Under the pieces are notes generated by a model. That model saw nothing but the letters and a program-made list of their open reading frames with translations, made no database searches and was not told the DNA's origin. This document shows positions 1-64,000 of a stretch of 64,000 nt of DNA, piece by piece. This DNA is from Clostridiales bacterium (GTDB taxonomy: Bacteria > Bacillota > Clostridia > Oscillospirales > CAG-272), in the NCBI GenBank assembly GCA_022791195.1, contig JAAVYP010000065.1:1-64000 (forward strand), read 5' to 3'. The position numbers and the translations under genes are program-made. Numbering within the stretch: the stretch's first letter is position 1; every line of letters starts with the position of its first letter.

Positions 1-437
1 AGAAGAGAAATACTGTTATTACCGGTATTGAAATGTTCCACAAACTGATGGACGAGGCTGAAGCAGGCGATAACATCGGTGCATTGCTTCGTGGTATTCA
101 GAAGAATGAGATTGAAAGAGGTCAGGTTTTGTGCAAACCCGGCTCCATTCATCCTCACACTAAATTCACCGGCCAAGTTTACGTTTTGACTGAAAAAGAG
201 GGTGGCCGTCAGAAACCCTTCTTCGCAGGCTATCGTCCGCAGTTCTATTTCGGAACAACTGACGTTACCGGCGTAATCGGCTTGCCTGAGAATGTTGACA
301 TGTGCCGTCCTGGCGATAACGTTGACATGAACGTTGAACTGATCACTCCGATTGCAATCGAAAAAGGACTTCGTTTTGCTATTCGTGAAGGTGGCCGTAC
401 TGTTGGATCAGGCGTTGTTATCGATATCAACGACTAA
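1..437 (+). CDS. tuf: Elongation factor Tu, C-terminal part (5' end outside window)
   Basis: This is the last ~145 codons of EF-Tu, the GTPase that delivers aminoacyl-tRNA to the ribosome. The reading frame is open from base 3, so the gene enters from the left edge and the first in-window ATG (33) is internal. The visible part is the end of domain 2 and all of domain 3, with hallmark stretches such as [26 protein letters not shown] and the terminal [12 protein letters not shown]. The GTP-binding domain lies outside the window. Family assignment is secure because EF-Tu is very strongly conserved. An inverted repeat follows the stop, and the next gene belongs to a separate, riboswitch-controlled unit. 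Confidence 0.97.
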
Positions 438-449
438 TCAAATGTAACG

Positions 450-483
450 AAATGGTGATTGTTGTAACAAACAATCACCATTT
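450..483 (+). terminator. Inverted repeat after tuf, possible terminator
   Basis: AAATGGTGATTGTT and AACAATCACCATTT pair perfectly (14 bp) around a 6-base loop, 12 bases after the tuf stop. Only three T residues follow, so it is a weak intrinsic terminator or an mRNA 3'-end stabiliser. Confidence 0.6.
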
Positions 484-501
484 ACATACAATAAAATAAA
501 T

Positions 502-684
502 TCTTCAAGGGTTGGTGCAATTCCACACCGGCGGTATAGTCCGCAACCCTCTTTATAAGAGGCTGATCAGGCGTGATTCCTGAACCGACGGGTAAGTTTC
601 GTTTTGCGAAACTTACAGAATTGAAAACAGCGGCCAAAAATGCAAGCTGTTTTCAATTTTGATAAAGTCCGGATGAGAGAAGAA
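502..684 (+). promoter_or_regulatory. FMN riboswitch (RFN element)
   Basis: The region carries the conserved FMN aptamer landmarks in order: TTCAAGGGTTGGTGCAATTC, then CACCGGCGGTA, then TCAGGCGTGATTCCTGAACC, GACGGGTAAG and the closing GTCCGGATGAGAGAAGAA. One variable arm, near 591-616, is extended as AAGTTTCGTTTTGCGAAACTT. The aptamer binds flavin mononucleotide in nascent RNA. A strong terminator follows at 741-775 and a riboflavin transporter gene starts at 874, so the expected behaviour is premature termination when FMN is abundant. Confidence 0.95.
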
Positions 685-740
685 AAGGCAAAAAAACGAA
701 AAGATTCATCGATAGGGTCTTTTGGCGCGTTTGTCGTTTT

Positions 741-775
741 CCCCTTGCACCTTTTGTGCAGGGGGATTTTTTTCT
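741..775 (+). terminator. Intrinsic terminator of the FMN riboswitch expression platform
   Basis: CCCCTTGCAC and GTGCAGGGGG form a 10-bp stem with one G-U pair around CTTTT, followed directly by a T-rich run. It lies between the aptamer and ribU, where the regulated terminator of an FMN riboswitch is expected. The antiterminator pairing was not worked out. Confidence 0.85.
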
Positions 776-873
776 CTGATAATCAATGATGATAAGCCAT
801 TTGGCTTGATGAAACAGTAACGATTTTATGAGAAAGGTGTCACAGATAACAAATCTGTGTTCAGGTGATAAAA

Positions 874-1452
874 ATGAACAATAAAGTAAAAAAATTAACG
901 GTCATAGCGGCGTTTTCGGCTATTGCATTTATATTAATGTTTTTGGATTTTTCGGTACCGATTGTTCCTTCATTTTTGAAATTTGATATTTCAGACTTGC
1001 CGGAGCTTTTAATTACCTTTATGTATGGGCCCATATCGGGTATTGTTGTTTGCCTGATTAAATGTGTGCTTCATTTGACGGTAACGCACACGGCGGGAGT
1101 CGGTGAATTATCTAACTTTTTGCTTGGTGTTGTTTTTTGTGTGAGCGCAGGTTTGATTTATCAATTAAAAAAGACGCGGGCAGGCGCTTTGATGGCCATG
1201 CTTTTCGCATCTGTCTTGATGGGACTTGCCGGCTATTTGACTAATTATTTCATTATTTATCCTTTTTATTATAATATGATGTCCAAAGAAACAATTCTTT
1301 CGATTTGTCAGCAGATTTTACCTTGGATTGAAAGCATCGAAATGTCGATTTGGGTGTTTAATGTTCCGTTTACAATCGTCAAGGGACTTGTGTGCAGTTT
1401 AGTGACCTTTCTTGTCTATAAAAAACTCAAGCATTTATTGCAGCTGGACTAA
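874..1452 (+). CDS. ribU: Riboflavin ECF transporter substrate-binding (S) component
   Basis: This is a 192-residue integral membrane protein of the RibU family, the S component that binds riboflavin and works with the shared ECF energising module (not in this window). About six hydrophobic helices cover nearly the whole chain. The early segment DFSVPIVPSFLKFDISDLPE and the following YGPISGIVVCLIKCVLH are typical of riboflavin S components. I start it at ATG 874, which has AGGTGA five bases upstream; an in-frame GTG at 865 would destroy that SD. The upstream FMN riboswitch independently supports riboflavin as substrate. A small hairpin (CACAGAT/ATCTGTG, 843-861) sits just before the ribosome binding site. 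Confidence 0.93.
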   Translation: MNNKVKKLTVIAAFSAIAFILMFLDFSVPIVPSFLKFDISDLPELLITFMYGPISGIVVCLIKCVLHLTVTHTAGVGELSNFLLGVVFCVSAGLIYQLKKTRAGALMAMLFASVLMGLAGYLTNYFIIYPFYYNMMSKETILSICQQILPWIESIEMSIWVFNVPFTIVKGLVCSLVTFLVYKKLKHLLQLD

Positions 1453-1474
1453 TTGCAGGCAAAACCATGAAAAA

Positions 1475-1503
1475 TTGACAAAGCGAATGAAATATAGTAA
1501 AAT
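1475..1503 (+). promoter_or_regulatory. Sigma-A promoter for the COG2426-type gene
   Basis: TTGACA (1475-1480) and TAAAAT (1498-1503) are separated by 17 bases. Transcription would start near 1510, leaving an untranslated leader of about 210 bases that includes a GTGCC/GGCGC hairpin near 1527-1542. I could not assign the leader to a known RNA family. Confidence 0.75.
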
Positions 1504-1722
1504 AAATTTGATTAGTCATGTGCCTTGTGCCGTATATGGCGCGGGCTGTGTCAACGAATCGTAAATTTTTGTATGGGTCAAAACAGCGGATACAATTAGC
1601 AGGCTTTAACCATTTATTTTGTCAAGAATTTATTATAAATGCGCCTTTGCCGCTTGAGTCCATCGCACAGCTGATAAATTCGAGTATCATGAGTGCCGTG
1701 TTGTGGCGGAACGGAGAATAGA

Positions 1723-2337
1723 ATGCTGGAAGCAATTCGCACATTTATATTTGATTCGATTCTATATGCCGATGGGTATGGATGGAAAGAAATTTTAAAG
1801 GTTTTCTTTACCTCAATGGTTCCGGTATTGGAGCTTAGGGCGGCCATTGCTTTTGGACCGCTGCACCAGATGCCGTGGCTGCTGACGTATTTAACGGCTG
1901 TCATTGGCAATTTGATCCCCGTTCCCTTTATCATATTATTTATTCGACAAATATTTTCTTTTATGAAGAAAAATAAGATATTAGGGGGGCTGGTAGAGCG
2001 TTTAGAGGCGAAGGCTGACCGTAAAAAGGGGCAGGTTTTGAAATACGCAAGCTGGGGCTTGTTCTTATTTGTAGCGGTACCCTTGCCGGGAACAGGCGCC
2101 TGGACAGGTTCTTTGATGGCGGCTATGTTGGATCTGCGCCTGAAAAAAGCTTTTCCCGCCATTGCGTTAGGCGTTTTGACAGCCGGTGTCGTCATGACCT
2201 TTTTCTATTATTTTTTGGCTTATGCCTTTCCAGATGTGAGTTATACGATGATTGTAGCGGTGATTGCCGCTGCGGTGGTTTTTATGCTGGCACTTGCATG
2301 CATCTATCGAAAAATGCGCAGAAAAAAAGGAAAGTAA
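1723..2337 (+). CDS. Small multidrug-export family (COG2426) membrane protein
   Basis: This 204-residue, strongly hydrophobic protein has the pattern of the Sm_multidrug_ex / COG2426 family: an early FFTSMVPVLELRAAIAFG segment, a central basic loop (VERLEAKADRKKGQ) and the VAVPLPGTGAWTGSL motif. The family has about four to five membrane helices. The name comes from weak similarity to exporters and its real substrate is not established. ATG 1723 is preferred over the in-frame codon at 1693 because GGAG lies 6-7 bases before it. The gene is monocistronic, with its own promoter and a terminator that overlaps its last codons. Family assignment is good; function is open. Confidence 0.82.
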   Translation: MLEAIRTFIFDSILYADGYGWKEILKVFFTSMVPVLELRAAIAFGPLHQMPWLLTYLTAVIGNLIPVPFIILFIRQIFSFMKKNKILGGLVERLEAKADRKKGQVLKYASWGLFLFVAVPLPGTGAWTGSLMAAMLDLRLKKAFPAIALGVLTAGVVMTFFYYFLAYAFPDVSYTMIVAVIAAAVVFMLALACIYRKMRRKKGK

Positions 2338-2361
2338 GAATTTCTTATTTTCCTTTTTTCT
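2322..2361 (+). terminator. Intrinsic terminator overlapping the end of the COG2426 gene
   Basis: AAAAAAGGAAAGTAAGAA pairs with TTCTTATTTTCCTTTTTT with almost no loop. The 5' arm overlaps the last codons and stop of the gene, and the 3' arm ends in a T run. Confidence 0.75.
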
Positions 2362-2371
2362 TCTGTTAATA

Positions 2372-2399
2372 TTGACAAATGCATATTTCGGTGTATAAT
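2372..2399 (+). promoter_or_regulatory. Promoter of the Fur-family/znu operon
   Basis: TTGACA (2372-2377) and TATAAT (2394-2399) match both consensus hexamers with a 16-base spacer. The predicted start falls inside a Fur-type palindrome (2404-2418), so a bound repressor would block initiation. Confidence 0.85.
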
Positions 2400-2403
2400 A
2401 AAT

Positions 2404-2418
2404 TGAGAATAATTCTAA
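2404..2418 (+). promoter_or_regulatory. Fur-family (7-1-7) operator box
   Basis: TGAGAATAATTCTAA has the 7-1-7 inverted-repeat layout used by Fur, PerR and Zur proteins: a perfect AGAAT/ATTCT core around one central base, with one mismatch further out. It lies at the predicted +1 of an operon whose first gene is a Fur-family regulator, so autoregulation in response to metal is likely. Which metal cannot be read from the box alone. Confidence 0.72.
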
Positions 2419-2459
2419 GTTTTTATTAAAAATGTGATATAGAAAGGCATGTTCCTGCT

Positions 2460-2873
2460 ATGTTATATAATACAGAACAGAAAAAACAGATACTTGGTTT
2501 TTTGCAAACAAACAGCCAGGCCCAGTATACAATTGATGAAATTGCAGAAGCTCTTTCCGGTTGTGTGGGCAAAAGCACGGTATATCGCCAAATTCCGTTT
2601 TTGGTGAAAGAGGGGGCGGTAAAGCGTTTTACCGCAGAGAACAATCGAAAATCAGTTTATCAAGCGGTGGTTGGCTTCCATTGTGACGCGCATTTGCATA
2701 TGAAGTGCATGCGCTGCGGCAAGCTTTTGCATATGCCCGAAGCACTTTCAGATCAGCTTATTGGGTTAGTAAATGAAAAAAGCTCCTTTGCCATTGATGA
2801 AGAAGAGACTGTGCTGTTTGGTCGCTGTGAAGGCTGTAAAAATAAGCAAACGGATCGAGAAGGTGGGGCATAA
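2460..2873 (+). CDS. zur: Fur-family metal-responsive repressor, probably Zur
   Basis: This 137-residue Fur superfamily protein has an N-terminal winged helix (residues ~1-75, with KSTVYRQIPFLVKEGAVKRF as recognition helix and wing). Its C-terminal metal/dimer domain contains the ligand-rich FHCDAHLHMKCMRCGK segment and a second CEGC pair near the end. Two CxxC pairs form the structural zinc site of the family. It is followed two bases later by an ABC ATPase of zinc/manganese type, so Zur is the most economical assignment; Fur or MntR-like roles remain possible. A Fur-type box overlaps its own promoter start, suggesting it represses the whole operon when metal is replete. Confidence 0.82.
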   Translation: MLYNTEQKKQILGFLQTNSQAQYTIDEIAEALSGCVGKSTVYRQIPFLVKEGAVKRFTAENNRKSVYQAVVGFHCDAHLHMKCMRCGKLLHMPEALSDQLIGLVNEKSSFAIDEEETVLFGRCEGCKNKQTDREGGA

Positions 2874-2875
2874 TT

Positions 2876-3556
2876 ATGGCAGCGTTGATTACATGCGAAA
2901 ATGTCTCGCTTGGTTATGAGGGCAAGACGGTTGTTTCTAATATTCATTTTGCCGTTGGACAAGGTGACTATTTGTGCATTGTTGGCGAAAACGGATCGGG
3001 CAAATCCACGCTCATGCGTGCGATGTTAGGTCTGCAAAAGCCGCTTCAAGGGAAAATTTGTTTAGGTGAAGGTCTTAAGAGAAGTGAAATTGGTTATTTG
3101 CCGCAGCGATCGGCGCATCAGGCTGATTTCCCGGCTTCGGTCAGTGAGGTTGTTCTTTCCGGGTGTTTAAACCGAAAAAGACTTTTTTATACGAAAGAGG
3201 ATCGCCGCCAGGCGCTTCAAAATATGGAGCGTATGGAGATTGTCGATTTGGCCAAACGATGTTTTAGAGAGCTTTCAGGCGGACAACAGCAGCGCGTTTT
3301 GCTGGCAAGAGCGCTTTGTTCGGCGAAAAAGGTGTTGTTTCTGGATGAACCGACAGCGGGGCTTGATTCTAAAGTGACGGCGGAATTATATGAGGTGATT
3401 CAGGATCTGCATCAGAATGGCTTAGCTGTGATTATGATATCGCACGATTTGCCCTCGGTTGTGAAAGAGGCCACTCATATCCTGCATATCGATCGTGAGC
3501 CGCTTTTTTGGGGAACAGTGCAGGACTATTTGCGAACCGATATTTATCATAAATAA
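2876..3556 (+). CDS. znuC: Zinc/manganese ABC transporter ATP-binding protein
   Basis: This 226-residue ABC ATPase powers metal uptake on the cytoplasmic face. Visible motifs are Walker A GENGSGKST (~residues 38-46), the Q-loop in YLPQRSAHQADFP, signature LSGGQQQR, Walker B VLFLDEPTAGLD and the H-loop MISHD. The short regulatory-domain-free form and RSAHQADFPASVSEVV are typical of the ZnuC/MntB group. The start is two bases after the regulator stop, implying co-translation. The membrane partner follows after a 113-base gap that contains no terminator I can see. Confidence 0.9.
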   Translation: MAALITCENVSLGYEGKTVVSNIHFAVGQGDYLCIVGENGSGKSTLMRAMLGLQKPLQGKICLGEGLKRSEIGYLPQRSAHQADFPASVSEVVLSGCLNRKRLFYTKEDRRQALQNMERMEIVDLAKRCFRELSGGQQQRVLLARALCSAKKVLFLDEPTAGLDSKVTAELYEVIQDLHQNGLAVIMISHDLPSVVKEATHILHIDREPLFWGTVQDYLRTDIYHK

Positions 3557-3669
3557 AAAGATAATATAAATGGATGTGTAATTTTGCTGTTTCGCTGTAA
3601 CGCCTTTGCAAGATATAAAAAATTTATCGATAATAAAGAATTTGTTTAAGCAGAACATAGGGAGGAAAA

Positions 3670-4503
3670 ATGAGTGCTATTCAAAAGTTAATCGAATATT
3701 TTTCATATCCTTTTGTTCGCTATGCCATGATTGTTGGTGTGCTTGTTGCTCTTTGTGCCGCTGTGCTCGGTGTTTCGTTAGTATTAAAGCGCTTTTCTAT
3801 GATTGGTGATGGCCTTTCGCATGTTGCGTTTGGTGCGATGGCCATTGGTACGGTTATCTCTGTCAACAGCGATTTAGTGGTGACACTGCCGGTTACTGCT
3901 TGCGCAGCTGTATTTATTTTGCGTTCAAAAAAACTGAGGGGCGATGCGGCTATCGCTATATTGTCTGTTTCGGCACTCTCTCTTGGCTATTTGCTGTTGC
4001 ATGTTTTTTCGCCTTCTGCGAATATCAGCGGCGATGTTTGCACGAGCTTGTTCGGCTCAACCTCTATTTTGACCTTAAACCAGCGGGATGTTTATTTATG
4101 TATTGTTCTGTCTGCGCTGGTTCTCTGTCTGTTTGTTGTCTTTTATCATCGCATCTTTGCCATTACATTTGATGAAAACTTTGCGAAGGCTACCGGCATG
4201 CATACTGAGATTTATAATCTCGCTATCGCGATTGTGACGGCGATTGTGATTGTCTTGGCCATGCGTCTTGTGGGTGCTCTGTTAATTTCCGCATTAATTA
4301 TATTTCCCGCGTTGTCAGCGATGGCGCTGTTTAAAAGCTTTCGCGCGGTGATGATTTTCGCCGCTGTGATGAGCGTTATTTGTGCGGCAGCCGGTATTCT
4401 CATTTCCATTTTGTGCGGTACGCCCGTTGGTTCTACCATTGTTGCAGCAGATCTTTCTGCCTTTGTTCTTTGCAAACTGGCAGGAGGTGTGTGCAGACGA
4501 TGA
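3670..4503 (+). CDS. znuB: Zinc/manganese ABC transporter permease
   Basis: This 277-residue ABC-3 family permease has about eight membrane helices. Family features include the early VSLVLKRFSMIGDGLSHVAFG segment and the later AIVIVLAMRLVGALLISALI with LIIFPALSAMALFKSF. It would form the membrane channel energised by the preceding ATPase. The start ATG 3670 has an AGGGAGG-type SD at 3658-3664. The stop overlaps the start of the next gene (ATGA). No ZnuA-type binding protein gene is present next to it. Confidence 0.9.
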   Translation: MSAIQKLIEYFSYPFVRYAMIVGVLVALCAAVLGVSLVLKRFSMIGDGLSHVAFGAMAIGTVISVNSDLVVTLPVTACAAVFILRSKKLRGDAAIAILSVSALSLGYLLLHVFSPSANISGDVCTSLFGSTSILTLNQRDVYLCIVLSALVLCLFVVFYHRIFAITFDENFAKATGMHTEIYNLAIAIVTAIVIVLAMRLVGALLISALIIFPALSAMALFKSFRAVMIFAAVMSVICAAAGILISILCGTPVGSTIVAADLSAFVLCKLAGGVCRR

Positions 4504-5231
4504 AAAAAATGAGATGGCTCCTTCTTTTGTGTTGTAGTATGCTGTTGTGCGCCTGTTCGGTTGGATTGACTTCAAAGAAAAATGAAATTCCGGAATCATC
4601 CCGAATGGCCGAAATCACAGACCAGCGTGAATATGTTGTCTATCAGGATGTTTTTTATCACCAAAAGGCAGATGATTTTGTAGACAAAGAGGTGACGAAA
4701 GAAGGCATTTTTACAACATTACAGGATAATGATCATCAAATTGACCGGTATTATATCTGGGGATATGCCGATAGTATGAAAAGCAGCGATTGGCAGTGGG
4801 AAATTGATTCAGCCAATTTGTCTGAGATACCGAGCAATGGTTCGCGCGTGAAGGTGAGCGGCGTATTTCGCTTTAATCCTGAGAAAGCGCTGGATCAGTA
4901 TTGGATCGAAAACGCAGTGATTGATCTGGTGCAAAATTACATACCTGCCTATGATGCCGATCTTGATTTGACCACGATGAGCAGTACGTTAGCCAATGTA
5001 CAGCTTTTACATATCAAGACGGCGGCAGACCGATATAATGGATGGAGCATCAGGCTTTATGGCCGCGTATTCAATCAGACGACGATTCAGCATCCCTATT
5101 TAAATCAAACTTGGTTTATGCAAATCGACTCGGCAGAAGCACTGCCTGAGGCAGGTACCCTGGTCACCGTACAGGGCGAGTTTAGCATCGAGAATGAAAA
5201 AGAGCGTATAGTAGCTTCATATATACAATAA
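4500..5231 (+). CDS. Lipoprotein of unknown function in the metal-uptake operon
   Basis: This 243-residue secreted lipoprotein has a basic N-terminus, a hydrophobic stretch and a lipobox-like LLCAC with Cys near residue 19. The start at 4500 overlaps the permease stop as ATGA and has GGAGG at 4483-4487. It lacks the His-rich loop and two-lobe pattern of ZnuA. Instead there are two similar segments that look like OB-fold strands: GSRVKVSGVFRF with the following acidic stretch, and GTLVTVQGEFSIENE near the C-terminus. This recalls the OB-like C-terminal part of the YcgQ/TIGR03943 group linked to Zur regulons, but the resemblance is only by eye. It may hand metal to the permease or modulate it; the function is unknown. 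Confidence 0.7.
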   Translation: MKKMRWLLLLCCSMLLCACSVGLTSKKNEIPESSRMAEITDQREYVVYQDVFYHQKADDFVDKEVTKEGIFTTLQDNDHQIDRYYIWGYADSMKSSDWQWEIDSANLSEIPSNGSRVKVSGVFRFNPEKALDQYWIENAVIDLVQNYIPAYDADLDLTTMSSTLANVQLLHIKTAADRYNGWSIRLYGRVFNQTTIQHPYLNQTWFMQIDSAEALPEAGTLVTVQGEFSIENEKERIVASYIQ

Positions 5232-5350
5232 AGCAAGACAGTTATTGCATAAGCATAGAATTTTGCTTGGCGGAATGTATTTATATTGTGTTTTTCTCTT
5301 TCATGAGTCAAAATGTTGGCTTAGAGAAGTGTGATTTTTGCGGCTTGTTC

Positions 5351-5379
5351 TTTACAGATGGTAAAATATGTGGTATAAT
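5351..5379 (+). promoter_or_regulatory. Promoter of tRNA-Arg
   Basis: TTTACA (5351-5356), 17 bases, TATAAT (5374-5379). The -10 is preceded by GTGG, giving the extended form that recurs in this window. The tRNA begins 16 bases downstream. Confidence 0.85.
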
Positions 5380-5394
5380 AATTTCGGATTACAT

Positions 5395-5471
5395 CTGTCC
5401 GTGGCACAGCTGGATAGCGCGTCAGACTCCGACTCTGAAGGTCAGCGGTTCGAATCCGCTCGGACAGGCCA
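5395..5471 (+). tRNA. tRNA-Arg(CCG)
   Basis: This is a 77-base cloverleaf. The acceptor stem pairs CTGTCCG with CGGACAG, followed by discriminator G and an encoded CCA. The anticodon stem is TCAGA/TCTGA around CTCCGAC, giving anticodon CCG. The T arm is AGCGG-TTCGAAT-CCGCT. It reads the CGG arginine codon. The D stem GCAC/GCGC contains one A-C mismatch. Confidence 0.95.
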
Positions 5472-5473
5472 AA

Positions 5474-5514
5474 CCAAAAAGCCGATTCTTGTATAAGAAT
5501 CGGCTTTTTGGTTT
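5474..5514 (+). terminator. Terminator of the tRNA-Arg gene
   Basis: The stem AACCAAAAAGCCGATTCTT / AAGAATCGGCTTTTTGGTT follows the CCA end within a few bases. The T-rich 3' arm makes it an efficient intrinsic terminator. Confidence 0.9.
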
Positions 5515-5551
5515 GTGTCGTGTTTTCAGTGTGTAAGTTCGTGAAGAGGAA

Positions 5552-5580
5552 TTGCAAAAGATGGTGGGATGTGTTAAAAT
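5552..5580 (+). promoter_or_regulatory. Promoter of the fhs operon
   Basis: TTGCAA (5552-5557) and TAAAAT (5575-5580) with a 17-base spacer. The predicted start near 5587 lies just before a strong leader hairpin. Confidence 0.7.
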
Positions 5581-5591
5581 AAAAGAAAACC

Positions 5592-5657
5592 TTGCATTGA
5601 TCATGCGAAACAAATTTCCGATTGTTATTGATAAATAGAAAGCTTTGATCAATGTAA
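5592..5657 (+). promoter_or_regulatory. Structured 5' leader of fhs, family unknown
   Basis: TTGCATTGATCA (5592-5603) pairs with TGATCAATGTAA (5646-5657) over 12 positions with one G-U, enclosing 42 bases that include an AACAA/TTGTT helix. There is no T run after it, so it is not a terminator. It sits at the very start of the predicted fhs transcript. It does not show the tetrahydrofolate riboswitch landmarks I know. Confidence 0.55.
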
Positions 5658-5692
5658 ATATTGTTGGTAGAAAATAGCGTTGAGGTGTTTTT

Positions 5693-7372
5693 ATGAAACA
5701 GTTGACTGATATTGAAATTGCCAATCAGGCACAAATGAAGCCGATTGTGCAGATTGCGGCTGCGCTTGGTATCAAAGAAGAGGAGCTTGAGCCGTATGGA
5801 CGCTTTAAGGCGAAACTAAATGATACGTTAGCAAATAGACTGGAAGAACGGAAAAACGGAAAACTGATTTTAGTGACAGCAATTAATCCGACGCCATCCG
5901 GCGAAGGCAAAACCACGACCACGGTGGGCCTTGGCCAGGCTATGGCTAAAATCGGTAAAAACGCGATTATTGCTTTGCGGGAACCCTCGCTTGGTCCTGT
6001 CTTTGGCATTAAGGGCGGCGCTGCGGGCGGAGGCTGGTCTCAGGTGGTTCCAATGGAGGATATCAACCTGCATTTTACCGGTGATTTTCATGCGATTACA
6101 GCGGCCAATAATTTGCTTTGCGCTGTGCTGGATAACCACATACAGCAGGGCAATGAGCTGGATATTGATCAAAGACGCATCCTCATCAATCGTGTGATGG
6201 ATATGAACGACCGGGCGCTTCGCAATATTGTGGCAGGATTGGGCGGACGCTTGAACGGCGTGCCGAGAGAGGATCATTTTTCCATTACGGTTGCGAGTGA
6301 GGTTATGGCTATTTTGTGCCTGGCCGCTGATTTAAAAGATCTGAAAGAACGCTTGGGCGAGATGCTGGTTGCTTACACAAGGCAAGGTGCGCCTGTCTAT
6401 TGCCGTGATTTGCAGGTACACGGTGCGATGGCTGCCTTGTTAAAGGATGCGCTCAAGCCTAACTTGGTGCAGACGCTGGAAAATACACCGGCGCTGATTC
6501 ATGGCGGTCCGTTTGCCAATATAGCACATGGCTGTAATTCGGTGCGGGCCACCAAGCTTGCTATGAAACTGGCCGATTATGCGATTACAGAAGCCGGCTT
6601 TGGCGCTGATCTTGGCGCAGAAAAATTCTTGGATATTAAATGCAGGACAGCAGGGTTAAAACCTGACTGCGTTGTTCTGGTGGCTACACTTCGTGCGTTA
6701 AAATATAACGGCGGTGTGAAAAAAGAAAATGTTAAAGAAGAAAATATAGATGCGTTACACAAGGGAATCGGCAATCTGGAAAAACATATAGAAAACATGA
6801 TGGCCTTTGGCTTGCCTGTTGTTGTGGCGCTGAATCGCTTTGATACCGATACCGAGGCTGAAATTGCCGTGGTGCGTTCTCTTTGCGAACAGAAAGGGGT
6901 TGCGTTTGCGCTTTCTGATGTATTTGCAAAAGGGGGCGAAGGCGGCGTAGAACTGGCCGAGCAGGTTATCAAGGCCTGTGAGAAACCATCCGAATTAATG
7001 TTAACCTATCTGGATACAGCCTCGATTGCGGATAAAATCAGAGCGGTGGCAACCAAAATCTATGGGGCGGCTGATGTCGTGTTTACGGCCGAGGCGGACC
7101 GCCAGCTTGCTGCGATTGAGTCACTTGACAAGGGCTATGAGCGTTATCCGGTTTGTATTGCGAAAACGCAGTATTCCTTGTCTGACAACCCGGCGTTATT
7201 AGGCCGTCCAAAGGATTTCACTTTGACGGTGCGGGAGGTTCGGCTCTCGGCAGGGGCGCATTTTGTAGTGGCCCTGACGGGGGACATTATGACCATGCCG
7301 GGACTTTCCAAAGAGCCGGCTGCGCAAAAAATTGACATTGATGACGACGGTCGTATTACCGGATTATTTTAA
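5693..7372 (+). CDS. fhs: Formate-tetrahydrofolate ligase
   Basis: This 559-residue enzyme catalyses ATP-dependent formation of 10-formyl-tetrahydrofolate from formate and tetrahydrofolate, in the cytoplasm. The P-loop-like [17 protein letters not shown] lies near residues 67-83, [19 protein letters not shown] follows, and the C-terminus [12 protein letters not shown] is also characteristic. The length matches the family (~556). The SD GAGGTG precedes ATG 5693. The enzyme is the entry point of the methyl branch of the Wood-Ljungdahl pathway, but it is also common in non-acetogenic Clostridia for one-carbon metabolism and glycine/purine interconversion. No other Wood-Ljungdahl gene is in this window. 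tsaE begins at the next base after the stop. Confidence 0.97.
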
Positions 7373-7807
7373 ATGGTTATTTTAAATGTTATTTCGGCAA
7401 GTGAGAGGGAAACCGAGAATATAGCCTATCAATTTGCAAAAACCTTGCAGGGCGGTGAATGCATTGCCTTGTATGGGGCGCTCGGGGTGGGCAAGACGGC
7501 TTTTGTGCGGGGCCTTGCCGCGTGCCTTGCGCCGGACAGTGCTGTTTGCAGTCCCAGCTATGCGATTGTGAATGAATATGGCGGCCCCTTGCGTTTATGT
7601 CATTTTGATATGTATCGTATCACTGATGAAGATGATTTGTATTCAATCGGTTTTTATGATTATGAAGGATCTGTGCTGGCTATTGAGTGGAGCGAGCGCA
7701 TACCTTATGCATTGCCTGCACATCGGTACGAGGTGTGTCTGCAAAAAATAGACAGTGAAAAAGAAGAGGATAGAGCCAAACGAAGGATTATCATAACAAA
7801 ACAATGA
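7373..7807 (+). CDS. tsaE: tRNA t6A biosynthesis ATPase TsaE
   Basis: This 144-residue P-loop protein is required, with TsaB and TsaD, to transfer threonylcarbamoyl to A37 of ANN-decoding tRNAs. Walker A is GALGVGKTAFVRGL near residues 35-48. The family motifs SPSYAIVNEY, CHFDMYRI and AIEWSERIP are all present. The start is the base after the fhs stop and I see no good SD, so translation is probably coupled to fhs. Its stop overlaps the start of tsaB. tsaD is not in the window. Confidence 0.94.
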   Translation: MVILNVISASERETENIAYQFAKTLQGGECIALYGALGVGKTAFVRGLAACLAPDSAVCSPSYAIVNEYGGPLRLCHFDMYRITDEDDLYSIGFYDYEGSVLAIEWSERIPYALPAHRYEVCLQKIDSEKEEDRAKRRIIITKQ

Positions 7808-8535
7808 AGATACTGGCTGTTGATGCCAGCACCGATCACGGTGCTGTTGCGATTTGTGAAGATCAGACCTTGTTAGCTGAATATACGACAGAAGGAAAAA
7901 AAAATCATAGTGAGACGCTGCTGCCGCTGATCCAGCAGGTGCTGAGCGAAGGGCAAACGACGATTGAAGAGGTTGATTTGTTTGCCTGTTCAGTGGGGCC
8001 CGGTTCTTTTACCGGTGTGCGCATGGCAGTTTCTTTGGTCAAAGGCTTGGCCTTTGGCAGCGGAAAGCCTTGTGTAGGGGTTTCCAGTCTGGCGGCGCTT
8101 GCCTATCCGTATGCGAGTAAGAACGGCCTTGTGTGCGCCATGATGGACGCCCGCCGGGGCAACATGTATAACGCCCTGTTTCAGCAGGGAAAACGGATCA
8201 CTGATGATCGTTTTATCGATTTGCCGGCGTTAGAGAAAGAACTGGCTGACCGCAGACAAAAAGAGAAAGATATACCCATATATCTGGTGGGCGATGGTGC
8301 TGCGATTGCGAAAGAAGCCTGGACATTGCACACAGAGCCGCTGCTGGTGCCAGCGAGCTATATTTCTGGTTATAGTGTGGCGATGATCGCATGGGAGCGC
8401 TACCAGAAATGCGGCGGCGAAAACGGCAGCTGGGATGAAGAAAATCTGCGTCCCGAATATTTACGTCCGTCACAGGCTGAACGGGAACGGCTGGCCGCAA
8501 AAGAACAGCTTGGGCAGAATAAAGAGAATCAATAG
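7804..8535 (+). CDS. tsaB: tRNA t6A biosynthesis protein TsaB
   Basis: This 243-residue ASKHA-fold protein is the scaffold partner of TsaD in t6A synthesis. The N-terminus MKILAVDASTDHGAVAICED and the ACSVGPGSFTGVRMAVSLVKGLA motif are diagnostic. The C-terminal LRPEYLRPSQAERERLA matches the family tail. The start overlaps the tsaE stop (ATGA), so the two are coupled. In many Firmicutes rimI and tsaD follow; here rpiB follows instead. Confidence 0.94.
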   Translation: MKILAVDASTDHGAVAICEDQTLLAEYTTEGKKNHSETLLPLIQQVLSEGQTTIEEVDLFACSVGPGSFTGVRMAVSLVKGLAFGSGKPCVGVSSLAALAYPYASKNGLVCAMMDARRGNMYNALFQQGKRITDDRFIDLPALEKELADRRQKEKDIPIYLVGDGAAIAKEAWTLHTEPLLVPASYISGYSVAMIAWERYQKCGGENGSWDEENLRPEYLRPSQAERERLAAKEQLGQNKENQ

Positions 8536-8552
8536 AAGAAAGGGAAAGAAAA

Positions 8553-9005
8553 ATGAGTACAATCATTGCGATCGGTTCTGATCATGGCGGATTTGATTTA
8601 AAAGAGGTTATTAAAGCGCATTTAATTGAACGCGGGTTGAAATTTATTGATGTAGGAACCACGAGCACCAAATCGGTAGATTATCCTGAATTTGCGCACA
8701 AATTATGTCAAAAAATACAGACCGGCGAGTGCAGCCGGGGAATTTTGTGCTGTGGAACGGGCATCGGCATGAGCATGGCCGCCAATAAGCATAAGGGCAT
8801 TCGCGCTGCCTGCTGTTCGGATACTTATTCGGCGAAGCTGACACGTCAGCATAATGACGCGAATGTGCTTTGCATGGGGGCAAGAGTTGTGGGCGCAGGA
8901 TTAGCGCTTGACATGGTTGATCTTTTCTTGGATACTGATTTTGAAGGCGGCCGGCATGTGAATCGCGTGAACGCGGTGGATGCTTTTGACGAAGAAAAAG
9001 AATGA
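8553..9005 (+). CDS. rpiB: Ribose-5-phosphate isomerase B
   Basis: This 150-residue RpiB/LacAB family isomerase interconverts ribose 5-phosphate and ribulose 5-phosphate. It shows GSDHGGFDLK at the N-terminus, the active-site Cys in CCGTGIGMSMAANK (~residues 66-79) and the anion-binding HNDANVLCMGARV region. Strong SD AGAAGAAAGGGAAAG. It is the last gene of the fhs-tsaE-tsaB-rpiB string, closed by a terminator. A split transketolase elsewhere in the window acts in the same non-oxidative pentose phosphate route. Confidence 0.94.
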   Translation: MSTIIAIGSDHGGFDLKEVIKAHLIERGLKFIDVGTTSTKSVDYPEFAHKLCQKIQTGECSRGILCCGTGIGMSMAANKHKGIRAACCSDTYSAKLTRQHNDANVLCMGARVVGAGLALDMVDLFLDTDFEGGRHVNRVNAVDAFDEEKE

Positions 9006-9018
9006 GATTGAATCGAAC

Positions 9019-9055
9019 AAAAAAGGCTGGCGGATTATATCCGCCAGCCTTTTTT
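9019..9055. terminator. Bidirectional terminator between rpiB and comF
   Basis: AAAAAAGGCTGGCGG pairs with CCGCCAGCCTTTTTT around ATTATAT. A and T runs on the two sides let it serve both converging units. Confidence 0.92.
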
Positions 9056-9069
9056 GTTGGTTGTACTGT

Positions 9070-9762
9070 TTATTTTTTATATTCTCTTTTGGCGAACGAG
9101 ACAAAATCGACACAGACTGCGCCAGCTTCATAAAGGAGGCTTGCGCAGGCACAGGCCGTCGCGCCCGATGCAATCAGATCGTCATATAGTATAATTTGTT
9201 TTCCGTGTATGGCTTCTATGCATGGCGAACGAATCTGAAAAGATTCTTTCGCATTGGCGGCTCTTTGCTCTTGATTCAGCGTTTTTTGCAAGGTGCGGCC
9301 TTTATGCCGCAACGCAGGTATATAATTGATGTTTAAATCAGCGGCCATGCGTTTGACCGTTTGTTCTGTTTGGTCAAAACCGTAATTGCGTTTTGCATGG
9401 CCGGATCTTGGCACGTTGATCAGCAGGGTATGCGGGCTGAGCGAAAGCTTGTCCTTTATTTCTTGTTCGACTGTATGGGCAATAAAATCCAAAAGAGCGG
9501 CGTTTTTTATCTTTTTGCAGCCTAAGACCAGCTTTCGGGTTACGCCATCATCCTGATAGGGCGCTATATGCAGTGAATGCGCGAACAACCGGCAGTCGGC
9601 CGAGCAGGAACAATGATGATGGGGCTTGCCGCATACCAGACACAGCCGTTCTGTTTCGCTCTTGAATTGAAGTAGACAGCTCTCGCATAAAGCGCCTTCA
9701 TGGCTGAGTGTCTCGCCGCAGCCGGTGCAGGTGTAAACCGTAAAATGTTTGATGATATTCAT
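9070..9762 (-). CDS. comF: ComF family phosphoribosyltransferase-like protein
   Basis: This 230-residue ComFC-type protein has an N-terminal zinc ribbon (CTGCGETLSHEGALCESC, then CLVCGKPHHHCSC) and a C-terminal phosphoribosyltransferase fold with the PRPP loop IILYDDLIASGATACACA. ComFC is needed for DNA uptake in naturally competent bacteria and may act in DNA processing more widely. It overlaps the end of recD2 by the ATGA rule, so the two DNA-related proteins are translationally coupled. No other competence gene is in view. Confidence 0.9.
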   Translation of the reverse strand: MNIIKHFTVYTCTGCGETLSHEGALCESCLLQFKSETERLCLVCGKPHHHCSCSADCRLFAHSLHIAPYQDDGVTRKLVLGCKKIKNAALLDFIAHTVEQEIKDKLSLSPHTLLINVPRSGHAKRNYGFDQTEQTVKRMAADLNINYIPALRHKGRTLQKTLNQEQRAANAKESFQIRSPCIEAIHGKQIILYDDLIASGATACACASLLYEAGAVCVDFVSFAKREYKK

Positions 9763-11984
9763 AACAGTTCACCGTATTTTTTGAGAATATACCGTAAACC
9801 GGTGTATCGATTGGCTTTAAGGTTGTTATTGACCATGCCTGCGATGACGTCAGGCCGTCCCACTAAAATGACCATTTGCTGGGCGCGGGTGACCGCAGTA
9901 TACAGCAGGTTTCGGGTCAGAAGGCGAGGTGTGTAATCAAAAATCGGAATAATCACGGTGGGATATTCGCTGCCTTGGCTTTTGTGCACCGTGATGGCAT
10001 AAGCGTGTTCCAATTCGTCCAACTGGGTAAAATCATAAATGGCAACGCGGCCGTCAAAATCGACAGTGACTTGTTCTGCATTGCTGTTGATGGTTTGCAG
10101 AACGCCAATATCACCGTTGTAGATGCCAACGCCTTCGGCGCTTCCTTTTTTCCATTGAATATCATAGTTGTTGCGTATCTGCATCACCTTGTCGCCTTCC
10201 CGCAGGGTGATGCCGGCCGCTTTTTTCTCGCGTTTTTTGGGGCTGCCCGGGTTTAACGCGCTTTGCAGCAGTTGATTGAGCATGGCTGTACCGGCCGGTC
10301 CTTTTTTTGAAGGAGAGATCACTTGCAGTCCCTTGACAATGCCGGCTCCATAAGATTTTGGCAGTCGGTTTGCGCAAAGAGAAGCAATGGTTTTGGCAAT
10401 ATCATTGTCGTTTGGCCGGGTAAGAAAGAAAAAATCACTGTTTTTGCATTCTAATTCGGGCAACTCACCGCTGTTGATCAAGTGGGCATTGGTGACGATC
10501 ATGCTTTCCGAAGCTTGTCTGAATACTTCCGTGAGCCTGATTGTTTCAAATAGGTCGGCATTTATGATGTCATTTAGCACTTGGCCGGGGCCGACCGAGG
10601 GCAGCTGGTCGCAGTCTCCGATTAAAAGCAGCCTTGCGCCCGGCTTGATAGCTTTGAGAAGCGCGCACATAATTTCAGTGTCAATCATCGAGGTTTCGTC
10701 GATGATGAACACATTTTCGTCTAAAAAATTATTTTCGTTGCGCCGAAAAGAGGGGGTGCTTTCGGAAGAAAAATCGATTTCCAGCATGCGGTGAATAGTT
10801 TTAGCTTCCATTTGCGTGGCCTCCGACATGCGCTTCGCAGCGCGGCCGGTCGGCGCCGCTAAAGCAATGTTCATGCCGATAGAATCAAAAACGCGAATCA
10901 GCGCCCGAATGATTGTGGTTTTACCTGTACCCGGGCCACCGGTTAAAATCATGACGCCGTTTTTGAGCATGGAGGTGATGGCCTTTTTTTGCATGGGCGC
11001 ATAGGCAATGCCGTTTTCTGCTTCAATTCGTGCGATAAAGTGCTCAATGTTGCCCATGTCGTAAGCGGGGCAATTTCTTTGCAGCCGGCAAAGCTTTTCA
11101 GCGATGAACATTTCGGCATCATAAAGCTGTCTTGTATAGATGCAGGCTGTTTTGTTGATGCGTACTTCTTTGAGCAGATTGTCTTTTTCCTGTGCGTCGC
11201 AAGCTTGGCTGATTCGCTCTTCGCCAAGGTCTAATAAAGAGCAGGCTGCCTGAAGCAGCGTTTCACGCGGCAGATATACGTGTCCGCCTGAGAGGGCGTT
11301 TTGCTTTAAGATATGGGTAAGACCGGCTTTGATACGTTCTTCGCTGTCATGCGCCAGTCCAAGGGCGCTCGCGATTTGATCGGCTTTTTCAAAGCCGATG
11401 CCGGCAATAGAATCACACAGAATATATGGATTTTGCTTAATAATATCAATGGCCGCTGAGCCGTATTTTTTATAGATTTTAACAGCGGATGCCGGCCCCA
11501 TGAAGTCTGAACAAAAGGCCATGACATTGCGCATGCCGAACTGTCTTTTGAAGTCTTCTGAAATTTCCCTTGCTTTCGCTTCAGAAATGCCGGGTAGCTC
11601 GGCCAGCCATTCGGGATGTTTTTCAATAATCTCAAATGAATCGGTGCCGAAGCGGTCTACAATGCGTCTGGCTGTGACGGGGCCAATGCCTTTAATGGAA
11701 CGAGAAGAAAGATATTTGAATATGGTTGATGCCGAAGCGGGCAGACTTTTTTCAAAATATTCTACCTTGAACTGCCGGCCAAAAGTAGGGTGAATTTCCC
11801 ACGTTCCCATGGCTTTGAGCGTTTCTCCCTCGCGTATGTAGGGCATGATGCCGGTTAAGGTAATAAACTCAGCCTCTGAGATGGCTAAATCAAGCACGCT
11901 GTACCCGTTCTGGCTGTTTTGATACACAATATTTTCGACAATTCCTTCTATAGTGAGCAGTTCTTTTGTGGATTCTTCAATCAT
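9759..11984 (-). CDS. recD2: RecD2-type 5'-3' DNA helicase
   Basis: This ~741-residue SF1B helicase of the RecD2 (TraA/YrrC) type is not part of RecBCD. The N-terminal OB-like region (TIEGIVENIVYQNSQNGYSV) is followed by helix-hairpin-helix repeats (GIGPVTARRIVDRFG; PGISEAKAREI) that bind DNA. The motor core follows with Walker A LTGGPGTGKTTIIRAL, Walker B IIDETSMID and the late AYAITVHKSQGSEYP motif. I prefer ATG at 11984 over the TTG at 12011. It overlaps the end of the upstream 40-residue peptide gene by 8 bases, which suggests coupling because its own SD is poor. RecD2 is linked to DNA repair and replication-fork processing. Confidence 0.94.
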   Translation of the reverse strand: MIEESTKELLTIEGIVENIVYQNSQNGYSVLDLAISEAEFITLTGIMPYIREGETLKAMGTWEIHPTFGRQFKVEYFEKSLPASASTIFKYLSSRSIKGIGPVTARRIVDRFGTDSFEIIEKHPEWLAELPGISEAKAREISEDFKRQFGMRNVMAFCSDFMGPASAVKIYKKYGSAAIDIIKQNPYILCDSIAGIGFEKADQIASALGLAHDSEERIKAGLTHILKQNALSGGHVYLPRETLLQAACSLLDLGEERISQACDAQEKDNLLKEVRINKTACIYTRQLYDAEMFIAEKLCRLQRNCPAYDMGNIEHFIARIEAENGIAYAPMQKKAITSMLKNGVMILTGGPGTGKTTIIRALIRVFDSIGMNIALAAPTGRAAKRMSEATQMEAKTIHRMLEIDFSSESTPSFRRNENNFLDENVFIIDETSMIDTEIMCALLKAIKPGARLLLIGDCDQLPSVGPGQVLNDIINADLFETIRLTEVFRQASESMIVTNAHLINSGELPELECKNSDFFFLTRPNDNDIAKTIASLCANRLPKSYGAGIVKGLQVISPSKKGPAGTAMLNQLLQSALNPGSPKKREKKAAGITLREGDKVMQIRNNYDIQWKKGSAEGVGIYNGDIGVLQTINSNAEQVTVDFDGRVAIYDFTQLDELEHAYAITVHKSQGSEYPTVIIPIFDYTPRLLTRNLLYTAVTRAQQMVILVGRPDVIAGMVNNNLKANRYTGLRYILKKYGELL

Positions 11985-12099
11985 CTTTTCTTCGTTTCTC
12001 AAGTACCTCAAATACAGTTTTTTTCAGATCGCGCAGCACGGTGTAGCCCCCATATACGGCTAATATGGATATCACGATTTCACACAAAGTTCTAAACAT
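11977..12099 (-). CDS. Small single-pass membrane peptide (40 residues)
   Basis: ATG 12099 opens a 40-codon frame: one hydrophobic helix (LCEIVISILAVYGGYTVL) followed by a basic, charged tail (RDLKKTVFEVLEKRRKDD). The layout fits a real small membrane protein, with positive-inside orientation predicting a cytoplasmic C-terminus. Its stop overlaps the recD2 start, so it could set recD2 translation. SD support is weak (GGAAAGG about 13 bases upstream). I do not recognise a family. Confidence 0.5.
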   Translation of the reverse strand: MFRTLCEIVISILAVYGGYTVLRDLKKTVFEVLEKRRKDD

Positions 12100-12216
12100 A
12101 AAATAACAACGCCTTTCCGTGCCTTTTTGCAGCGAAGACACAGAAAGGCACTTTGCAGGCAAACAAGCTGTTTGCAAACAGTTTGCCTGTCTTGTTAGCA
12201 TTTTATGCCTAAATGT

Positions 12217-13401
12217 TTATTGTGTTGAAAGAAGGGAGGCTAAGGCGGGCACAAGATCTGTTGTTTCCCACGGCACGTTTAAATCTTCCCGTCCCATATG
12301 GCCATAAGAAGCTATCGCTTTATAAAGCGGTCGGCGCAGGCCAAAACGCTGAATGACGGCGGCCGGACGCAAATCCACTAATTCGGTTATTTTTTCTGCA
12401 ATTTTTTCATCAGAAATACGTCCGGTGCCGAACGTATCAATTAATACCGAGACTGGTTTTGCGACGCCGATGGCATAGGCCAACTGCACCTCACATTGTT
12501 TAGCAAGACCGGCTGCTACGATGTTTTTCGCAATATAGCGGGCGGCGTAGGCGCCTGAACGGTCAACTTTCGTTGGGTCTTTGCCCGAAAAAGCGCCGCC
12601 GCCGTGTCTGGCATAGCCGCCATAGGTGTCAACAATAATTTTTCGGCCGGTAAGGCCGGTGTCACCGGCGGGTCCGCCGACGACAAAACGTCCGGTTGGA
12701 TTGACGAAATATTTGGTCTCTTCATCTAACAGCGAGGCCGGGACGACCGTTTTGATGACATGTTCTATGATATCTTTTCGCAGCGTATGTAAGTCGATGC
12801 TGCTGTCATGCTGTGTGGAAATAACGACTGTATCAACCCGTGCCGGCTTACCGTCCTGATATTCTACCGTGACTTGGCTTTTTCCGTCCGGACGCAAGTA
12901 TGAAAGAAGTTTGCTTTTTCTGACTTCAGTGAGCTTTTTGGCTAAAGCATGTGCTAAAGAAATAGGCAAAGGCATGTATTCGGGTGTTTCATCACAAGCG
13001 TAGCCGAACATCATTCCCTGGTCGCCTGCGCCTGTCTCAAGTCCATCGCTGATTTTTCCTTCTTTGGCTTCTAATGATTGGTTTACACCTAATGCAATAT
13101 CGGGCGATTGTTCGTGGATAGAACTCATAACAGCACAGCTTTTGGCATCAAAGCCGTAGGAAGCATCGTCGTAACCGATTTCACGGACGGCCTCTCTCGC
13201 TATACTGGGGATGTCCACATAAGCGTTGGTTGTAATTTCGCCCATGATGGTGATGATGCCGGTGGTGGCTGTTGTTTCGCAGGCCACGCGTGATTCGGGA
13301 TCTAATCGCAGCAGCTCGTCCAAAATAGCGTCAGAAATGATGTCGCAGATTTTGTCAGGATGTCCTTCTGTGACCGATTCACTGGTGAAAAATTTTTTCA
13401 T
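12217..13401 (-). CDS. metK: S-adenosylmethionine synthetase
   Basis: This 394-residue enzyme makes S-adenosylmethionine from methionine and ATP. The N-terminal [20 protein letters not shown], the [16 protein letters not shown] motif and the [19 protein letters not shown] phosphate loop are all conserved. I start it at ATG 13401 ([10 protein letters not shown]), which matches family length and has GAGG upstream; the in-frame codon at 13434 adds 11 unlikely residues. The leader is about 155 bases. I looked for a SAM-I (S-box) aptamer there and did not find its landmarks. The same strand continues into the small peptide, recD2 and comF. Confidence 0.97.
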
Positions 13402-13539
13402 TAAAAATACCTCATTTGATTCAAAATGAATCATGAATTAATAGAATTAAGCAAGTGTTCTTGCTTGACTAAAATAAACCAGACAACCGAGTTCTGATAA
13501 AGCCGGGATTATGCTTGCAAAAGCAAAAAATAAACTTTT

Positions 13540-13562
13540 GAAGCAAATCTTTGATTTATTTC
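13540..13562 (-). repeat. Palindrome at the metK transcription start
   Basis: On the plus strand GAAGCAAATC-TTT-GATTT is identical over 18 bases to the palindrome at the secA start (22993-23010). The last part has diverged (ATTTC instead of GCTTC). Relative to metK it lies one base after the -10 hexamer, i.e. at +1. See also 36360-36382. Confidence 0.7.
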
Positions 13563-13563
13563 T

Positions 13564-13592
13564 ATTCTACCATAATTCGATGTCGTTTTCAA
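13564..13592 (-). promoter_or_regulatory. Promoter of metK
   Basis: On the minus strand TTGAAA (13592-13587), 17 bases, TAGAAT (13569-13564). TATGG precedes the -10, giving a TGG extended element. Confidence 0.78.
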
Positions 13593-13876
13593 TAAAATAC
13601 ACAATAATCGTGAATTTCGATGGCTGCTTGGCAACAGTGCACGGCAGCCACTTTTGTCGAAAATCTATGCTTGCATTTATGATTGATCAATGATAAAATA
13701 AAAATAATAGAAAAGATATGAAAAAATCCGGTTTTGTGTACAGAAGGTTAAATTAAAATTTATTGAATGCACGATGTAACATAAAATGAGCATAATGAGT
13801 GTTATTTCGTTATGCTTTTATATAAACAAGAGCGAAATGCAAAGGCGCAAATCAAGGAAAGTCAGGAGGGTAAGAG

Positions 13877-16800
13877 ATGAGAAAACGAATTTGTGCTTTA
13901 CTGAGCGTGGCTATGCTTTTGACAATGACCAATTTCGTATGGGGCTTAGGGGCAACTGATACGTTGGTAGACCAAGTAAACGCAGGGGTGATTGAAAGTT
14001 ATGAGGAATCGACTGAAACAATCAATCAACCGGATGCGGGTTATTCCAGCGGGGTTTGGATGCAGATGAAGCCCGGCCAGGTATCGGTGTATAATCCCAC
14101 TACATTCTCGGTTCTTTTTGTGATGATGGGCTTTTATTCAGACGGATATCGTTCACAAGTGGGACTGAGCGACGAAACACTGCCGTTGGATGATGCTTTT
14201 TTTGAAGGTCTGGAAAAGACGCTGCAAAATGCAAAGCAAAACGGTGTGATGGTTGGCCTGCGTTTTCGGTATGATGACGTCGGAAATAAAAATCCGGAGC
14301 CGGCTACCTGGGAGCAGCTCATGGGTCATTTGCAGCAGATTCACGATTCAGGTTTGCTGGAAAAATACAAGGATGTCCTATCATATGTTGAGACGGGTAC
14401 CGTAGGCGCTTGGGGTGAACAGCACAGCGGGCGCTATACAACGAATGAGTATGTCGCACGGTTGACAGACGCTTATCTTGATATTGTACCTGATTCTATT
14501 CAGGTTTCGGTTAGAAAACCAGCTTATTTTCTGGCATGGCTGCGGCTTGCTACCGGTCAGAATATAAGCAAATTAAAATTATATAATGACGGTCAGGTTA
14601 TGTTAACAGCCGAGCAGCAGGCAAGGGCAGACCGCATCGGTTTGTATAATGATGGTTATATGGGTTCGGACAGTGACCTTGGTACCTTTCTTGGCTTAGG
14701 CGAGGCAACGACAGATGCGAACCGAGTTGAAGGGTTACGCTGGCTGTTTGGCAATCATAGAGCGGCTTATGGCGGTGAATATTCGGGCAATTACGGTTTC
14801 ACGCTTCAATATCCTACTTGGCAGCCCATCAACGCAATTCCCGAAATGTATTATTCACATGTATGGAATATTAACCGCAACGTGTATAAAACCCATACGA
14901 AGACAGAGACATTCAGCACTATGGAGGAGGCACAGACTAAAAAGACCGAAGTCGAGGGCTGGTATACCAAGGGCGGTTTCCCTGCCTCTGACGCTGCGGC
15001 GCAGATTGTGCAGCAGGGTGACGAATATGTGCTTTCTTATCAGTTTATCGGTTATGATTATTATACCTTTACCGAGGAATTAGCACAGGCGGCCAATCAA
15101 AAAATTGGAGAAAATGCAGATCTTTCTGCTTATTACGGACAGGATTGTTTTACGTTTATACGTGATCATATCGGCTATCGGCTTGTCGTTCGGGACAGCA
15201 AAATGACCGGCGGAGCGGTTCAGCCGGGCGAAAATATTTCTTTGTATCTTACCATTGAAAACACCGGCTTTTCTAATATTATTAAAGAAAAACAGGTTGA
15301 GTTTTTATTGGTGAACGGCAATCTGACTTTCGCTATTGAGGCTGACGATATTGATCCCAGAGAGTGGCTTGCCGGCCAAACGGCACAGGTGCAGAAATCC
15401 ATCACCCTACCGGAACATATCACGGGCGGTACATGGCAGGTGTATATGCGCATAACACCTTATAATGAATCAGCGGATGATGATACAAAATGCGGTTCGA
15501 TTTTTGCGAACCAGGGCATGTTTGACAGCACACTTGGCGGCAATTTGATTGGTTCCATCACCGTGGATGCGCCAATTGCTGAACAGGGCGGATTTGCGGA
15601 TGTTAGACCGGCCGGCATGTATTATGATCAGCCGACTGCCTATGCGGCGGACGCTGAAAATTTGCAGTTTATTGACCGCAATTATGTTTTCAAGACTTCT
15701 GGCTTATATGGTTTTACCATTATGTTTAAGGTAGATGGCATTGCGCCGGGCAGTGAAATTAATTTGACGCGCTGGAGTACAAACGGTACGACCGTTTCAG
15801 CTTGGCAAACTCATTCATTTAACTATTTCTTTAAAAACAATACTGCCTATGGTTATGGACTGACGATTAAAGAAAACGGTTATTATCTGCTGTATTGTCC
15901 GTTTTATTCGGTCGGTCCTTATGGTGGCGCGTCTGAGGCAGGCAAAACGAATGTATCATCGTTTAAAATTAATGATACCTCTACTCAGCGTGAAGATAAA
16001 AATACGCCAACCTCGTTAAATGGCAATGCGGCCACGATCACCCCGCTCGGTATCATCGAAGGGGCCGTGACGGCATATGATATTACATTTAACGGCGAAA
16101 ATGCTTCTCGTTACCAAGGCACGTATTCGTTTAAAAATACAGATAAGCGTGTTACAGAAAATGTACAGCTTCGCAAAGCTGATTCTGTGTTGGCGCTGTA
16201 TACAGGCGAGACTCCTGTCTCCTATACAGATCATGATATTGCTTATGATTTCAAGGGCTGGACAACAAAAGAAAACTATGAAGCAGGGTTGATTCTTGCT
16301 GATCAAATTGCAGTTGGCACCATGAACCTTTCTGCCTATTATCAAGTGAATTTAGCGAAATCAGGCTTAAATGCATACACAGCTTCTTTGACCGATGGCA
16401 AAGATCAGTTCGGGGTTGTTTATACCTTAGATGAAGAAACACAAACTGCGTTTGTCGGCAATGGAAGCGTCTGGGCGAATAATGCAGGGTTCTTTGGCAA
16501 CAAGGCGGATACATACATCATACCGGCTTATGTCATAGCGGACGGAAAATATTATGATGTGGTTGGTATCAGCGAAAATGCATTTCGATCCAACCAAGCC
16601 CTCAAAAAGCTCTATATTCCAAGCACCGTGCAAACATTTGCAGAAAACAGCTTAGGCGGACTGTCTGATGTCACAGTACTCTATTGCTACGCAGGCAGCG
16701 AGGCAGAAGCCTTTGCAAAGGCAGAGGGTTTTGTTTGTGATACACCGTCTGACAGATCGCTGTTTGCCGTTGCTTTTAAGGACGGCAATGGGCATACACT

Positions 16801-17308
16801 GGACGTTCAATCGGTGCAAAGCGGACAGCAGGTGTCGTATGCAGGGCAAACGCCGGGCAAAACCGTTGCCCCGGCCGACAAAGCAGAAATCTGCCATTAC
16901 ATCTTTACCGGTTGGCACCCGGCGCTGACCACAGCGGTGGCGGCGGATACAGTCTTTGAAGCACAATTTTCTGCCCAGGCGCATGATATGAGCTGGGAAA
17001 TTATCAAACCCGCAACCGAAACAACCGCCGGTGAGAAAAAGGGTGTTTGTTCGCGGTGTGGTTATGAAATAACGGTTGCGATCGATCCAATGAAACTCGG
17101 CGATGCGAATGGCGACGGATTTATCAATGTGGCTGATCTTATTATTTTGAGACGATATTTGGCGCAAGGAGCCACAGAAGGCACATGGGATTTAACCAAG
17201 TATAATCTCAATGCACTGGATGTGAACAAAGACGCTAAGCTGACGCAAGTGGATCTTACCTTGTTGACAAGATATGTGCAGGGCTGGTCTGGCATCACAT
17301 TTGAATGA
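13877..17308 (+). CDS. Large secreted dockerin protein with DUF4874/DUF4832-like domain
   Basis: This 1143-residue exported protein starts with a signal peptide (~residues 1-24). Residues ~55-360 resemble the DUF4874/DUF4832 pair, a TIM-barrel-like region of presumed glycan-active proteins, with ETGTVGAWGEQHS as a candidate active-site segment. A beta-sandwich region follows. Later come MucBP/InlB-type repeats, one BspA-like leucine-rich repeat (GISENAFRSNQALKKLYIP, ~900-920) and a C-terminal type I dockerin (1072-1143). The dockerin has two calcium-loop repeats, GDANGDGFINVADLIILRRY and ALDVNKDAKLTQVDLTLLTR. Dockerins dock to cohesins on scaffoldins. No cohesin gene is in the window. SD AGGAGG precedes ATG 13877. 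The enzymatic activity is not established. Confidence 0.85.
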   Translation: MRKRICALLSVAMLLTMTNFVWGLGATDTLVDQVNAGVIESYEESTETINQPDAGYSSGVWMQMKPGQVSVYNPTTFSVLFVMMGFYSDGYRSQVGLSDETLPLDDAFFEGLEKTLQNAKQNGVMVGLRFRYDDVGNKNPEPATWEQLMGHLQQIHDSGLLEKYKDVLSYVETGTVGAWGEQHSGRYTTNEYVARLTDAYLDIVPDSIQVSVRKPAYFLAWLRLATGQNISKLKLYNDGQVMLTAEQQARADRIGLYNDGYMGSDSDLGTFLGLGEATTDANRVEGLRWLFGNHRAAYGGEYSGNYGFTLQYPTWQPINAIPEMYYSHVWNINRNVYKTHTKTETFSTMEEAQTKKTEVEGWYTKGGFPASDAAAQIVQQGDEYVLSYQFIGYDYYTFTEELAQAANQKIGENADLSAYYGQDCFTFIRDHIGYRLVVRDSKMTGGAVQPGENISLYLTIENTGFSNIIKEKQVEFLLVNGNLTFAIEADDIDPREWLAGQTAQVQKSITLPEHITGGTWQVYMRITPYNESADDDTKCGSIFANQGMFDSTLGGNLIGSITVDAPIAEQGGFADVRPAGMYYDQPTAYAADAENLQFIDRNYVFKTSGLYGFTIMFKVDGIAPGSEINLTRWSTNGTTVSAWQTHSFNYFFKNNTAYGYGLTIKENGYYLLYCPFYSVGPYGGASEAGKTNVSSFKINDTSTQREDKNTPTSLNGNAATITPLGIIEGAVTAYDITFNGENASRYQGTYSFKNTDKRVTENVQLRKADSVLALYTGETPVSYTDHDIAYDFKGWTTKENYEAGLILADQIAVGTMNLSAYYQVNLAKSGLNAYTASLTDGKDQFGVVYTLDEETQTAFVGNGSVWANNAGFFGNKADTYIIPAYVIADGKYYDVVGISENAFRSNQALKKLYIPSTVQTFAENSLGGLSDVTVLYCYAGSEAEAFAKAEGFVCDTPSDRSLFAVAFKDGNGHTLDVQSVQSGQQVSYAGQTPGKTVAPADKAEICHYIFTGWHPALTTAVAADTVFEAQFSAQAHDMSWEIIKPATETTAGEKKGVCSRCGYEITVAIDPMKLGDANGDGFINVADLIILRRYLAQGATEGTWDLTKYNLNALDVNKDAKLTQVDLTLLTRYVQGWSGITFE

Positions 17309-17367
17309 CAGGCAGCACATACAGGGTGTTGTGAATGAAATAAAAACATGCGCTATTGCCGCATATA

Positions 17368-17401
17368 AAAAATCGAGAGACGATTGTCTCTCGATTTTTT
17401 T
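17368..17401 (+). terminator. Terminator after the dockerin gene
   Basis: AAAAAATCGAGAGAC and GTCTCTCGATTTTTT form a strong stem with a GATT loop and a T run. Confidence 0.92.
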
Positions 17402-17509
17402 AATACAACCAGGCTAAAGATTCTCGTATGTTATATGGTGTGGTCGTATTATGAAGATATGCGAAAGTTATATTTTATGATTTTTATTGCTCTCTTCATC
17501 AAAATTCTC

Positions 17510-17538
17510 TTGCATGTTATGGTATACATCTTTATAAT
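17510..17538 (+). promoter_or_regulatory. Promoter of the aldehyde dehydrogenase gene
   Basis: TTGCAT (17510-17515), 17 bases, TATAAT (17533-17538). The gene starts 33 bases downstream. Confidence 0.78.
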
Positions 17539-17570
17539 AAAAGAGTACGTCGAAAAATAAGAGGAGTAGT

Positions 17571-18950
17571 ATGGAAGAAAGGGAACTTGCGCGTGTTGTG
17601 TTGGCGCAGCGTCATTTTTTTGAAGGCGGCACAACACTGGCTGTCAATAATCGAATAGACAATCTAAAAAAACTTCGTGAAGTTATTAAAACATATGAGC
17701 AAGAGATATTCGATGCTTTGTATGCAGATCTCGGTAAAAGTGATTATGAAGTCTATATGTGCGAGGTTGCCCTCGTTCTTGGTGAAATTTCGTTTATGCT
17801 GAAGCATGTGAGACGATTGGCTAAAGATAAACGAGTGAAAACACCGCTTGTTCATATGGCGGCACGCAGCTTTGTAAGACCGTCTCCATTAGGTGCTGTG
17901 TTAATTATGAGCCCGTGGAATTATCCTTTTTTGTTGTCTTTGACGCCTTTGGTGGATGCTTTAGCGGCCGGCAATACAGTCGTTTTAAAGCCGAGCGCTT
18001 ATGCACCACATACAGGGCTGGTGATACAGAAAATCATCAGTGAATGCTTTGATGCGGCCTATGTGCAGGTTGTTTTAGGAGGACGGGAGGCAAACGCCGC
18101 TCTGCTGAAGATCCGGTTTGACGCTATCTTTTTCACCGGCAGCAAATCGGTCGGGCGGGAAGTAATGAAACACGCCGCTGAGCATTTAACGCCGGTGACG
18201 TTGGAGCTTGGCGGCAAAAGTCCATGCATTGTCGATACAAGCGCCAAGCTTACGCTGGCTGCAAGAAGGATTGTTTTCGGCAAGTTTCTGAACGCCGGAC
18301 AGACTTGTGTGGCGCCCGACTATGTTTTGTGTGATGAACGTATCAAAGAAGCGTTGATTGAAGCCTTGGTGAAGGAAATAAAACAGCAGTTTGGCCATTG
18401 TCCCTTAGACAATGACCAATTTGGAAAAATTGTGAATCAAAAGCATTTTGACCGGCTTGTTCAATTAATTGATATGTCTAAAGTCGTGTTTGGTGGCCAT
18501 GCAGATAAGGCGCGTTTAAAAATTGAACCTACTGTGCTTGGTAATATCGGGTGGGATGATGAAATTATGCAGGAAGAAATTTTCGGCCCGCTGCTGCCGA
18601 TTGTGACCTATCGCACCTTTGAAGAGGTACCGGCGAAAATAAACGCGCTGCCTTCGCCGCTGGCGTTGTATATTTTTTCGGAAAATCGCGAACGGATCGA
18701 TTCTGTTTTGAAACAATGCCGCTTTGGCGGCGGCTGTGTGAACGATACGGTTATCCACCTGGCTACGTCTGAAATGGGTTTTGGCGGAGTCGGAGAGAGC
18801 GGCATGGGGGCCTATCATGGTAAAACCGGGTTTGATACGTTTACTCATTATGCCAGCATTGTTGATAAAAAAACATGGTTGGATCTGCCTGTTCGCTATC
18901 AGCCATATCAGCATAAAAACACGGCTTTGATGAAAAAAATGATGAAATAA
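17571..18950 (+). CDS. NAD(P)-dependent aldehyde dehydrogenase (ALDH3-like)
   Basis: This 459-residue aldehyde dehydrogenase is of the short class-3-like form. The cofactor-binding MSPWNYPFLLSLTPLVDALA and the FTGSKSVGREVMKHAAEHL segment precede the general-base Glu in VTLELGGKSPCIVD and the catalytic Cys in NAGQTCVAPDYVL. The C-terminal GGVGESGMGAYHGKTGFDTF is typical. SD GAGGAG lies just before ATG 17571. It probably oxidises medium- or long-chain aldehydes to acids, but substrate range cannot be read from sequence. The gene is monocistronic and is followed by a string of hairpins. Confidence 0.92.
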   Translation: MEERELARVVLAQRHFFEGGTTLAVNNRIDNLKKLREVIKTYEQEIFDALYADLGKSDYEVYMCEVALVLGEISFMLKHVRRLAKDKRVKTPLVHMAARSFVRPSPLGAVLIMSPWNYPFLLSLTPLVDALAAGNTVVLKPSAYAPHTGLVIQKIISECFDAAYVQVVLGGREANAALLKIRFDAIFFTGSKSVGREVMKHAAEHLTPVTLELGGKSPCIVDTSAKLTLAARRIVFGKFLNAGQTCVAPDYVLCDERIKEALIEALVKEIKQQFGHCPLDNDQFGKIVNQKHFDRLVQLIDMSKVVFGGHADKARLKIEPTVLGNIGWDDEIMQEEIFGPLLPIVTYRTFEEVPAKINALPSPLALYIFSENRERIDSVLKQCRFGGGCVNDTVIHLATSEMGFGGVGESGMGAYHGKTGFDTFTHYASIVDKKTWLDLPVRYQPYQHKNTALMKKMMK

Positions 18951-18959
18951 AAGAAGGAA

Positions 18960-19088
18960 GTCTGAAAAATAAATTTTTCAGACAGTGTTTTGTGGCTTTT
19001 GCCGCACGTACTGCGGCAATTCCGGTGGTGTTGCCACCGCAACCAGCAACAACTCCACAAAGAAAGGAAGCTTTTGCTTTGCAAAAGC
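18960..19088 (+). other. String of perfect hairpins between ALDH and hemolysin III genes
   Basis: The interval is almost entirely palindromic. GTCTGAAAAAT/ATTTTTCAGAC (18960-18983) may end the ALDH transcript. TTTGTGG (18989-18995) pairs with CCACAAA (19055-19061) to enclose two hairpins, TTGCCGCA/TGCGGCAA (18999-19019) and GGTGG/CCACC (19024-19038). Then GCTTTTGC-TTT-GCAAAAGC (19070-19088) separates an SD-like AAAGGA from the next ATG. No known RNA family is recognised. Confidence 0.6.
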
Positions 19089-19089
19089 C

Positions 19090-19761
19090 ATGATCGTAAA
19101 AATGAAACAAGAAAAGTCTCCCATTAGAATACCGACCTATTCACTGCACGAGGAATTGATGAATGCCATATCGCACGGCGTTGGTGCTTTGTTCGCTATC
19201 GGCGCCTTGGTGCTTTGTGTTGTGAAAAGTGCGCTGCACGCTGATCCATGGGCGATTGTTTCCAGCGCGATCTATGGGGCTACACTTGTGTTAATGTTTA
19301 CGCTGTCTACTATTTATCATGCCTTGAAAATCAATAAAGCAAAGCGGGTTTTCCGGGTGCTCGACCATTGCGGCGTTTTTTTGGTGGTGGCCGGCAGCTA
19401 TACGCCGTATACGTTGGTGAGCCTTCGTGGACCGCTTGGTTGGACAATCTTTGGCATTATATGGGGATTTACGATTTTAGGCATTGTATTTAATGCGATT
19501 GATGTGGACCGATACAGCACTGTGTCTGCTGTTATTAATTTAATTACCGGCTGGGGGATTTTATTGGCAGTAGTACCATTGGCGCGTGTACTGCCGGGCT
19601 TAGGACTGAGCTTGCTTTTTATAGGCGGACTATGTTATACAGTCGGCGCTGTCCTTTATGCGCTTGGCTCCAAAAGAAAGTTTTTTCATTCGATCTTTCA
19701 TGTTTTTGTTTTAATCGGCGCTATTCTCCATTTTTTCTCTATATTTTTGTATGTCATATAA
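19090..19761 (+). CDS. Hemolysin III family (PAQR) membrane protein
   Basis: This 223-residue, seven-helix protein belongs to the PAQR/hemolysin III (YqfA-like) family. It has the N-terminal YSLHEELMNAISHGVGAL motif with the conserved Glu and His, the middle STIYHALK, the FRVLDHCGVFLVVAGSYTP block and the C-terminal FHSIFHVFVLIGAILHFF. The conserved His and Asp residues bind zinc in characterised relatives. ATG 19090 or 19102 could be the start. The SD-like AAAGGA is 21 bases from 19090, with a perfect hairpin in between. The name is historical; a role in membrane homeostasis is more likely than toxicity. Confidence 0.88.
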   Translation: MIVKMKQEKSPIRIPTYSLHEELMNAISHGVGALFAIGALVLCVVKSALHADPWAIVSSAIYGATLVLMFTLSTIYHALKINKAKRVFRVLDHCGVFLVVAGSYTPYTLVSLRGPLGWTIFGIIWGFTILGIVFNAIDVDRYSTVSAVINLITGWGILLAVVPLARVLPGLGLSLLFIGGLCYTVGAVLYALGSKRKFFHSIFHVFVLIGAILHFFSIFLYVI

Positions 19762-19786
19762 AAAATAAATCATTGGCTGCTGCATC

Positions 19787-19816
19787 TTGTCAAATATAGA
19801 ATCAATGTGGTAAAAT
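19787..19816 (+). promoter_or_regulatory. Promoter of the CmpB-like gene
   Basis: TTGTCA (19787-19792), 18 bases, TAAAAT (19811-19816), the -10 preceded by GTGG. The hexamer overlaps the upstream-most ATG (19815), arguing that translation starts further down at GTG 19866. Confidence 0.65.
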
Positions 19817-19865
19817 GAGTTTACTAAAAAAGTTGTTTTTGTTTTGGCAGGAGGCGGCAGCAGAC

Positions 19866-20681
19866 GTGTTTGAAATTTATTTTTACTTTTTTATATATGC
19901 ATTTTTTGGTTGGTGTACCGAGGTTGTTTTTGCAGCACTCACAACGGGAAAGTTTGTAAACCGCGGTTTTTTGGCAGGTCCTGTGTGTCCTGTATATGGT
20001 TTTGGCATGGTAGCGGTCGTGCTTGCACTGCGGCCGATAGCAGATTTTACCTTTACCTTATTTGTGTGTTCCTGTTTGCTGACAAGCGCTATTGAATTTG
20101 CAACAGGCTATTTGCTGGAGCGTTTTTTTCATGAAAAATGGTGGGACTATTCTGAGGAACATTTCAATATAAAAGGATATGTGTGCCTGAAATTTACTAT
20201 TTTGTGGGGGCTTGCCTGCACGTTTGTCATGAAGATTATTCATCCTTCGTTGGCTTATCTTGTCAGCCGGATTCCGCAAAAAGTGCTGCTTGGCTTATTG
20301 ATCGTCTTTGGCCTTATTATGTTGGCGGATTTTATTTTTACGCTGTCTGTGATTTTGCAGATGAAGCAACGGCTGAAATTGATTGAACAGGTTTCGGGCG
20401 AATTGAAAAAGCTTTCCGATAAGATAGGCACTGGTTTATATGACGGTGTTATGATCGGCGAAAAAGGCGCTGAAAAAGTAAAAAAGATAAGTAATGAGGG
20501 CATAGACAAGATTAAAAATTATACGCAGGAGCAGCAGGAAAAAATAGAGAAACTGAAAGAAAAGCTGGCGGAACTAAAACAAATGCCGTCGGCTGGTTCC
20601 AGACGAATTAAGAAGGCTTTTCCTCGCCTTTGGAAGAATTTTTTAGAGGTGAAGAAAACAAATAAAGAACATGAAGAATAA
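19866..20681 (+). CDS. CmpB-like membrane protein (putative ABC transporter permease family) with coiled-coil tail
   Basis: This ~271-residue protein has four to five membrane helices in the first ~180 residues, followed by a highly charged coiled coil (~residues 185-260, KKIS/KIKNYTQEQQEKIEKLKEK). The N-terminal FFGWCTEVVFAALTTGKFVNRGF and GPVCPVYGFG segments match PF06541, annotated as putative ABC transporter type IV but without proven transport activity. I start it at GTG 19866 because AGGAGG (19849-19854) lies 11 bases upstream and the promoter -10 overlaps the earlier ATG 19815. A triple 18-base repeat spans its stop codon. Family is good, function unknown. Confidence 0.75.
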   Translation: MFEIYFYFFIYAFFGWCTEVVFAALTTGKFVNRGFLAGPVCPVYGFGMVAVVLALRPIADFTFTLFVCSCLLTSAIEFATGYLLERFFHEKWWDYSEEHFNIKGYVCLKFTILWGLACTFVMKIIHPSLAYLVSRIPQKVLLGLLIVFGLIMLADFIFTLSVILQMKQRLKLIEQVSGELKKLSDKIGTGLYDGVMIGEKGAEKVKKISNEGIDKIKNYTQEQQEKIEKLKEKLAELKQMPSAGSRRIKKAFPRLWKNFLEVKKTNKEHEE

Positions 20682-20726
20682 ATACTTCATGAAGAATAAA
20701 TGCTTCGCGAAGAATAAACACCTTAA
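20673..20726 (+). repeat. Three 18-base tandem repeats across a stop codon
   Basis: GAAGAATAAATACTTCAT, GAAGAATAAATGCTTCGC and GAAGAATAAACACCTTAA stand head to tail. The TAA of the CmpB-like gene lies in the first unit. The first two units each contain a short GAAG/CTTC inverted repeat. Confidence 0.8.
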
Positions 20727-20741
20727 AAAAATAAGTGCCTG

Positions 20742-20776
20742 AAAAAAGAACAAGCCGAAAAAGCTTGTTCTTTTTT
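20742..20776. terminator. Bidirectional terminator
   Basis: AAAAAAGAACAAGC pairs with GCTTGTTCTTTTTT around CGAAAAA, between two convergent genes. Confidence 0.92.
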
Positions 20777-20856
20777 GATTTGTTCTGCATATGAAATTTA
20801 GCTTAATCATATCAAAACAATTTACGTTTGGAACGAATTTGTTGTATGACATTTGT

Positions 20857-22281
20857 TTATAGGATATTGTTTTCCATTTCCATGGCGGCATCAAAGGCAA
20901 GATCGGAGGAATACGGCAAGTATTCAGGCGGTTTTTCCTGCAAACATTCCGGGCATACATAATGGCCGAATTTGTTTCGTATACAGAGCCGCTCATAGGT
21001 TTGCAGCTTGGTTGCGTAACAATATTCACAATGGAAATAAAGTGTTTTTGGCTTTCTGGCGATTGAATAGCGATTATAGTAGTTTATAAGACGCTGCCCG
21101 CTACTATCATAATCCGAAAGGGCAGCCTTCACCTTGTCTCTTGCGCGAATCAGGGCGGCGGTTCGTTTCACCGAACAGTGCAGCTCATCAATTAAAAATA
21201 AAAGAGCGTCCGCACTTTCTACAAAGAGCTGATCGGAAAGCAAAGAACCTTCAAAAAGCATAGAGGAGGGTCTGGTGCCGTCAAATAACGCTTCGCCGCC
21301 GTTAAATGACAAGTGAGATGTTTTAATATCAATCATTTGCAAATTTGTAATTTGCGCGATTAATTTAATGCGGCTTTTCAGAAATTTTTTATCGCCGGTT
21401 GCATCGTAATAATCTTTGGCGCATAGTGCAGCAAAAGCGGGTGTTACCGTATTAGGCAGGGCGCCTTTTTTAATGGGTTCGTAATCGGCTGATGCGCTGT
21501 AAGGCATAAATCCATTGACCTGATACAGGGTCAGCAGGTAGTCAATAATGCTTTTTGCCCGATCAATTTGTTTGGCGGCAAGCAGGGTTTGCAAATATTC
21601 TCTTTGTTTGCTGATAATGCATTCACAAAAATAGGTAGAAGCAATTACACCGCCGTTTTTGCTTTGCTTATTGATAATCTCCTGTATGTTTTTATGGTTT
21701 AACAAACGGTCTGATTTTTCAGCAATACGTTGATAAATGGTGTTATAAGAGGGAATCTCATTATCTAATTTATAAAATTCAGATGGATCGCCGCTGATAA
21801 AGTAAAGAAAGCTGTTGCCTGTTTGTATATCAATCAAGCCGTTTTCTCTGATTGTGCAATTACCGCGGGCGGCAATAAGCAGAAGGCTTTCTTCTTTGGT
21901 GGAAAGACCAGTCGAAAATGCATATCCTTTCGGCAGGGCAATGATCGCCCTTTGCATTTTGCTTGTGTGCTTGTAAACGGTAAAAGAAGCGCCTGGCGGC
22001 ACGCATATTTTAAACGTCGTCCGATCATAAGTATCAATTTTTCGTACAAAAATGCACTCTTCCGGATCAATTAGATCAGTACAACGGAACTGCAGATGAT
22101 CATTGTGATTCATTTGCATAAAAACATCAGCATCATCGGCATGCTGAACCTTTGTTTTGACAATTTCCTTGCACAGCAATGAGCAAAAAGCAGGCCCGCT
22201 GATGGACGGTGCGTGAATGCTCATAATGTTCGGGCCATCAATAGCGGCAATCATTTTGCCATTCCCTATATATTTCATCAT
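20857..22281 (-). CDS. Unidentified protein: sandwich plus alpha/alpha-toroid-like region with C-terminal zinc ribbon
   Basis: This ~474-residue protein is not one I can name. The first ~170 residues look like a beta-rich domain (MKYIGNGKMIAAIDGPNIM). Residues ~190-400 are helical with GFMPYSASADYEPIKKG, NTVTPAFAALCAKDYYDATG and FEGSLLSDQLFVESADALL. This resembles the six-hairpin architecture of GH15/GH65-like enzymes. A zinc ribbon follows near the C-terminus (CEYCYATK, then CPECLQE). Either of two adjacent ATG codons (22281, 22278) may start it, with GGAG just upstream. It lies 84 bases downstream of trmL on the same strand. No signal peptide is visible, so it is probably cytoplasmic. Confidence 0.65.
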   Translation of the reverse strand: MMKYIGNGKMIAAIDGPNIMSIHAPSISGPAFCSLLCKEIVKTKVQHADDADVFMQMNHNDHLQFRCTDLIDPEECIFVRKIDTYDRTTFKICVPPGASFTVYKHTSKMQRAIIALPKGYAFSTGLSTKEESLLLIAARGNCTIRENGLIDIQTGNSFLYFISGDPSEFYKLDNEIPSYNTIYQRIAEKSDRLLNHKNIQEIINKQSKNGGVIASTYFCECIISKQREYLQTLLAAKQIDRAKSIIDYLLTLYQVNGFMPYSASADYEPIKKGALPNTVTPAFAALCAKDYYDATGDKKFLKSRIKLIAQITNLQMIDIKTSHLSFNGGEALFDGTRPSSMLFEGSLLSDQLFVESADALLFLIDELHCSVKRTAALIRARDKVKAALSDYDSSGQRLINYYNRYSIARKPKTLYFHCEYCYATKLQTYERLCIRNKFGHYVCPECLQEKPPEYLPYSSDLAFDAAMEMENNIL

Positions 22282-22364
22282 AATCTCCGTTTCTGCCATG
22301 CATCATTTCGGTTTCACCAATGAGCCAATGCCATTATCAATGATACATATAAACGGCATGTATT

Positions 22365-22871
22365 TTATTTTGATGGCTCAGGCCATTTATAGCGGGTCAA
22401 TTCTCCCGTATTTTTCATGTTACAAAATGCTTGCTGACGAAGCACCTCATAAACACCGATTGCGACTGAATTAGAAAGATTCAGCGACCGTCGCTGGTCG
22501 AGCATCGGAATGCGCACACATTGTTCCGGGTGCTCATAAAGCAGTTCCTCGGGCAGGCCTTTCGTCTCTTTCCCGAATACGAGAAAAACCTCCTCCGGAT
22601 AGACGGGATCTGCGTAGGTGTGGGTTGCTTTTGTTGTGAAAAAATAAAGGGCTTTGTCTTGATATTTGGATAAAAATGCCTGCAGCGAATCGTGATATTC
22701 AATCTGAAGCTGATGCCAGTAATCTAACCCCGCGCGTTTGAGTTTTTTATCATCAATGGAAAAGCCAAGCGGCTTTACTAAATGGAGGACGGCGCCTGTA
22801 GCGGCACATGTGCGTGCAATATTGCCAGTGTTTTGCGGAATTTCTGGTTCGACGAGTACAATATGAATCAT
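22365..22871 (-). CDS. trmL: tRNA (cytidine(34)-2'-O)-methyltransferase
   Basis: This 168-residue SPOUT methyltransferase 2'-O-methylates the wobble base of certain leucine tRNAs. The N-terminus IHIVLVEPEIPQNTGNIART, the LVFGKETKGLPEELL loop and the C-terminal RSLNLSNSVAIGVYEVLRQ form the knotted SAM site. Length matches the family. The gene precedes the unidentified 474-residue gene on the same strand. tRNA-Leu(GAG) is encoded elsewhere in this window. Confidence 0.94.
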   Translation of the reverse strand: MIHIVLVEPEIPQNTGNIARTCAATGAVLHLVKPLGFSIDDKKLKRAGLDYWHQLQIEYHDSLQAFLSKYQDKALYFFTTKATHTYADPVYPEEVFLVFGKETKGLPEELLYEHPEQCVRIPMLDQRRSLNLSNSVAIGVYEVLRQQAFCNMKNTGELTRYKWPEPSK

Positions 22872-22981
22872 CTAAATGGGTACTCCTTGTCAAAAAATGT
22901 CATGCCTATCTTAACAATTATAGAACAATTGACTGCGTTTTTCAAGAAGTTTACAAAAAATATTTTATTGATACTGCTTTT

Positions 22982-22991
22982 GTGGTATAAT
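22982..22991 (+). promoter_or_regulatory. Extended -10 promoter of secA
   Basis: GTGGTATAAT contains a perfect -10 (22986-22991) with a TGG extension. There is no good -35 at the right distance. The palindrome at 22993-23015 follows after one base. Confidence 0.72.
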
Positions 22992-22992
22992 A

Positions 22993-23015
22993 GAAGCAAA
23001 TCTTTGATTTGCTTC
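22993..23015 (+). repeat. Perfect palindrome at the secA transcription start
   Basis: GAAGCAAATC and GATTTGCTTC pair perfectly around TTT, one base after the -10 hexamer. The same sequence family occurs at 13540-13562 (metK) and 36360-36382 (permuted binding protein). It could be a repressor operator or a 5'-terminal mRNA hairpin. A second hairpin, GCCGCC/GGCGGC, lies at 23091-23108 before secA. Confidence 0.7.
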
Positions 23016-23142
23016 GCTTTTCGCTGTTTGAATGCGTAAGGTGGTTTTTGTCGATCAAAACAAACGTTAGTTATATATAAAATGCAACAACAGCCGCCGG
23101 TGAGGCGGCGATTCATGATAAACAAAGAACGGAGAAGGACAT

Positions 23143-25890
23143 ATGGGATTAATCAACACATTATTTGGTACTTATTCGGCAAGACAAGTCAAAAAGCTTC
23201 TGCCGATTGTCAATGCAATCGAAGCCCTTTCGGATCAATATGCTTCTATGAGCGATACAGAGTTAAGAGAGCAAACTGATGTTTTGCGCCAGCGATTGTC
23301 GCAGGGGGAAAGCTTAGATGATATTTTGCCGGATGCTTTCGCTGTCGTGCGAGAAGCGGATGATCGGGTTCTTGGCAAGCGTCCTTTCCGCGTTCAGCTG
23401 ATCGGCGGCATTGTGCTGCATCAGGGCCGCATTGCCGAAATGAAAACCGGTGAGGGAAAAACCTTGGTTGCGACGCTGCCGGCTTATTTAAATGCGCTGA
23501 CCGGGCAGGGCGTACATATTGTGACGGTCAATGAATATCTGGCGCGTGTTGGCTCTGAAGAAATGGGACGGGTGTACAATTTTCTTGGCCTTAGCTGCGG
23601 ACTTATCTGTCATGGGCAAACGCCGGCTGAAAAACAGGCGGCTTATGGTGCGGATATAACCTATGGCACGAATAATGAATATGGCTTTGATTATTTAAGA
23701 GACAATATGGTCATTTATAAAGAACGAATGGTGCAGCGGGGTCACGCTTTTGCTATTGTGGATGAGGTGGACTCGATTTTGATTGATGAAGCCAGAACAC
23801 CGCTGATCATTTCGGGAGAGGGCGAAAAGTCGACCGCCGAGTATGACAGAGCCGCCCATTTTGTTTCAAAGCTTAAAGAATTTCGGATTAAGGAATTAGA
23901 GAATAAAGAATATACAGAAGATGTAGTTGACACAGGTGACGCCGATTATATCGTGGATGAAAAAGCCAGAACAGCGGTTTTGACAGCAAACGGCATCGCC
24001 AAGGCGGAAAACTATTATAATGTGGAAAACTTCACAGATGATGAAAATTCTACCTTGTATCACCATGTAACACAGGCGATCAAGGCCCGCGGCGTGATGA
24101 AGCGTGATGTTGACTATGTGCTGAAAGACGGCCAGATTTTGATTGTTGACTCTTTTACCGGCCGTATTATGCCGGGCCGCCGGTACAACGAGGGACTGCA
24201 TCAGGCCATTGAAGCCAAAGAGGGCGTAAAGGTGCAGAAAGAGTCACGCACGCTGGCTTCGATTACTTTTCAGAACTTTTTCAGATTGTATCATAAATTG
24301 TCGGGTATGACCGGTACGGCACTGACCGAGGAAACCGAATTCAGAGAAATCTATCAGCTGGATGTGGTCGAGGTGCCGACCAATATGCCTATGATTCGGA
24401 AGGATCATAACGATGTGGTCTATAAATCGGTGGCGGCTAAGTATGATGCGATTGTTGAACAGGTAAAAGCCTGCCACGAAAAGGGGCAGCCGGTGCTGGT
24501 GGGTACGGTTTCGGTTGAAAAATCAGAAGAACTGTCGAAAAAGTTAGCGAAAAACGGCATTAAACATACCGTTTTGAATGCCAAACATCACGAAAAAGAG
24601 GCCGAAATTGTGGCCATGGCTGGTAAACTTGGCACGGTTACGATTGCTACGAATATGGCGGGGCGCGGTACCGATATCATGCTGGGCGGCAATCCTGAAT
24701 TTTTAGCCAAGCAGGAAATGCGCCGTTTGGATTATGAAGAGGATATTATCGGCGCTGCTATGGGTACGGCTGACACCGACGATGAAGAGATTTTGGCGGC
24801 TCGTGCGGTGTTCAAAGAACTGTATGACCGGTATAAAAAAGAGATTGAACCTGAATACGAAAAGGTGGTTCAAGCGGGCGGTTTATTCATCATCGGTACC
24901 GAGCGGCATGAATCCAGGCGAATTGACAACCAGTTAAGAGGACGTTCAGGCCGGCAGGGCGACCCCGGTGAAACGCGGTTTTATCTTTCGTTAGAGGATG
25001 ATTTAATGCGGCTGTTCGGCAGTGAACGAATTTTATCGATGGTCAACCGTCTTGGCCTGCCGGATGATCAGCCCATTGACGCTAAAATTTTGTCCAATTC
25101 AATTGAATCGGCGCAAAAACGGTTAGAGGATCAGAACTTTACCCGCCGTAAGCATGTGCTTGAATATGATGATGTGATGAATCAGCAGCGCAATATCATC
25201 TATGCACAGCGTAAAGAGGTATTGGACGGCGCCGATCTGCATGATAAAATTTTGACCATGATGAAGAGTACGGTGGAAGAGCTGGTTAACATCAGCACTG
25301 CATCTGAACTGCCCGAAGAATGGAATTTTGAGCAGATTAAACAGGACCTTCGCCCTTTGTGCACGCCGGATGATTTTCAGTACACCAATGATGATTTCAA
25401 CACGCTTACGGCTGAATCGATTAAAGAGCTGTTAAACAAGCGCGCGTTGGATTTATATGCCCAAAAGGAAGCAATGTTCGCTGAAGAGGGCATGGATATG
25501 CGCGAAATTGAGCGCGTGATTCTATTGCAGGCAGTTGATATGCATTGGATGGCCCATTTAGACAATATGGACGCACTGAAGGGCGGCGTAGGGCTCAATG
25601 CCTATGCGCAGCGCAATCCGATCACCGAGTACCGCATTGCCGGCGCTGATATGTTTGAAGCGATGGTCAATGAGATTCGCGAAGACACCGTTCGGGCCAT
25701 TTGGGCAGTCATGCCTAAAAAGGCGCCTGTAGAGCGTAAAGCAGTGGCGAAAGTGACCTCTGAGGGCTTTGAAGGGGCAGGCGGCGAAAAGAAAAAACAA
25801 ACGCCTGTGAAAGCCGAGCAAAAGGTAGGGCGCAATGATCCCTGTCCTTGCGGCAGTGGCAAGAAATACAAGAAATGCTGCGGACAGTAA
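23143..25890 (+). CDS. secA: Preprotein translocase ATPase SecA
   Basis: This 915-residue motor drives secretory proteins through SecYEG. It has the N-terminal motor with [20 protein letters not shown] and the DEAD-like [19 protein letters not shown]. The preprotein cross-linking domain, the second motor domain ([27 protein letters not shown]) and the C-terminal zinc-binding [15 protein letters not shown] tail for SecB or membrane contact follow. SD GGAGAAGGA precedes ATG 23143. Length is normal. The leader of ~145 bases has a palindrome at its predicted 5' end. Signal peptidase I (32953) and a YidC fusion (33531) in the same window act in the same export route. Confidence 0.98.
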
Positions 25891-25924
25891 TGTTATATTT
25901 TGATTAGTATGAATAACGTCAACG

Positions 25925-25960
25925 AAAAACCCCAACGGCTGTACAGTCGTTGGGGTTTTG
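25925..25960. terminator. Bidirectional terminator between secA and the cytidylyltransferase operon
   Basis: AAAACCCCAACG pairs with CGTTGGGGTTTT around a 10-base loop, between convergent genes. Confidence 0.92.
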
Positions 25961-25983
25961 TTATGTAAGATATTGACGAATGT

Positions 25984-26874
25984 TTATGAAAGCTCGTAGG
26001 TTGGATCTAACGCCTTTAATTCGCGGAAGGTATCAATTTCAATAATATCGTCGAACGAGCATTTGCGAACTGACACTTTGTAATCATCTGCAAAATATTC
26101 AAGCGGAATGTTGTCCCAATAGCGTTCTTTGCCGCCGGGCGCATTGTAAATTTCTGCGATGTGAGAGGCCAGCTTGGCGCCGTCGCTTTCAGACCAATAG
26201 GAAATGCCAATCATGTGGTGGCAGTTTGTTCCCCCTACCATCACTTTGGTGATCACATCATTTTTGGTTTCAAAGCACCAGTCGTCAGTTACTTTTACCG
26301 GAACGCCCAGATAATTGGAGCTGTATTGATATTTTGTGATCAGCGCTTCGTTATATAGCAGAAGATCACCTTCCAAGACATATGCGTTTTGCAGCAAAAA
26401 CCGCACGCACATGAGTGAAGAAATGTTGTTTGCTTCATTAAAGGCCGAATTTTCGATAAATTTGATGTTGGGATATTTATATAAGAGCTGGTCAAACTGT
26501 TCAGCTAAATAGCCCCTGACAATATAAATCTCTTCAATACCGGCGTGGGTGACAGCGTCAAGCAGGGTATCGATGATCCGGCGTCCCTTGACACGTACTA
26601 ATGGTTTAGGGGTGTTCAGCGTGATAGGTACCATGCGGGAGCCAAAGCCTGCCGCAATAAAAATAGCGCGTTTTACCCGATAAGGCTCTAAAGCGGCCAG
26701 TCCTTTTTGTGTGATGCCTTTGTTGCAGACCAAGCCGTTTTCGGTCAGGGAAGACAGTGTTTTATTGACAATGCCGAGCGACATGCCGGTGGCCTCTGCC
26801 AATTCGCGCTGTGTGCTGAACGTATTGGATTTTTCAATCGTAGTTAAAAGATCAAACTGTTTTTTTGTTAACAT
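25984..26874 (-). CDS. Winged-helix/LicC-type nucleotidyltransferase fusion
   Basis: This 296-residue protein joins two domains. Residues ~1-65 are a MarR-like winged helix (KKQFDLLTTIEKSNTFSTQR, then ELAEATGMSLGIVNKTLSSL). Residues ~70-296 are a sugar/choline nucleotidyltransferase with AIFIAAGFGSRMVPITLNTP, KPLVRVKGRRIIDTLLDA and VLEGDLLL. LicC of pneumococcus makes CDP-choline and PntC activates 2-aminoethylphosphonate; this domain is of that kind. The HTH could sense the activated ligand or control the operon. ATG 26874 overlaps the permease end by 23 bases. Last gene of a binding-protein/ATPase/permease operon, so the importer probably supplies the aminoalcohol or phosphonate that is then activated with CTP. 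The substrate is inferred. Confidence 0.82.
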   Translation of the reverse strand: MLTKKQFDLLTTIEKSNTFSTQRELAEATGMSLGIVNKTLSSLTENGLVCNKGITQKGLAALEPYRVKRAIFIAAGFGSRMVPITLNTPKPLVRVKGRRIIDTLLDAVTHAGIEEIYIVRGYLAEQFDQLLYKYPNIKFIENSAFNEANNISSLMCVRFLLQNAYVLEGDLLLYNEALITKYQYSSNYLGVPVKVTDDWCFETKNDVITKVMVGGTNCHHMIGISYWSESDGAKLASHIAEIYNAPGGKERYWDNIPLEYFADDYKVSVRKCSFDDIIEIDTFRELKALDPTYELS

Positions 26875-28459
26875 GATAATTATTCTCTTTTCTATGAATA
26901 AAATAACGCACCAAATAGGCAATCGCTTTCATGAGCAGGTTGACCGCCAAAATGAGTACCGAAACAAAGGCGGATGCCTCTAACAGCATTTGCTGCTGGA
27001 ATTGTGTAATCATTAATGACAAGGGTTTTGTCATGGCGGTAGACAGGAATGAGACAGCCGAAATCGTGATCATGGAATTGACAAAGAAATAGGTGAACAT
27101 TTCGATCAGCGTGACACGGGACTGTGGAATAATCACATCGCAAATCACGTGAAAGCGCTTAATACCAAGTGTGAGACCAACATCCTCTAAGTTCATATTG
27201 AGCTTACCCAGCGAATTATAGATCATCAGATAGGGAGAGGCGAAAAAGTGAACGGTGTTGACTAAAATGAGAATTGTCAGCGTTCCATAAATAAAGCTTC
27301 CTTTAAAGAACAACACATATGACAGACCCAGAACAAGACCGGGAATTGCGAGTGATAGAATGGACATCAGGTGCAGAACCCGTGCCGGCCATCCCTTTGT
27401 TCGTGCTGTTAAGTAGGCACAAATAAAGGCAACGGCAACGCCGATCATTGAAACAGCCAATGCAATGATAATCGAATTGACCAAAAAGTTGCCGGCGCCT
27501 TTGTTCAGGGTGTTCATAATGTTGTCCATGGAAAAGGAAAGATCGGAGGGATATTTTTTATTAAAGGTCAGTCCGGCAAAGGTGATGATGGGATACAGAA
27601 ACGAAATGGACGTGACAATTAATAATAAATAAGAAAAAATATCTCTGATCAGTGATTTTTTAAGAGCAAACGGTTTTGGCACAAAATTGGATGAGCGCGT
27701 ATCTTTGCTGAAAAGATCAAACAAAAAGGCGATAAGCGCGGGAATCAGCAATACAATGCCGATGACCGAGCCTTGGGAAAAGTTCAATCGGCCAATGACT
27801 TCATTGTACATCATGAGCGGCAGGGTGTTGTATTTCCCGCCGACCATGACCGGCACGCCATAGTCAGTGATAATGAGTGTAAAGGTGGCAAACAAAACAC
27901 TGATCATTGGTTTGCGTATGTAGGGCAGGGTAATCGAGAAAAACTGATTGATTTTAGGAATGCCTAAAACCGAGGCGGCTTCATAGGGGGTGCTGTCCTC
28001 ATACCGCAGAATATCGGCAATCATCAGATAAGCAACCGGCAGGGAATACATAATGCTGCCGATCACAATGCCCCAAAAACCATAAATGGAATGAGTAAGA
28101 CCAAGCAGATTGGTAATTTGGCCATTTTTTCCAAAGAGAATGACCAGTCCCATACCATGCGACATAGAGGGAATCAGCATAGGCAGCACAATGATGGCAC
28201 CAAAAATTCCTTTGCCTTTGACGCGTGTACGGGTCATGCACCAGGCTAACAAAAACGCCAGCGTGATGGAAATCAGTGTAGCGGTAGCTGACACTTTGAG
28301 GGAATTGAGCGCGGCTATACCGAAATATTTATCTGTGACTATTTTTCCAATATCCGCTGAGCGCAGGTTGGCGAGCATGGCCAACATAGGCAGCACAACG
28401 GTTATCAGGAAAAAACAGGCCAAGAAAATTTGAGTAATCGAAAATGTACGCTTTTTCAC
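26852..28459 (-). CDS. ABC importer permease, fused tandem (iron/AEP/thiamine type)
   Basis: This ~535-residue protein contains two binding-protein-dependent permease domains in one chain, about 12 helices in all. Each domain has an EAA-like loop: PYEAASVLGIPKINQFFSIT in the first half and NMNLEDVGLTLGIKRFHVIC in the second. This arrangement is common in importers of ferric iron, thiamine and 2-aminoethylphosphonate. I start it at GTG 28459, which has AAAGGA nine bases upstream, rather than at the TTG 28498 that overlaps the ATPase stop. It partners the ATPase and binding protein upstream. Confidence 0.87.
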   Translation of the reverse strand: MKKRTFSITQIFLACFFLITVVLPMLAMLANLRSADIGKIVTDKYFGIAALNSLKVSATATLISITLAFLLAWCMTRTRVKGKGIFGAIIVLPMLIPSMSHGMGLVILFGKNGQITNLLGLTHSIYGFWGIVIGSIMYSLPVAYLMIADILRYEDSTPYEAASVLGIPKINQFFSITLPYIRKPMISVLFATFTLIITDYGVPVMVGGKYNTLPLMMYNEVIGRLNFSQGSVIGIVLLIPALIAFLFDLFSKDTRSSNFVPKPFALKKSLIRDIFSYLLLIVTSISFLYPIITFAGLTFNKKYPSDLSFSMDNIMNTLNKGAGNFLVNSIIIALAVSMIGVAVAFICAYLTARTKGWPARVLHLMSILSLAIPGLVLGLSYVLFFKGSFIYGTLTILILVNTVHFFASPYLMIYNSLGKLNMNLEDVGLTLGIKRFHVICDVIIPQSRVTLIEMFTYFFVNSMITISAVSFLSTAMTKPLSLMITQFQQQMLLEASAFVSVLILAVNLLMKAIAYLVRYFIHRKENNYHVNKKTV

Positions 28460-28494
28460 AGGATAAAATCCTTTCCTTCTTTTTAGATAAGAGA

Positions 28495-29250
28495 TCAAGC
28501 TAAATGAAATTTAGCAAGACTTTCTGCTTTTTCCGCTAAGTTATGAATGACAAAATCACGCACGAAAGCATCAGCAGGATTTTGTATAATCTTTTCCGGT
28601 GTGTCGATTTGGTGAATGACTGATTCATTCATGACCATAATGCGGTCAGACATGGCAAAAGCTTCCTCTTGATCATGGGTGATATAGATCATGGTGGTGC
28701 CTGTGGTTGCCTGAATTTTTTTCAGTTCTTTGCGCAGGGTTAACCGGGTGGCTACATCCAAGGCGCTCATGGGCTCGTCAAATAAGATAATATCGGGCGA
28801 AAGCGCCAGCGTGCGCGCGATGGCGACCCGCTGCATTTGTCCGCCCGAGAGCTGAGAGGGCTTTTTTGAAGCATGTTCTGCTAATCCCACAAGGTCAATC
28901 ATGTGCAGAGCCGTTTCTCTTGCCGCTGCTTTTTTATCTTTTTTCAGTTTCAGCGCATATTCTACATTGCGTAATACGGTCATGTTTTCAAACAGCGCAT
29001 AATTCTGAAAGACGATACCCATGCCTCGCCGATCAGGCGGGGCATGGGTGATGTTTTGATTATCCATATAAATCTCACCGGAAGAAGGCGGCAAAAGACC
29101 GATCAGAATACGAAGCAAAGTCGTTTTGCCACAGCCGGATGGGCCTAAAATGGAGAGAAATTCACCAGACTTTACATCAAATGACACGTTCTGTAATGCA
29201 CTTTTTTCTCCGAATTTTTTTGATATATCAATAACTTTTAATGATTCCAT
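28495..29250 (-). CDS. ABC importer ATP-binding protein
   Basis: This 251-residue ABC ATPase has Walker A GPSGCGKTTLLRILIG, the Q-loop GIVFQNYALFENMTVLRN, signature LSGGQMQRVAIART, Walker B IILFDEPMSALD and switch His ITHDQEEAF. It belongs to the PotA/FbpC/PhnT group. It lacks the long C-terminal regulatory domain of many PotA proteins. It overlaps the binding-protein gene by 13 bases. Confidence 0.92.
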   Translation of the reverse strand: MESLKVIDISKKFGEKSALQNVSFDVKSGEFLSILGPSGCGKTTLLRILIGLLPPSSGEIYMDNQNITHAPPDRRGMGIVFQNYALFENMTVLRNVEYALKLKKDKKAAARETALHMIDLVGLAEHASKKPSQLSGGQMQRVAIARTLALSPDIILFDEPMSALDVATRLTLRKELKKIQATTGTTMIYITHDQEEAFAMSDRIMVMNESVIHQIDTPEKIIQNPADAFVRDFVIHNLAEKAESLAKFHLA

Positions 29251-30251
29251 TTATCCTGCAGTTTCTCCTTTAAGTCTAAATCGAAAACACCGGTCATGTT
29301 GCCGTAGGGAATGTCAGCCGGGAAGTTTTCCATTTCGAAGGTTCTGTCTTTATAGATTGGTTCTGGTGCATAGAGCTGTTTGTCAAGCGGTGTCACTTCT
29401 TTTACGAAATAATCAAAGACCTCTTTTACTCTTTCGTCGTTCTGTCTGCCCTCGATCATGCCGCTGGCATACGTGGTATACGGTGCCCCCTCTTCAAAGA
29501 AGTGAATTTCAATCTCAGCGCCTTTGGTGATTTCCTGTGCGGCCTGGAAAGTCATGCCAAGGCCGATCATAGCTTCGCCCGAAATCAACGCCTGCATAGG
29601 GCCTGAACCCGAATCAGTGAATTGCAGTACATTGTCAGCTAATTTATCAAAATATTCAAAGGCAGCGTCTTCGCCCCGTTCGTTGACTAAATTGAGTAAG
29701 AAGATATAGCCGGTGCCGGATGCTTTCGGGTTAGGCATCGAAATCATATCTTTGTATTCAGGCTTTAACAGATCATCATAGGATTCAGGGATAGGCAGCT
29801 TGCGATCTTCTAAACCTTTGCGGTTGATTATGATACAGCCACTCATACGAATCCACGGTGCATAGCGGTGGCTTTCGGGTACCAAATCTTCTGTATAGAC
29901 TGAAAAATCAACGATGTCGTCTAATTGGCAAACCGTGTCACCTAATTTTTCATAGTAGGAGGCTTCCAACTCTAAAATGAAATCACATTCGGTGTCTTTT
30001 CCCTCTGCTTTCAGTTTGGCAGCCAGGTTACCGGTTGTGTAGTATTCCAAGCGAATATCATAGTCAGGGAATTTTTCTTTCAGCATGTTGAGAACAAATT
30101 CGTTTCGATAATCTTCAGCGGACGAATAAATAATAATCGGGTCGTCTTTTTTGCTTCCATTATCATTACTTTTGCAGGATGTCAGCAGTGCAGCAAAGAG
30201 GCTGGCAGCCATAACGAGCGTTACAATACGCAGAAGGTTTCTTTTCATCAT
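29238..30251 (-). CDS. ABC importer substrate-binding lipoprotein (AfuA/PhnS-like)
   Basis: This ~337-residue lipoprotein has a lipobox LLTSC after a short signal (~residue 26). The mature part begins DPIIIYSSAEDYRNEFVLNM, as in the iron/2-aminoethylphosphonate/polyamine-like family. Also typical are NPKASGTGYIFLLNLVNERG and TDSGSGPMQALISGEAMIGL. It lacks an obvious tyrosine pair for ferric iron, so an organic ligand is favoured. First gene of the importer operon; AAAGGAA precedes two adjacent ATG codons (30251, 30248). Linkage to a LicC-type enzyme points to choline, ethanolamine or aminoethylphosphonate as ligand; this is inference. Confidence 0.87.
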   Translation of the reverse strand: MMKRNLLRIVTLVMAASLFAALLTSCKSNDNGSKKDDPIIIYSSAEDYRNEFVLNMLKEKFPDYDIRLEYYTTGNLAAKLKAEGKDTECDFILELEASYYEKLGDTVCQLDDIVDFSVYTEDLVPESHRYAPWIRMSGCIIINRKGLEDRKLPIPESYDDLLKPEYKDMISMPNPKASGTGYIFLLNLVNERGEDAAFEYFDKLADNVLQFTDSGSGPMQALISGEAMIGLGMTFQAAQEITKGAEIEIHFFEEGAPYTTYASGMIEGRQNDERVKEVFDYFVKEVTPLDKQLYAPEPIYKDRTFEMENFPADIPYGNMTGVFDLDLKEKLQDKWNH

Positions 30252-30351
30252 CAAGTTCCTTTCATTAGTTGATTGGTAAATGTTCCGACTTTTGAACGCA
30301 AACAATCATAAAATCAGATTGAGTGTTTGTTTTGTTGTTCAAATTCGCTTT

Positions 30352-30380
30352 ATTATAAAACAAAAATGAACACAAGTCAA
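30352..30380 (-). promoter_or_regulatory. Promoter of the importer/cytidylyltransferase operon
   Basis: On the minus strand TTGACT (30380-30375), 17 bases, TATAAT (30357-30352). The first gene starts ~100 bases downstream. Confidence 0.82.
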
Positions 30381-30460
30381 GCTTTTTTTCTTAATTGAAA
30401 ATCATTTTAGGAGAAAAGACCTCTTTATCGCAGGGCCAAGCGAACAAAACTGATTTGTTA

Positions 30461-30489
30461 TTTACATTGAATCACAAGTGTGGTAAAAT
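30461..30489 (+). promoter_or_regulatory. Promoter of the sulfatase-YidC/Tag operon
   Basis: TTTACA (30461-30466), 17 bases, TAAAAT (30484-30489), the latter preceded by GTGG. It diverges from the importer promoter ~80 bases away, so the two operons may be coordinately controlled. Confidence 0.78.
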
Positions 30490-30507
30490 AAAAACTAATG
30501 GCCGTGC

Positions 30508-30636
30508 ATAGCCGGTGGCTATTTGACTTGCGGAACGATGCCGGCCGACAAAAGTTTAACTGTCCATGTATGTACATGTTGTATGTACACGTTGTATGTG
30601 CACGCTCTGCTGGTAAAACCAGCGTCGTTAAACTTT
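30508..30636 (+). other. Structured leader of the sulfatase operon
   Basis: ATAGCC-GGT-GGCTAT (30508-30522) is a perfect hairpin. AAAGTTTAAC (30551-30560) pairs perfectly with GTTAAACTTT (30627-30636), enclosing a triple 13-base repeat and the hairpin GCTGG-TAAAA-CCAGC (30609-30623). The whole lies within the ~190-base untranslated leader. No known riboswitch is recognised. Confidence 0.6.
30567..30605 (+). repeat. Three 13-base tandem repeats
   Basis: TGTATGTACATGT, TGTATGTACACGT and TGTATGTGCACGC stand head to tail in the sulfatase leader. Each unit has an internal GTAC- or GTGCAC-centred dyad. Confidence 0.82.
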
Positions 30637-30682
30637 ACTGTTGGAAAAAACGATCGAGAAGAAAAGGAGGAATCATTTCATT

Positions 30683-32584
30683 TTGGATAACAGAGAACAA
30701 CAAAATCAAAACAAAGAAAAAGACAAGTTAACGGAACATATAGAAGCTGATTTGAGTCATGCAGCGCAGCAAGGCGAGCATGTACAGACAGCCAAAGAGA
30801 CAGAAGAAGCATTGACAGCGCCGAAATCCAAGAAAAAAAGAAAAACGGTGAAGGACAAGCTAAGGGCACTTGTAAAAGACAAACGCTCGTTTAGAATGCG
30901 GTTGCTCATTGCCTTTTTGGTTTCCTTTGCTTTTGCCTATACACTGACCATCTTTGGCCCGTTTGAGCTTTATCTGCCGAATAAGAATTATTATGTTTTT
31001 TCTTTTACAGATTTAGTGCAGCCAATGGTTTTAATCGGTGTTGGACTGACCCTGCTTTTGACCGTTGTGCTGATGCTTTTCAAAGGGAAACTGTTTAACT
31101 ATCTTAGTTCGGCGCTCTTCGCTGTGACGGTTAGTGCCTATCTGCAGGGAAATGTGCTGAACCCCGATTTGGGCACGTTGGACGGCCGCTCCATTCCATG
31201 GGAAAGTATGACGATTTCCATGCTGATTAATGTAGCGGTGTGGGCCGTTATCTTTATTATCCCGTATGTGGTTGCCTATTTAAAACCGAAGCTGTGGCGG
31301 ATACTGCTTGTTTTTGTTTCTGTTTTATTGATTGGCATGCAGTCAGTTGCACTGGTCACGCTGATTGTGAGAAATGATTATCTTGAAACAGTCAGCGACG
31401 GCTATCTTTCCAATGATACAATATATGAAGTATCGCCCAAAAACAATGTGGTTATGTTTTTGCTTGACCGCTTTGATCTTAAATACGCGAAAGAGGTATT
31501 CCGTCAGTATCCGGACATTCCGGAATCGCTCAACGATTTCATTTTTTATGATAACGTGTGCGGTTCCTATTCCCGTACATTCCCCTCGGTGACATATTTG
31601 TTAACCGGTGTTCAGACTGACTATACAATGCCTGTTGCCGATTATATGCAAAAGGCGTGGACAGAGGGCACCTTTTTACAAAAAATTAAAGACGCTGGAT
31701 TTGAATCTAAAATTTATACCGATGTCAATTATGTGATGAAGGATGTGGAATACGCAGCGGGCAAAATTGACAATATTAAAGAGTATGGTAAAAAGACGGA
31801 TAAGAAAAAGATGGTAAGCGCTATGTTAGACTTATCTGCCTATCGGTATTCACCTCTTGCGATGAAACCCTTCTTCTGGCTGTACACAGGTGAGTTAGCA
31901 AATATCAGTACAGTGGATGCTGAAGCGGCTGATATGCATGTTACCGATGACGCTGCTTTTTGGGCGAACCTGAAGGCGCAAAAATTAAGCGTAAAAGAGG
32001 AAAGCAACGGTTCTTTCATTTTCTATCACATGCAGGGATCGCACGACCCCTATGTGATGGATGTGGACGGCAGCACGCCCGAAGGCGGCACCGGCGGTGA
32101 AGGAAAATGGCGTCCGTATCGCCAGACAGCCGGCAATTTGAATATGATTTTGGATTATATCAAATATTTGAAAGAGATGGATTTGTACGAGGATACAACC
32201 ATCATTATTACAGCAGATCATGGTGATACTGGTACGCTGGAAGAGCTTGACTATCAAAGAATCATTTCACTGATGGTCAAACCGGGAGGGGCGAACGCCG
32301 ATGTGCCGATTCAATACAGTTCTGCGCCTTTGTCGGTTAAAAATATTCAAGCCACTGTTTTAAAATCTTTAGGTATTGATCATGAGGACTATGGCCCTGC
32401 TATTGACGAAGTGGCGGAGGATGCCGATGTCGTCAGATATTTCTGGATGAGCGGCTCGGATCCCTTCCAGACAAAACGGGATTATCATTTAGTGACCTAT
32501 GAAATCAGGGGCGACATTAAAGATTTTAACAATTGGAAGATTGTATCGAAAGAAAAAATATTGTATCCATATTATGATGCGTAA
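30683..32584 (+). CDS. Membrane sulfatase / LTA-synthase-like transferase
   Basis: This ~633-residue protein has a charged cytoplasmic N-terminus, about five membrane helices (residues ~70-240) and an extracellular alkaline-phosphatase-superfamily domain. Metal and active-site candidates are Asp in VVMFLLDRFD, Ser/Thr in SYSRTFPSVTYLLTG, His in MQGSHDPYV and DHGD in ITADHGDTG. This is the layout of LtaS and phosphoglycerol or phosphoethanolamine transferases. The start is TTG 30683, 12 bases after AGGAGG; an upstream in-frame TTG (30641) would put the SD inside the gene. Next to a glycerophosphotransferase it most likely polymerises or decorates a surface glycopolymer. Precise substrate unknown. 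Confidence 0.85.
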   Translation: MDNREQQNQNKEKDKLTEHIEADLSHAAQQGEHVQTAKETEEALTAPKSKKKRKTVKDKLRALVKDKRSFRMRLLIAFLVSFAFAYTLTIFGPFELYLPNKNYYVFSFTDLVQPMVLIGVGLTLLLTVVLMLFKGKLFNYLSSALFAVTVSAYLQGNVLNPDLGTLDGRSIPWESMTISMLINVAVWAVIFIIPYVVAYLKPKLWRILLVFVSVLLIGMQSVALVTLIVRNDYLETVSDGYLSNDTIYEVSPKNNVVMFLLDRFDLKYAKEVFRQYPDIPESLNDFIFYDNVCGSYSRTFPSVTYLLTGVQTDYTMPVADYMQKAWTEGTFLQKIKDAGFESKIYTDVNYVMKDVEYAAGKIDNIKEYGKKTDKKKMVSAMLDLSAYRYSPLAMKPFFWLYTGELANISTVDAEAADMHVTDDAAFWANLKAQKLSVKEESNGSFIFYHMQGSHDPYVMDVDGSTPEGGTGGEGKWRPYRQTAGNLNMILDYIKYLKEMDLYEDTTIIITADHGDTGTLEELDYQRIISLMVKPGGANADVPIQYSSAPLSVKNIQATVLKSLGIDHEDYGPAIDEVAEDADVVRYFWMSGSDPFQTKRDYHLVTYEIRGDIKDFNNWKIVSKEKILYPYYDA

Positions 32585-32673
32585 GACAGAGCATTGGTTG
32601 ATGACATTCGCTTTGTTTACTTGCTTTTAAAATTATGATGGAAAGCTTACGTATAAGAAGAAAGGAATTGATT

Positions 32674-32913
32674 ATGAAAAAGGTATTATCGTTTTTGTTC
32701 TTTTTTGCATGTTCAATGGTGATGTGCATGACCTATGCACTTGCTTATATTGATCCTTCGGCTATGACCTACATCATTCAGATCATCGCCGGTGTTGTCA
32801 TTGCGGCCGGTGCTGCGGCAGGCTTTTATTGGCGGCGGATTAAAAGAGCTGTCCGGGGCAGAAAAAATAAAGAAAAAGATTACGATGATGAGGATGACGA
32901 AGACGAGGTGTAA
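32674..32913 (+). CDS. Small membrane protein with acidic tail
   Basis: This 79-residue protein has an N-terminal signal/anchor helix (VLSFLFFFACSMVMCMTYAL), a short AYIDPSAMTYIIQ segment, a second helix rich in Gly and Ala, a basic patch (WRRIKRAVRGRKNK) and a tail of Asp and Glu. I recall proteins of this shape beside LTA-synthase-like sulfatases in Clostridia, but cannot check that here. ATG 32674 has AAAGGA upstream; an in-frame ATG at 32635 is less likely. It may be an accessory subunit of the upstream transferase. Confidence 0.75.
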   Translation: MKKVLSFLFFFACSMVMCMTYALAYIDPSAMTYIIQIIAGVVIAAGAAAGFYWRRIKRAVRGRKNKEKDYDDEDDEDEV

Positions 32914-32952
32914 TGCAGGCACCCTGTCTCTTCGGCGCAGCTGTCGGTATTC

Positions 32953-33498
32953 ATGTTCATGAAACAGATGGATAAGGATAAACAAGAAAAACAGGCTGCC
33001 TTTCGCTGGCTGCTGATTCCGGCCGGGGCGTTTGCTTGCGCTGTGATACTGAATTTGTTTGTGCTGATTTGCGCGATTGTTCCTTCAGAATCAATGGAAA
33101 GCACAATCAGGGAGGGATCCCTGATTGTTGCTTTTCGGCTTGCTTATGTTAATCATGAGCCGGATCGGGGTGATGTTGTGCTTTTTCGGCATGAGGAATT
33201 AGGCCGTTCATTGCTTGTAAAGCGCATTATAGGCCTGCCGGGTGAAACATTTGAAATACGAGAGGGCTGCATCTATATCAACGGCGAAAAAGCGCCGTTT
33301 GAAGAAGCGTATGCTGTCGGCGAGATGACGGATGATTTCGGCCCGCTTGTGATTCCAGCCGATCAGTTTATTGTATTGGGCGATAATCGGTCGGCTTCTC
33401 ACGATTCACGTTATTGGCAGCAGCCTTTTGTAGAGCGGCAGGAGATTGAGGCCAAGGCGGAGTGGATTTTGTGGCCGTTGCCTCGAAAAATTCGATAA
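32953..33498 (+). CDS. lepB: Signal peptidase I
   Basis: This 181-residue type I signal peptidase has one N-terminal membrane helix, the catalytic Ser in VPSESMESTI, the general-base Lys in LLVKRIIGLPGETF and the conserved GDNRSASHDSRYW box. It cleaves signal peptides from Sec-exported proteins outside the membrane. The start is uncertain between ATG 32953 and 32968; neither has a strong SD. Its presence inside a polymer operon, between a small membrane protein and a YidC fusion, is unusual and suggests operon-specific processing or simply shared expression of export factors. Confidence 0.92.
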   Translation: MFMKQMDKDKQEKQAAFRWLLIPAGAFACAVILNLFVLICAIVPSESMESTIREGSLIVAFRLAYVNHEPDRGDVVLFRHEELGRSLLVKRIIGLPGETFEIREGCIYINGEKAPFEEAYAVGEMTDDFGPLVIPADQFIVLGDNRSASHDSRYWQQPFVERQEIEAKAEWILWPLPRKIR

Positions 33499-33530
33499 AA
33501 AGTTGTTTAAAATACTCTTTGGAGAGTCAA

Positions 33531-35672
33531 ATGGAAATTATAAATACAATCGTAGGTACCCCTTTGGGTTATCTCATGTGGCTTTGCTACAAGCTTTTTC
33601 ATGATTATGGCGTCGCCATTATCTTTTTTACCTTGTTAACCAAGGTAGTGATGTTCCCCATCTCTCTGCTGGTGCAGAAAAATTCAATTAAGATGGTGAA
33701 AATGAAGCCTGAGCTTGATGCGCTGAAATATCAGTATGTGGATGATCAGGATGCCTTTATTGATGCGCAGACTGCTTTATATAAGCGGGAAAAATACAGC
33801 CCGATGGCGGGTGTGTGGCCGCTGCTGCTTCAATTGCCAATTATTTTTGGCTTGATTGATGTGGTCTATAAACCGTTAAAGCATCTTCTGCATATGCCGT
33901 CTGATGTGATTAACGCCTTTACCCAAAAGGCCAGCGAAATTTTGGGTGTGACCGATTTAGGCTCTTCGCCTCAGCTGCGCGTGGTTGAGCTTTTGTCACA
34001 GAATGAAAATATACCGAAATTTATGGAACTGCAAGGTACCCTTGACGGTGTTGACGTAAACGGAGCGATTGAAACAATTCGCGGCGTCAATATGAACTTC
34101 TTGGGTATTAATTTGGCCGCAACGCCCAGCGTGACAGTGCTCAACCTTCTGTTCCTGGTGCCGGTGCTGGCCGGACTCAGCGCGCTGATTATGTGTGTGA
34201 TTCAAAACCGGATCAACGTGCTGCAAATTGAGCAGAACAAATTATCCCAATGGGGCATGACCCTGTTTATGATTGCTTTTTCGACTTATTTTGCCTTTAT
34301 CGTGCCGGCTGGTGTTGGTCTTTACTGGATGTGGGGCAACCTGTTCTCCATCGGCGTTATGTATTTGGTCAATGTCATTTACAATCCTAAAAAATATATA
34401 GACTATGCAGCCTTGGCCGATTTAAAAAAGCAAACGGCGCTGGATAAGGAAAAGACAAAGCGCAATAAAAAAATGGCCAAAAAATATTATAAGGCCTTTT
34501 GCCGTCCTGAAAATATAGAAAAAATGAAGCTGATGTTTTATGCAGAGGGCGGCGGCTATTATAAGTATTTCCAGAATATCATCGAGGCGCTGCTGCAAAA
34601 AACAACAAAGTTAAAAATTCATTATGTGACCAGTGACCCGCAGGATCCTATATTGAATACCAAGGAAGAGCGGATTATTCCTTACTATGTGGATGAAAAT
34701 CGCTTGATTTCGCTTATGATGAAGGTAGAAGCGAAAATGGTGGTCATGACCACTCCTGATTTGGAAAAATACCACATTAAACGCTCCCGCGTTCGCAAGG
34801 ACGTTGAGTATGTGTATGTAGATCACGGCTGTTCCAGCCTGAACCTGACTTATCGTACCGGTGCGTTTGATTATTTTGACACCATCTTTGCAGTCAGCGA
34901 TCAGCAGGCAAGAGAGGTGCGCGCGATTGAACAGCTGCGCGGTACACCCGAGAAAAAAATTGTAGAGTGCGGCTACGGGCTGCTCGATAATATGATCGAG
35001 GCATACAAAGCGCTGCCGCCGGCTGAAAACGAAAAGAAAACCATTTTGATTGCGCCCTCCTGGCAGTATGATAACATCATGGACAGCTGCTTGGATGATC
35101 TGGTGGAGGGACTCACCGGTTCAGGTTATCGGATTGTGATTCGCCCCCATCCCCAGTATGTGCGGCGTTTCCCGCTGAAAATCAAAGAAATTTTGAATCA
35201 GTATGCCGATCGTTTCAGCGATGATTTCATCATCGAGACTGATTTTTCGTCTAATGTGACGGTGTATACGGCTGATCTTTTGATTACCGACTGGTCGGCT
35301 ATTTCCTTTGAATTCAGTTTTACGACCAATAAGCCCACCTTGTTTATCAATACCAAGATGAAGGTGGTTAATAAAGCTTATAAGAAGATTGATATTGAGC
35401 CTTTTGATATCACGGCCAGAGAGCAGGTGGGCCGCTCGATAGACAAGGACGAGGTAAAGAATATTGCCGCGGTAGCGGATGATTTGCTGAATAACCAGAG
35501 CCTGTATGCCGCAGGAATCGAAAAGCTGAAAAATGAGTATTTCTATCATTTGGGGCATAGCGGCGAAGCTGGTGCTGATTATATCATCAGCCGTTTAAGC
35601 AAGAAAAAGAAACATGCAGAACCGGTGTCAGAGCCTACAGCGGAACAAAACAAAGATCATTCCGATGAGTAA
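33531..35672 (+). CDS. Fusion of YidC/Oxa1 insertase and CDP-glycerol glycerophosphotransferase
   Basis: This 713-residue protein has two unrelated domains. Residues ~1-280 are an Oxa1/YidC insertase with IIFFTLLTKVVMFPISLLVQ (Lys38 in place of the usual groove Arg), WPLLLQLPIIFGLIDVVY and AFIVPAGVGLYWMWGNLFSI. After a basic linker (~285-310), residues ~320-680 are a TagB/TagF-like glycerophosphotransferase with VDHGCSSLNLTYRTGA, LIAPSWQYDN, RPHPQYVRR and LITDWSAISFEFSFTTN. The tail is charged. ATG 33531 has GGAGAG upstream; the frame extends back into lepB but without an SD. The second domain transfers glycerol phosphate from CDP-glycerol in teichoic acid synthesis. The insertase part may anchor it, help assemble membrane partners, or keep insertase activity. 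A reading-frame error is unlikely because the linker is continuous. Confidence 0.9.
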   Translation: MEIINTIVGTPLGYLMWLCYKLFHDYGVAIIFFTLLTKVVMFPISLLVQKNSIKMVKMKPELDALKYQYVDDQDAFIDAQTALYKREKYSPMAGVWPLLLQLPIIFGLIDVVYKPLKHLLHMPSDVINAFTQKASEILGVTDLGSSPQLRVVELLSQNENIPKFMELQGTLDGVDVNGAIETIRGVNMNFLGINLAATPSVTVLNLLFLVPVLAGLSALIMCVIQNRINVLQIEQNKLSQWGMTLFMIAFSTYFAFIVPAGVGLYWMWGNLFSIGVMYLVNVIYNPKKYIDYAALADLKKQTALDKEKTKRNKKMAKKYYKAFCRPENIEKMKLMFYAEGGGYYKYFQNIIEALLQKTTKLKIHYVTSDPQDPILNTKEERIIPYYVDENRLISLMMKVEAKMVVMTTPDLEKYHIKRSRVRKDVEYVYVDHGCSSLNLTYRTGAFDYFDTIFAVSDQQAREVRAIEQLRGTPEKKIVECGYGLLDNMIEAYKALPPAENEKKTILIAPSWQYDNIMDSCLDDLVEGLTGSGYRIVIRPHPQYVRRFPLKIKEILNQYADRFSDDFIIETDFSSNVTVYTADLLITDWSAISFEFSFTTNKPTLFINTKMKVVNKAYKKIDIEPFDITAREQVGRSIDKDEVKNIAAVADDLLNNQSLYAAGIEKLKNEYFYHLGHSGEAGADYIISRLSKKKKHAEPVSEPTAEQNKDHSDE

Positions 35673-35676
35673 TAGA

Positions 35677-35717
35677 AAAGAGCGCAGCTTGTTAAAAAGC
35701 CGCGCTCTTTTTTTGTC
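35677..35717 (+). terminator. Terminator of the sulfatase-YidC/Tag operon
   Basis: AAAGAGCGC and GCGCTCTTT form a stem around a 16-base loop, followed by seven T residues. Between here and tRNA-Leu (35718-35934) I see nothing I can support. Confidence 0.88.
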
Positions 35718-35934
35718 GTTTATAAGCGAAAGAGAAAAGCCGCTGAAAATGATAGGCGGCACGGGTTCCTTCATGACCTTTATCAACTGTTTGAATATAC
35801 TTCATCATCCCTTGAAACCACAGTGAAACAAATTCATCGGCTGATGTGATAACATCGTCATTATCACTTTGTATGTTTTTTTAGGATGTGTGCATAGCAT
35901 TTTTCCGTTGCAATATCATCTGGCAGCTTTCACC

Positions 35935-35972
35935 ATGATAAAAAAGAAACCATCGACAAAATACGACGGTTT
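35935..35972 (-). terminator. Terminator of tRNA-Leu
   Basis: On the minus strand AAACCGTCG pairs with CGATGGTTT (one G-U) around an 8-base loop, followed by CTTTTTTATC. Confidence 0.82.
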
Positions 35973-35978
35973 CCGTGT

Positions 35979-36063
35979 TGGTGCGAGAGACGGGACTTGA
36001 ACCCGTACGAATTGCTTCACACGCCCCTCAAACGTGCGCGTCTGCCAGTTCCGCCACTCTCGC
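35979..36063 (-). tRNA. tRNA-Leu(GAG)
   Basis: This is an 85-base class II tRNA on the minus strand. The acceptor pairs GCGAGAG with CTCTCGC, with discriminator A and encoded CCA. The anticodon stem CACGT/GCGTG has loop TTGAGGG, anticodon GAG. A long variable arm (GAAGCAATTCGT region) and T arm with TTCAAGT confirm leucine identity. Confidence 0.94.
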
Positions 36064-36085
36064 ATAAGAATATGATAATAATATA

Positions 36086-36113
36086 ATTATACAGATTTTT
36101 GACAAAAAGTCAA
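36086..36113 (-). promoter_or_regulatory. Promoter of tRNA-Leu
   Basis: On the minus strand TTGACT (36113-36108), 16 bases, TATAAT (36091-36086). A TTGAC/GTCAA inverted repeat overlaps the -35. Confidence 0.72.
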
Positions 36114-36187
36114 TATGCATTTTCATTTTTTAGCGGGAAAGAGGGATATTTTTTTATAATTGACTTTTTTCCGGGTCTGACAGTATA

Positions 36188-36216
36188 TTGTCAATCCAAA
36201 AACTTTGTGATACAAT
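36188..36216 (+). promoter_or_regulatory. Upstream promoter (P1) of the permuted binding-protein gene
   Basis: TTGTCA (36188-36193), 17 bases, TACAAT (36211-36216). It would give a ~240-base leader carrying several hairpins. Confidence 0.7.
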
Positions 36217-36258
36217 AAGAAAAAGCCTAACGACTTTATATTAGAAAATTTAACTGGC

Positions 36259-36319
36259 CGTGCAAATGGCACGACCTGCCGGTTAAACCGGCACTGCCTA
36301 ACTTCCGGTTTCGCTGGAA
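36259..36319 (+). other. Three consecutive hairpins in the binding-protein leader
   Basis: CGTGC-AAATG-GCACG (36259-36273), TGCCGG-TTAAA-CCGGCA (36277-36293) and TTCC...GGAA (36303-36319) stand in a row between promoters P1 and P2. No RNA family is recognised. Confidence 0.55.
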
Positions 36320-36327
36320 TGTCGTAC

Positions 36328-36356
36328 TTTGGATTTGTTTAAATGCCGATGATAAT
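36328..36356 (+). promoter_or_regulatory. Downstream promoter (P2) of the permuted binding-protein gene
   Basis: TTTGGA (36328-36333), 17 bases, GATAAT (36351-36356). The palindrome at 36360-36382 would be at +1. Confidence 0.55.
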
Positions 36357-36359
36357 GCA

Positions 36360-36382
36360 GAAGCAAATCGAAGATTTGCTTC
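36360..36382 (+). repeat. Perfect palindrome at P2 start, same family as secA and metK sites
   Basis: GAAGCAAATC-GAA-GATTTGCTTC differs from the secA copy only in the three loop bases. It follows the P2 -10 by three bases. Confidence 0.7.
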
Positions 36383-36464
36383 GTGAGTGAGATTGATTTT
36401 GAATTCATGTAACTTGTGTTTTATTTTCGTATAAAAATAGAAAAATGATTGGAGAGAAAGCGGC

Positions 36465-37313
36465 ATGAAAATGAGAAAAATAGTTCCATGGTTGCTTTTG
36501 GCGGCGATATGCCTGACCGCTTGTGCGAATACCGAATACGGGGTGGAAACACCCGATGCATATGTGTCACTTTGCGCTGAAATCGAGGTTGACGTGTACT
36601 ATGCTGGCGCTTTTCGCAAGGATGATCTGACACTGGCCGCAGCAGTGGATGAGGAAATTGCCGCTATGATCGATGATGGCACAGCCAAGCAAATCAGCGA
36701 AAACTGGTTTGGCGAAGATTTCATTGTCTATGAAACGTCTGCGCCGCTGCCATCATCAGATGATGATTCGCTCAGAACCGTGCAGGAGACGGGAACGTTA
36801 ACGGTGGGCTATATATCGGATGATTACCCTATGTTGTTTGAAGATGCTAACGCCAATGTACAGGGCTTCGATGCGGATTTGCTGGAAGAAGCGGCCCGAC
36901 GGCTGGGACTCACGGTGACATATGAAAAGGTGAGCGCCGAAAACCAAGAAACGAAGCTATCCGACGGCCAAATTGACACGATTTTCGGCGGGTTAGCTGT
37001 GACTGAGGAAAAAAGAGATACATTAACACTTACAAGAAATTATTTCAAAACCTCATTTTCCTTGTTGACCTTAGCATCACAGGCAAATGACAAGCAAAAT
37101 CTCTCTGATTTTGCCGGACAAAAAATCGGCGCTTGCCAAGGTTCGGCTGCTTATGATTATTTGCTCTCGCAGGGATTTGCGGCCGAAAATATCACGGCGT
37201 ATACAAGCGCAGCCTATGGATATTATCGGCTGCGGGAAAAAAAGGTGGCGGCCTTGTTGGTGGATACACCCTTTGCCGATTGGGTGCAAAGGGGTAAAAT
37301 GAACACACGATAA
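36465..37313 (+). CDS. Family-3 solute-binding lipoprotein with circularly permuted order
   Basis: This 282-residue exported lipoprotein has a signal ending at lipobox LTAC (Cys near residue 20). The mature part has the blocks of an amino-acid-type (SBP_bac_3) binding protein, but in rotated order. Residues ~41-85 (YYAGAFRKDDLTLAAAVDEE to ISENWFGED) are what normally ends such a protein. After a Ser/Asp linker, residues ~105-280 start with the usual first strand (TLTVGYISDDYPMLFED), run through VQGFDADLLEEAARRLGL and GQIDTIFGGLAVTEEKRDTL, and stop at VAALLVDTPFADWVQRG, just before the block found at the N-terminus. The frame is intact, with GGAGAG SD, two promoters and a terminator. No transporter genes are adjacent, so it may be an orphan receptor. 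Confidence 0.8.
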   Translation: MKMRKIVPWLLLAAICLTACANTEYGVETPDAYVSLCAEIEVDVYYAGAFRKDDLTLAAAVDEEIAAMIDDGTAKQISENWFGEDFIVYETSAPLPSSDDDSLRTVQETGTLTVGYISDDYPMLFEDANANVQGFDADLLEEAARRLGLTVTYEKVSAENQETKLSDGQIDTIFGGLAVTEEKRDTLTLTRNYFKTSFSLLTLASQANDKQNLSDFAGQKIGACQGSAAYDYLLSQGFAAENITAYTSAAYGYYRLREKKVAALLVDTPFADWVQRGKMNTR

Positions 37314-37314
37314 A

Positions 37315-37350
37315 ATTATCGCGATGAATTTATCGCGATAAATTTATTGC
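37315..37350 (+). repeat. Short palindromic tandem repeat after the binding-protein gene
   Basis: ATTATCGCGATGAA and TTTATCGCGATAAA stand side by side, followed by a partial third unit. Each contains the TTATCGCGAT dyad. It lies between the stop codon and a terminator. Confidence 0.7.
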
Positions 37351-37351
37351 T

Positions 37352-37386
37352 AAAAAACGGTGCTGATTTCCTCAGCACCGTTTTTT
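37352..37386. terminator. Bidirectional terminator
   Basis: AAAAAACGGTGCTGA pairs with TCAGCACCGTTTTTT around TTTCC, between the binding-protein and histidine-kinase genes. Confidence 0.93.
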
Positions 37387-37398
37387 ATTTAGCTTTGT

Positions 37399-38856
37399 TT
37401 AGGAAAGGGCAGTGTCGTCTAGTGCGATTTGAAATTCAACCCAGAACTCGCTGCCTTGGCCGGGTGCGCTGTTCACGCCATAGCGTCCGCCGTGTTCTTC
37501 CATAATTTCTCTGACGATGGAAAGGCCGAGGCCAGAGCCAATCGCGTATCGTTTGTGGGTTTGGTCAACTTTATAGTACCGTTCCCATATGTCATTTAAT
37601 TTGTCGTTCGCAATGCCTTCGCCTGTGTCTGCTACCGTAAGTCGGGCAAATGTCCCACGACGCTCTGCGGACAAGGTGACTTTGCGGTCTTCACCGGTAT
37701 AGGTGACGGCATTATTGACCAAATTATAAATAACTTGCAGCACGCGGGTTTCATCGCCCATGATCCATAGAGTTTCGCCATGTGAAAAGGAGATTTGATA
37801 GCCGCCGGCGGTCAGCTTGGCGTATCGCTGCATTGCTTTTTCGGTGATTTCGGTCAGGCAAATGCGCTTCATTTCAAAGCGTTGGGTGCCCGAATGCAGC
37901 TTGGAAATATCTAATACATCGTTGACAAGGGATGTGAGCCGTTCGGTCTCGTCAATAATAATTTGCAGATTTTCGGGTGTGTTTTCACCGGGCAGATCTT
38001 TCATAATTTGACTGTACCCCGAAATCATGGTGAGCGGCGTTCTCAGGTCGTGCGAAATGTTGGCGATCAATTCTTTTTGCAGTTGATCGACTTTAGAAAG
38101 CTCTGTCTCTGCATAATTCAAGGTATTGGCCAACCGATCGGCTTCGGCATAGCCGCTGCCGCTAAATTCAATATCGTAATGGCCTTTTGCTAATTGTTCG
38201 GCGCTTTTTGTAATGGAGACAATGGGCTTTGCAATTATCTGGGAAATGACAAAAGATAAAATAACCGAAAGCAGCACTAACAAAATGGTAACATAAAGCA
38301 AAATGGTATTCATGGTTTTTACAGTCGCGCTGACTGGTGAAATCACCATGTTCAGAAAGAGGATGGCTTGTCCGTCCTGATACGGAACCGTGCTGACCAG
38401 CACAATGCTTTGCTCGCCTTTTTCATGTTTTTGAGACTGCACATAGCTGTTGGCATTTTCGTCTTTTACATAGTATAAAATACCGTCCTGTGTCTTGATT
38501 GCCTGGTTATACAAAATCATATAGCCCATCGTGTCAATTTGATGGAGCACGCATTCGCCGGTGGTATGTACTGAAACTGAGGTGAATTGATTGTTTTCAG
38601 ATAAAATAAAGACGCATAGCTCATATTCATTGGCAAGCGCCTGTGCGGCGCTCTCTAATTCGCCGGCGGCAATGCGGCGGGTTATTTTTTCTTTCGCTTC
38701 CTTTAATTCAGCGGTTTTGATTGATTTGTAAATATCATTTAAGAAAAGATTTTGACACAGCCATAAAATTGAGATGGTGACGGCGCACAGAAGACACAGG
38801 CTGACTAAAAGAGTGAAACGGATGCTGGGCCGTCTTTTGGTTTTATTCATGTTCAA
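37399..38856 (-). CDS. Membrane sensor histidine kinase
   Basis: This 485-residue kinase has two membrane helices (~residues 12-32 and ~180-202) around a ~145-residue extracytoplasmic sensor. HAMP (AKPIVSITKSAEQLAKGHYD), a dimerisation/phosphoacceptor domain with His in NISHDLRTPLTMISG and a catalytic domain with NNAVTYTG, VADTGEGI and GSGLGLSIVREIM follow. This is the WalK/PhoR-like layout without PAS. It overlaps the response-regulator gene by 14 bases. The ligand is unknown; htrA lies just upstream, which hints at envelope stress. Confidence 0.92.
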   Translation of the reverse strand: MNMNKTKRRPSIRFTLLVSLCLLCAVTISILWLCQNLFLNDIYKSIKTAELKEAKEKITRRIAAGELESAAQALANEYELCVFILSENNQFTSVSVHTTGECVLHQIDTMGYMILYNQAIKTQDGILYYVKDENANSYVQSQKHEKGEQSIVLVSTVPYQDGQAILFLNMVISPVSATVKTMNTILLYVTILLVLLSVILSFVISQIIAKPIVSITKSAEQLAKGHYDIEFSGSGYAEADRLANTLNYAETELSKVDQLQKELIANISHDLRTPLTMISGYSQIMKDLPGENTPENLQIIIDETERLTSLVNDVLDISKLHSGTQRFEMKRICLTEITEKAMQRYAKLTAGGYQISFSHGETLWIMGDETRVLQVIYNLVNNAVTYTGEDRKVTLSAERRGTFARLTVADTGEGIANDKLNDIWERYYKVDQTHKRYAIGSGLGLSIVREIMEEHGGRYGVNSAPGQGSEFWVEFQIALDDTALS

Positions 38857-39517
38857 AGCGATAGCCTACCCCTCTTACCGTGACAATGAATTTGCTGTAA
38901 GGCCCGAGCGATTTGCGAAGCAGCTTGATGTGGGTATCTAAGGTTCGGTCATCGCCGTAAAAATCATAGCCCCATACCTCGGTAATCAGCTTTTCGCGGG
39001 AAAGCGCAATGTTTCGGTTTTGCAGCAGATAGAAAAACAGATCGTATTCCTTGGGCGAAAGAGAAGCTTTTTGCCCATCGATCGTCACGACGCGTGCTGT
39101 GAGATCGGCATGCAGTCCCTCAATTTCGATGATTTGATTTTTCTGTTTGGCGCCGCCCACTCGTTTCATAACCGCTTCGATGCGCAGCATCAGTTCTTTG
39201 GGAGAGAAGGGCTTGACGACATAATCGTCTACACCCATTTCAAATCCGCTGATTTTATCATACTCTTCGCCTCTGGCAGAAAGCATGATCACCGGTATAT
39301 CCGAAAACTCTTTGATTTTGCGGCAGGCCGAAAAGCCATCTAACAAGGGCATCATAATATCCATGATGATAATGTCATAGGCATTTTTCCGGCACAGCTC
39401 GACAGCCTCCATTCCGTTGGCGGCCTCGTGCGTGCTGTGTCCCTCAAATTCAGCATATTTGCGAATGAGTGTGCGAATGTTTTCTTCATCGTCTACAATT
39501 AAAATGGAATAGGCCAT
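38843..39517 (-). CDS. OmpR/PhoB-type response regulator
   Basis: This 224-residue regulator has a receiver domain (SILIVDDEENIRTLIRKY; phosphoacceptor Asp in IIIMDIMMPLLDG; Lys in DDYVVKPFSPKEL) and a C-terminal winged helix (SLSPKEYDLFFYLLQNRNIA; DTHIKLLRKSLG; VRGVGYRFE). It is co-transcribed with the downstream kinase. It sits about 90 bases from the htrA end on the same strand, separated by a terminator hairpin. Confidence 0.94.
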   Translation of the reverse strand: MAYSILIVDDEENIRTLIRKYAEFEGHSTHEAANGMEAVELCRKNAYDIIIMDIMMPLLDGFSACRKIKEFSDIPVIMLSARGEEYDKISGFEMGVDDYVVKPFSPKELMLRIEAVMKRVGGAKQKNQIIEIEGLHADLTARVVTIDGQKASLSPKEYDLFFYLLQNRNIALSREKLITEVWGYDFYGDDRTLDTHIKLLRKSLGPYSKFIVTVRGVGYRFEHE

Positions 39518-39569
39518 GCCGTTTTGTCCTCCTTGGTGCTTGTTATGATCATGTATTGTGAGATATAAA

Positions 39570-39596
39570 GCAAGGGCCTAACGAAAAGGCCCTTGC
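39570..39596 (-). terminator. Terminator of htrA
   Basis: GCAAGGGCCT and AGGCCCTTGC pair perfectly around a 7-base loop. On the minus strand a short T-rich stretch follows. Read-through into the two-component genes is possible. Confidence 0.75.
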
Positions 39597-39608
39597 GGTT
39601 TGCGTCTA

Positions 39609-41030
39609 TTAAGCAGCGTCTTTTTCAATCAGGGTGACTTCGACGGTCATTTTCATGCGTCCGCGTGAGAAGGTTACCGTAACTGTGTCGCCAATGGCGT
39701 GTTCATTTAGAATCTCTGAGATGCTGGCCATGTTGGTGACGGTGGTGTCATCAATCGCCATGATTTTATCGCCCATCTGGAAATTATCTTGACTGTCGTC
39801 ATATACATATACGCCGTAACCATCGAGGTAACGGCCAATTTCCGAATAAGAATAGCGCAGCATGTCGGATTCAGACTGAATGTCAATGGCCGAAATACCA
39901 AGTGCCGGCCGTCCTGTAACGCGACCCTTTTCAATCAGTTCTTTGGCCACTTCGTAAGCATTGTCGATGGGAATGGCAAAGCCTAATCCCTCAATCGCGT
40001 CACCAGTTGATTTGGCGTTGACAATGCCAATCAGCTCTCCACTGGCATTGAACAGGCCGCCGCCCGAATTGCCTGGGTTGATCGCGGCGTCAGTTTGCAG
40101 CAACCGCATGGTTTGACCGCTGATCGTGATTTCACGATCGAGTGCAGAGATAATTCCTTTTGAAACAGAACCGCCTAATTCACCCAGCGGATTGCCGAGC
40201 GCGATAGCTGTTTCGCCTACGACCAAATTCTCGCTTGAGCCAATAGTGGCGGCCTCCAGGCCTGAGGCATCTACTTTCACAACCGCAATGTCGGTTTGTG
40301 AGTCGGTTGCGATCAACTGGGCCGTATACTCGGTTCCGTCCTTGAGATGAACAACGATTGAATCGGCGCCGCTGATTACATGATTGTTGGTGATGATATA
40401 GCCATCGGCAGAAATGATCACGCCGCTGCCTGCGCCTTCAGAAACATAGTTTTGAAAGAAAGAGCCGGTGACCACCTTTTCAGTGCGGATTTCAACAACT
40501 GTATTGGCAATACGCGCGATGACGCCGGCTAAGCTATCTTCGTCAATTTCGGTTTTCTGACCAGCGTCGACTTGCTTGACAACCACTTGACGGGAAGGGG
40601 CGATCGTTGGCCAGATGTTGTGGACCAAAAAGGCGCCGCCAATGCCTGAACCAAGGCCGATAGCAATGCAGAGAACGAGAAGCAGAGCCAGCGTGCCTGT
40701 ACCGAATTTTTTCTTTTCTTTTTGCTTTTGAGGGGGCGTATATTGATTGTTGATTGCCTGTGCCCCAGTTTGTGCTTGCATATTGGGTGATGACTGACTG
40801 GTTGATGAAGCCGAGAAAGGCTGGCTTGCCTGCGGTTGGCTGTCCAATGTAAATTTTTCACCGGTGCCCGCGCCGGCGTATTCACCCGAACGATAAAGAG
40901 GCTGTTCAGCGGCAGCATTAGTCTGAGAAACACGGGAAACAGGTTCTTCGTGGGCCTGTTCATTTGCTGTTTCATGAACCATGCCGTTTGTTTCTATACG
41001 ATCATCTTGTCTGCGTTCATTTTCATCCAT
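39609..41030 (-). CDS. htrA: HtrA/DegP-type serine protease with PDZ domain
   Basis: This 473-residue membrane-anchored protease begins with a ~115-residue Gln/Ser-rich cytoplasmic region, followed by one membrane helix (GTLALLLVLCIAIGLGSGIG). The trypsin-like domain has His in YIITNNHVISG, Asp in TDIAVVKVD and Ser in INPGNSGGGLFN. A C-terminal PDZ domain (~375-465) follows. It degrades or refolds damaged exported proteins. AGGAGG precedes ATG 41030. Its position beside a two-component system recalls CssRS-HtrA pairings in Bacillus, although those kinases are not shown to be orthologous. Confidence 0.94.
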   Translation of the reverse strand: MDENERRQDDRIETNGMVHETANEQAHEEPVSRVSQTNAAAEQPLYRSGEYAGAGTGEKFTLDSQPQASQPFSASSTSQSSPNMQAQTGAQAINNQYTPPQKQKEKKKFGTGTLALLLVLCIAIGLGSGIGGAFLVHNIWPTIAPSRQVVVKQVDAGQKTEIDEDSLAGVIARIANTVVEIRTEKVVTGSFFQNYVSEGAGSGVIISADGYIITNNHVISGADSIVVHLKDGTEYTAQLIATDSQTDIAVVKVDASGLEAATIGSSENLVVGETAIALGNPLGELGGSVSKGIISALDREITISGQTMRLLQTDAAINPGNSGGGLFNASGELIGIVNAKSTGDAIEGLGFAIPIDNAYEVAKELIEKGRVTGRPALGISAIDIQSESDMLRYSYSEIGRYLDGYGVYVYDDSQDNFQMGDKIMAIDDTTVTNMASISEILNEHAIGDTVTVTFSRGRMKMTVEVTLIEKDAA

Positions 41031-41150
41031 CGTTGATTCCTCCTAAGAAGCATGTCTTGGTTTGTTTACGCTTATAGTATAGCCAGGCTATGTGATCGTT
41101 TTATGACGATTCACGTAAAAATGATTGAAAATTTTAATTTTATCTGCTTA

Positions 41151-42149
41151 CTATTGCCAAGAAAAAACATAAGAAGTGCGGCTAAGCAAGGTTTCATTCG
41201 CTTTGAGTAGGCAGCAGGGAAAGTCAGGTCGGTTGGGCGAATCGGGAAAGAGCTGTGTTTCTAAGCAGACAGCTTCGCGTGGCGTTTGTCTGCGCCCGCC
41301 TTTTACAAACGGCTTTTCGTTGTTGGTTACGTTCGCTGTGTACAGCTGTAAGCCCGGCCTGTCGGTGAAAACGTCCATACGCACACCACTTTGTTCCGAA
41401 AAAAGCGAGGCGCATTTTCGATAACCAACGCCGTTTAATATATAGTTATGGTCATAACCGCCGCCGGCGGCGAGCTGTGGATGCGGCTGGTTGATTCGTT
41501 GGCCAATCGCCGTTTCTTTGCGAAAATCAAAGGGAGTATCACTTACGTCCATGGGATCGGCAAGAGGAATCAGCGCACTGTTGACCGGTGTTATAAAGTC
41601 AGCATCAATCATCAGTCGGTGGTCCATGGCTGTTCCCGATCCGTTTAAATTAAAATACGAATGATTCGTGAAATTACACACGGTGTCTGCATCGGTGTGC
41701 GCTTGGTATTCGATGAAAAGGGAAGCATCTTGTAAAATATATCGTACCGTGAATGTCAGATTTCCGGGAAAACCTTCTTCACCATGGGCGGAGAAATACT
41801 GAAAACAAAGGGTGTTTCCATTTGCTTTTCCTTCAAAATAGCGGAAAGAGAACCCGCCTGGTCCGCCGTGCAGGCAGTTGCCGTTGTTATTATCCGGCAG
41901 CTGATAAGTGGTTCCATGTAAGGTGAAATGCCCGTTTGCGATTCGGTTGGCGTATCGTCCTACCACAGCGCCGAAATATGCATTTTGATCCAGCAGGAAA
42001 TCTTCGTTTGATTCACAGCCGTAAATAACGTCAATGCTCTTTTCTTTTAAAAACAGACGTTTGATACGAGCGCCATAATTGATAAATTCTGCTTTAATAT
42101 ATTGGTTTTCAAGCGTGTATTCTTCAAGCTTACAGTCTTGTGTTTTCAT
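41151..42149 (-). CDS. galM: Aldose 1-epimerase
   Basis: This 332-residue mutarotase has the galactose-mutarotase fold. Conserved elements are GAVVGRYANRIANGHFTLHG, NGNCLHGGPGGFSFRYFEG, the catalytic His in FTNHSYFNLNGSG and Glu in CLETQLFPDSPN near the C-terminus. It interconverts alpha and beta anomers of galactose or glucose. I start it at ATG 42149, with AAAGGAT upstream, rather than at 42212. The upstream same-strand DNA is a decayed sugar-transporter gene, so it is probably the survivor of a sugar-use operon. Confidence 0.93.
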   Translation of the reverse strand: MKTQDCKLEEYTLENQYIKAEFINYGARIKRLFLKEKSIDVIYGCESNEDFLLDQNAYFGAVVGRYANRIANGHFTLHGTTYQLPDNNNGNCLHGGPGGFSFRYFEGKANGNTLCFQYFSAHGEEGFPGNLTFTVRYILQDASLFIEYQAHTDADTVCNFTNHSYFNLNGSGTAMDHRLMIDADFITPVNSALIPLADPMDVSDTPFDFRKETAIGQRINQPHPQLAAGGGYDHNYILNGVGYRKCASLFSEQSGVRMDVFTDRPGLQLYTANVTNNEKPFVKGGRRQTPREAVCLETQLFPDSPNRPDFPCCLLKANETLLSRTSYVFSWQ

Positions 42150-42162
42150 CGTTATATCCTTT

Positions 42163-42400
42163 TTAGTAATTATTTTGCTTCCGCAAATCGCTATAGTTTT
42201 TATGTTTAACATAAGGAATGCACATCAGCACAACAGGGAAAATAACAGCGGCAAATAAGCCGTATTTTAAATGATTTGACGTGCTGCCTGCCAATGTACC
42301 TGGTCAGAGCATGACTTCCAATACAGCCTATATTGCCTGCTAATGCTAACAAGGCAAAGAGCGCTGTGCCGCCGGATTGCTGACAAAACACAGGCATAAA
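42163..42400 (-). pseudogene. Remnant of an MFS sugar-transporter gene (C-terminal end)
   Basis: On the minus strand one frame reads QQSGGTALFALLALAGNIGC and then drifts. After a frameshift near 42300 a second frame reads GSTSNHLKYGLFAAVIFPVV, then a hydrophobic segment and a basic tail to a TAA at 42163. Together these fit the last two helices of a major-facilitator transporter. The 5' part is gone, replaced within 100 bases by tRNA genes. It ends 13 bases before the galM start, as expected for a former operon partner. Confidence 0.7.
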
Positions 42401-42504
42401 GCGTTTTTTGATAAGATTTTTATGCGGTTTGTGTTCTCTTTTGACTAATAAAAGATAAACAAAGGAGCGATGAACTGTGTCATCGCCCCTTTGTTTAAAA
42501 TATT

Positions 42505-42579
42505 TGGTGACCCGAGGGGGAATCGAACCCCCGTTACCGCCGTGAAAGGGCGGTGTCTTAGCCGCTTGACCATCGGGCC
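42505..42579 (-). tRNA. tRNA-Glu(TTC)
   Basis: 75 bases on the minus strand. Acceptor GGCCCGA/TCGGGTC (one G-U), anticodon stem CCGCC/GGCGG with loop CTTTCAC (anticodon TTC), T arm GGGGG-TTCGATT-CCCCT, discriminator A and encoded CCA. Its first base directly follows the CCA of the upstream tRNA-Met. Confidence 0.95.
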
Positions 42580-42656
42580 TGGTAGCGGAAGTTGGATTTG
42601 AACCAACGACCTTCCGGGTATGAACCGGGCGCTCTCGCCAACTGAGCTATTCCGCC
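42580..42656 (-). tRNA. tRNA-Met(CAT), elongator type
   Basis: 77 bases on the minus strand. Acceptor GGCGGAA/TTCCGCT with one wobble or mismatch near the end, D arm GCTC-AGTTGGCGA-GAGC, anticodon loop TTCATAC (CAT), T arm TTGG-TTCAAAT-CCAA, encoded CCA. It resembles elongator tRNA-Met more than tRNA-Ile2 or the initiator. The first pair of the anticodon stem is a C-A mismatch. Confidence 0.9.
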
Positions 42657-42697
42657 ATAAACTGCGCCAGCCGCATACCACGAAATAACGCCCCTAT

Positions 42698-42727
42698 ATA
42701 ATAGCATACAAGAAAACGATTTGTCAA
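42698..42727 (-). promoter_or_regulatory. Promoter of the tRNA-Met/tRNA-Glu unit
   Basis: On the minus strand TTGACA (42727-42722), 18 bases, TATTAT (42703-42698), with TGC before the -10. The unit reads tRNA-Met then tRNA-Glu. Confidence 0.82.
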
Positions 42728-42760
42728 GTCTTTTTTTAGAAAATAAAGAACTTTTATGCA

Positions 42761-42789
42761 TTGATTTTTTGTTTCCTATATAGTATAAT
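42761..42789 (+). promoter_or_regulatory. Promoter of the rnf operon
   Basis: TTGATT (42761-42766), 17 bases, TATAAT (42784-42789). The untranslated leader would be close to 300 bases. Confidence 0.8.
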
Positions 42790-42929
42790 AAAATCGTGAT
42801 CGAAAAATCGTTTTTTATCGAGCCGATTTACGCTTGTTTTCATGATGATAAACATTCATTTATCACTGGAAATGGGGCGGTAAAATCGATAGAAAACAGT
42901 TATATGGATAAAGTGAAATCTGAATAAGC

Positions 42930-43031
42930 AAGAGGTGAGTTTGACGGTTCGGGAGATGAATTTCTTGAAAAGTGCCTCTTCAAACCGGTCAAAGAAACAG
43001 CCGGATTTTTAAATCCAGGACAGGATTTAAA
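42930..43031 (+). promoter_or_regulatory. Structured leader of rnf with alternative hairpins
   Basis: TTTGACGGTT (42940-42949) pairs with AACC-G-GTCAAA (42983-42993), a 10-bp helix with one bulged G. Next, GGATT-TTTA-AATCC (43003-43016) and TTTAAATCC-AGGACA-GGATTTAAA (43008-43031) overlap and exclude each other. GTTTTTT follows at 43040-43046. The layout resembles an aptamer with a switching platform, but I recognise no known family. Confidence 0.55.
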
Positions 43032-43091
43032 GTCTGACTTGTTTTTTATTGTTCAGATTTCGTAGAAAAAAGAAAAACAGAGGTGATAGGA

Positions 43092-44438
43092 TTGCCATAT
43101 ACATTTAGGGGCGGTATTCATGTGGACGAGCACAAGAATACCAAAAAATCACAGATTCGCAGAATGCCTGCGCCGGCCGAGGTCTTTATTCCTATGAATC
43201 AGCATATCGGTGTGCCTTGCAAGCCGGTGGTCGCTGTGGGAGAGACAGTAGCGCGCGGTCAGGTGATTGGCGTGGTGGAGGCAGGTCTTGGCTGCCCGGT
43301 GCATGCCAGCGTTTCGGGCGTTGTCAAAGAAATTCTTGTCAAGCATGACGCGCAGGGAAGAGATTTGCAAACCATTGTCATTGAAAATGACGGGTTAAAT
43401 ACCCTTTGTCCGGATATAAAACCGTTTGAAAAAGCGCTGACAGAGACCAGCGCAGAGGAAATTGTCGAGGTAATTCGCGCAGCGGGACTGTGCGGCATGG
43501 GCGGAGCTGGCTTCCCATCCTATATGAAACTGCAGGGCGCCATTGGCAAAGCGGACAAGCTGATTATTAACGGGGCCGAGTGTGAACCGTTTTTGAGCGC
43601 GGATCACCGATTGCTGTTAGAAAATCCGGCCGCGGTCATTAACGGTGCTAAAATTTTGCTCAAGGCACTTGCAATTACCGACGCGGTGATTGCTGTTGAA
43701 GATAATAAGCTTGATGCCGCCAATAAGTTGGAAGAGCTTTTGGTTGATGATGATATGATCAAGGTGCGGGTATTAAAAACAAAATATCCGCAAGGGGATG
43801 AGCGCCAGCTTATTTATGTGCTGACGGGTAAACAGCTGCAAGCAGGCCAGTTGCCGGCTGATGCCGGCTGCGTCATCTTTAATGTGGAGACCTGCGCCGC
43901 CATTTACAATGCTTTCGCGCATGGCATGCCCATTATTGAGCGTACAGTTACGGTGGACGGCGATGCAGTGGCTATGCCCAAAAACGTGCTGGTGCCGATT
44001 GGTACACGCTTATCGGATGTGATCGAGTTTTGCGGCGGCTTTAAAAAAGAGCCGGCTAAAATCGTGAACGGCGGCCCGATGATGGGGCGTGCGGTGCATG
44101 ATTTAAATGCGCCGGTCACCAAAACGACCGCTGGCATTTTGGCATTTTCGGCAAAATTTGCAAAAACAAGAAGCGAGCATTACCAATGTATTCGCTGCGG
44201 TAAATGTGTAGAGGCATGCCCCATGCATTTAATGCCGTTGTATTTGGCTTCTTTCGGCCGAAAAGATGATTTGGATCAATGTATGGAATATGATATTATG
44301 AGCTGCGTCGAGTGCGGCTGCTGTACCTATACCTGTCCGGGACAGGTGCCGATTGTGCAGCAAATTCAGATTGCCAAGGGAAAAATCAGAGAGAAACAGG
44401 CGGCTGAAAAAGCGGCCCAGAAGGAGGCGAAAAAATGA
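43092..44438 (+). CDS. rnfC: Rnf complex subunit C (NADH-side Fe-S protein)
   Basis: This ~448-residue peripheral subunit of the Rnf ferredoxin:NAD+ oxidoreductase carries the NADH/FMN-binding region (GLCGMGGAGFPSYMKL, INGAECEPFLSADHRL) and two [4Fe-4S] motifs near the C-terminus (CIRCGKCVEACPM and CVECGCCTYTCPG). The start is TTG 43092, with AGGTGA five bases upstream; GTG 43083 would overlap that SD. It leads six rnf genes in the common clostridial order C-D-G-E-A-B. The complex couples electron flow to Na+ or H+ export across the membrane. Confidence 0.95.
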   Translation: MPYTFRGGIHVDEHKNTKKSQIRRMPAPAEVFIPMNQHIGVPCKPVVAVGETVARGQVIGVVEAGLGCPVHASVSGVVKEILVKHDAQGRDLQTIVIENDGLNTLCPDIKPFEKALTETSAEEIVEVIRAAGLCGMGGAGFPSYMKLQGAIGKADKLIINGAECEPFLSADHRLLLENPAAVINGAKILLKALAITDAVIAVEDNKLDAANKLEELLVDDDMIKVRVLKTKYPQGDERQLIYVLTGKQLQAGQLPADAGCVIFNVETCAAIYNAFAHGMPIIERTVTVDGDAVAMPKNVLVPIGTRLSDVIEFCGGFKKEPAKIVNGGPMMGRAVHDLNAPVTKTTAGILAFSAKFAKTRSEHYQCIRCGKCVEACPMHLMPLYLASFGRKDDLDQCMEYDIMSCVECGCCTYTCPGQVPIVQQIQIAKGKIREKQAAEKAAQKEAKK

Positions 44439-45451
44439 CGAACAAACAATCCTTGCTGACCGTTTCTGCTTCGCCGCATCTCCATTCGCCGGTGACAACC
44501 ACGACGATCATGAGTGATGTGCTGATTGCCCTTACGCCGGCCTTGATCTGGGCCTGCTATGTGTTTGGCATGCGGTCTTTGTATATTACACTCGTTTGCG
44601 TGGCCTCCTGCATTGGTTTTGAATGGCTGTATGAATTTATATTAAAAAAACCGTTTACCATTACCGATTTGTCGGCGGCGGTGACGGGTGTACTACTGGC
44701 TTTTAACCTGCCGGTGACAATTCCTATGTGGATGCCGGTGGCTGGTTCGTTTTTTGCTATCGTCATTGTGAAACAGCTCTTTGGCGGTATTGGACGCAAT
44801 GTGCTGAATCCGGCGCTGGCGGCCCGGGTGTTCATGTTTTCCTGGCCGTCGGATATGAATCATTTTGTAACGCCGGTGAAGGATCGTTATCATGGTTTTC
44901 TTCTCCCTAAGGCAGAAGAGGGAATGGATGCCGTATCGGCGGCTACACCGCTTTCTTATCTGAAGGAGGGACGCATTCCCGCTGATGCCGAGAACGGCTA
45001 TACCACCCTGGATTTATTTATTGGTAATGTCCCCGGTGTTATTGGTGAAGTATCAGCGCTGCTGTTAACGATTGGTTTTATCTATCTGTTAATTCGCAAG
45101 GTCACGACATGGCATATTCCGGTGGCGTTTATCGGTACGGTGGCTTTGCTGACGTTAGTGTTTCCGAAAGGAACAGCGGCGGTGCCGTTTATGTGGAATC
45201 AGCTCTTTTCGGGCGGTTTGTTTTTAGGCGCTATGTTTATGGCCAATGATTATGCCACAAGCCCGGTAACCGGAAACGGCAAGCTGCTTTACGGCGTTGG
45301 CTGTGGGCTGATTACTGTGTTTATTCGCTATTTTGGTTCAGGCGCAGAAGGAGTCTCTTATTCCATTTTGGTCATGAATTTGCTGGTATTTTATATTGAT
45401 CGGCTGACAAAGCCTGTTCGGTTTGGAGGAAAGAAGCATGCAAAACAGTAA
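44435..45451 (+). CDS. rnfD: Rnf complex subunit D
   Basis: This 338-residue integral membrane subunit is related to NqrB, with about eight helices. The covalent flavin threonine is expected in DAVSAATPLSYLKEG. Other family segments are GGIGRNVLNPALAARVF and FMANDYATSPVTGNGKLLYG. The start overlaps the rnfC stop (ATGA). It belongs to the ion-translocating core. Confidence 0.95.
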   Translation: MTNKQSLLTVSASPHLHSPVTTTTIMSDVLIALTPALIWACYVFGMRSLYITLVCVASCIGFEWLYEFILKKPFTITDLSAAVTGVLLAFNLPVTIPMWMPVAGSFFAIVIVKQLFGGIGRNVLNPALAARVFMFSWPSDMNHFVTPVKDRYHGFLLPKAEEGMDAVSAATPLSYLKEGRIPADAENGYTTLDLFIGNVPGVIGEVSALLLTIGFIYLLIRKVTTWHIPVAFIGTVALLTLVFPKGTAAVPFMWNQLFSGGLFLGAMFMANDYATSPVTGNGKLLYGVGCGLITVFIRYFGSGAEGVSYSILVMNLLVFYIDRLTKPVRFGGKKHAKQ

Positions 45452-45992
45452 GGGAGCGGTCTTTTTTCTTCGTATAGGCGGTGTGCTTTTGCTGATTACT
45501 GCCATTATTGCCGGACTTTTAGCGGGCGTTAATTTATTGACGCAGGATAAAATCGAAGAGAATCAGCAAAACGAGATTAATGATTTAATTGGCTCATTAT
45601 ATGAGGGTCAGGTCGAGAAAGATACGGTCGAGATTGATTGCGGCGAAGCAGTCAAAACGGTTTATCATGTATTTACCGATGGACAGGAGGCCGGCTATTG
45701 TTTCCGCGTTGAATCCATAGGTTACGGCGGTGTGATAGGCCTGATGGTCGGCTTTGATACGCAGGGTGAAGTCTGCGGCGTAAAAATTTTAGAAATTCAT
45801 GAGACAGCAGGGCTTGGCAGCCGTGTCAATGATGATGCCTATCTTATGCAGTATACAGGTATGTCGCAAACAAAAACAAGTGAAGAAATTGATGTGCTGA
45901 CAGGAGCCACCATTTCTTCAAAGGCCGTGTTGCAGGGAATGAATGATGCTATAAAAGGTTATGCCATGCTGGGAGGTGAGGGCGATGAATAA
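45438..45992 (+). CDS. rnfG: Rnf complex subunit G
   Basis: This 184-residue subunit has one N-terminal membrane helix and an extracytoplasmic FMN domain. The flavin is attached to Thr in VLTGATISSKAVLQGM; GYGGVIGLMVGFD and HETAGLGSRVND are also conserved. I start it at ATG 45438 (GGAGGAAAG upstream), inside the end of rnfD. Confidence 0.95.
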   Translation: MQNSKGAVFFLRIGGVLLLITAIIAGLLAGVNLLTQDKIEENQQNEINDLIGSLYEGQVEKDTVEIDCGEAVKTVYHVFTDGQEAGYCFRVESIGYGGVIGLMVGFDTQGEVCGVKILEIHETAGLGSRVNDDAYLMQYTGMSQTKTSEEIDVLTGATISSKAVLQGMNDAIKGYAMLGGEGDE

Positions 45993-46662
45993 GCTTGCTT
46001 CGATTGTGAAAGAAGGCCTGATCACAAAAAATCCTACTTTTTTCCAATTGCTTGGTATGTGTCCTACCTTAGCGGTCACGACAACAGTGTTTAACTCGGT
46101 TGGTATGGGTCTTGCTACAACGGCCGTTTTGTGCTGCTCCAATGTGATGATTTCGCTTTTGCGCAAACTGATTCCGGGTGAAGTGCGTATCGCTTCATAT
46201 ATTGTCATTATTTCTGGCTTTGTGACAGCGGTCGATCTGTTGATGAAAGCGTATTTCGTTGAGCTTTCAAAAACGCTTGGCTTGTTCATTCCGCTGATTG
46301 TGGTGAACTGTATTATTTTGGCGCGGGCCGAAGCGTTTGCCTCTAAAAATAAGGTTATTCCTTCTTTGGTTGACGGTCTCAGTATGGGTCTTGGCTTTAC
46401 GATGGCGCTTAGTATATTGGGCGCTATACGCGAGAGCCTCGGTTCGGGTACGCTTCTGTCGGGCACGCCGTTTATGATTCAAATTCCGGGACTCCATGAT
46501 TATCCGGTGCTGTTTATGGTTTCTTCTGCGGGTGCGTTTGTAACACTCGGTTGTCTTGTTGCTTTGGTACAGTTTATCGCTGCGAAAGTAGCTGAGAGTA
46601 AAGCAGGCAAGGATGAAGAACCGCTTCGTGCACGCTCTGAGGAGGTAGAAAAAATTGATTAA
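45985..46662 (+). CDS. rnfE: Rnf complex subunit E
   Basis: This ~225-residue integral membrane subunit has six helices and is related to NqrD. Typical segments are NPTFFQLLGMCPTLAVTTTV and NCIILARAEAFASKN. ATG 45985 overlaps the end of rnfG and has GGGAGG upstream. A charged tail extends past the last helix. Confidence 0.94.
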   Translation: MNKLASIVKEGLITKNPTFFQLLGMCPTLAVTTTVFNSVGMGLATTAVLCCSNVMISLLRKLIPGEVRIASYIVIISGFVTAVDLLMKAYFVELSKTLGLFIPLIVVNCIILARAEAFASKNKVIPSLVDGLSMGLGFTMALSILGAIRESLGSGTLLSGTPFMIQIPGLHDYPVLFMVSSAGAFVTLGCLVALVQFIAAKVAESKAGKDEEPLRARSEEVEKID

Positions 46663-47236
46663 AGATTTAGCATTGATCATGTTCACAGCCGTGCTGTTAG
46701 AAAATTTCATTTTCTATCGCTTTTATGGCTGCTGCCCCTTTCTTGGCGTTTCTGAAAAGCCGGATACCGCTTTAGGCATGGGTTTTGCCGTCATGTTTGT
46801 CATGACGCTGGCCAGTGCGGTTACATATGGGGTTTACTATCTGCTTTTGGTGCCGTTTCATTTGGAATATCTCCAAACGATCGCTTTTATTCTCATCATT
46901 GCCAGCTTGGTGCAGTTTATTGAGATGTTCATGAAAAAGTTTATTCCGGCGCTTTACAGCGCGCTGGGTATCTATCTGCCATTGATCACGACAAACTGTG
47001 CGGTGATGGGCGCTTGCCTTTTAAACATTCAGTCGGGTTATGGCTTTATTGAATCGGTTGTCTTTGGTTTTTCGGCGGCGCTTGGCTTTACCATGGCGAT
47101 TGTTATTTTCGCCGGTGTTCGCGCGCGTATGGCTTTTTGCGAACCGCCTAAAGCATTCCGCGGTATGCCGCTTGTCTTAGTGGCCGCCGGTTTGCTGGCG
47201 CTTGCTTTTTCCGGATTTTCCGGCATTAGCTTTTAA
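46655..47236 (+). CDS. rnfA: Rnf complex subunit A
   Basis: This 193-residue subunit has six membrane helices and pairs with RnfE to hold the intramembrane iron centre. The first helix has the family signature AVLLENFIFYRFYGCCPFLG, and a second Cys site is TTNCAVMGACLL. The start is TTG 46655 with GAGGAGG upstream, overlapping the rnfE stop. Confidence 0.94.
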   Translation: MIKDLALIMFTAVLLENFIFYRFYGCCPFLGVSEKPDTALGMGFAVMFVMTLASAVTYGVYYLLLVPFHLEYLQTIAFILIIASLVQFIEMFMKKFIPALYSALGIYLPLITTNCAVMGACLLNIQSGYGFIESVVFGFSAALGFTMAIVIFAGVRARMAFCEPPKAFRGMPLVLVAAGLLALAFSGFSGISF

Positions 47237-47268
47237 ATGAAACGCACAGGAAAGGATGGTCCATTCAG

Positions 47269-48126
47269 ATGAATCAAATCGTATTGGCGGTGGTAAGCTT
47301 CGCCGTTTTGGGCGGTGTGTTGGGCTTGCTTTTGGCCATAGCGTCGAAAATATTTCATGTCAAAACAGATGAACGGGTGCCTGCTATTATCGAAGCGCTG
47401 CCTGGCGCGAACTGCGGCGGCTGCGGTTATGCAGGTTGTGCCGCCTTGGCAGAGGCCATTGTAAAAGGCGAGGCGAAGGTAACCGCCTGTTCGGCCGGCG
47501 GAGCTGAGGCTGCTGCCAAGATTGGCGAAATTATGGGCGAAACGCCCGGAAAAATGAATCGGGTACGCGCGCAGGTCATGTGCAGCGGTACGACCGAATG
47601 CGCGAAACATAAATATGTATATGAGGGTGTCCATGATTGTATAGCCGCGTCCAAATTAGACGGGGGAGACAAAACCTGTCCGAATGGCTGTTTAGGTCTT
47701 GGCACTTGCGTTACTATTTGTCCGTTTGGTGCGATCAGCGTGCGGGATGGCGTCGCTTATGTCGATTATCACAAATGTACAGGCTGCGGCCGCTGCGCGA
47801 CGGCTTGTCCTAAGCATATTATTAAAATGATTCCCTTTGATGCGAAGCATTGGGTGGGCTGTATGTCGGTTGATAACGGAAAGACAACCAGAGGCTATTG
47901 TGATGTAGGCTGTATTTCTTGTAAGCGCTGTGAGAAAGCATGTGCTTTTGGCGCCATTACGGTCAACGATTTTGTGGCCTCGATTCAGTATGACAAATGT
48001 ACGGGCTGTGATGCCTGTGCCGAGGCTTGCCCCAGAAAGATCATTTGGACAGACGAAAGACAAGTGAAAGCGGTTACTATTGAAAAGGAGCATCTGACAG
48101 AAGATGCACGAGGCACAGGAGAATGA
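47269..48126 (+). CDS. rnfB: Rnf complex subunit B (ferredoxin-side Fe-S protein)
   Basis: This 285-residue subunit begins with one membrane helix, followed by a Cys-rich domain (GANCGGCGYAGCAALAEAI) and several ferredoxin-type clusters (CTGCGRCATACPKHI, CISCKRCEKACAFGAI, CTGCDACAEACPRKI). It takes electrons from reduced ferredoxin. Its stop overlaps the start of the phosphopantetheinyl transferase gene, so that gene is read as part of the rnf mRNA. Confidence 0.95.
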   Translation: MNQIVLAVVSFAVLGGVLGLLLAIASKIFHVKTDERVPAIIEALPGANCGGCGYAGCAALAEAIVKGEAKVTACSAGGAEAAAKIGEIMGETPGKMNRVRAQVMCSGTTECAKHKYVYEGVHDCIAASKLDGGDKTCPNGCLGLGTCVTICPFGAISVRDGVAYVDYHKCTGCGRCATACPKHIIKMIPFDAKHWVGCMSVDNGKTTRGYCDVGCISCKRCEKACAFGAITVNDFVASIQYDKCTGCDACAEACPRKIIWTDERQVKAVTIEKEHLTEDARGTGE

Positions 48127-48629
48127 TTCGTTTGTTTTTGAGCGAATATTCCCATTATAAACAGCAAAGTCAAGCAGGCAGAGCCCTGCTTGACTTTGTT
48201 TTGAAAACAAATTATGGGACGAGCATTCGCGAGCGTGAAATTTTGTATGGCGGCCAGGGAAAACCATATTTTTCTGACTTTCCACTTCATTTTAATGTAT
48301 CACATTCAGGCGGTTTGGTGGCGCTTGCTGTATCTGATCAAGCAATCGGTCTTGATATTGAAGTGATTCGGCCTATCAAAAGAGAGATCGGCGTTCGCTT
48401 TTTGGGCATTGATACCGATGATAAGATGGAGCTTATTCGCGCGTGGACAAAGCGGGAAAGCTATGGAAAAATGACAGGCGAAGGTTTCCATTTTCAGTCA
48501 TTTTGTGAACCGCATCATTTTCATGAATATGCCATTTCTGGCCATTATGATGATTATATACTGATGGTTTGTTCGCCACAGTCTGTTTTTCCGGATCAGG
48601 TGGAACATATCGCCTTGCAGCTTGAATAA
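48123..48629 (+). CDS. 4'-phosphopantetheinyl transferase (Sfp-like, short)
   Basis: This 168-residue Sfp/AcpT-like enzyme transfers 4'-phosphopantetheine from CoA to carrier proteins. It shows GKPYFSDFPLHFNVSHSGG, the metal-binding GLDIEVIRP and a degenerate WTKRESYGKMTGEGF where WxxKEA is usual. It is shorter than Sfp (~225). The start overlaps rnfB (ATGA). No carrier protein, polyketide or peptide synthetase is in the window, so its target is unknown; the link to rnf may be only positional. Confidence 0.85.
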   Translation: MIRLFLSEYSHYKQQSQAGRALLDFVLKTNYGTSIREREILYGGQGKPYFSDFPLHFNVSHSGGLVALAVSDQAIGLDIEVIRPIKREIGVRFLGIDTDDKMELIRAWTKRESYGKMTGEGFHFQSFCEPHHFHEYAISGHYDDYILMVCSPQSVFPDQVEHIALQLE

Positions 48630-48696
48630 TTGAAATGATTTTCATCATATAAATCAAAATATAAACATTACAAAATATATATTATAATAGTTATTT

Positions 48697-48714
48697 TGCA
48701 ATTTATAAATTGCA
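48697..48714 (+). repeat. Perfect palindrome in the AT-rich gap before the acetyltransferase gene
   Basis: TGCAATTTATAAATTGCA is a perfect 18-base palindrome 8 bases after a TATAAT (48683-48688). The gap 48630-48926 is AT-rich and also contains CTTGA/TCAAG. I see no small gene in it and no convincing -35 for the TATAAT. Confidence 0.5.
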
Positions 48715-48926
48715 TTATGAAATATAATATGCGACTTCGTATTGTCCGTGAGTCCAGCCTTGACAGATATTGAATCAAGCCGGCCTAATCATAATTACAT
48801 ATCGGAATAATGGTGCCGATTGCATGTCCGATTTTGTTGTTGATAGGGGATCGCGGTTTTAGCAAGGAACAGAGCAAAATAAGTGTGATGATTAAATTAA
48901 CAATTGATTGATAAGGAGAATGCACG

Positions 48927-49541
48927 ATGAGTGAAATGAAAGAAAGAATGCATACAGGCGCTCTTTATTTACCGGCTGATGATGAAATTATGAAGGAGCA
49001 GATCCAATGTTTGGATCGTCTTTACGAATTTAATATGACTCGTCCTACCGAGATGGAGAAACGACAAGCCATGTTAAAAGAAATGTTTGCTGAAATCGGT
49101 GAGAATTGCTATATTGAGCCGCCGTTTCATTCTAATTTTGGTGGTCGTCATGTTCACTTTGGCAAAAATATATACGCAAACTTTAATTTGACTTGCGTGG
49201 ATGATACTCATATTTATGTGGGCGACTATACAATGTTCGGACCAAATGTTACGGTTGCTACCGCAGGACACCCGATTCTTCCGGAGCTGAGAAAAAAGGC
49301 ATATCAATACAATGCGTCTGTTCATATCGGTAAAAACTGTTGGATCGGGGCGGGGGCGCTTATTTTACCCGGTATTACAATTGGAGATAATGTTGTAGTA
49401 GGCGCCGGAAGTGTTGTGACAAAGGATTTGCCGTCGAATGTGGTGGCTGTCGGTAATCCTTGCAAAATATTGCGTGAAGTGAGTGAGCATGATAAGGAGT
49501 ATTATTTTAAAAATAGAAAGATTGACAAAAATTTGCTGTAA
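48927..49541 (+). CDS. Sugar O-acetyltransferase (Maa/LacA type)
   Basis: This 204-residue left-handed beta-helix acetyltransferase uses acetyl-CoA to acetylate maltose, glucose or galactosides. The hexapeptide-repeat motifs are FGGRHVHFGKNIYANFNL, TVATAGHPILPELR with the catalytic His, and GIGDNVV-like turns (PGITIGDNVVVGAGSVVTKD). ATAAGGAG precedes ATG 48927. The gene is monocistronic. The sugar cannot be fixed from sequence. Confidence 0.93.
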   Translation: MSEMKERMHTGALYLPADDEIMKEQIQCLDRLYEFNMTRPTEMEKRQAMLKEMFAEIGENCYIEPPFHSNFGGRHVHFGKNIYANFNLTCVDDTHIYVGDYTMFGPNVTVATAGHPILPELRKKAYQYNASVHIGKNCWIGAGALILPGITIGDNVVVGAGSVVTKDLPSNVVAVGNPCKILREVSEHDKEYYFKNRKIDKNLL

Positions 49542-49625
49542 ACCATTTGGTGGCAAAATTTGAATTGCCTATGAAAACGGCCTTGCGCTTGACAGCCAAT
49601 CGGATATATCTTTACTGCATAAAGA

Positions 49626-49653
49626 GGCGGCACAGTCTTTCGGCTGTGCCGCC
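49626..49653. terminator. Hairpin between convergent genes, likely terminator
   Basis: GGCGGCACAG and CTGTGCCGCC pair perfectly around an 8-base loop. T runs on both sides are weak. Confidence 0.68.
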
Positions 49654-49690
49654 ATATTGTTGTATTTTAGCTGATAATCAGCGTTTTTTA

Positions 49691-51190
49691 TCATATATCC
49701 CTGCGCGTAAACGAATCAAATGCGATGTAACCAAGGCACAGGGTTAATACCAAGAGATAGAGAAGCGAGAAGCATAACGAGGGGGCCGTGGTAAAGCCGG
49801 CTGCGTCAAGCAGAGAGGATACAGAAGAATAGGGGAAAAACGCAGTCGTTAAATCCATGTGTTGGAATGGCAGGAATTTCACCCATTCACCTTTTAATAT
49901 GCCCATGCTGATAAACGACGAAAGACTGCCGCATACAAAATAAGCCGCGATGGAAACGCCGATAGAGATGGCCGTGCTGCGGGTCACAGCCGACAGCATA
50001 ATCGCAAAGGCCATGACCAAGAGCACCGGCAGCAGTCCAACGAACATTTGTGCTACCAAATAGAGTACCGGCGGCAATTCGTGCGCGACTCCGCCTGAAG
50101 CAAAGATGTATGCCGGCATTGAGGCATAACCAAAGAAAAGACATTGGGATACAAGGCTGACAAGCACACAAACCAAGGTACCGATGACAGCAACAGTTAA
50201 CAAAGACAAGATCTTGGCGATAAAGATTTTCGATCTTTTCACCGGCGCTATAATGAGTCCTTTGACAGCCCCTGTTTGAATGTCTGTTGAAATACAGCCG
50301 CCGGCCAAAATAATTAAGACAAATAAAAGGAATGAAGAACAAATACCGCTGGAAGCGCTTAATGCCAATTCAACCGGGAATATACCGGCGGCGTTATTTT
50401 GCACAAGCCCCTTTTCCATTTTATATTCATAAACAGCGATGTTGTTTTCAAGCTTTTCTGTGAGCGATTCGGTCAGGGGCAGATATACGCCGCCTTCATA
50501 ATATTGATTGTGCAGCAGCGAAAGTTTGTCATTTTTCCATTGTTCGGCTTCGCTTACCATGGAAAGCTTGCCGTCTGGATTGCACAGATACTGATAATCG
50601 AGTGCCTTTTCATAAATCGCTTTTTCTTCTTCGCTGTAGTTTTGCTTATTCAGTAAATCTTTTTGCCAATCGATATATTCTTGGTAACTCTGGTTCTTCA
50701 AAATTGACTGATAAGCGGTAAGGTTATTTTGAAACTGCTGAATTTCCTGTTCATTTAACTGATAGTAACTAGCAAATTTTAAATCCGTTTCGGCAGCGGC
50801 TAAGCTTTGTGCGGTTTGATCTAAGTAGCTTTTTTCCATAAAATAATAGGGCAACGCATAGTCTTTCAACGTCTGATAATAAGTTTGTTGATAATAAGCC
50901 GAAATGAGATCGGACAGGATGTTTTCATATTCGGTCGTTCCGGCTGTGCTTTGCGCTAATGCTTGCTCTAATGCGGCCGTTTCGTTTTTTGCGTGGTCGA
51001 TTTCATCGTCTAACAATGCTTCGTCATTGTATAAGCTATTGTAGTCCACTTGCTCAAGGGAACTGACGAATTTGAACAATCCCGTGAATCCTAAGCAGAG
51101 AATGGTCATGATAATGGTCACGACAAGCAGAAAGGGGCGCTTCATAGTACGGGTAAGCTCGTTGCGCCATAATGAAAGAATTTTACTCAA
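49691..51190 (-). CDS. ABC-2 type exporter permease with large extracytoplasmic domain
   Basis: This ~499-residue permease has one N-terminal helix (~residues 18-38), a ~200-residue helical and glutamine/tyrosine-rich extracytoplasmic region (~50-245) and five to six C-terminal helices with conserved GGCISTDIQTGAVKGLIIAP. This matches ABC-2 permeases of the YhaP/NatB kind that export peptides, ions or lipids. I prefer TTG 51190, eight bases after AGGAGG, over GTG 51199, which overlaps the SD. Substrate unknown. Confidence 0.82.
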   Translation of the reverse strand: MSKILSLWRNELTRTMKRPFLLVVTIIMTILCLGFTGLFKFVSSLEQVDYNSLYNDEALLDDEIDHAKNETAALEQALAQSTAGTTEYENILSDLISAYYQQTYYQTLKDYALPYYFMEKSYLDQTAQSLAAAETDLKFASYYQLNEQEIQQFQNNLTAYQSILKNQSYQEYIDWQKDLLNKQNYSEEEKAIYEKALDYQYLCNPDGKLSMVSEAEQWKNDKLSLLHNQYYEGGVYLPLTESLTEKLENNIAVYEYKMEKGLVQNNAAGIFPVELALSASSGICSSFLLFVLIILAGGCISTDIQTGAVKGLIIAPVKRSKIFIAKILSLLTVAVIGTLVCVLVSLVSQCLFFGYASMPAYIFASGGVAHELPPVLYLVAQMFVGLLPVLLVMAFAIMLSAVTRSTAISIGVSIAAYFVCGSLSSFISMGILKGEWVKFLPFQHMDLTTAFFPYSSVSSLLDAAGFTTAPSLCFSLLYLLVLTLCLGYIAFDSFTRRDI

Positions 51191-52100
51191 TGTTTCCACC
51201 TCCTGTAATATTCATAAAGGCATCTTCTAAGGATTGTTCAATCTTCTCAATGCCGTAAATGGGAACACCGGCGCCTGCAAGAAGAGCCGTGATCGCAGGG
51301 ACCTCTTCTTCTGCTATTTGCATAATGAGTATATGTTCCGCTGTCTCGCATATTTTGTCTTGGTATTCCTGTAAGAGCGATTTTGCTTTTTCGGTGTCGC
51401 CTACGCGGAATCGATAGCGCTCACCTTGTGACGACTGGGTCAGCTCGTGCACGCTTTTTGTCCCTAAGAGCTGTCCGTGGTCGATAATGCCTACACGGTC
51501 GCACATTAACTGCATTTCAGAGAGCTGATGGCTGGAAACCAATACGGCAATTCCTTTTTCGTGAGCCAGTTTTTTTAATATTTCTCTTAATTCTTTAATA
51601 CCGGCCGGGTCGAGTCCGTTGGTTGGCTCGTCTAAAATGAGCACCCTGGGACTGTGCACCAACGACTGTGCCAAACAAATGCGCTGTTTCATACCCAGTG
51701 AATATTTTTTGACCTTTTCATTGGCTCTGGCTGACATGCCGACCAGGTCAATGACCTCATCAATGCGCTTTTTTTCGATATGGCCGTGGATTCTGGCGTA
51801 CATTTCGATATTTTTGCGTCCGGAAAACTCTTTGAACATCTCGGGATTTTCAACAATGCCGCCAATGTGGGCCATCGCCTTTTCGTATTTGTTTTTTAAG
51901 CTGTATCCGCAAATGGAGATATCACCTGAATCGGGGAACAAAAAGCCCATCACCATTTTAATGGTGGTCGTTTTGCCGGCGCCATTTGGTCCTAAGAAAC
52001 CAAACACCTCGCCTGATTGCACCGAAAAGGAGACATCGTCAACGACGCGGCGTTTACCAAATGTTTTAATTAAATGATTAATTGTAAGCAATTCTTCCAT
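51183..52100 (-). CDS. ABC exporter ATP-binding protein
   Basis: This 305-residue CcmA/NatA-type ATPase has Walker A GPNGAGKTTTIKMVMG, signature YSLGMKQRICLAQSL, Walker B VLILDEPTNGLDPAG and VSSHQLSEM, followed by a ~90-residue C-terminal extension common in antimicrobial-peptide and ion exporters. It overlaps the permease start by 8 bases and is the energising partner. Confidence 0.93.
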   Translation of the reverse strand: MEELLTINHLIKTFGKRRVVDDVSFSVQSGEVFGFLGPNGAGKTTTIKMVMGFLFPDSGDISICGYSLKNKYEKAMAHIGGIVENPEMFKEFSGRKNIEMYARIHGHIEKKRIDEVIDLVGMSARANEKVKKYSLGMKQRICLAQSLVHSPRVLILDEPTNGLDPAGIKELREILKKLAHEKGIAVLVSSHQLSEMQLMCDRVGIIDHGQLLGTKSVHELTQSSQGERYRFRVGDTEKAKSLLQEYQDKICETAEHILIMQIAEEEVPAITALLAGAGVPIYGIEKIEQSLEDAFMNITGGGNIE

Positions 52101-52195
52101 AATCGTTATTGCTAAGCCTTTGCTGTAAAGGATTTCCTTTCTTTCAACGTTTGCTTGATTTTTTTTCGGTTAAATAAGAGAGAAACGGCGAGAGG

Positions 52196-52765
52196 TTATT
52201 CGATCATTGCAGGCTGAATGACCGAAGTCTCATAATTTTCAGCAACTGCATAACCGCTGAAATAGAAAATTTTCCACTCGTTATCAATTTTTTGGGCTAC
52301 CAATTCAGCGGTGACTTGGCTCTGTGTATTGTTTGACGAAAGGGCAGGCATAATTTGATCCGGCCCTTGATAAGAGACAAGCGTGTTGACAACGACCTTG
52401 GCTGTATTGCCGTTAAACTCAATGGGTTCAAAACTACGAATATGCAGCTCGTAATTTTGTATAGAGCCAAACTTGTCTTGTGACGCCAACATATCTTTCA
52501 AAATCGACTGCACAGGGGCAAAATGCTCTTCCGAGACAAAATAGGAAAGTTCGTTGTTTTTCACTTTTTCCAGTGCGTCCTCGGGTGTTTGGTCACCTAA
52601 AATGAGATCCTTTTGGTAAACAGAAAGATATTCGGTGACGGTGTTTTGCAGTGTTTGTTGATCGTCAAGTCTTACAAAGTGAAGGACGATGACGTATCCG
52701 ATAACAATCAGCAAAAGCGCTATGAAAACAATAAAACCACGGTTTATTTTACGTAGGAAAGACAT
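52196..52765 (-). CDS. Membrane-anchored protein of unknown function
   Basis: This 189-residue protein has one N-terminal membrane helix (GFIVFIALLLIVIGYVIVLH) and an extracytoplasmic domain of ~150 residues with the NTF2/SnoaL-like alternation: a helical first half, then VVVNTLVSYQG, AELVAQKIDNEWKIFYFSG. ATG 52765 has GAAAGGAG upstream. It is upstream of the ABC exporter pair on the same strand, with a ~95-base gap, so it could be an accessory of the exporter. I do not recognise a named family. Confidence 0.68.
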   Translation of the reverse strand: MSFLRKINRGFIVFIALLLIVIGYVIVLHFVRLDDQQTLQNTVTEYLSVYQKDLILGDQTPEDALEKVKNNELSYFVSEEHFAPVQSILKDMLASQDKFGSIQNYELHIRSFEPIEFNGNTAKVVVNTLVSYQGPDQIMPALSSNNTQSQVTAELVAQKIDNEWKIFYFSGYAVAENYETSVIQPAMIE

Positions 52766-52804
52766 ATGAGCTCCTTTCTTTGCGGACATCGCTGTCCGTT
52801 TAAC

Positions 52805-52836
52805 AAGATGCAGAGAGCAAATGCTCTCTGCATCTT
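52805..52836. terminator. Strong hairpin between transketolase and membrane-protein genes
   Basis: AAGATGCAGAGAGC and GCTCTCTGCATCTT pair perfectly (14 bp) around AAAT. The T run lies on the plus side, although both flanking genes are on the minus strand, so its orientation is odd. A second hairpin, GCTTGC/GCAAGC, is at 52867-52883. Confidence 0.65.
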
Positions 52837-52912
52837 TTATTTATATGATTTTTTTAATGAGTTATGCTTGCCGCATGCAAGCTTACTAAATATCATGCAG
52901 AGGATAAAATCT

Positions 52913-53848
52913 TTATTTTTGTGCGATGGCCGCCTTTGCCTTCGCGGCGATCTGGGCCGGTGTCAGCTTATAAGCGGCTAAAAGCTCCTCTACACTGCCG
53001 CTTTGGCCGAATTGATCTTCAATACCCACACGCAAAACAGGAACGGGGTGTCCTTCGCAGACGCATTCGGTGACAGCTGAGCCGAGTCCGCCAATCACGC
53101 TGTGTTCTTCGGCGGTGACAATTGCGCCGGTTTTGTGTGCGGAAGCAAGGATCAATTCGCGGTCCAACGGTTTAATGGTGTGGATGTTGATGACCTCTGC
53201 TTGTATGCCGTCGGTTTTCAGCAATTCTGCTGCTTCCAGTGCAATCGAAACCATGATGCCCGTGCCGATCAGTGTGACGTCGGTGCCGTCGGTCATTTTG
53301 ACCCCTTTACCAACGGTGAAGGAGTATTGCTCGTCAAATAACACGGGAACCGGATAACGGCCGAAACGCATATAAACCGGTCCGTCTGTCGAATAGGCAG
53401 CTTCTACGGCTTTTTTTGCTTCGGTGGCGTCAGCCGGATTGATCACCGTCATCCCAGGCAAGGTTCTCATCAGGGCTAAATCCTCTAAACACTGGTGGGT
53501 GGCGCCGTCTTCACCAACTGTAATGCCGCCATGGGTGGCGCCGATTTTTACGTTCAGTTTGGGATAAGCCACGCTGTTTCGGATCTGTTCAAAGGCACGT
53601 CCTGCTGCAAACATAGCAAATGTGCTGGCATAGGCAATATTGCCTGCGGCAGCGAGGCCGGCTGCAACCGAAATCATGTTCGCTTCTGCAATGCCGCAGT
53701 CGATGTGGCGCTCGGGGAATGCCTTCTTAAATTTAACCGTTTTCGTTGCTTCGGCCAAATCCGCGTCCAGCACAAAGAACGAGTGGTCTTTTCCTAATTC
53801 AACCAATGCGTCTCCATATGCTTCTCGGGTAGCTATTTTATTACTCAT
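52913..53848 (-). CDS. Transketolase, C-terminal subunit
   Basis: This 311-residue half of a split transketolase carries the pyrimidine-binding and C-terminal domains, with DCGIAEANMISVAAGLAAAG (catalytic Glu), GATHGGITVGEDGATHQ and VTAEEHSVIGGLGSAVTE. With the N-terminal subunit it moves two-carbon ketol units in the pentose phosphate pathway using thiamine diphosphate. Its start overlaps the upstream subunit by 8 bases. Confidence 0.94.
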   Translation of the reverse strand: MSNKIATREAYGDALVELGKDHSFFVLDADLAEATKTVKFKKAFPERHIDCGIAEANMISVAAGLAAAGNIAYASTFAMFAAGRAFEQIRNSVAYPKLNVKIGATHGGITVGEDGATHQCLEDLALMRTLPGMTVINPADATEAKKAVEAAYSTDGPVYMRFGRYPVPVLFDEQYSFTVGKGVKMTDGTDVTLIGTGIMVSIALEAAELLKTDGIQAEVINIHTIKPLDRELILASAHKTGAIVTAEEHSVIGGLGSAVTECVCEGHPVPVLRVGIEDQFGQSGSVEELLAAYKLTPAQIAAKAKAAIAQK

Positions 53849-54686
53849 GGCAGTTTCCCTCCAATCGTTGTGTGATTTCCTGAACGGCGGTTTGATAGTC
53901 AGCTTCTTTGGGGCTGGCGCCGTGCCAGTTGACTTTTCCTTCCATAAAGGAAACGCCTTTTCCTTTAATGGTATTCATGATCACAGCGGTTGGCTTGCCG
54001 TTACAGTCGGCAAAGGAAAGAAGCGCGCTTTCAATGGCATTAAAATCGTGTCCGTCAATACAAAGGGTATTCCAGCCAAAGGCTTTGAACTTTTGATCAA
54101 CTGGCGCTGTGTTCATAATTTCGGCTGTGGTGCCATCGATTTGCAGTCCATTGACATCGATGAACGCGCAAAGATTATCTAACTTAAAATGAGTGGCAAA
54201 CATAGCGGCTTCCCAGACTTGGCCTTCGTTTAATTCACCATCGCCCAAAATAGCGAATACACGATAAGCCTGGCCGTTTTTCTTGGCGCCTAAGGCCATG
54301 CCGCAGGCGGCCGATATGCCTTGTCCTAAACTGCCTGTTGTCATATCGACGCCGGGCGTATTTTTCATATCCGGATGCCCCTGCAAACGGCTGCCCGTTT
54401 TGCGCAGGGTATCAATTTCCTCTTTGGGGAAATAGCCCCGTTCGGCTAACGCACCGTAGAGAGCCGGCGCCGCGTGGCCTTTGGAGAGAACCAGCCTGTC
54501 CCGTTCGGGATCCCGCGGCTGTTCCGGATTAATTTTCATTTCTGTAAAATAAAGATAAGCTAAAAGGTCGGCAATGGAAAGAGAGCCGCCTGGATGTCCG
54601 CTGCCTGCGAGATACGTGCCGCGCAGCACAGACATTCTGATGTTGTCAGCTGTTTTGGTAAGACATTCTATTTGTGCCTTTTTCAT
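53841..54686 (-). CDS. Transketolase, N-terminal subunit
   Basis: This 281-residue subunit binds the diphosphate of thiamine diphosphate: SGHPGGSLSIADLLAYLYF, LSKGHAAPALYGALAERGYF, GSLGQGISAACGMALGAKKN and the GDGELNEGQVWEAAMFA motif with the following metal-site residues. Split transketolases of this size are common in Clostridia and archaea. SD AAAGGAAA precedes ATG 54686. Confidence 0.95.
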   Translation of the reverse strand: MKKAQIECLTKTADNIRMSVLRGTYLAGSGHPGGSLSIADLLAYLYFTEMKINPEQPRDPERDRLVLSKGHAAPALYGALAERGYFPKEEIDTLRKTGSRLQGHPDMKNTPGVDMTTGSLGQGISAACGMALGAKKNGQAYRVFAILGDGELNEGQVWEAAMFATHFKLDNLCAFIDVNGLQIDGTTAEIMNTAPVDQKFKAFGWNTLCIDGHDFNAIESALLSFADCNGKPTAVIMNTIKGKGVSFMEGKVNWHGASPKEADYQTAVQEITQRLEGNCHE

Positions 54687-54732
54687 AACTGTGACTTTTC
54701 CTTTCTTTTGATAATTAAGATAATACTCCTTT

Positions 54733-54761
54733 ATTGTACTCTTAATTTTTCAATTTGTAAA
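54733..54761 (-). promoter_or_regulatory. Promoter of the transketolase operon
   Basis: On the minus strand TTTACA (54761-54756), 17 bases, TACAAT (54738-54733). Transcription would begin ~40 bases before the gene. Confidence 0.72.
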
Positions 54762-54796
54762 TAGCAGAATCGGCAATTATATATTTGATTTGAGTT

Positions 54797-54900
54797 TAGA
54801 CAGAGAAGAGCATCTGTCTAGTTTTTGGGCAAATGCTTTTGGGTTGTGTTATTTTAAGTCATTTTGGGGCAGCTGTCTGTTGCTTTTTGAATCCCCAAAA
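54797..54900 (+). other. Two hairpins in the transketolase/V-ATPase divergent gap
   Basis: The gap of about 500 bases is AT-rich. TAGACAG/CTGTCTA (54797-54820) is followed by GTTTTT. TTTTGGGG (54862-54869) pairs perfectly with CCCCAAAA (54893-54900) around 23 bases. The rest (54901-55125) is nearly all A and T, with palindromic runs. A 68-codon frame across 54790-54996 has no SD and poor composition and is not called. Confidence 0.45.
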
Positions 54901-55125
54901 AGTATGCTGTATATAGTGATTAATATGATTTTACAATACAATATATATTGTATATTTGTTAGATATATTTTGCATAAATTATTATTTAATCTATAAAAGT
55001 AATGTATAAATTGCAATTATATAATATAATTATTATAAAGCAATATATAAGTTGAAATTGTGTTTTTGGCCATGGCGAGCGACGGGAAAAAAGAATTGAT
55101 TTTGTAAAATGTGACAAAAATCCTC

Positions 55126-55154
55126 TTGTAAAAAGCAAATAAAAGTGGTAAAAT
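55126..55154 (+). promoter_or_regulatory. Promoter of the V/A-ATPase operon
   Basis: TTGTAA (55126-55131), 17 bases, TAAAAT (55149-55154), preceded by GTGG. The first gene starts 38 bases downstream. Confidence 0.8.
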
Positions 55155-55191
55155 TATCAAGAAACTGAGTGTAAAAGGAGATTCGCACAAT

Positions 55192-55512
55192 ATGGCCAGT
55201 GAAACGGTGCTAAAGATTAAGGAAGCGGAAGAAAAAGCGATGCAGATGAAATCGCAGACGGCCGAACAAATCAAAGCAGCAACCCAGGCCGCAAAAGCAG
55301 AAGGTGAAAAACTGGTGGCTGAAGCGGCTGAAAAAGCAAATATACTGCGTACCGAGGCGCTTCGCCAGGCCGAGGTACAAGCCATAGGGCTGACTGATCA
55401 AAAACGTTCGGGCGCAAGGGTGGAATCAGATGTGCTGATGAAAGAAGCAAACGCGCACATGGATCAGGCGATTGATGTCATTGTAGAGGGAGTTAAGAAT
55501 TTATGGCAGTAA
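55192..55512 (+). CDS. V/A-type ATPase peripheral-stalk subunit G/H
   Basis: This 106-residue, almost wholly helical protein is rich in Ala, Glu and Lys (VLKIKEAEEKAMQMKSQTAE), the hallmark of subunit G/H (NtpF/AhaH), which forms the stator coiled coil with subunit E. SD AAAGGAG precedes ATG 55192. It is the first gene of the nine-gene operon and overlaps the start of the next by 10 bases. Confidence 0.88.
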   Translation: MASETVLKIKEAEEKAMQMKSQTAEQIKAATQAAKAEGEKLVAEAAEKANILRTEALRQAEVQAIGLTDQKRSGARVESDVLMKEANAHMDQAIDVIVEGVKNLWQ

Positions 55513-57458
55513 GCAAGATGAAAAAACTCTCCCTATTCGCCCTTTCTGAAGAAGCTGATGTGTTGATTCATAAACTGACCTGGCTTTCCTGCATTGAATT
55601 TACGAAGGCTGAAGAGGGGGATGAATGGTTTACGGCGGGGGAACCCAGCCAGCTTTCTTTGTTAAAAAGCCGTCTCGCCTATATAACAGAGGCTCTTGGC
55701 GTTTTAAAACCATATGAACGTGTCAAAAAAGGACTTTTTTCCAAGCGGGCTATTGTGCATAAAAGTGACTTTGAAGAGATCGATGAAGCGCTTGCATCGG
55801 CCAAAATAAGAGCTGAAAAAATTCTGGATGCGAAAGACCAGCTGCTGACAGCCAAAGCAGAGCGAAACAAAGCAAAGGCAAGACAAGCTGCGCTTATCCC
55901 TTATCAAGGCTATGATTTGCCGCTTGGTTATACAGGCACGAAAGAGGGCCGGGTGCTTTTAGGCACGCTGCCAATCAGTGCTGATCTGGATGAGATGAAA
56001 GCGGCGGTGCTTGAACAAACCGACCGGGTTGTTTTTGAAAAAATCTCTGCCGATTCGACAGCGCTTTATTATGCGGTCATTTGTCATGCGGCTGATGTGG
56101 ATGGGGTGGCACGAATCCTTGGCAGTCATGGATTTTTAAGGGCAGACTTTACAGGTGTTGCCGGCACCGCCTACGAAGCGATGCAGCAGACAGCCCAGAT
56201 TGTCAATGAAACTGAACGGATGATCCAAGAGGCCGAAAAGGCTTTATCTGATCTTGTAGAGCATCAGGATGAACTGCAGCGTGCGGCCGATTTGCTTTCT
56301 GTTGAAATTACCAAAGCAGAGGCCAAGGAGAAGCTGCTTTACACAAAGCAGACGGTATGTATCACCGGCTGGGTACCTGAACAAGCCGAGGAAAAGGTGA
56401 AGCGGGCGTTAGACAAGCACTGCTGTGCTTATGAATTAACCGTACCTGAGCCAGAGGACGAACCGCCGGTGCTGCTTCAAAATAATAAATGGGCCAAGCC
56501 CTTTACATTTATTGTTAATTTATATTCACTGCCTAAGTACGGAACCTTTGATCCAACCTTTGTGATGAGTCTGTTTTATTTCCTCATTTTTGGCATGATG
56601 TTGGCGGATGTGGTGTACGGACTGCTTTTACTGGCGGTCGGGTTTGTGATTTATAAATGCTTGGATGTCGGCAAAGGCGTTAAGAATTTGGCCTTGGTGT
56701 TTGCTTATTGCGGACTTTCCTGTGTGTTGTTCGGTGTGCTTTTCGGCGGTTATCTTGGCGATTTGCCGGTGAAGGTGATGCAGAACATGCTGGGTGTAAA
56801 TTCGGTAACGAATCTGGCGGTTTTGTTTGATCCCGCCACCGGAAACGGACCGATTCTGTTTTTGGGTCTCTCGCTTGGGGCCGGCGCGCTTCATCTTGCA
56901 TTTGGCATGGGCATACAGGCGTGGCTTTATATAAAGGAAGGCAATGTTTTTGCCGCTGTCTTTGATATTGGATCGTGGTATGTCTTGTTCGTTGGTATCG
57001 GCCTTTTGTTTGTCAATCCGATGGTGGGCGGTCTTGTAGCCGGTGCCGGTGTGCTGATGCTGATTTTAACCCAGGGACGGGACGCAAAAAATCCGATTAT
57101 GCGCCTGTTAAAAGGGATTATGAGCTTGTATGACATTGTCAATTATGTGGCCGATTTGCTCTCTTATTCCCGGATCATGGCGCTGGGGCTTGCTTCCGCC
57201 ATTATCGCGAGCGTGGTGAATACACTGGCAACACTCAATGGCGGCAGCGTGATTGGCTGGATTTTGATGACGGTGATTGTGCTGTTCGGTCACACAGTGA
57301 ACTTAGTGATTAATTTACTGGGCACTTTCGTGCATACCAGCCGATTGCAGTATATTGAATTTTTCGGCAAATTCTATGTCGACGGCGGACGGGAGTTTAA
57401 ACCAGCCGCCCCCGAGACAACGTATACAAGAATTGCTGATGCCGATGAACCGTTATAA
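55503..57458 (+). CDS. ntpI: V/A-type ATPase membrane subunit I (a)
   Basis: This 651-residue stator subunit has a ~330-residue cytoplasmic arm with coiled coils, then about eight membrane helices from residue ~335. Family motifs are FDPTFVMSLFYFLIFGMMLA (GMMxxDxGYG-like loop) and the essential Arg in LSYSRIMALGLASAIIA, followed by HTVNLVINLLGTFVHTSRLQ. It forms the ion half-channels against the K ring. Confidence 0.94.
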   Translation: MAVSKMKKLSLFALSEEADVLIHKLTWLSCIEFTKAEEGDEWFTAGEPSQLSLLKSRLAYITEALGVLKPYERVKKGLFSKRAIVHKSDFEEIDEALASAKIRAEKILDAKDQLLTAKAERNKAKARQAALIPYQGYDLPLGYTGTKEGRVLLGTLPISADLDEMKAAVLEQTDRVVFEKISADSTALYYAVICHAADVDGVARILGSHGFLRADFTGVAGTAYEAMQQTAQIVNETERMIQEAEKALSDLVEHQDELQRAADLLSVEITKAEAKEKLLYTKQTVCITGWVPEQAEEKVKRALDKHCCAYELTVPEPEDEPPVLLQNNKWAKPFTFIVNLYSLPKYGTFDPTFVMSLFYFLIFGMMLADVVYGLLLLAVGFVIYKCLDVGKGVKNLALVFAYCGLSCVLFGVLFGGYLGDLPVKVMQNMLGVNSVTNLAVLFDPATGNGPILFLGLSLGAGALHLAFGMGIQAWLYIKEGNVFAAVFDIGSWYVLFVGIGLLFVNPMVGGLVAGAGVLMLILTQGRDAKNPIMRLLKGIMSLYDIVNYVADLLSYSRIMALGLASAIIASVVNTLATLNGGSVIGWILMTVIVLFGHTVNLVINLLGTFVHTSRLQYIEFFGKFYVDGGREFKPAAPETTYTRIADADEPL

Positions 57459-57517
57459 CCATATAACCCGTGGTAAAATATAACAGTAATAAATTTTAAT
57501 TGCATATAGATGCGAAA

Positions 57518-57543
57518 GACGTGTGATCAAATAAAAGCACGTC
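57518..57543 (+). other. Hairpin and possible internal promoter before subunit K
   Basis: GACGTG and CACGTC pair around 14 bases. Upstream, GTGGTAAAAT (57470-57479) matches the extended -10 seen elsewhere, without a clear -35. Together they may boost expression of the K subunit, which is needed in many copies. Confidence 0.45.
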
Positions 57544-57565
57544 AACAGAAAGGATGGAAACAACA

Positions 57566-58066
57566 ATGACAATAGCAGAATTTTTATCGATGGTATTCAG
57601 CGGACAGAATTTAGCGCTTTTGGGTGCTTTTTTGGCCGCCGGTCTGGCCGGTGCCGGTTCGGCAATCGGTGTAGGAATTGTGGGGCAAGCGGGCGCCGGT
57701 CTTTTGACCGAGCAGCCGAATATGTTTGGTAAAGCGCTGCTTCTTCAGGCGCTTCCGGCAACACAGGGCATCTATGGCCTGATTACCGCTTTTATGATCA
57801 TGATCACCTCGGGTATTATGAGCGGGACCGGTGCTGAGCTGACAATTGCGCAGGGCGGCTATTTTCTGATGGCTTCTTTGCCGGTCGGCATTGTGGGCTT
57901 TGTTTCTGCTAAACACCAGGCGAAGGTGTCGGCTGCGGGTGTGTCGCTGATTGCCAAGCAAAAAAATGAGGTAGGTAAGGCGATCACCTCTTCCGCTTTG
58001 GTAGAGACCTATGCTATTTTTGCTCTGTTAGTATCACTTTTGTTAATCATTTTCTATAAGGGTTAA
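57566..58066 (+). CDS. ntpK: V/A-type ATPase rotor subunit K
   Basis: This ~166-residue proteolipid has four membrane helices from a duplicated hairpin. In the first repeat LPATQGIYGL keeps Thr and Gln; in the second, KHQAKVSAAG keeps Gln, and helix four carries the ion-binding Glu in LVETYAIFALLVS. These positions correspond by eye to the Na+ ligands of Enterococcus hirae NtpK (Thr64, Gln65, Gln110, Glu139). I start it at ATG 57566, downstream of AAAGGATGG; ATG 57554 overlaps that SD. Confidence 0.93.
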   Translation: MTIAEFLSMVFSGQNLALLGAFLAAGLAGAGSAIGVGIVGQAGAGLLTEQPNMFGKALLLQALPATQGIYGLITAFMIMITSGIMSGTGAELTIAQGGYFLMASLPVGIVGFVSAKHQAKVSAAGVSLIAKQKNEVGKAITSSALVETYAIFALLVSLLLIIFYKG

Positions 58067-58069
58067 TCC

Positions 58070-58747
58070 ATGGAAGGACTTGAAAAAATAACCGAGCGTA
58101 TTCTGCAGGATGCAAGAGCCGCGTGTGACGCGCAGCTGTCTGCGGCAAAAGAGGATGTGAACCGGATAAAGTCTAAATACAGCGCCACGGCCGAGAAAAT
58201 ACTTCACGAAGCACAGGAGTCTGTGCAAAAAGAGGTGGACGCGATTTTAGAAAGTGGTCAAGCGGGCGCGGCGATGTGGCGGCGCAATGCTTTGTTGGAA
58301 GCTAAAAGCGCTATGGTGGATGCAGCATATGATAATGCGGTTCGCTTTATCGCGCGCATGGATGAAAATGTATACTATACGCTTTTATCCAATATGTTAA
58401 CAAAAGCAGTGGCTGAATCAGAACAGGCTGATCAAGCCCTTTTGGCCGATGAGCAAAGTGAATATACAAAGCCGGCAGCTTTCGTAGTGTCGCTGAACGC
58501 CAAAGATAAAGAAAAATACGCGCAGCGCTTGCAGCGTGATTTGACAGAAAAAAATTCTTCGGTTTCGATGCAAATAGCACAGCAGCCGGCCGACATAGCA
58601 GGCGGTATGCTGGTACAATATGGCGATGTTTCCATTGATTGTTCCGTTGAACAATCGGTGCAGTTGGTCAGAAGCCAAACAGAGGCAGAGGTTTTTGCTG
58701 TCTTGTTTGGAATACATGCAGGCAGGAGAGGGCAAAGTGAAGCATAA
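58070..58747 (+). CDS. ntpE: V/A-type ATPase stalk subunit E
   Basis: This 225-residue peripheral-stalk subunit has a long N-terminal helix (residues ~5-100, ITERILQDARAACDAQLSAA) and a globular C-terminal end with IAGGMLVQYGDVSIDCSVEQ, the conserved subunit E signature. It starts three bases after the K stop and overlaps subunit C. Confidence 0.9.
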   Translation: MEGLEKITERILQDARAACDAQLSAAKEDVNRIKSKYSATAEKILHEAQESVQKEVDAILESGQAGAAMWRRNALLEAKSAMVDAAYDNAVRFIARMDENVYYTLLSNMLTKAVAESEQADQALLADEQSEYTKPAAFVVSLNAKDKEKYAQRLQRDLTEKNSSVSMQIAQQPADIAGGMLVQYGDVSIDCSVEQSVQLVRSQTEAEVFAVLFGIHAGRRGQSEA

Positions 58748-59732
58748 AAAAAGCAGCGATCAGGATTTTTTATACAGCACGGCGCGTATTCGCGCTCTTG
58801 AAAATGAAATCTGTTCAAATGAACAATTTGCGCTGTTGTCCGAAGCCAGGGGAGAGGGCGAATTAAGACGGTTGCTTGGTGAAGCAGGCCTTGAGGGAGA
58901 TTCTCTTTTTGAAGCGGTCGATAAAAGACTGCAAGCGGCTTATGCTTTGGTGAGCGAGCTTGCCGGCAGCGATGCATTTGATGTGCTTCGTTTTCCATAT
59001 GATGCGCATAACCTAAAAAGCATGATCAAAGCCGATATTCGGGATATGGCGCCGGAAGGTTTGCTGCTTCAGTTTGGTACGGTGCCGATTGATCGTTTGC
59101 AGGGCCTTTGGCAGAACCGTGATTTTACGCCATTTCCTTTTCATATGGCCAATGCCGTCGGTTCGGCGATAGAAGCCTATGCAAAAACAAAGGATCCGCA
59201 AAAAATCGATACGATTTTAGATAAAGCCTGTTATCAGGACATGCTTGCCGGCGCGGAACAGGCGGAACTGCCTTTTTTGCTGGATGCGATAAGGATGAAA
59301 ATCGATCTGACTAATTTATTGACCGTGCTTCGTCTGCTGCGTATGAACAGTGCGCAAAATTCGCAAAGCAATAATGCTTTTGTCAAAGAGCATCTGATTG
59401 ACGGAGGCATGCTGCCGCTTGAACAGCTCACCAAGCTTTTCGACGGCGGAGAAGAGGCCTTGTTTGGCTTTCTTGCTTTGGGCGGCTATCCGATTCTCGC
59501 CAAGCTCGGCCAAGAGACGTCGCTCGCTGCTTTTGAACGGGCGGCTGATGACGAATACATGTGCTATATACGCGATCATACAAAATATATTGCCTTTGGC
59601 GGGCCGGTTTTGTGTGCTTATTTAGCGGCGAGAGAGACAGAGGCGAAGAATTTCAGAATATTGATTGCTTCTGTAAGAAACGGAATTTCGCCGGCAGAAA
59701 TTAAGGAAAGGCTTCGGTTCAGTTATGTATAA
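58737..59732 (+). CDS. ntpC: V/A-type ATPase subunit C
   Basis: This ~331-residue helical subunit links the rotor ring to the central stalk (d/C subunit). It has an N-terminal YSTARIRALENEI, PYDAHNLKSMIKADI and FLLDAIRMKIDLTNLLTVLR, typical of the family. The start is GTG 58737, preceded by GGAGAGGG; the frame runs further back without support. It overlaps the subunit E stop and the subunit F start. Confidence 0.9.
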   Translation: MKHKKSSDQDFLYSTARIRALENEICSNEQFALLSEARGEGELRRLLGEAGLEGDSLFEAVDKRLQAAYALVSELAGSDAFDVLRFPYDAHNLKSMIKADIRDMAPEGLLLQFGTVPIDRLQGLWQNRDFTPFPFHMANAVGSAIEAYAKTKDPQKIDTILDKACYQDMLAGAEQAELPFLLDAIRMKIDLTNLLTVLRLLRMNSAQNSQSNNAFVKEHLIDGGMLPLEQLTKLFDGGEEALFGFLALGGYPILAKLGQETSLAAFERAADDEYMCYIRDHTKYIAFGGPVLCAYLAARETEAKNFRILIASVRNGISPAEIKERLRFSYV

Positions 59733-60042
59733 AATTGGTGTGATTGGCGACAGAGACAGTGTTTTGGGTTTTATTGCGGTGGGCTTTACGGTGTATGCCG
59801 CAGAGGACGCAAAGCAGGCAGCCGTCCTTTTAAAGCAGCTGGCCAGTGAAAATTATGCCATTATTTATATAACAGAAAATTTGGCAGTCGATTTGCAGGA
59901 AGAGATTGATCGGTATAAAGAAAAAACAGTTCCGGCTGTCATTGTGATTCCCGGCAAAGAGGGCAGTACGGGCTTTGGCATGATGAATTTGAAAAAATCA
60001 GTTGAGCGTGCTGTCGGCGCCGATATTCTGTTTAAGGAATAA
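59725..60042 (+). CDS. ntpG: V/A-type ATPase central-stalk subunit F
   Basis: This 105-residue Rossmann-like subunit has IGVIGDRDSVLGFIAVGF at the N-terminus and PAVIVIPGKEGSTGFG near the end, both diagnostic. It binds subunit D in the rotor shaft. It overlaps the end of subunit C by 8 bases. Confidence 0.92.
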   Translation: MYKIGVIGDRDSVLGFIAVGFTVYAAEDAKQAAVLLKQLASENYAIIYITENLAVDLQEEIDRYKEKTVPAVIVIPGKEGSTGFGMMNLKKSVERAVGADILFKE

Positions 60043-60098
60043 ATGCTTGTTAGCGGATATAGAAGACCTACGCAAGTAAGAAAGGAATGGTCATTTAA

Positions 60099-61871
60099 GT
60101 GATAGAAGGAAAGATCGTAAAAGTATCTGGCCCCTTGGTCATTGCAGAGGGTATGCGAGAGGCCAATATGTTTGACGTGGTGCATGTGGGCGATGCCAAA
60201 CTGATTGGTGAAATTATCGAGATGCACGGCAGCCGTGCGTCGATTCAGGTTTATGAGGAAACGGCCGGACTTGGAAAAGGCGATAAGGTGATATCGTCGG
60301 GCGCCCCTCTTTCGGTAGAGTTAGGCCCCGGTTTGATTGGTAATATTTATGACGGCATTCAGCGTCCTCTTGAAAAAATCGTTGAAATTGCGGGATCCAA
60401 TTTGATCAAAGGAATCGATGTGCCTGCGTTAGACCGAGAAAAGGTGTGGCATTTTGAAGCGCTTGTGAAGCCGGGCGATAAGGTAACTGGCGGTGACATT
60501 TGCGGAACCGTGCAGGAGACCGAGTCAGTGGTTCACAAGATTATGGTTCCGGTGGGTGTTTGCGGCACGATTGAAACGATCGAAAGCGGCGATTATAAGA
60601 TCACCGAGCCGGTCGGTGCGGTGAAAACTGAGGATGGCAAAAGCGTTTCGCTGATGCTAAGCCAGAAATGGCCTGTGCGCCGCGCCCGCCCGTATGCGGA
60701 AAAATTAGCGCCCATTGTGCCTATGATTACAGGACAGCGGAATATCGATTCGATGTTTCCCATTGCGAAAGGGGGAACCGCCTGCGTTCCTGGCCCGTTT
60801 GGCAGCGGTAAGACGGTGGTGCAGCATCAGCTCGCCAAATGGAGTGATGTAGATATTGTTGTGTATGTCGGCTGCGGCGAGCGCGGCAATGAAATGACCG
60901 ATGTACTAAGAGAATTTCCTGAATTGCAGGATCCCAGAACCGGCTATTCATTAATGAAGCGGACGGTTTTGATTGCGAATACATCAGATATGCCGGTCGC
61001 AGCTAGGGAAGCTTCGATCTATACAGGCATTACCATTGCCGAGTATTTTCGCGATATGGGCTATTCGGTGGCGGTAATTGCCGATTCTTCTTCGAGATGG
61101 GCCGAGGCACTGCGTGAAATGTCCGGACGATTGGAGGAAATGCCGGGCGAAGAGGGCTATCCTGCCTATCTGACCTCTCGTTTAGCACAGTTTTATGAAC
61201 GTGCCGGCAGCGTCATCTGTTTGGGCAGTGACGGAAGAGAAGGCGCCTTGTCGGCGATTGGCGCCGTGTCGCCCCCTGGCGGTGACTTATCTGAACCGGT
61301 GACTCAGGCGACCCTGCGGATTGTTAAAGTATTCTGGGGATTAGACGCCAATTTGGCTTACAAAAGACATTTCCCGGCGATTAACTGGCTGAATTCTTAT
61401 TCGCTTTATAAAGACCGGTTAGCGCCGTGGTATCGGGACAATGTGTCGACCACATGGGGCGAATACACGGCAGAGGCCATGAGAATTTTGCAAAAAGAGG
61501 CCGAGTTAGATGAGATTGTCAAACTCGTCGGTGAGGATTCTCTTTCGCCGAACGACCGGCTCACACTGGAAGTGGCGCGAAGCGTGCGGGAGGACTTTTT
61601 GCAGCAGGATGCGATGGATATAGATGATTCTTATACATCGCTTGATAAGCAGAATGCCTTGCTGGGACTGATTTTGTATTTTTATAAGCAAGCTGCTTCT
61701 GCGATTGAAGACGGAGCGGAAATTGATAAAATTGCCGTGATGCCGGCAAGAGAACTGATTGGCCGTGCCAAGGTGACGTCGCCCGACGTTTATAAACAAG
61801 AATTTGCGCGTATTAAAGAACGGGTTGATGCCGAACTGAATGACTTAATCAAGGAAGCAAAGGAGGGATAA
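60099..61871 (+). CDS. ntpA: V/A-type ATPase catalytic subunit A
   Basis: This 590-residue catalytic subunit has Walker [20 protein letters not shown], the catalytic Glu in [33 protein letters not shown] and the A-specific non-homologous insertion (~residues 120-190). The start is GTG 60099, with AAAGGAATGG upstream. It hydrolyses or makes ATP in the A3B3 head. Confidence 0.96.
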
Positions 61872-61873
61872 GC

Positions 61874-63262
61874 GTGGTTCGTGAATATAAAACCATTGAA
61901 GAAGTCGCCGGACCTCTGATGCTGGTTAAAAATGTTGAAAATGTCAAATATGATGAGCTGGGCGAAATCGAATTGCCCACCGGCGAAATCCGCAAATGCC
62001 GTGTGCTTGAGATTGATGGTTCCAATGTGCTGGTTCAGCTTTTTGAATCGGCTGCCGGACTGAATGTAGCCGAAAGTAAGGTGCGCTTTAAGGGCCATGG
62101 CACACAGCTTGGGGTGAGCGAGGATATGTTAGGCCGTGTGTTTAACGGTATGGGCGAGCCCATTGACAATGGTCCGAAGCTGATTGCCGAAAAATATGTC
62201 GATGTGAACGGAACGCCGATGAATCCAGCCGCGCGCATTTATCCTTCGGAATTTATTCAGACGGGTATTTCGACGATTGATGGCCTGAATACACTGGTGC
62301 GGGGACAGAAACTGCCGATTTTCTCGATGTCGGGTTTGCCGCATGCGGACTTGGCCGCCCAAATTGCAAGACAGGCAAAGGTGCGTGGCTCGGACGCAAA
62401 ATTTGCAGTTGTGTTTGCTGCTATCGGCATTACATTTGAAGAGGCAGATTTCTTTGTTTCTGATTTTAAGAAAACAGGCGCGATTTACCGGACGGTTCTT
62501 TTCACCAATTTGGCATCTGACCCGGCGATTGAGCGAATTTCTACGCCTTTGATGGCCTTGTCAGCCGCTGAATATTTGGCCTTTGAAAAGGGCATGCATG
62601 TGCTTGTCATTATGACAGACCTGACAAACTATGCCGAGGCGCTAAGAGAAGTTTCGGCCGCCCGTAAAGAGGTGCCCGGACGAAGGGGCTATCCTGGCTA
62701 TTTGAATACAAATCTGGCTACTCTGTATGAGCGGGCCGGCCGTAAGATGGGCAGTGATGGTTCGATTACAATGATTCCGATTTTGACGATGCCAGAGGAT
62801 GATAAAACCCACCCGATTCCAGACCTGACCGGTTATATTACCGAGGGGCAGATTATCTTGTCCCGTGATCTTTACCGTAAAGGCATTTTGCCGCCTGTGG
62901 ATGTGTTGCCATCGCTTTCCCGCTTAAAAGACAAGGGGATCGGCGAGGGAAAAACAAGAGAAGACCATAAAAACGTTATGAATCAGCTGTTTGCGAACTA
63001 TGCTCGCGGCAAAGAGGCGAAAGAACTGATGGTTGTGCTGGGCGAAGCAGCGCTGACGCCCATTGATCGCTTGTATGCGAAATTTGCGGATGCATTTGAG
63101 GAACAGTATATCAATCAGGGATTTGATGAAAACCGATCGATTGAAGAAACGCTGGATCTTGGCTGGGAGCTGTTGTCCATGTTCCCGCGCACCGAACTCA
63201 AGCGCATTAAAACAGATATTCTTGACCGCTATTTACCAAAGAAGGAAACGGAAAATGGCTAA
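61874..63262 (+). CDS. ntpB: V/A-type ATPase regulatory subunit B
   Basis: This 462-residue subunit forms the head with subunit A. It has [20 protein letters not shown] at the N-terminus and [20 protein letters not shown] in place of a complete P-loop, as usual for [21 protein letters not shown] is also conserved. GTG 61874 follows AGGAGGG and is three bases after the subunit A stop. Confidence 0.96.
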
Positions 63263-63932
63263 TACAAACGTCAATCCCACAAGAATGGAGCTCAAAAGGC
63301 TGAAGGGAAGGCTGGCGACAGCCAAAAGAGGCCATAAGCTCCTCAAAGACAAACGGGATGAGATTATGCGGCAGTTTCTTGATATTGTGAGGGAGAATAA
63401 AGAACTGCGGGAACAGGTTGAAGAGCGCTTAGCCAACGTGTACAAAAGCTTTTCGGCGGCGTCGGCGGTGTCTTCTCCCCAAATATTGGAACAGGCTTTG
63501 CTAGTGCCCCGCAGAGAGGGGGAAATTTCAGTCGAGAGCCGGAATATTATGAGTGTCAATGTGCCGGAATTTACCTTTCAGCTGAAAGACGGTGCATCGG
63601 CTGGTCTTAATTACGGCTATGCGTTTACCTCGGGTGAATTGGATGCAGCCATAGAAGCGCTTTCCGAGCTTTTGCCGACTTTGGTGCTGTTGGCGCAAAA
63701 GGAGAAAACAGCGCAAATGCTGGCCGAGGAGATTGAAAAAACCAGACGGCGGGTGAACGCATTGGAATATATTATGATGCCGGATTTAGAAGAGGGCATT
63801 AAATCGATTTCTATGAAGCTTGATGAAAACGAGCGGGGCAATACGACAAGACTCATGAAAGTAAAAGACCTGATGCTTGCCAAAACACATGCGAATGCAC
63901 ATGCAAGAGAAAAACACACGCAAGAAGCATAA
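63255..63932 (+). CDS. ntpD: V/A-type ATPase central-stalk subunit D
   Basis: This 225-residue subunit forms the rotating central shaft as two long helices. The N-terminal [20 protein letters not shown] and [13 protein letters not shown], and the C-terminal [20 protein letters not shown], are diagnostic. ATG 63255 overlaps the subunit B stop by 8 bases. It is the last gene; a terminator follows. Confidence 0.95.
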
Positions 63933-63961
63933 AAGACCAGCCGGTATCGGCTGGTCTTTTT
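63931..63961 (+). terminator. Terminator of the V/A-ATPase operon
   Basis: AAAAGACCAGCC pairs with GGCTGGTCTTTT around GGTATC, with a T run, right after the subunit D stop. Confidence 0.92.
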
Positions 63962-64000
63962 ATGAGATATTTATGGATTTGCGGCAAATGGTGTACAGAT

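Follow-up and report, generated by a model that had tools for sequence, protein, structure and literature searches.

Circular permutants of family-3 solute-binding lipoproteins and their several separate origins in Clostridia

A gene of a Clostridiales bacterium (CAG-272; assembly GCA_022791195.1, contig JAAVYP010000065.1) encodes what looks like a family-3 solute-binding protein (SBP) with its segments in the wrong order, which raises the question of whether such a protein is a genuine, circularly permuted binding protein or the remainder of something larger. We refer to the whole stretch of DNA that was analysed (positions 1–64,000 of the contig, forward strand; 64,000 nucleotides) as the window, and to the product of this gene as the window SBP. 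An earlier note on the same DNA had claimed that a block typical of the C-terminus of the family (FRKDD, a helix, then ISENWFGED) stands ahead of the strand TLTVGY, and had read this as circular permutation. We consider it very probable that the window SBP is indeed an amino-acid-binding lipoprotein of family 3 (type II, SBP_bac_3) that has undergone genuine circular permutation and whose order is conserved, with a fold that is predicted and ligand binding that is inferred. The features of the locus are as follows (type 1 is one of three permutation types described below).

36160–36216, + strand: overlapping promoter-like sites TTGACT-18-TATATT and TTGTCA-17-TACAAT (consensus matches only, not evidence of function)
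36451–36456, + strand: Shine-Dalgarno-like GGAGAG with the ATG 8 bases on (read from the sequence)
36465–37313, + strand: window SBP, 282 aa, read as a circularly permuted SBP_bac_3 lipoprotein with type-1 permutation (open reading frame and profile)
36465–36521, + strand: signal peptide, residues 1–19 (read from the sequence; low-confidence helix 7–19 in the AlphaFold2 model)
36522–36524, + strand: lipobox cysteine C20 (LTA-C), invariant in the type-1 alignment
36555–36734, + strand: moved C-terminal block, residues 31–90 (FRKDD...ISENWFGED; profile positions 197–255, 4ohn 202–252)
36735–36764, + strand: Ser/Asp-rich linker between the old C- and N-termini, residues 91–100 (lowest conservation between congeners, 50% identity)
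36765–37283, + strand: remaining domain in canonical order, residues 101–273 (profile positions 16–190; Foldseek match to 4ohn)
37284–37313, + strand: short new C-terminus, residues 274–282, and stop codon (open reading frame; type-1 relatives end likewise at profile 186–198)
37351–37387, + strand: strong intrinsic-terminator-like hairpin, 16-pair stem and T tail (read from the sequence; resemblance only)

Order of segments and predicted fold

We compared the window SBP with a reference profile built from nine of its canonical relatives. Residues 31–90 matched profile positions 197–255 and residues 98–273 matched positions 16–190, i.e., in reversed order. In its native order the best single profile match scored 103.5 bits; with the two parts swapped (a check proposed in the earlier note) there was one match over positions 17–255, scoring 147.8 bits. 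Swapping gave a single full-length match in all ten permuted proteins tested, and the best single matches of five arbitrary rotations per protein were all lower than that of the swapped order. The order is also reversed relative to the solved structure 4ohn, a histidine-bound amino-acid SBP (PDB), whose residues 9–185 correspond to residues 101–273 of the window SBP and residues 202–252 to residues 39–90. Profile, swap and 4ohn thus agree in placing the C-terminal block ahead of TLTVGY, and the Ser/Asp-rich linker that had been proposed to join the old ends was found between the two parts, at their least conserved point.

Pfam detected SBP_bac_3 (PF00497) in two stretches (87.2 bits against a curated cut-off of 26.4) and beyond it only a sub-threshold Lig_chan-Glu_bd match; with its two stretches reversed, the window SBP does not meet the collinear N-to-C order of the family. 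Its best solved relatives are 4ohn, 3hv1, AncQR (4zv1) and Thermotoga maritima ArgBP (6svf), and the best matches in PDB sequence searches with permuted profiles break at the cut and are not collinear. Judged by sequence, the window SBP belongs to a permuted SBP_bac_3 subfamily that is homologous to, but not collinear with, the family, and the permutation explains why domain libraries score such proteins as partial or as two broken matches.

Export and lipid anchoring of the window SBP are predicted from its signal peptide and lipobox, lipidation itself being inferred. Of the expression signals reported earlier, the open frame and the signal peptide stand, whereas the Shine-Dalgarno sequence, terminator and promoters amount to resemblances only. 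Between the promoter-like sites and the gene lies a leader of about 250 bases (36217–36464) that has inverted repeats and no Rfam match above the gathering score. A separate open reading frame at 33462–35672 (+ strand) appears by eye to fuse a YidC/Oxa1-like membrane insertase sequence to a CDP-glycerol glycerophosphotransferase-like domain; its congener counterpart is a similar open reading frame at L025 2993–5146.

The AlphaFold2 model of the window SBP, made from an alignment of only ten rows, had a pLDDT of 86.4 and a pTM of 0.80, with pLDDT values of 82–96 in the moved block and a confident fold across residues 34–90. Within the block, the model places a strand (34–46), which we take to be the last lobe-2 strand together with the second crossover, and two helices (55–71 and 73–82), presumably the C-terminal helices (lobes being assigned from general knowledge of LAO and GlnBP). 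From this correspondence it follows that the new ends lie in a lobe-2 loop and that both crossovers are retained. The termini had been placed between the crossover and the last lobe segment; they lie instead inside lobe 2, just before the strand that enters the second crossover. The remaining part (residues 101–273) comprises lobe 1 (from TLTVGY), the first crossover and lobe 2 as far as LLVDTPFADW. The best PDB match found by Foldseek, again 4ohn, covered this non-moved part (E 3e-11, 187 columns, rmsd 1.9 Å; TM 0.68 on the target). Foldseek aligns chains in sequential order and can therefore match only the part that was not moved, in keeping with the partial coverage of the target, and there is no superposition of the moved block onto 4ohn. 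The structure prediction and superposition that had been suggested as a check therefore returned a confident fold and a close fit of the remaining two-lobed part to an amino-acid SBP, while the packing of the moved block in its canonical C-terminal place is inferred from model confidence and secondary structure. With that qualification, a two-lobed type II fold is predicted; the idea that permutation keeps the fold and moves the lipid anchor is supported by prediction alone for the fold and by inference for the shift of the anchor from lobe 1 to lobe 2.

Conservation, operon context and alternative readings

A congener (G001) carries the same order at 74% identity. Both parts of the window SBP are under purifying selection: between the two congeners, dN/dS is 0.109 for the moved block and 0.099 for the remaining part (0.107 overall), and the linker alone is loosely conserved. 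When relatives, the order and the class were searched and loci classified, the type-1 order was found in 45 proteins from 12 families, each encoded by a single gene, and the conserved order, the profile reversal and the swap result jointly support circular permutation. Counting all types, 62 permuted proteins were recovered besides the window SBP (63 loci in all). Two genomes have two type-1 permuted paralogues each: in G215 (L064 5983–6870 and L085 5995–6834) one paralogue is part of a transporter operon and the other an orphan, and in G446 (L091 and L118) neither has a permease in the stretch examined.

A HisM-type permease gene lies directly downstream of the permuted SBP gene at 50 of the 63 loci (type 1, 32/45; type 2, 12/12; type 3, 6/6), and a GlnQ-type ATPase gene nearly always comes next, from which we infer that the permuted SBPs are the binding proteins of polar-amino-acid ABC importers. 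Amino-acid specificity could not be taken from leader RNAs, as Rfam detected no T-box or riboswitch directly ahead of any permuted SBP gene (a T-box in L027 precedes a trpB-like gene, and another, in L072, is about 2 kb further upstream). In the ligand pocket, most type-1 relatives retain the counterparts of LAO D11, W52 and R77, and a majority has that of D161; all four are mostly present in the clade nearest to the window SBP.

Could the window gene nevertheless be a deletion remnant of a tandem SBP gene, joining the tail of one domain to the head of the next without a functional single domain? Tandem SBPs do exist in related bacteria (L080, L127), and they are also the likely intermediates of permutation itself. 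However, the two parts of the window SBP complement each other to a full domain, hardly overlapping and leaving hardly any gap (profile positions 16–190 and 197–255). Moreover, dozens of species share the order, with dN/dS of about 0.1 between congeners and an operon context in relatives, and the two-domain source that the earlier note had named as grounds for refutation was absent from the 97 genomes nearest to the window gene. We thus find the remnant very improbable for the window gene, and conservation, operon context and dN/dS rule out a remnant or pseudogene for the family. An artefact of assembly or frame in a metagenome bin would have to be considered given that G000 and many relatives are fragmented genomes; its chance is negligible, and it can be ruled out, since the permuted order recurs in independent genomes, one of them a single contig of 2.55 Mb (G380, with type-2 L078), and the frames are open and under purifying selection. 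It is also unlikely, though less decidedly so, that the window SBP forms a domain-swapped dimer, in which the N-terminal block of one chain completes the other protomer. In T. maritima ArgBP, a homologue among our PDB matches, the C-terminal helix is exchanged between protomers; the joining linker, at about 27 residues, is long and flexible enough to permit such a dimer, but it is equally long enough for closure within one chain, and the monomer model has a pTM of 0.80, although neither point is a direct test.

A further alternative concerns the window copy alone, which may no longer be an import SBP but a sensor or scaffold lipoprotein that has kept only the fold. Neither a permease nor an ATPase gene adjoins the SBP gene, which is an orphan like its two congeners; their genus clade sits on a long branch (1.1–1.7 changes per column), and most pocket residues are lost (D11 to I, W52 to A, N69 to G, S72 to A and R77 to K in LAO numbering). 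A histidine kinase/response regulator pair lies downstream, convergent with the SBP gene, but the opposite strand encodes it and the congener has a 2191-aa gene in between. Amino-acid binding remains possible, given a lysine at the carboxylate site and the conserved D161. We regard the loss of an import role as a real possibility, albeit not the one we favour. Since the gene is an orphan and most pocket contacts are gone, amino-acid binding by this copy is not assured and what it does is uncertain: the probable alternatives, between which we cannot choose, are service to one of three other amino-acid importers whose genes lie elsewhere in the genome, each with its own SBP, and a role as surface sensor or scavenger.

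Three cut points and several origins

Permuted proteins ended at three different places in the domain: at profile positions 186–198 in type 1 (45 rows including the window SBP, one shortened by a contig end), 119–129 in type 2 (10 tree rows plus L130 and L131 from the phylum search) and 149–153 in type 3 (6 rows). Mapped on the window model, these cuts fall in three separate lobe-2 loops, namely after the last lobe-2 helix (type 1), after the first lobe-2 strand (type 2) and after the helix following the second lobe-2 strand (type 3). Type-2 permutants (L072 2986–3774, L073 2553–3389, L077 6001–6840, L078 5662–6504, L103 5022–5849, L109–L113, L130 and L131) have the second half of lobe 2 and the C-terminal block first and lobe 1 last, and end past the first lobe-2 strand. 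Their profile is reversed relative to T. maritima ArgBP (positions 164–261 match chain 5–103, and 27–137 match chain 120–225); the AlphaFold2 model of one of them, L073, had a pLDDT of 48 (four-row alignment), too low to be informative. Type-3 permutants (L074 5698–6621, L075 5773–6618 and L114–L117) form one well-supported clade.

Trees were built after each protein had been rotated to canonical order, in versions of 85 and 93 rows. Parsimony required 8 changes between canonical and permuted order and 11 among the four states on the 85-row tree (9 and 12, respectively, on the 93-row tree), and well-supported branches of the 85-row tree alone force 5 canonical/permuted changes. Constraining all type-1 rows together made the tree 267 log-likelihood units worse (AU p 1.3e-5), and doing so with all type-2 rows made it 172 units worse (AU p 4e-5), which rules out (p < 1e-4) a single origin for all type-1 or for all type-2 permutants. 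The permutants are thus polyphyletic, and Clostridia have permuted SBP_bac_3 several separate times. Parsimony does not distinguish gain from reversal; a reversal would itself be a permutation. On the 85-row tree, permuted L012 is sister to canonical L047/L048, and type-2 L103 to canonical L015/L019/L021/L023 (support 100/99 in both cases). The operon of L012 (L032) and that of canonical L047 (L129) are orthologous, with SBPs 59%, permeases 70% and ATPases 68% identical, and form the clearest before-and-after operon pair.

A permuted SBP was present in at least about 28 of 394 genomes of the order and at least about 27 of 391 of the class. A sample of 359 genomes of the phylum, mostly from other classes, gave no additional type-1 case when searched with the type-1 profile at E <= 1e-50; it yielded two type-2 cases (L130 and L131).

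Anchor position, origin and relation to known systems

We propose that the segment of the window SBP made up of the last strand of lobe 2, the second crossover and both C-terminal helices came to stand first, and that a flexible linker now connects the old ends. The protein would still close on an amino-acid-like ligand as a normal Venus flytrap (there are no binding data) and, in relatives, would pass it to the neighbouring permease, with the N-terminal lipid anchor leaving lobe 1 for a short tether on lobe 2; all three steps are inferred. The median tether from the lipobox cysteine to the first strand is 7 residues in type 1, 14 in type 2 and 12.5 in type 3, against 32.5 in canonical relatives, and about 27 residues connect the old ends in each of the three types. 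In all types, the long-tethered anchor of lobe 1 is thus replaced by a shorter-tethered one on lobe 2; that this re-siting is the benefit selected for is our inference.

Most likely, the SBP gene was first duplicated in tandem and the pair was then trimmed at both ends. The joining linker is similar in length to the old tether, and this and the existence of tandem SBP arrays are consistent with such a course. In L080, two SBPs are fused to a permease, and L127 (620–4291; G060:C5) encodes a 1223-aa protein in which half an SBP (profile 122–248), three complete SBPs and the complementary half (25–119) are fused to an ABC permease, so that the array begins and ends at the type-2 cut point. GlnPQ-type transporters, with tandem SBP_bac_3 domains fused to a permease, correspond to the intermediates expected for permutation; the window SBP differs from them in being a single free lipoprotein domain of 282 aa that covers one domain's profile positions and has no transmembrane part.

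The window SBP shares with the canonical SBP_bac_3 lipoproteins its sequence, its predicted bilobed fold and its lipobox, and most of its relatives also share the SBP-permease-ATPase operon; it differs in having the C-terminal 55–60 residues first, a lobe-2 anchor with a short tether and a diverged pocket. A natural circular permutation of a lipid-anchored SBP has been described in TpMglB-2 (Tp0684) of Treponema pallidum and its relatives, sugar-binding lipoproteins for which a "Type Ic/Cluster Bc" was proposed (PMC4990184). The class occurs in spirochaetes and Gram-positive bacteria, ligand binding and closure are retained, and its authors suggest a link with membrane anchoring (PMC4990184). 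TpMglB-2 has a type I/cluster B sugar-binding fold with a rearranged N lobe and an added fourth crossover (PMC4990184), whereas the window family is type II, with all cuts in lobe 2 and both crossovers kept. Membership of the TpMglB-2 class is ruled out for the window SBP, given its Pfam assignment to SBP_bac_3 and its top PDB matches to type II amino-acid SBPs. The passages of that account that were read report neither several cut points nor recurrent origins (PMC4990184). In the open-access literature, to which our search was limited, we found no report of family-3 permutants or of recurrent SBP permutation, although a report may have been missed. The earlier statement that no described family has this arrangement therefore holds, as far as we could find, for family 3, but not for SBPs in general, where TpMglB-2 with its type I fold came before (PMC4990184).

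Our analysis adds to the earlier note that the order is conserved, usually in transporter operons, that there are two further cut points and that the permutation arose several times independently. To our knowledge, a natural circular permutation is as a rule an old event that happened only once. In the present case, a single widespread fold offers three cut points, several independent origins in related bacteria and an orthologous operon pair before and after the change. The repeated origins and this operon pair therefore open the origin of permutants, the bias towards one lobe and the effects of anchor point and length to experiment: whether permutants arise by tandem duplication and trimming, why the new ends are confined to one lobe, and whether delivery to the ABC importer depends on the site and length of lipid anchoring. 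Permuted binding proteins for biosensors are made by hand, and natural permutants are templates for their design. Whether Clostridia recurrently and independently permute family-3 SBPs, with new ends always in lobe-2 loops, because the result is short-tether anchoring by lobe 2 beside the permease is a question on which we see the chances as even. If true, one of the commonest proteins of nutrient uptake would have been re-wired adaptively time and again, with the canonical operon L129 and the permuted operon L032 directly comparable.
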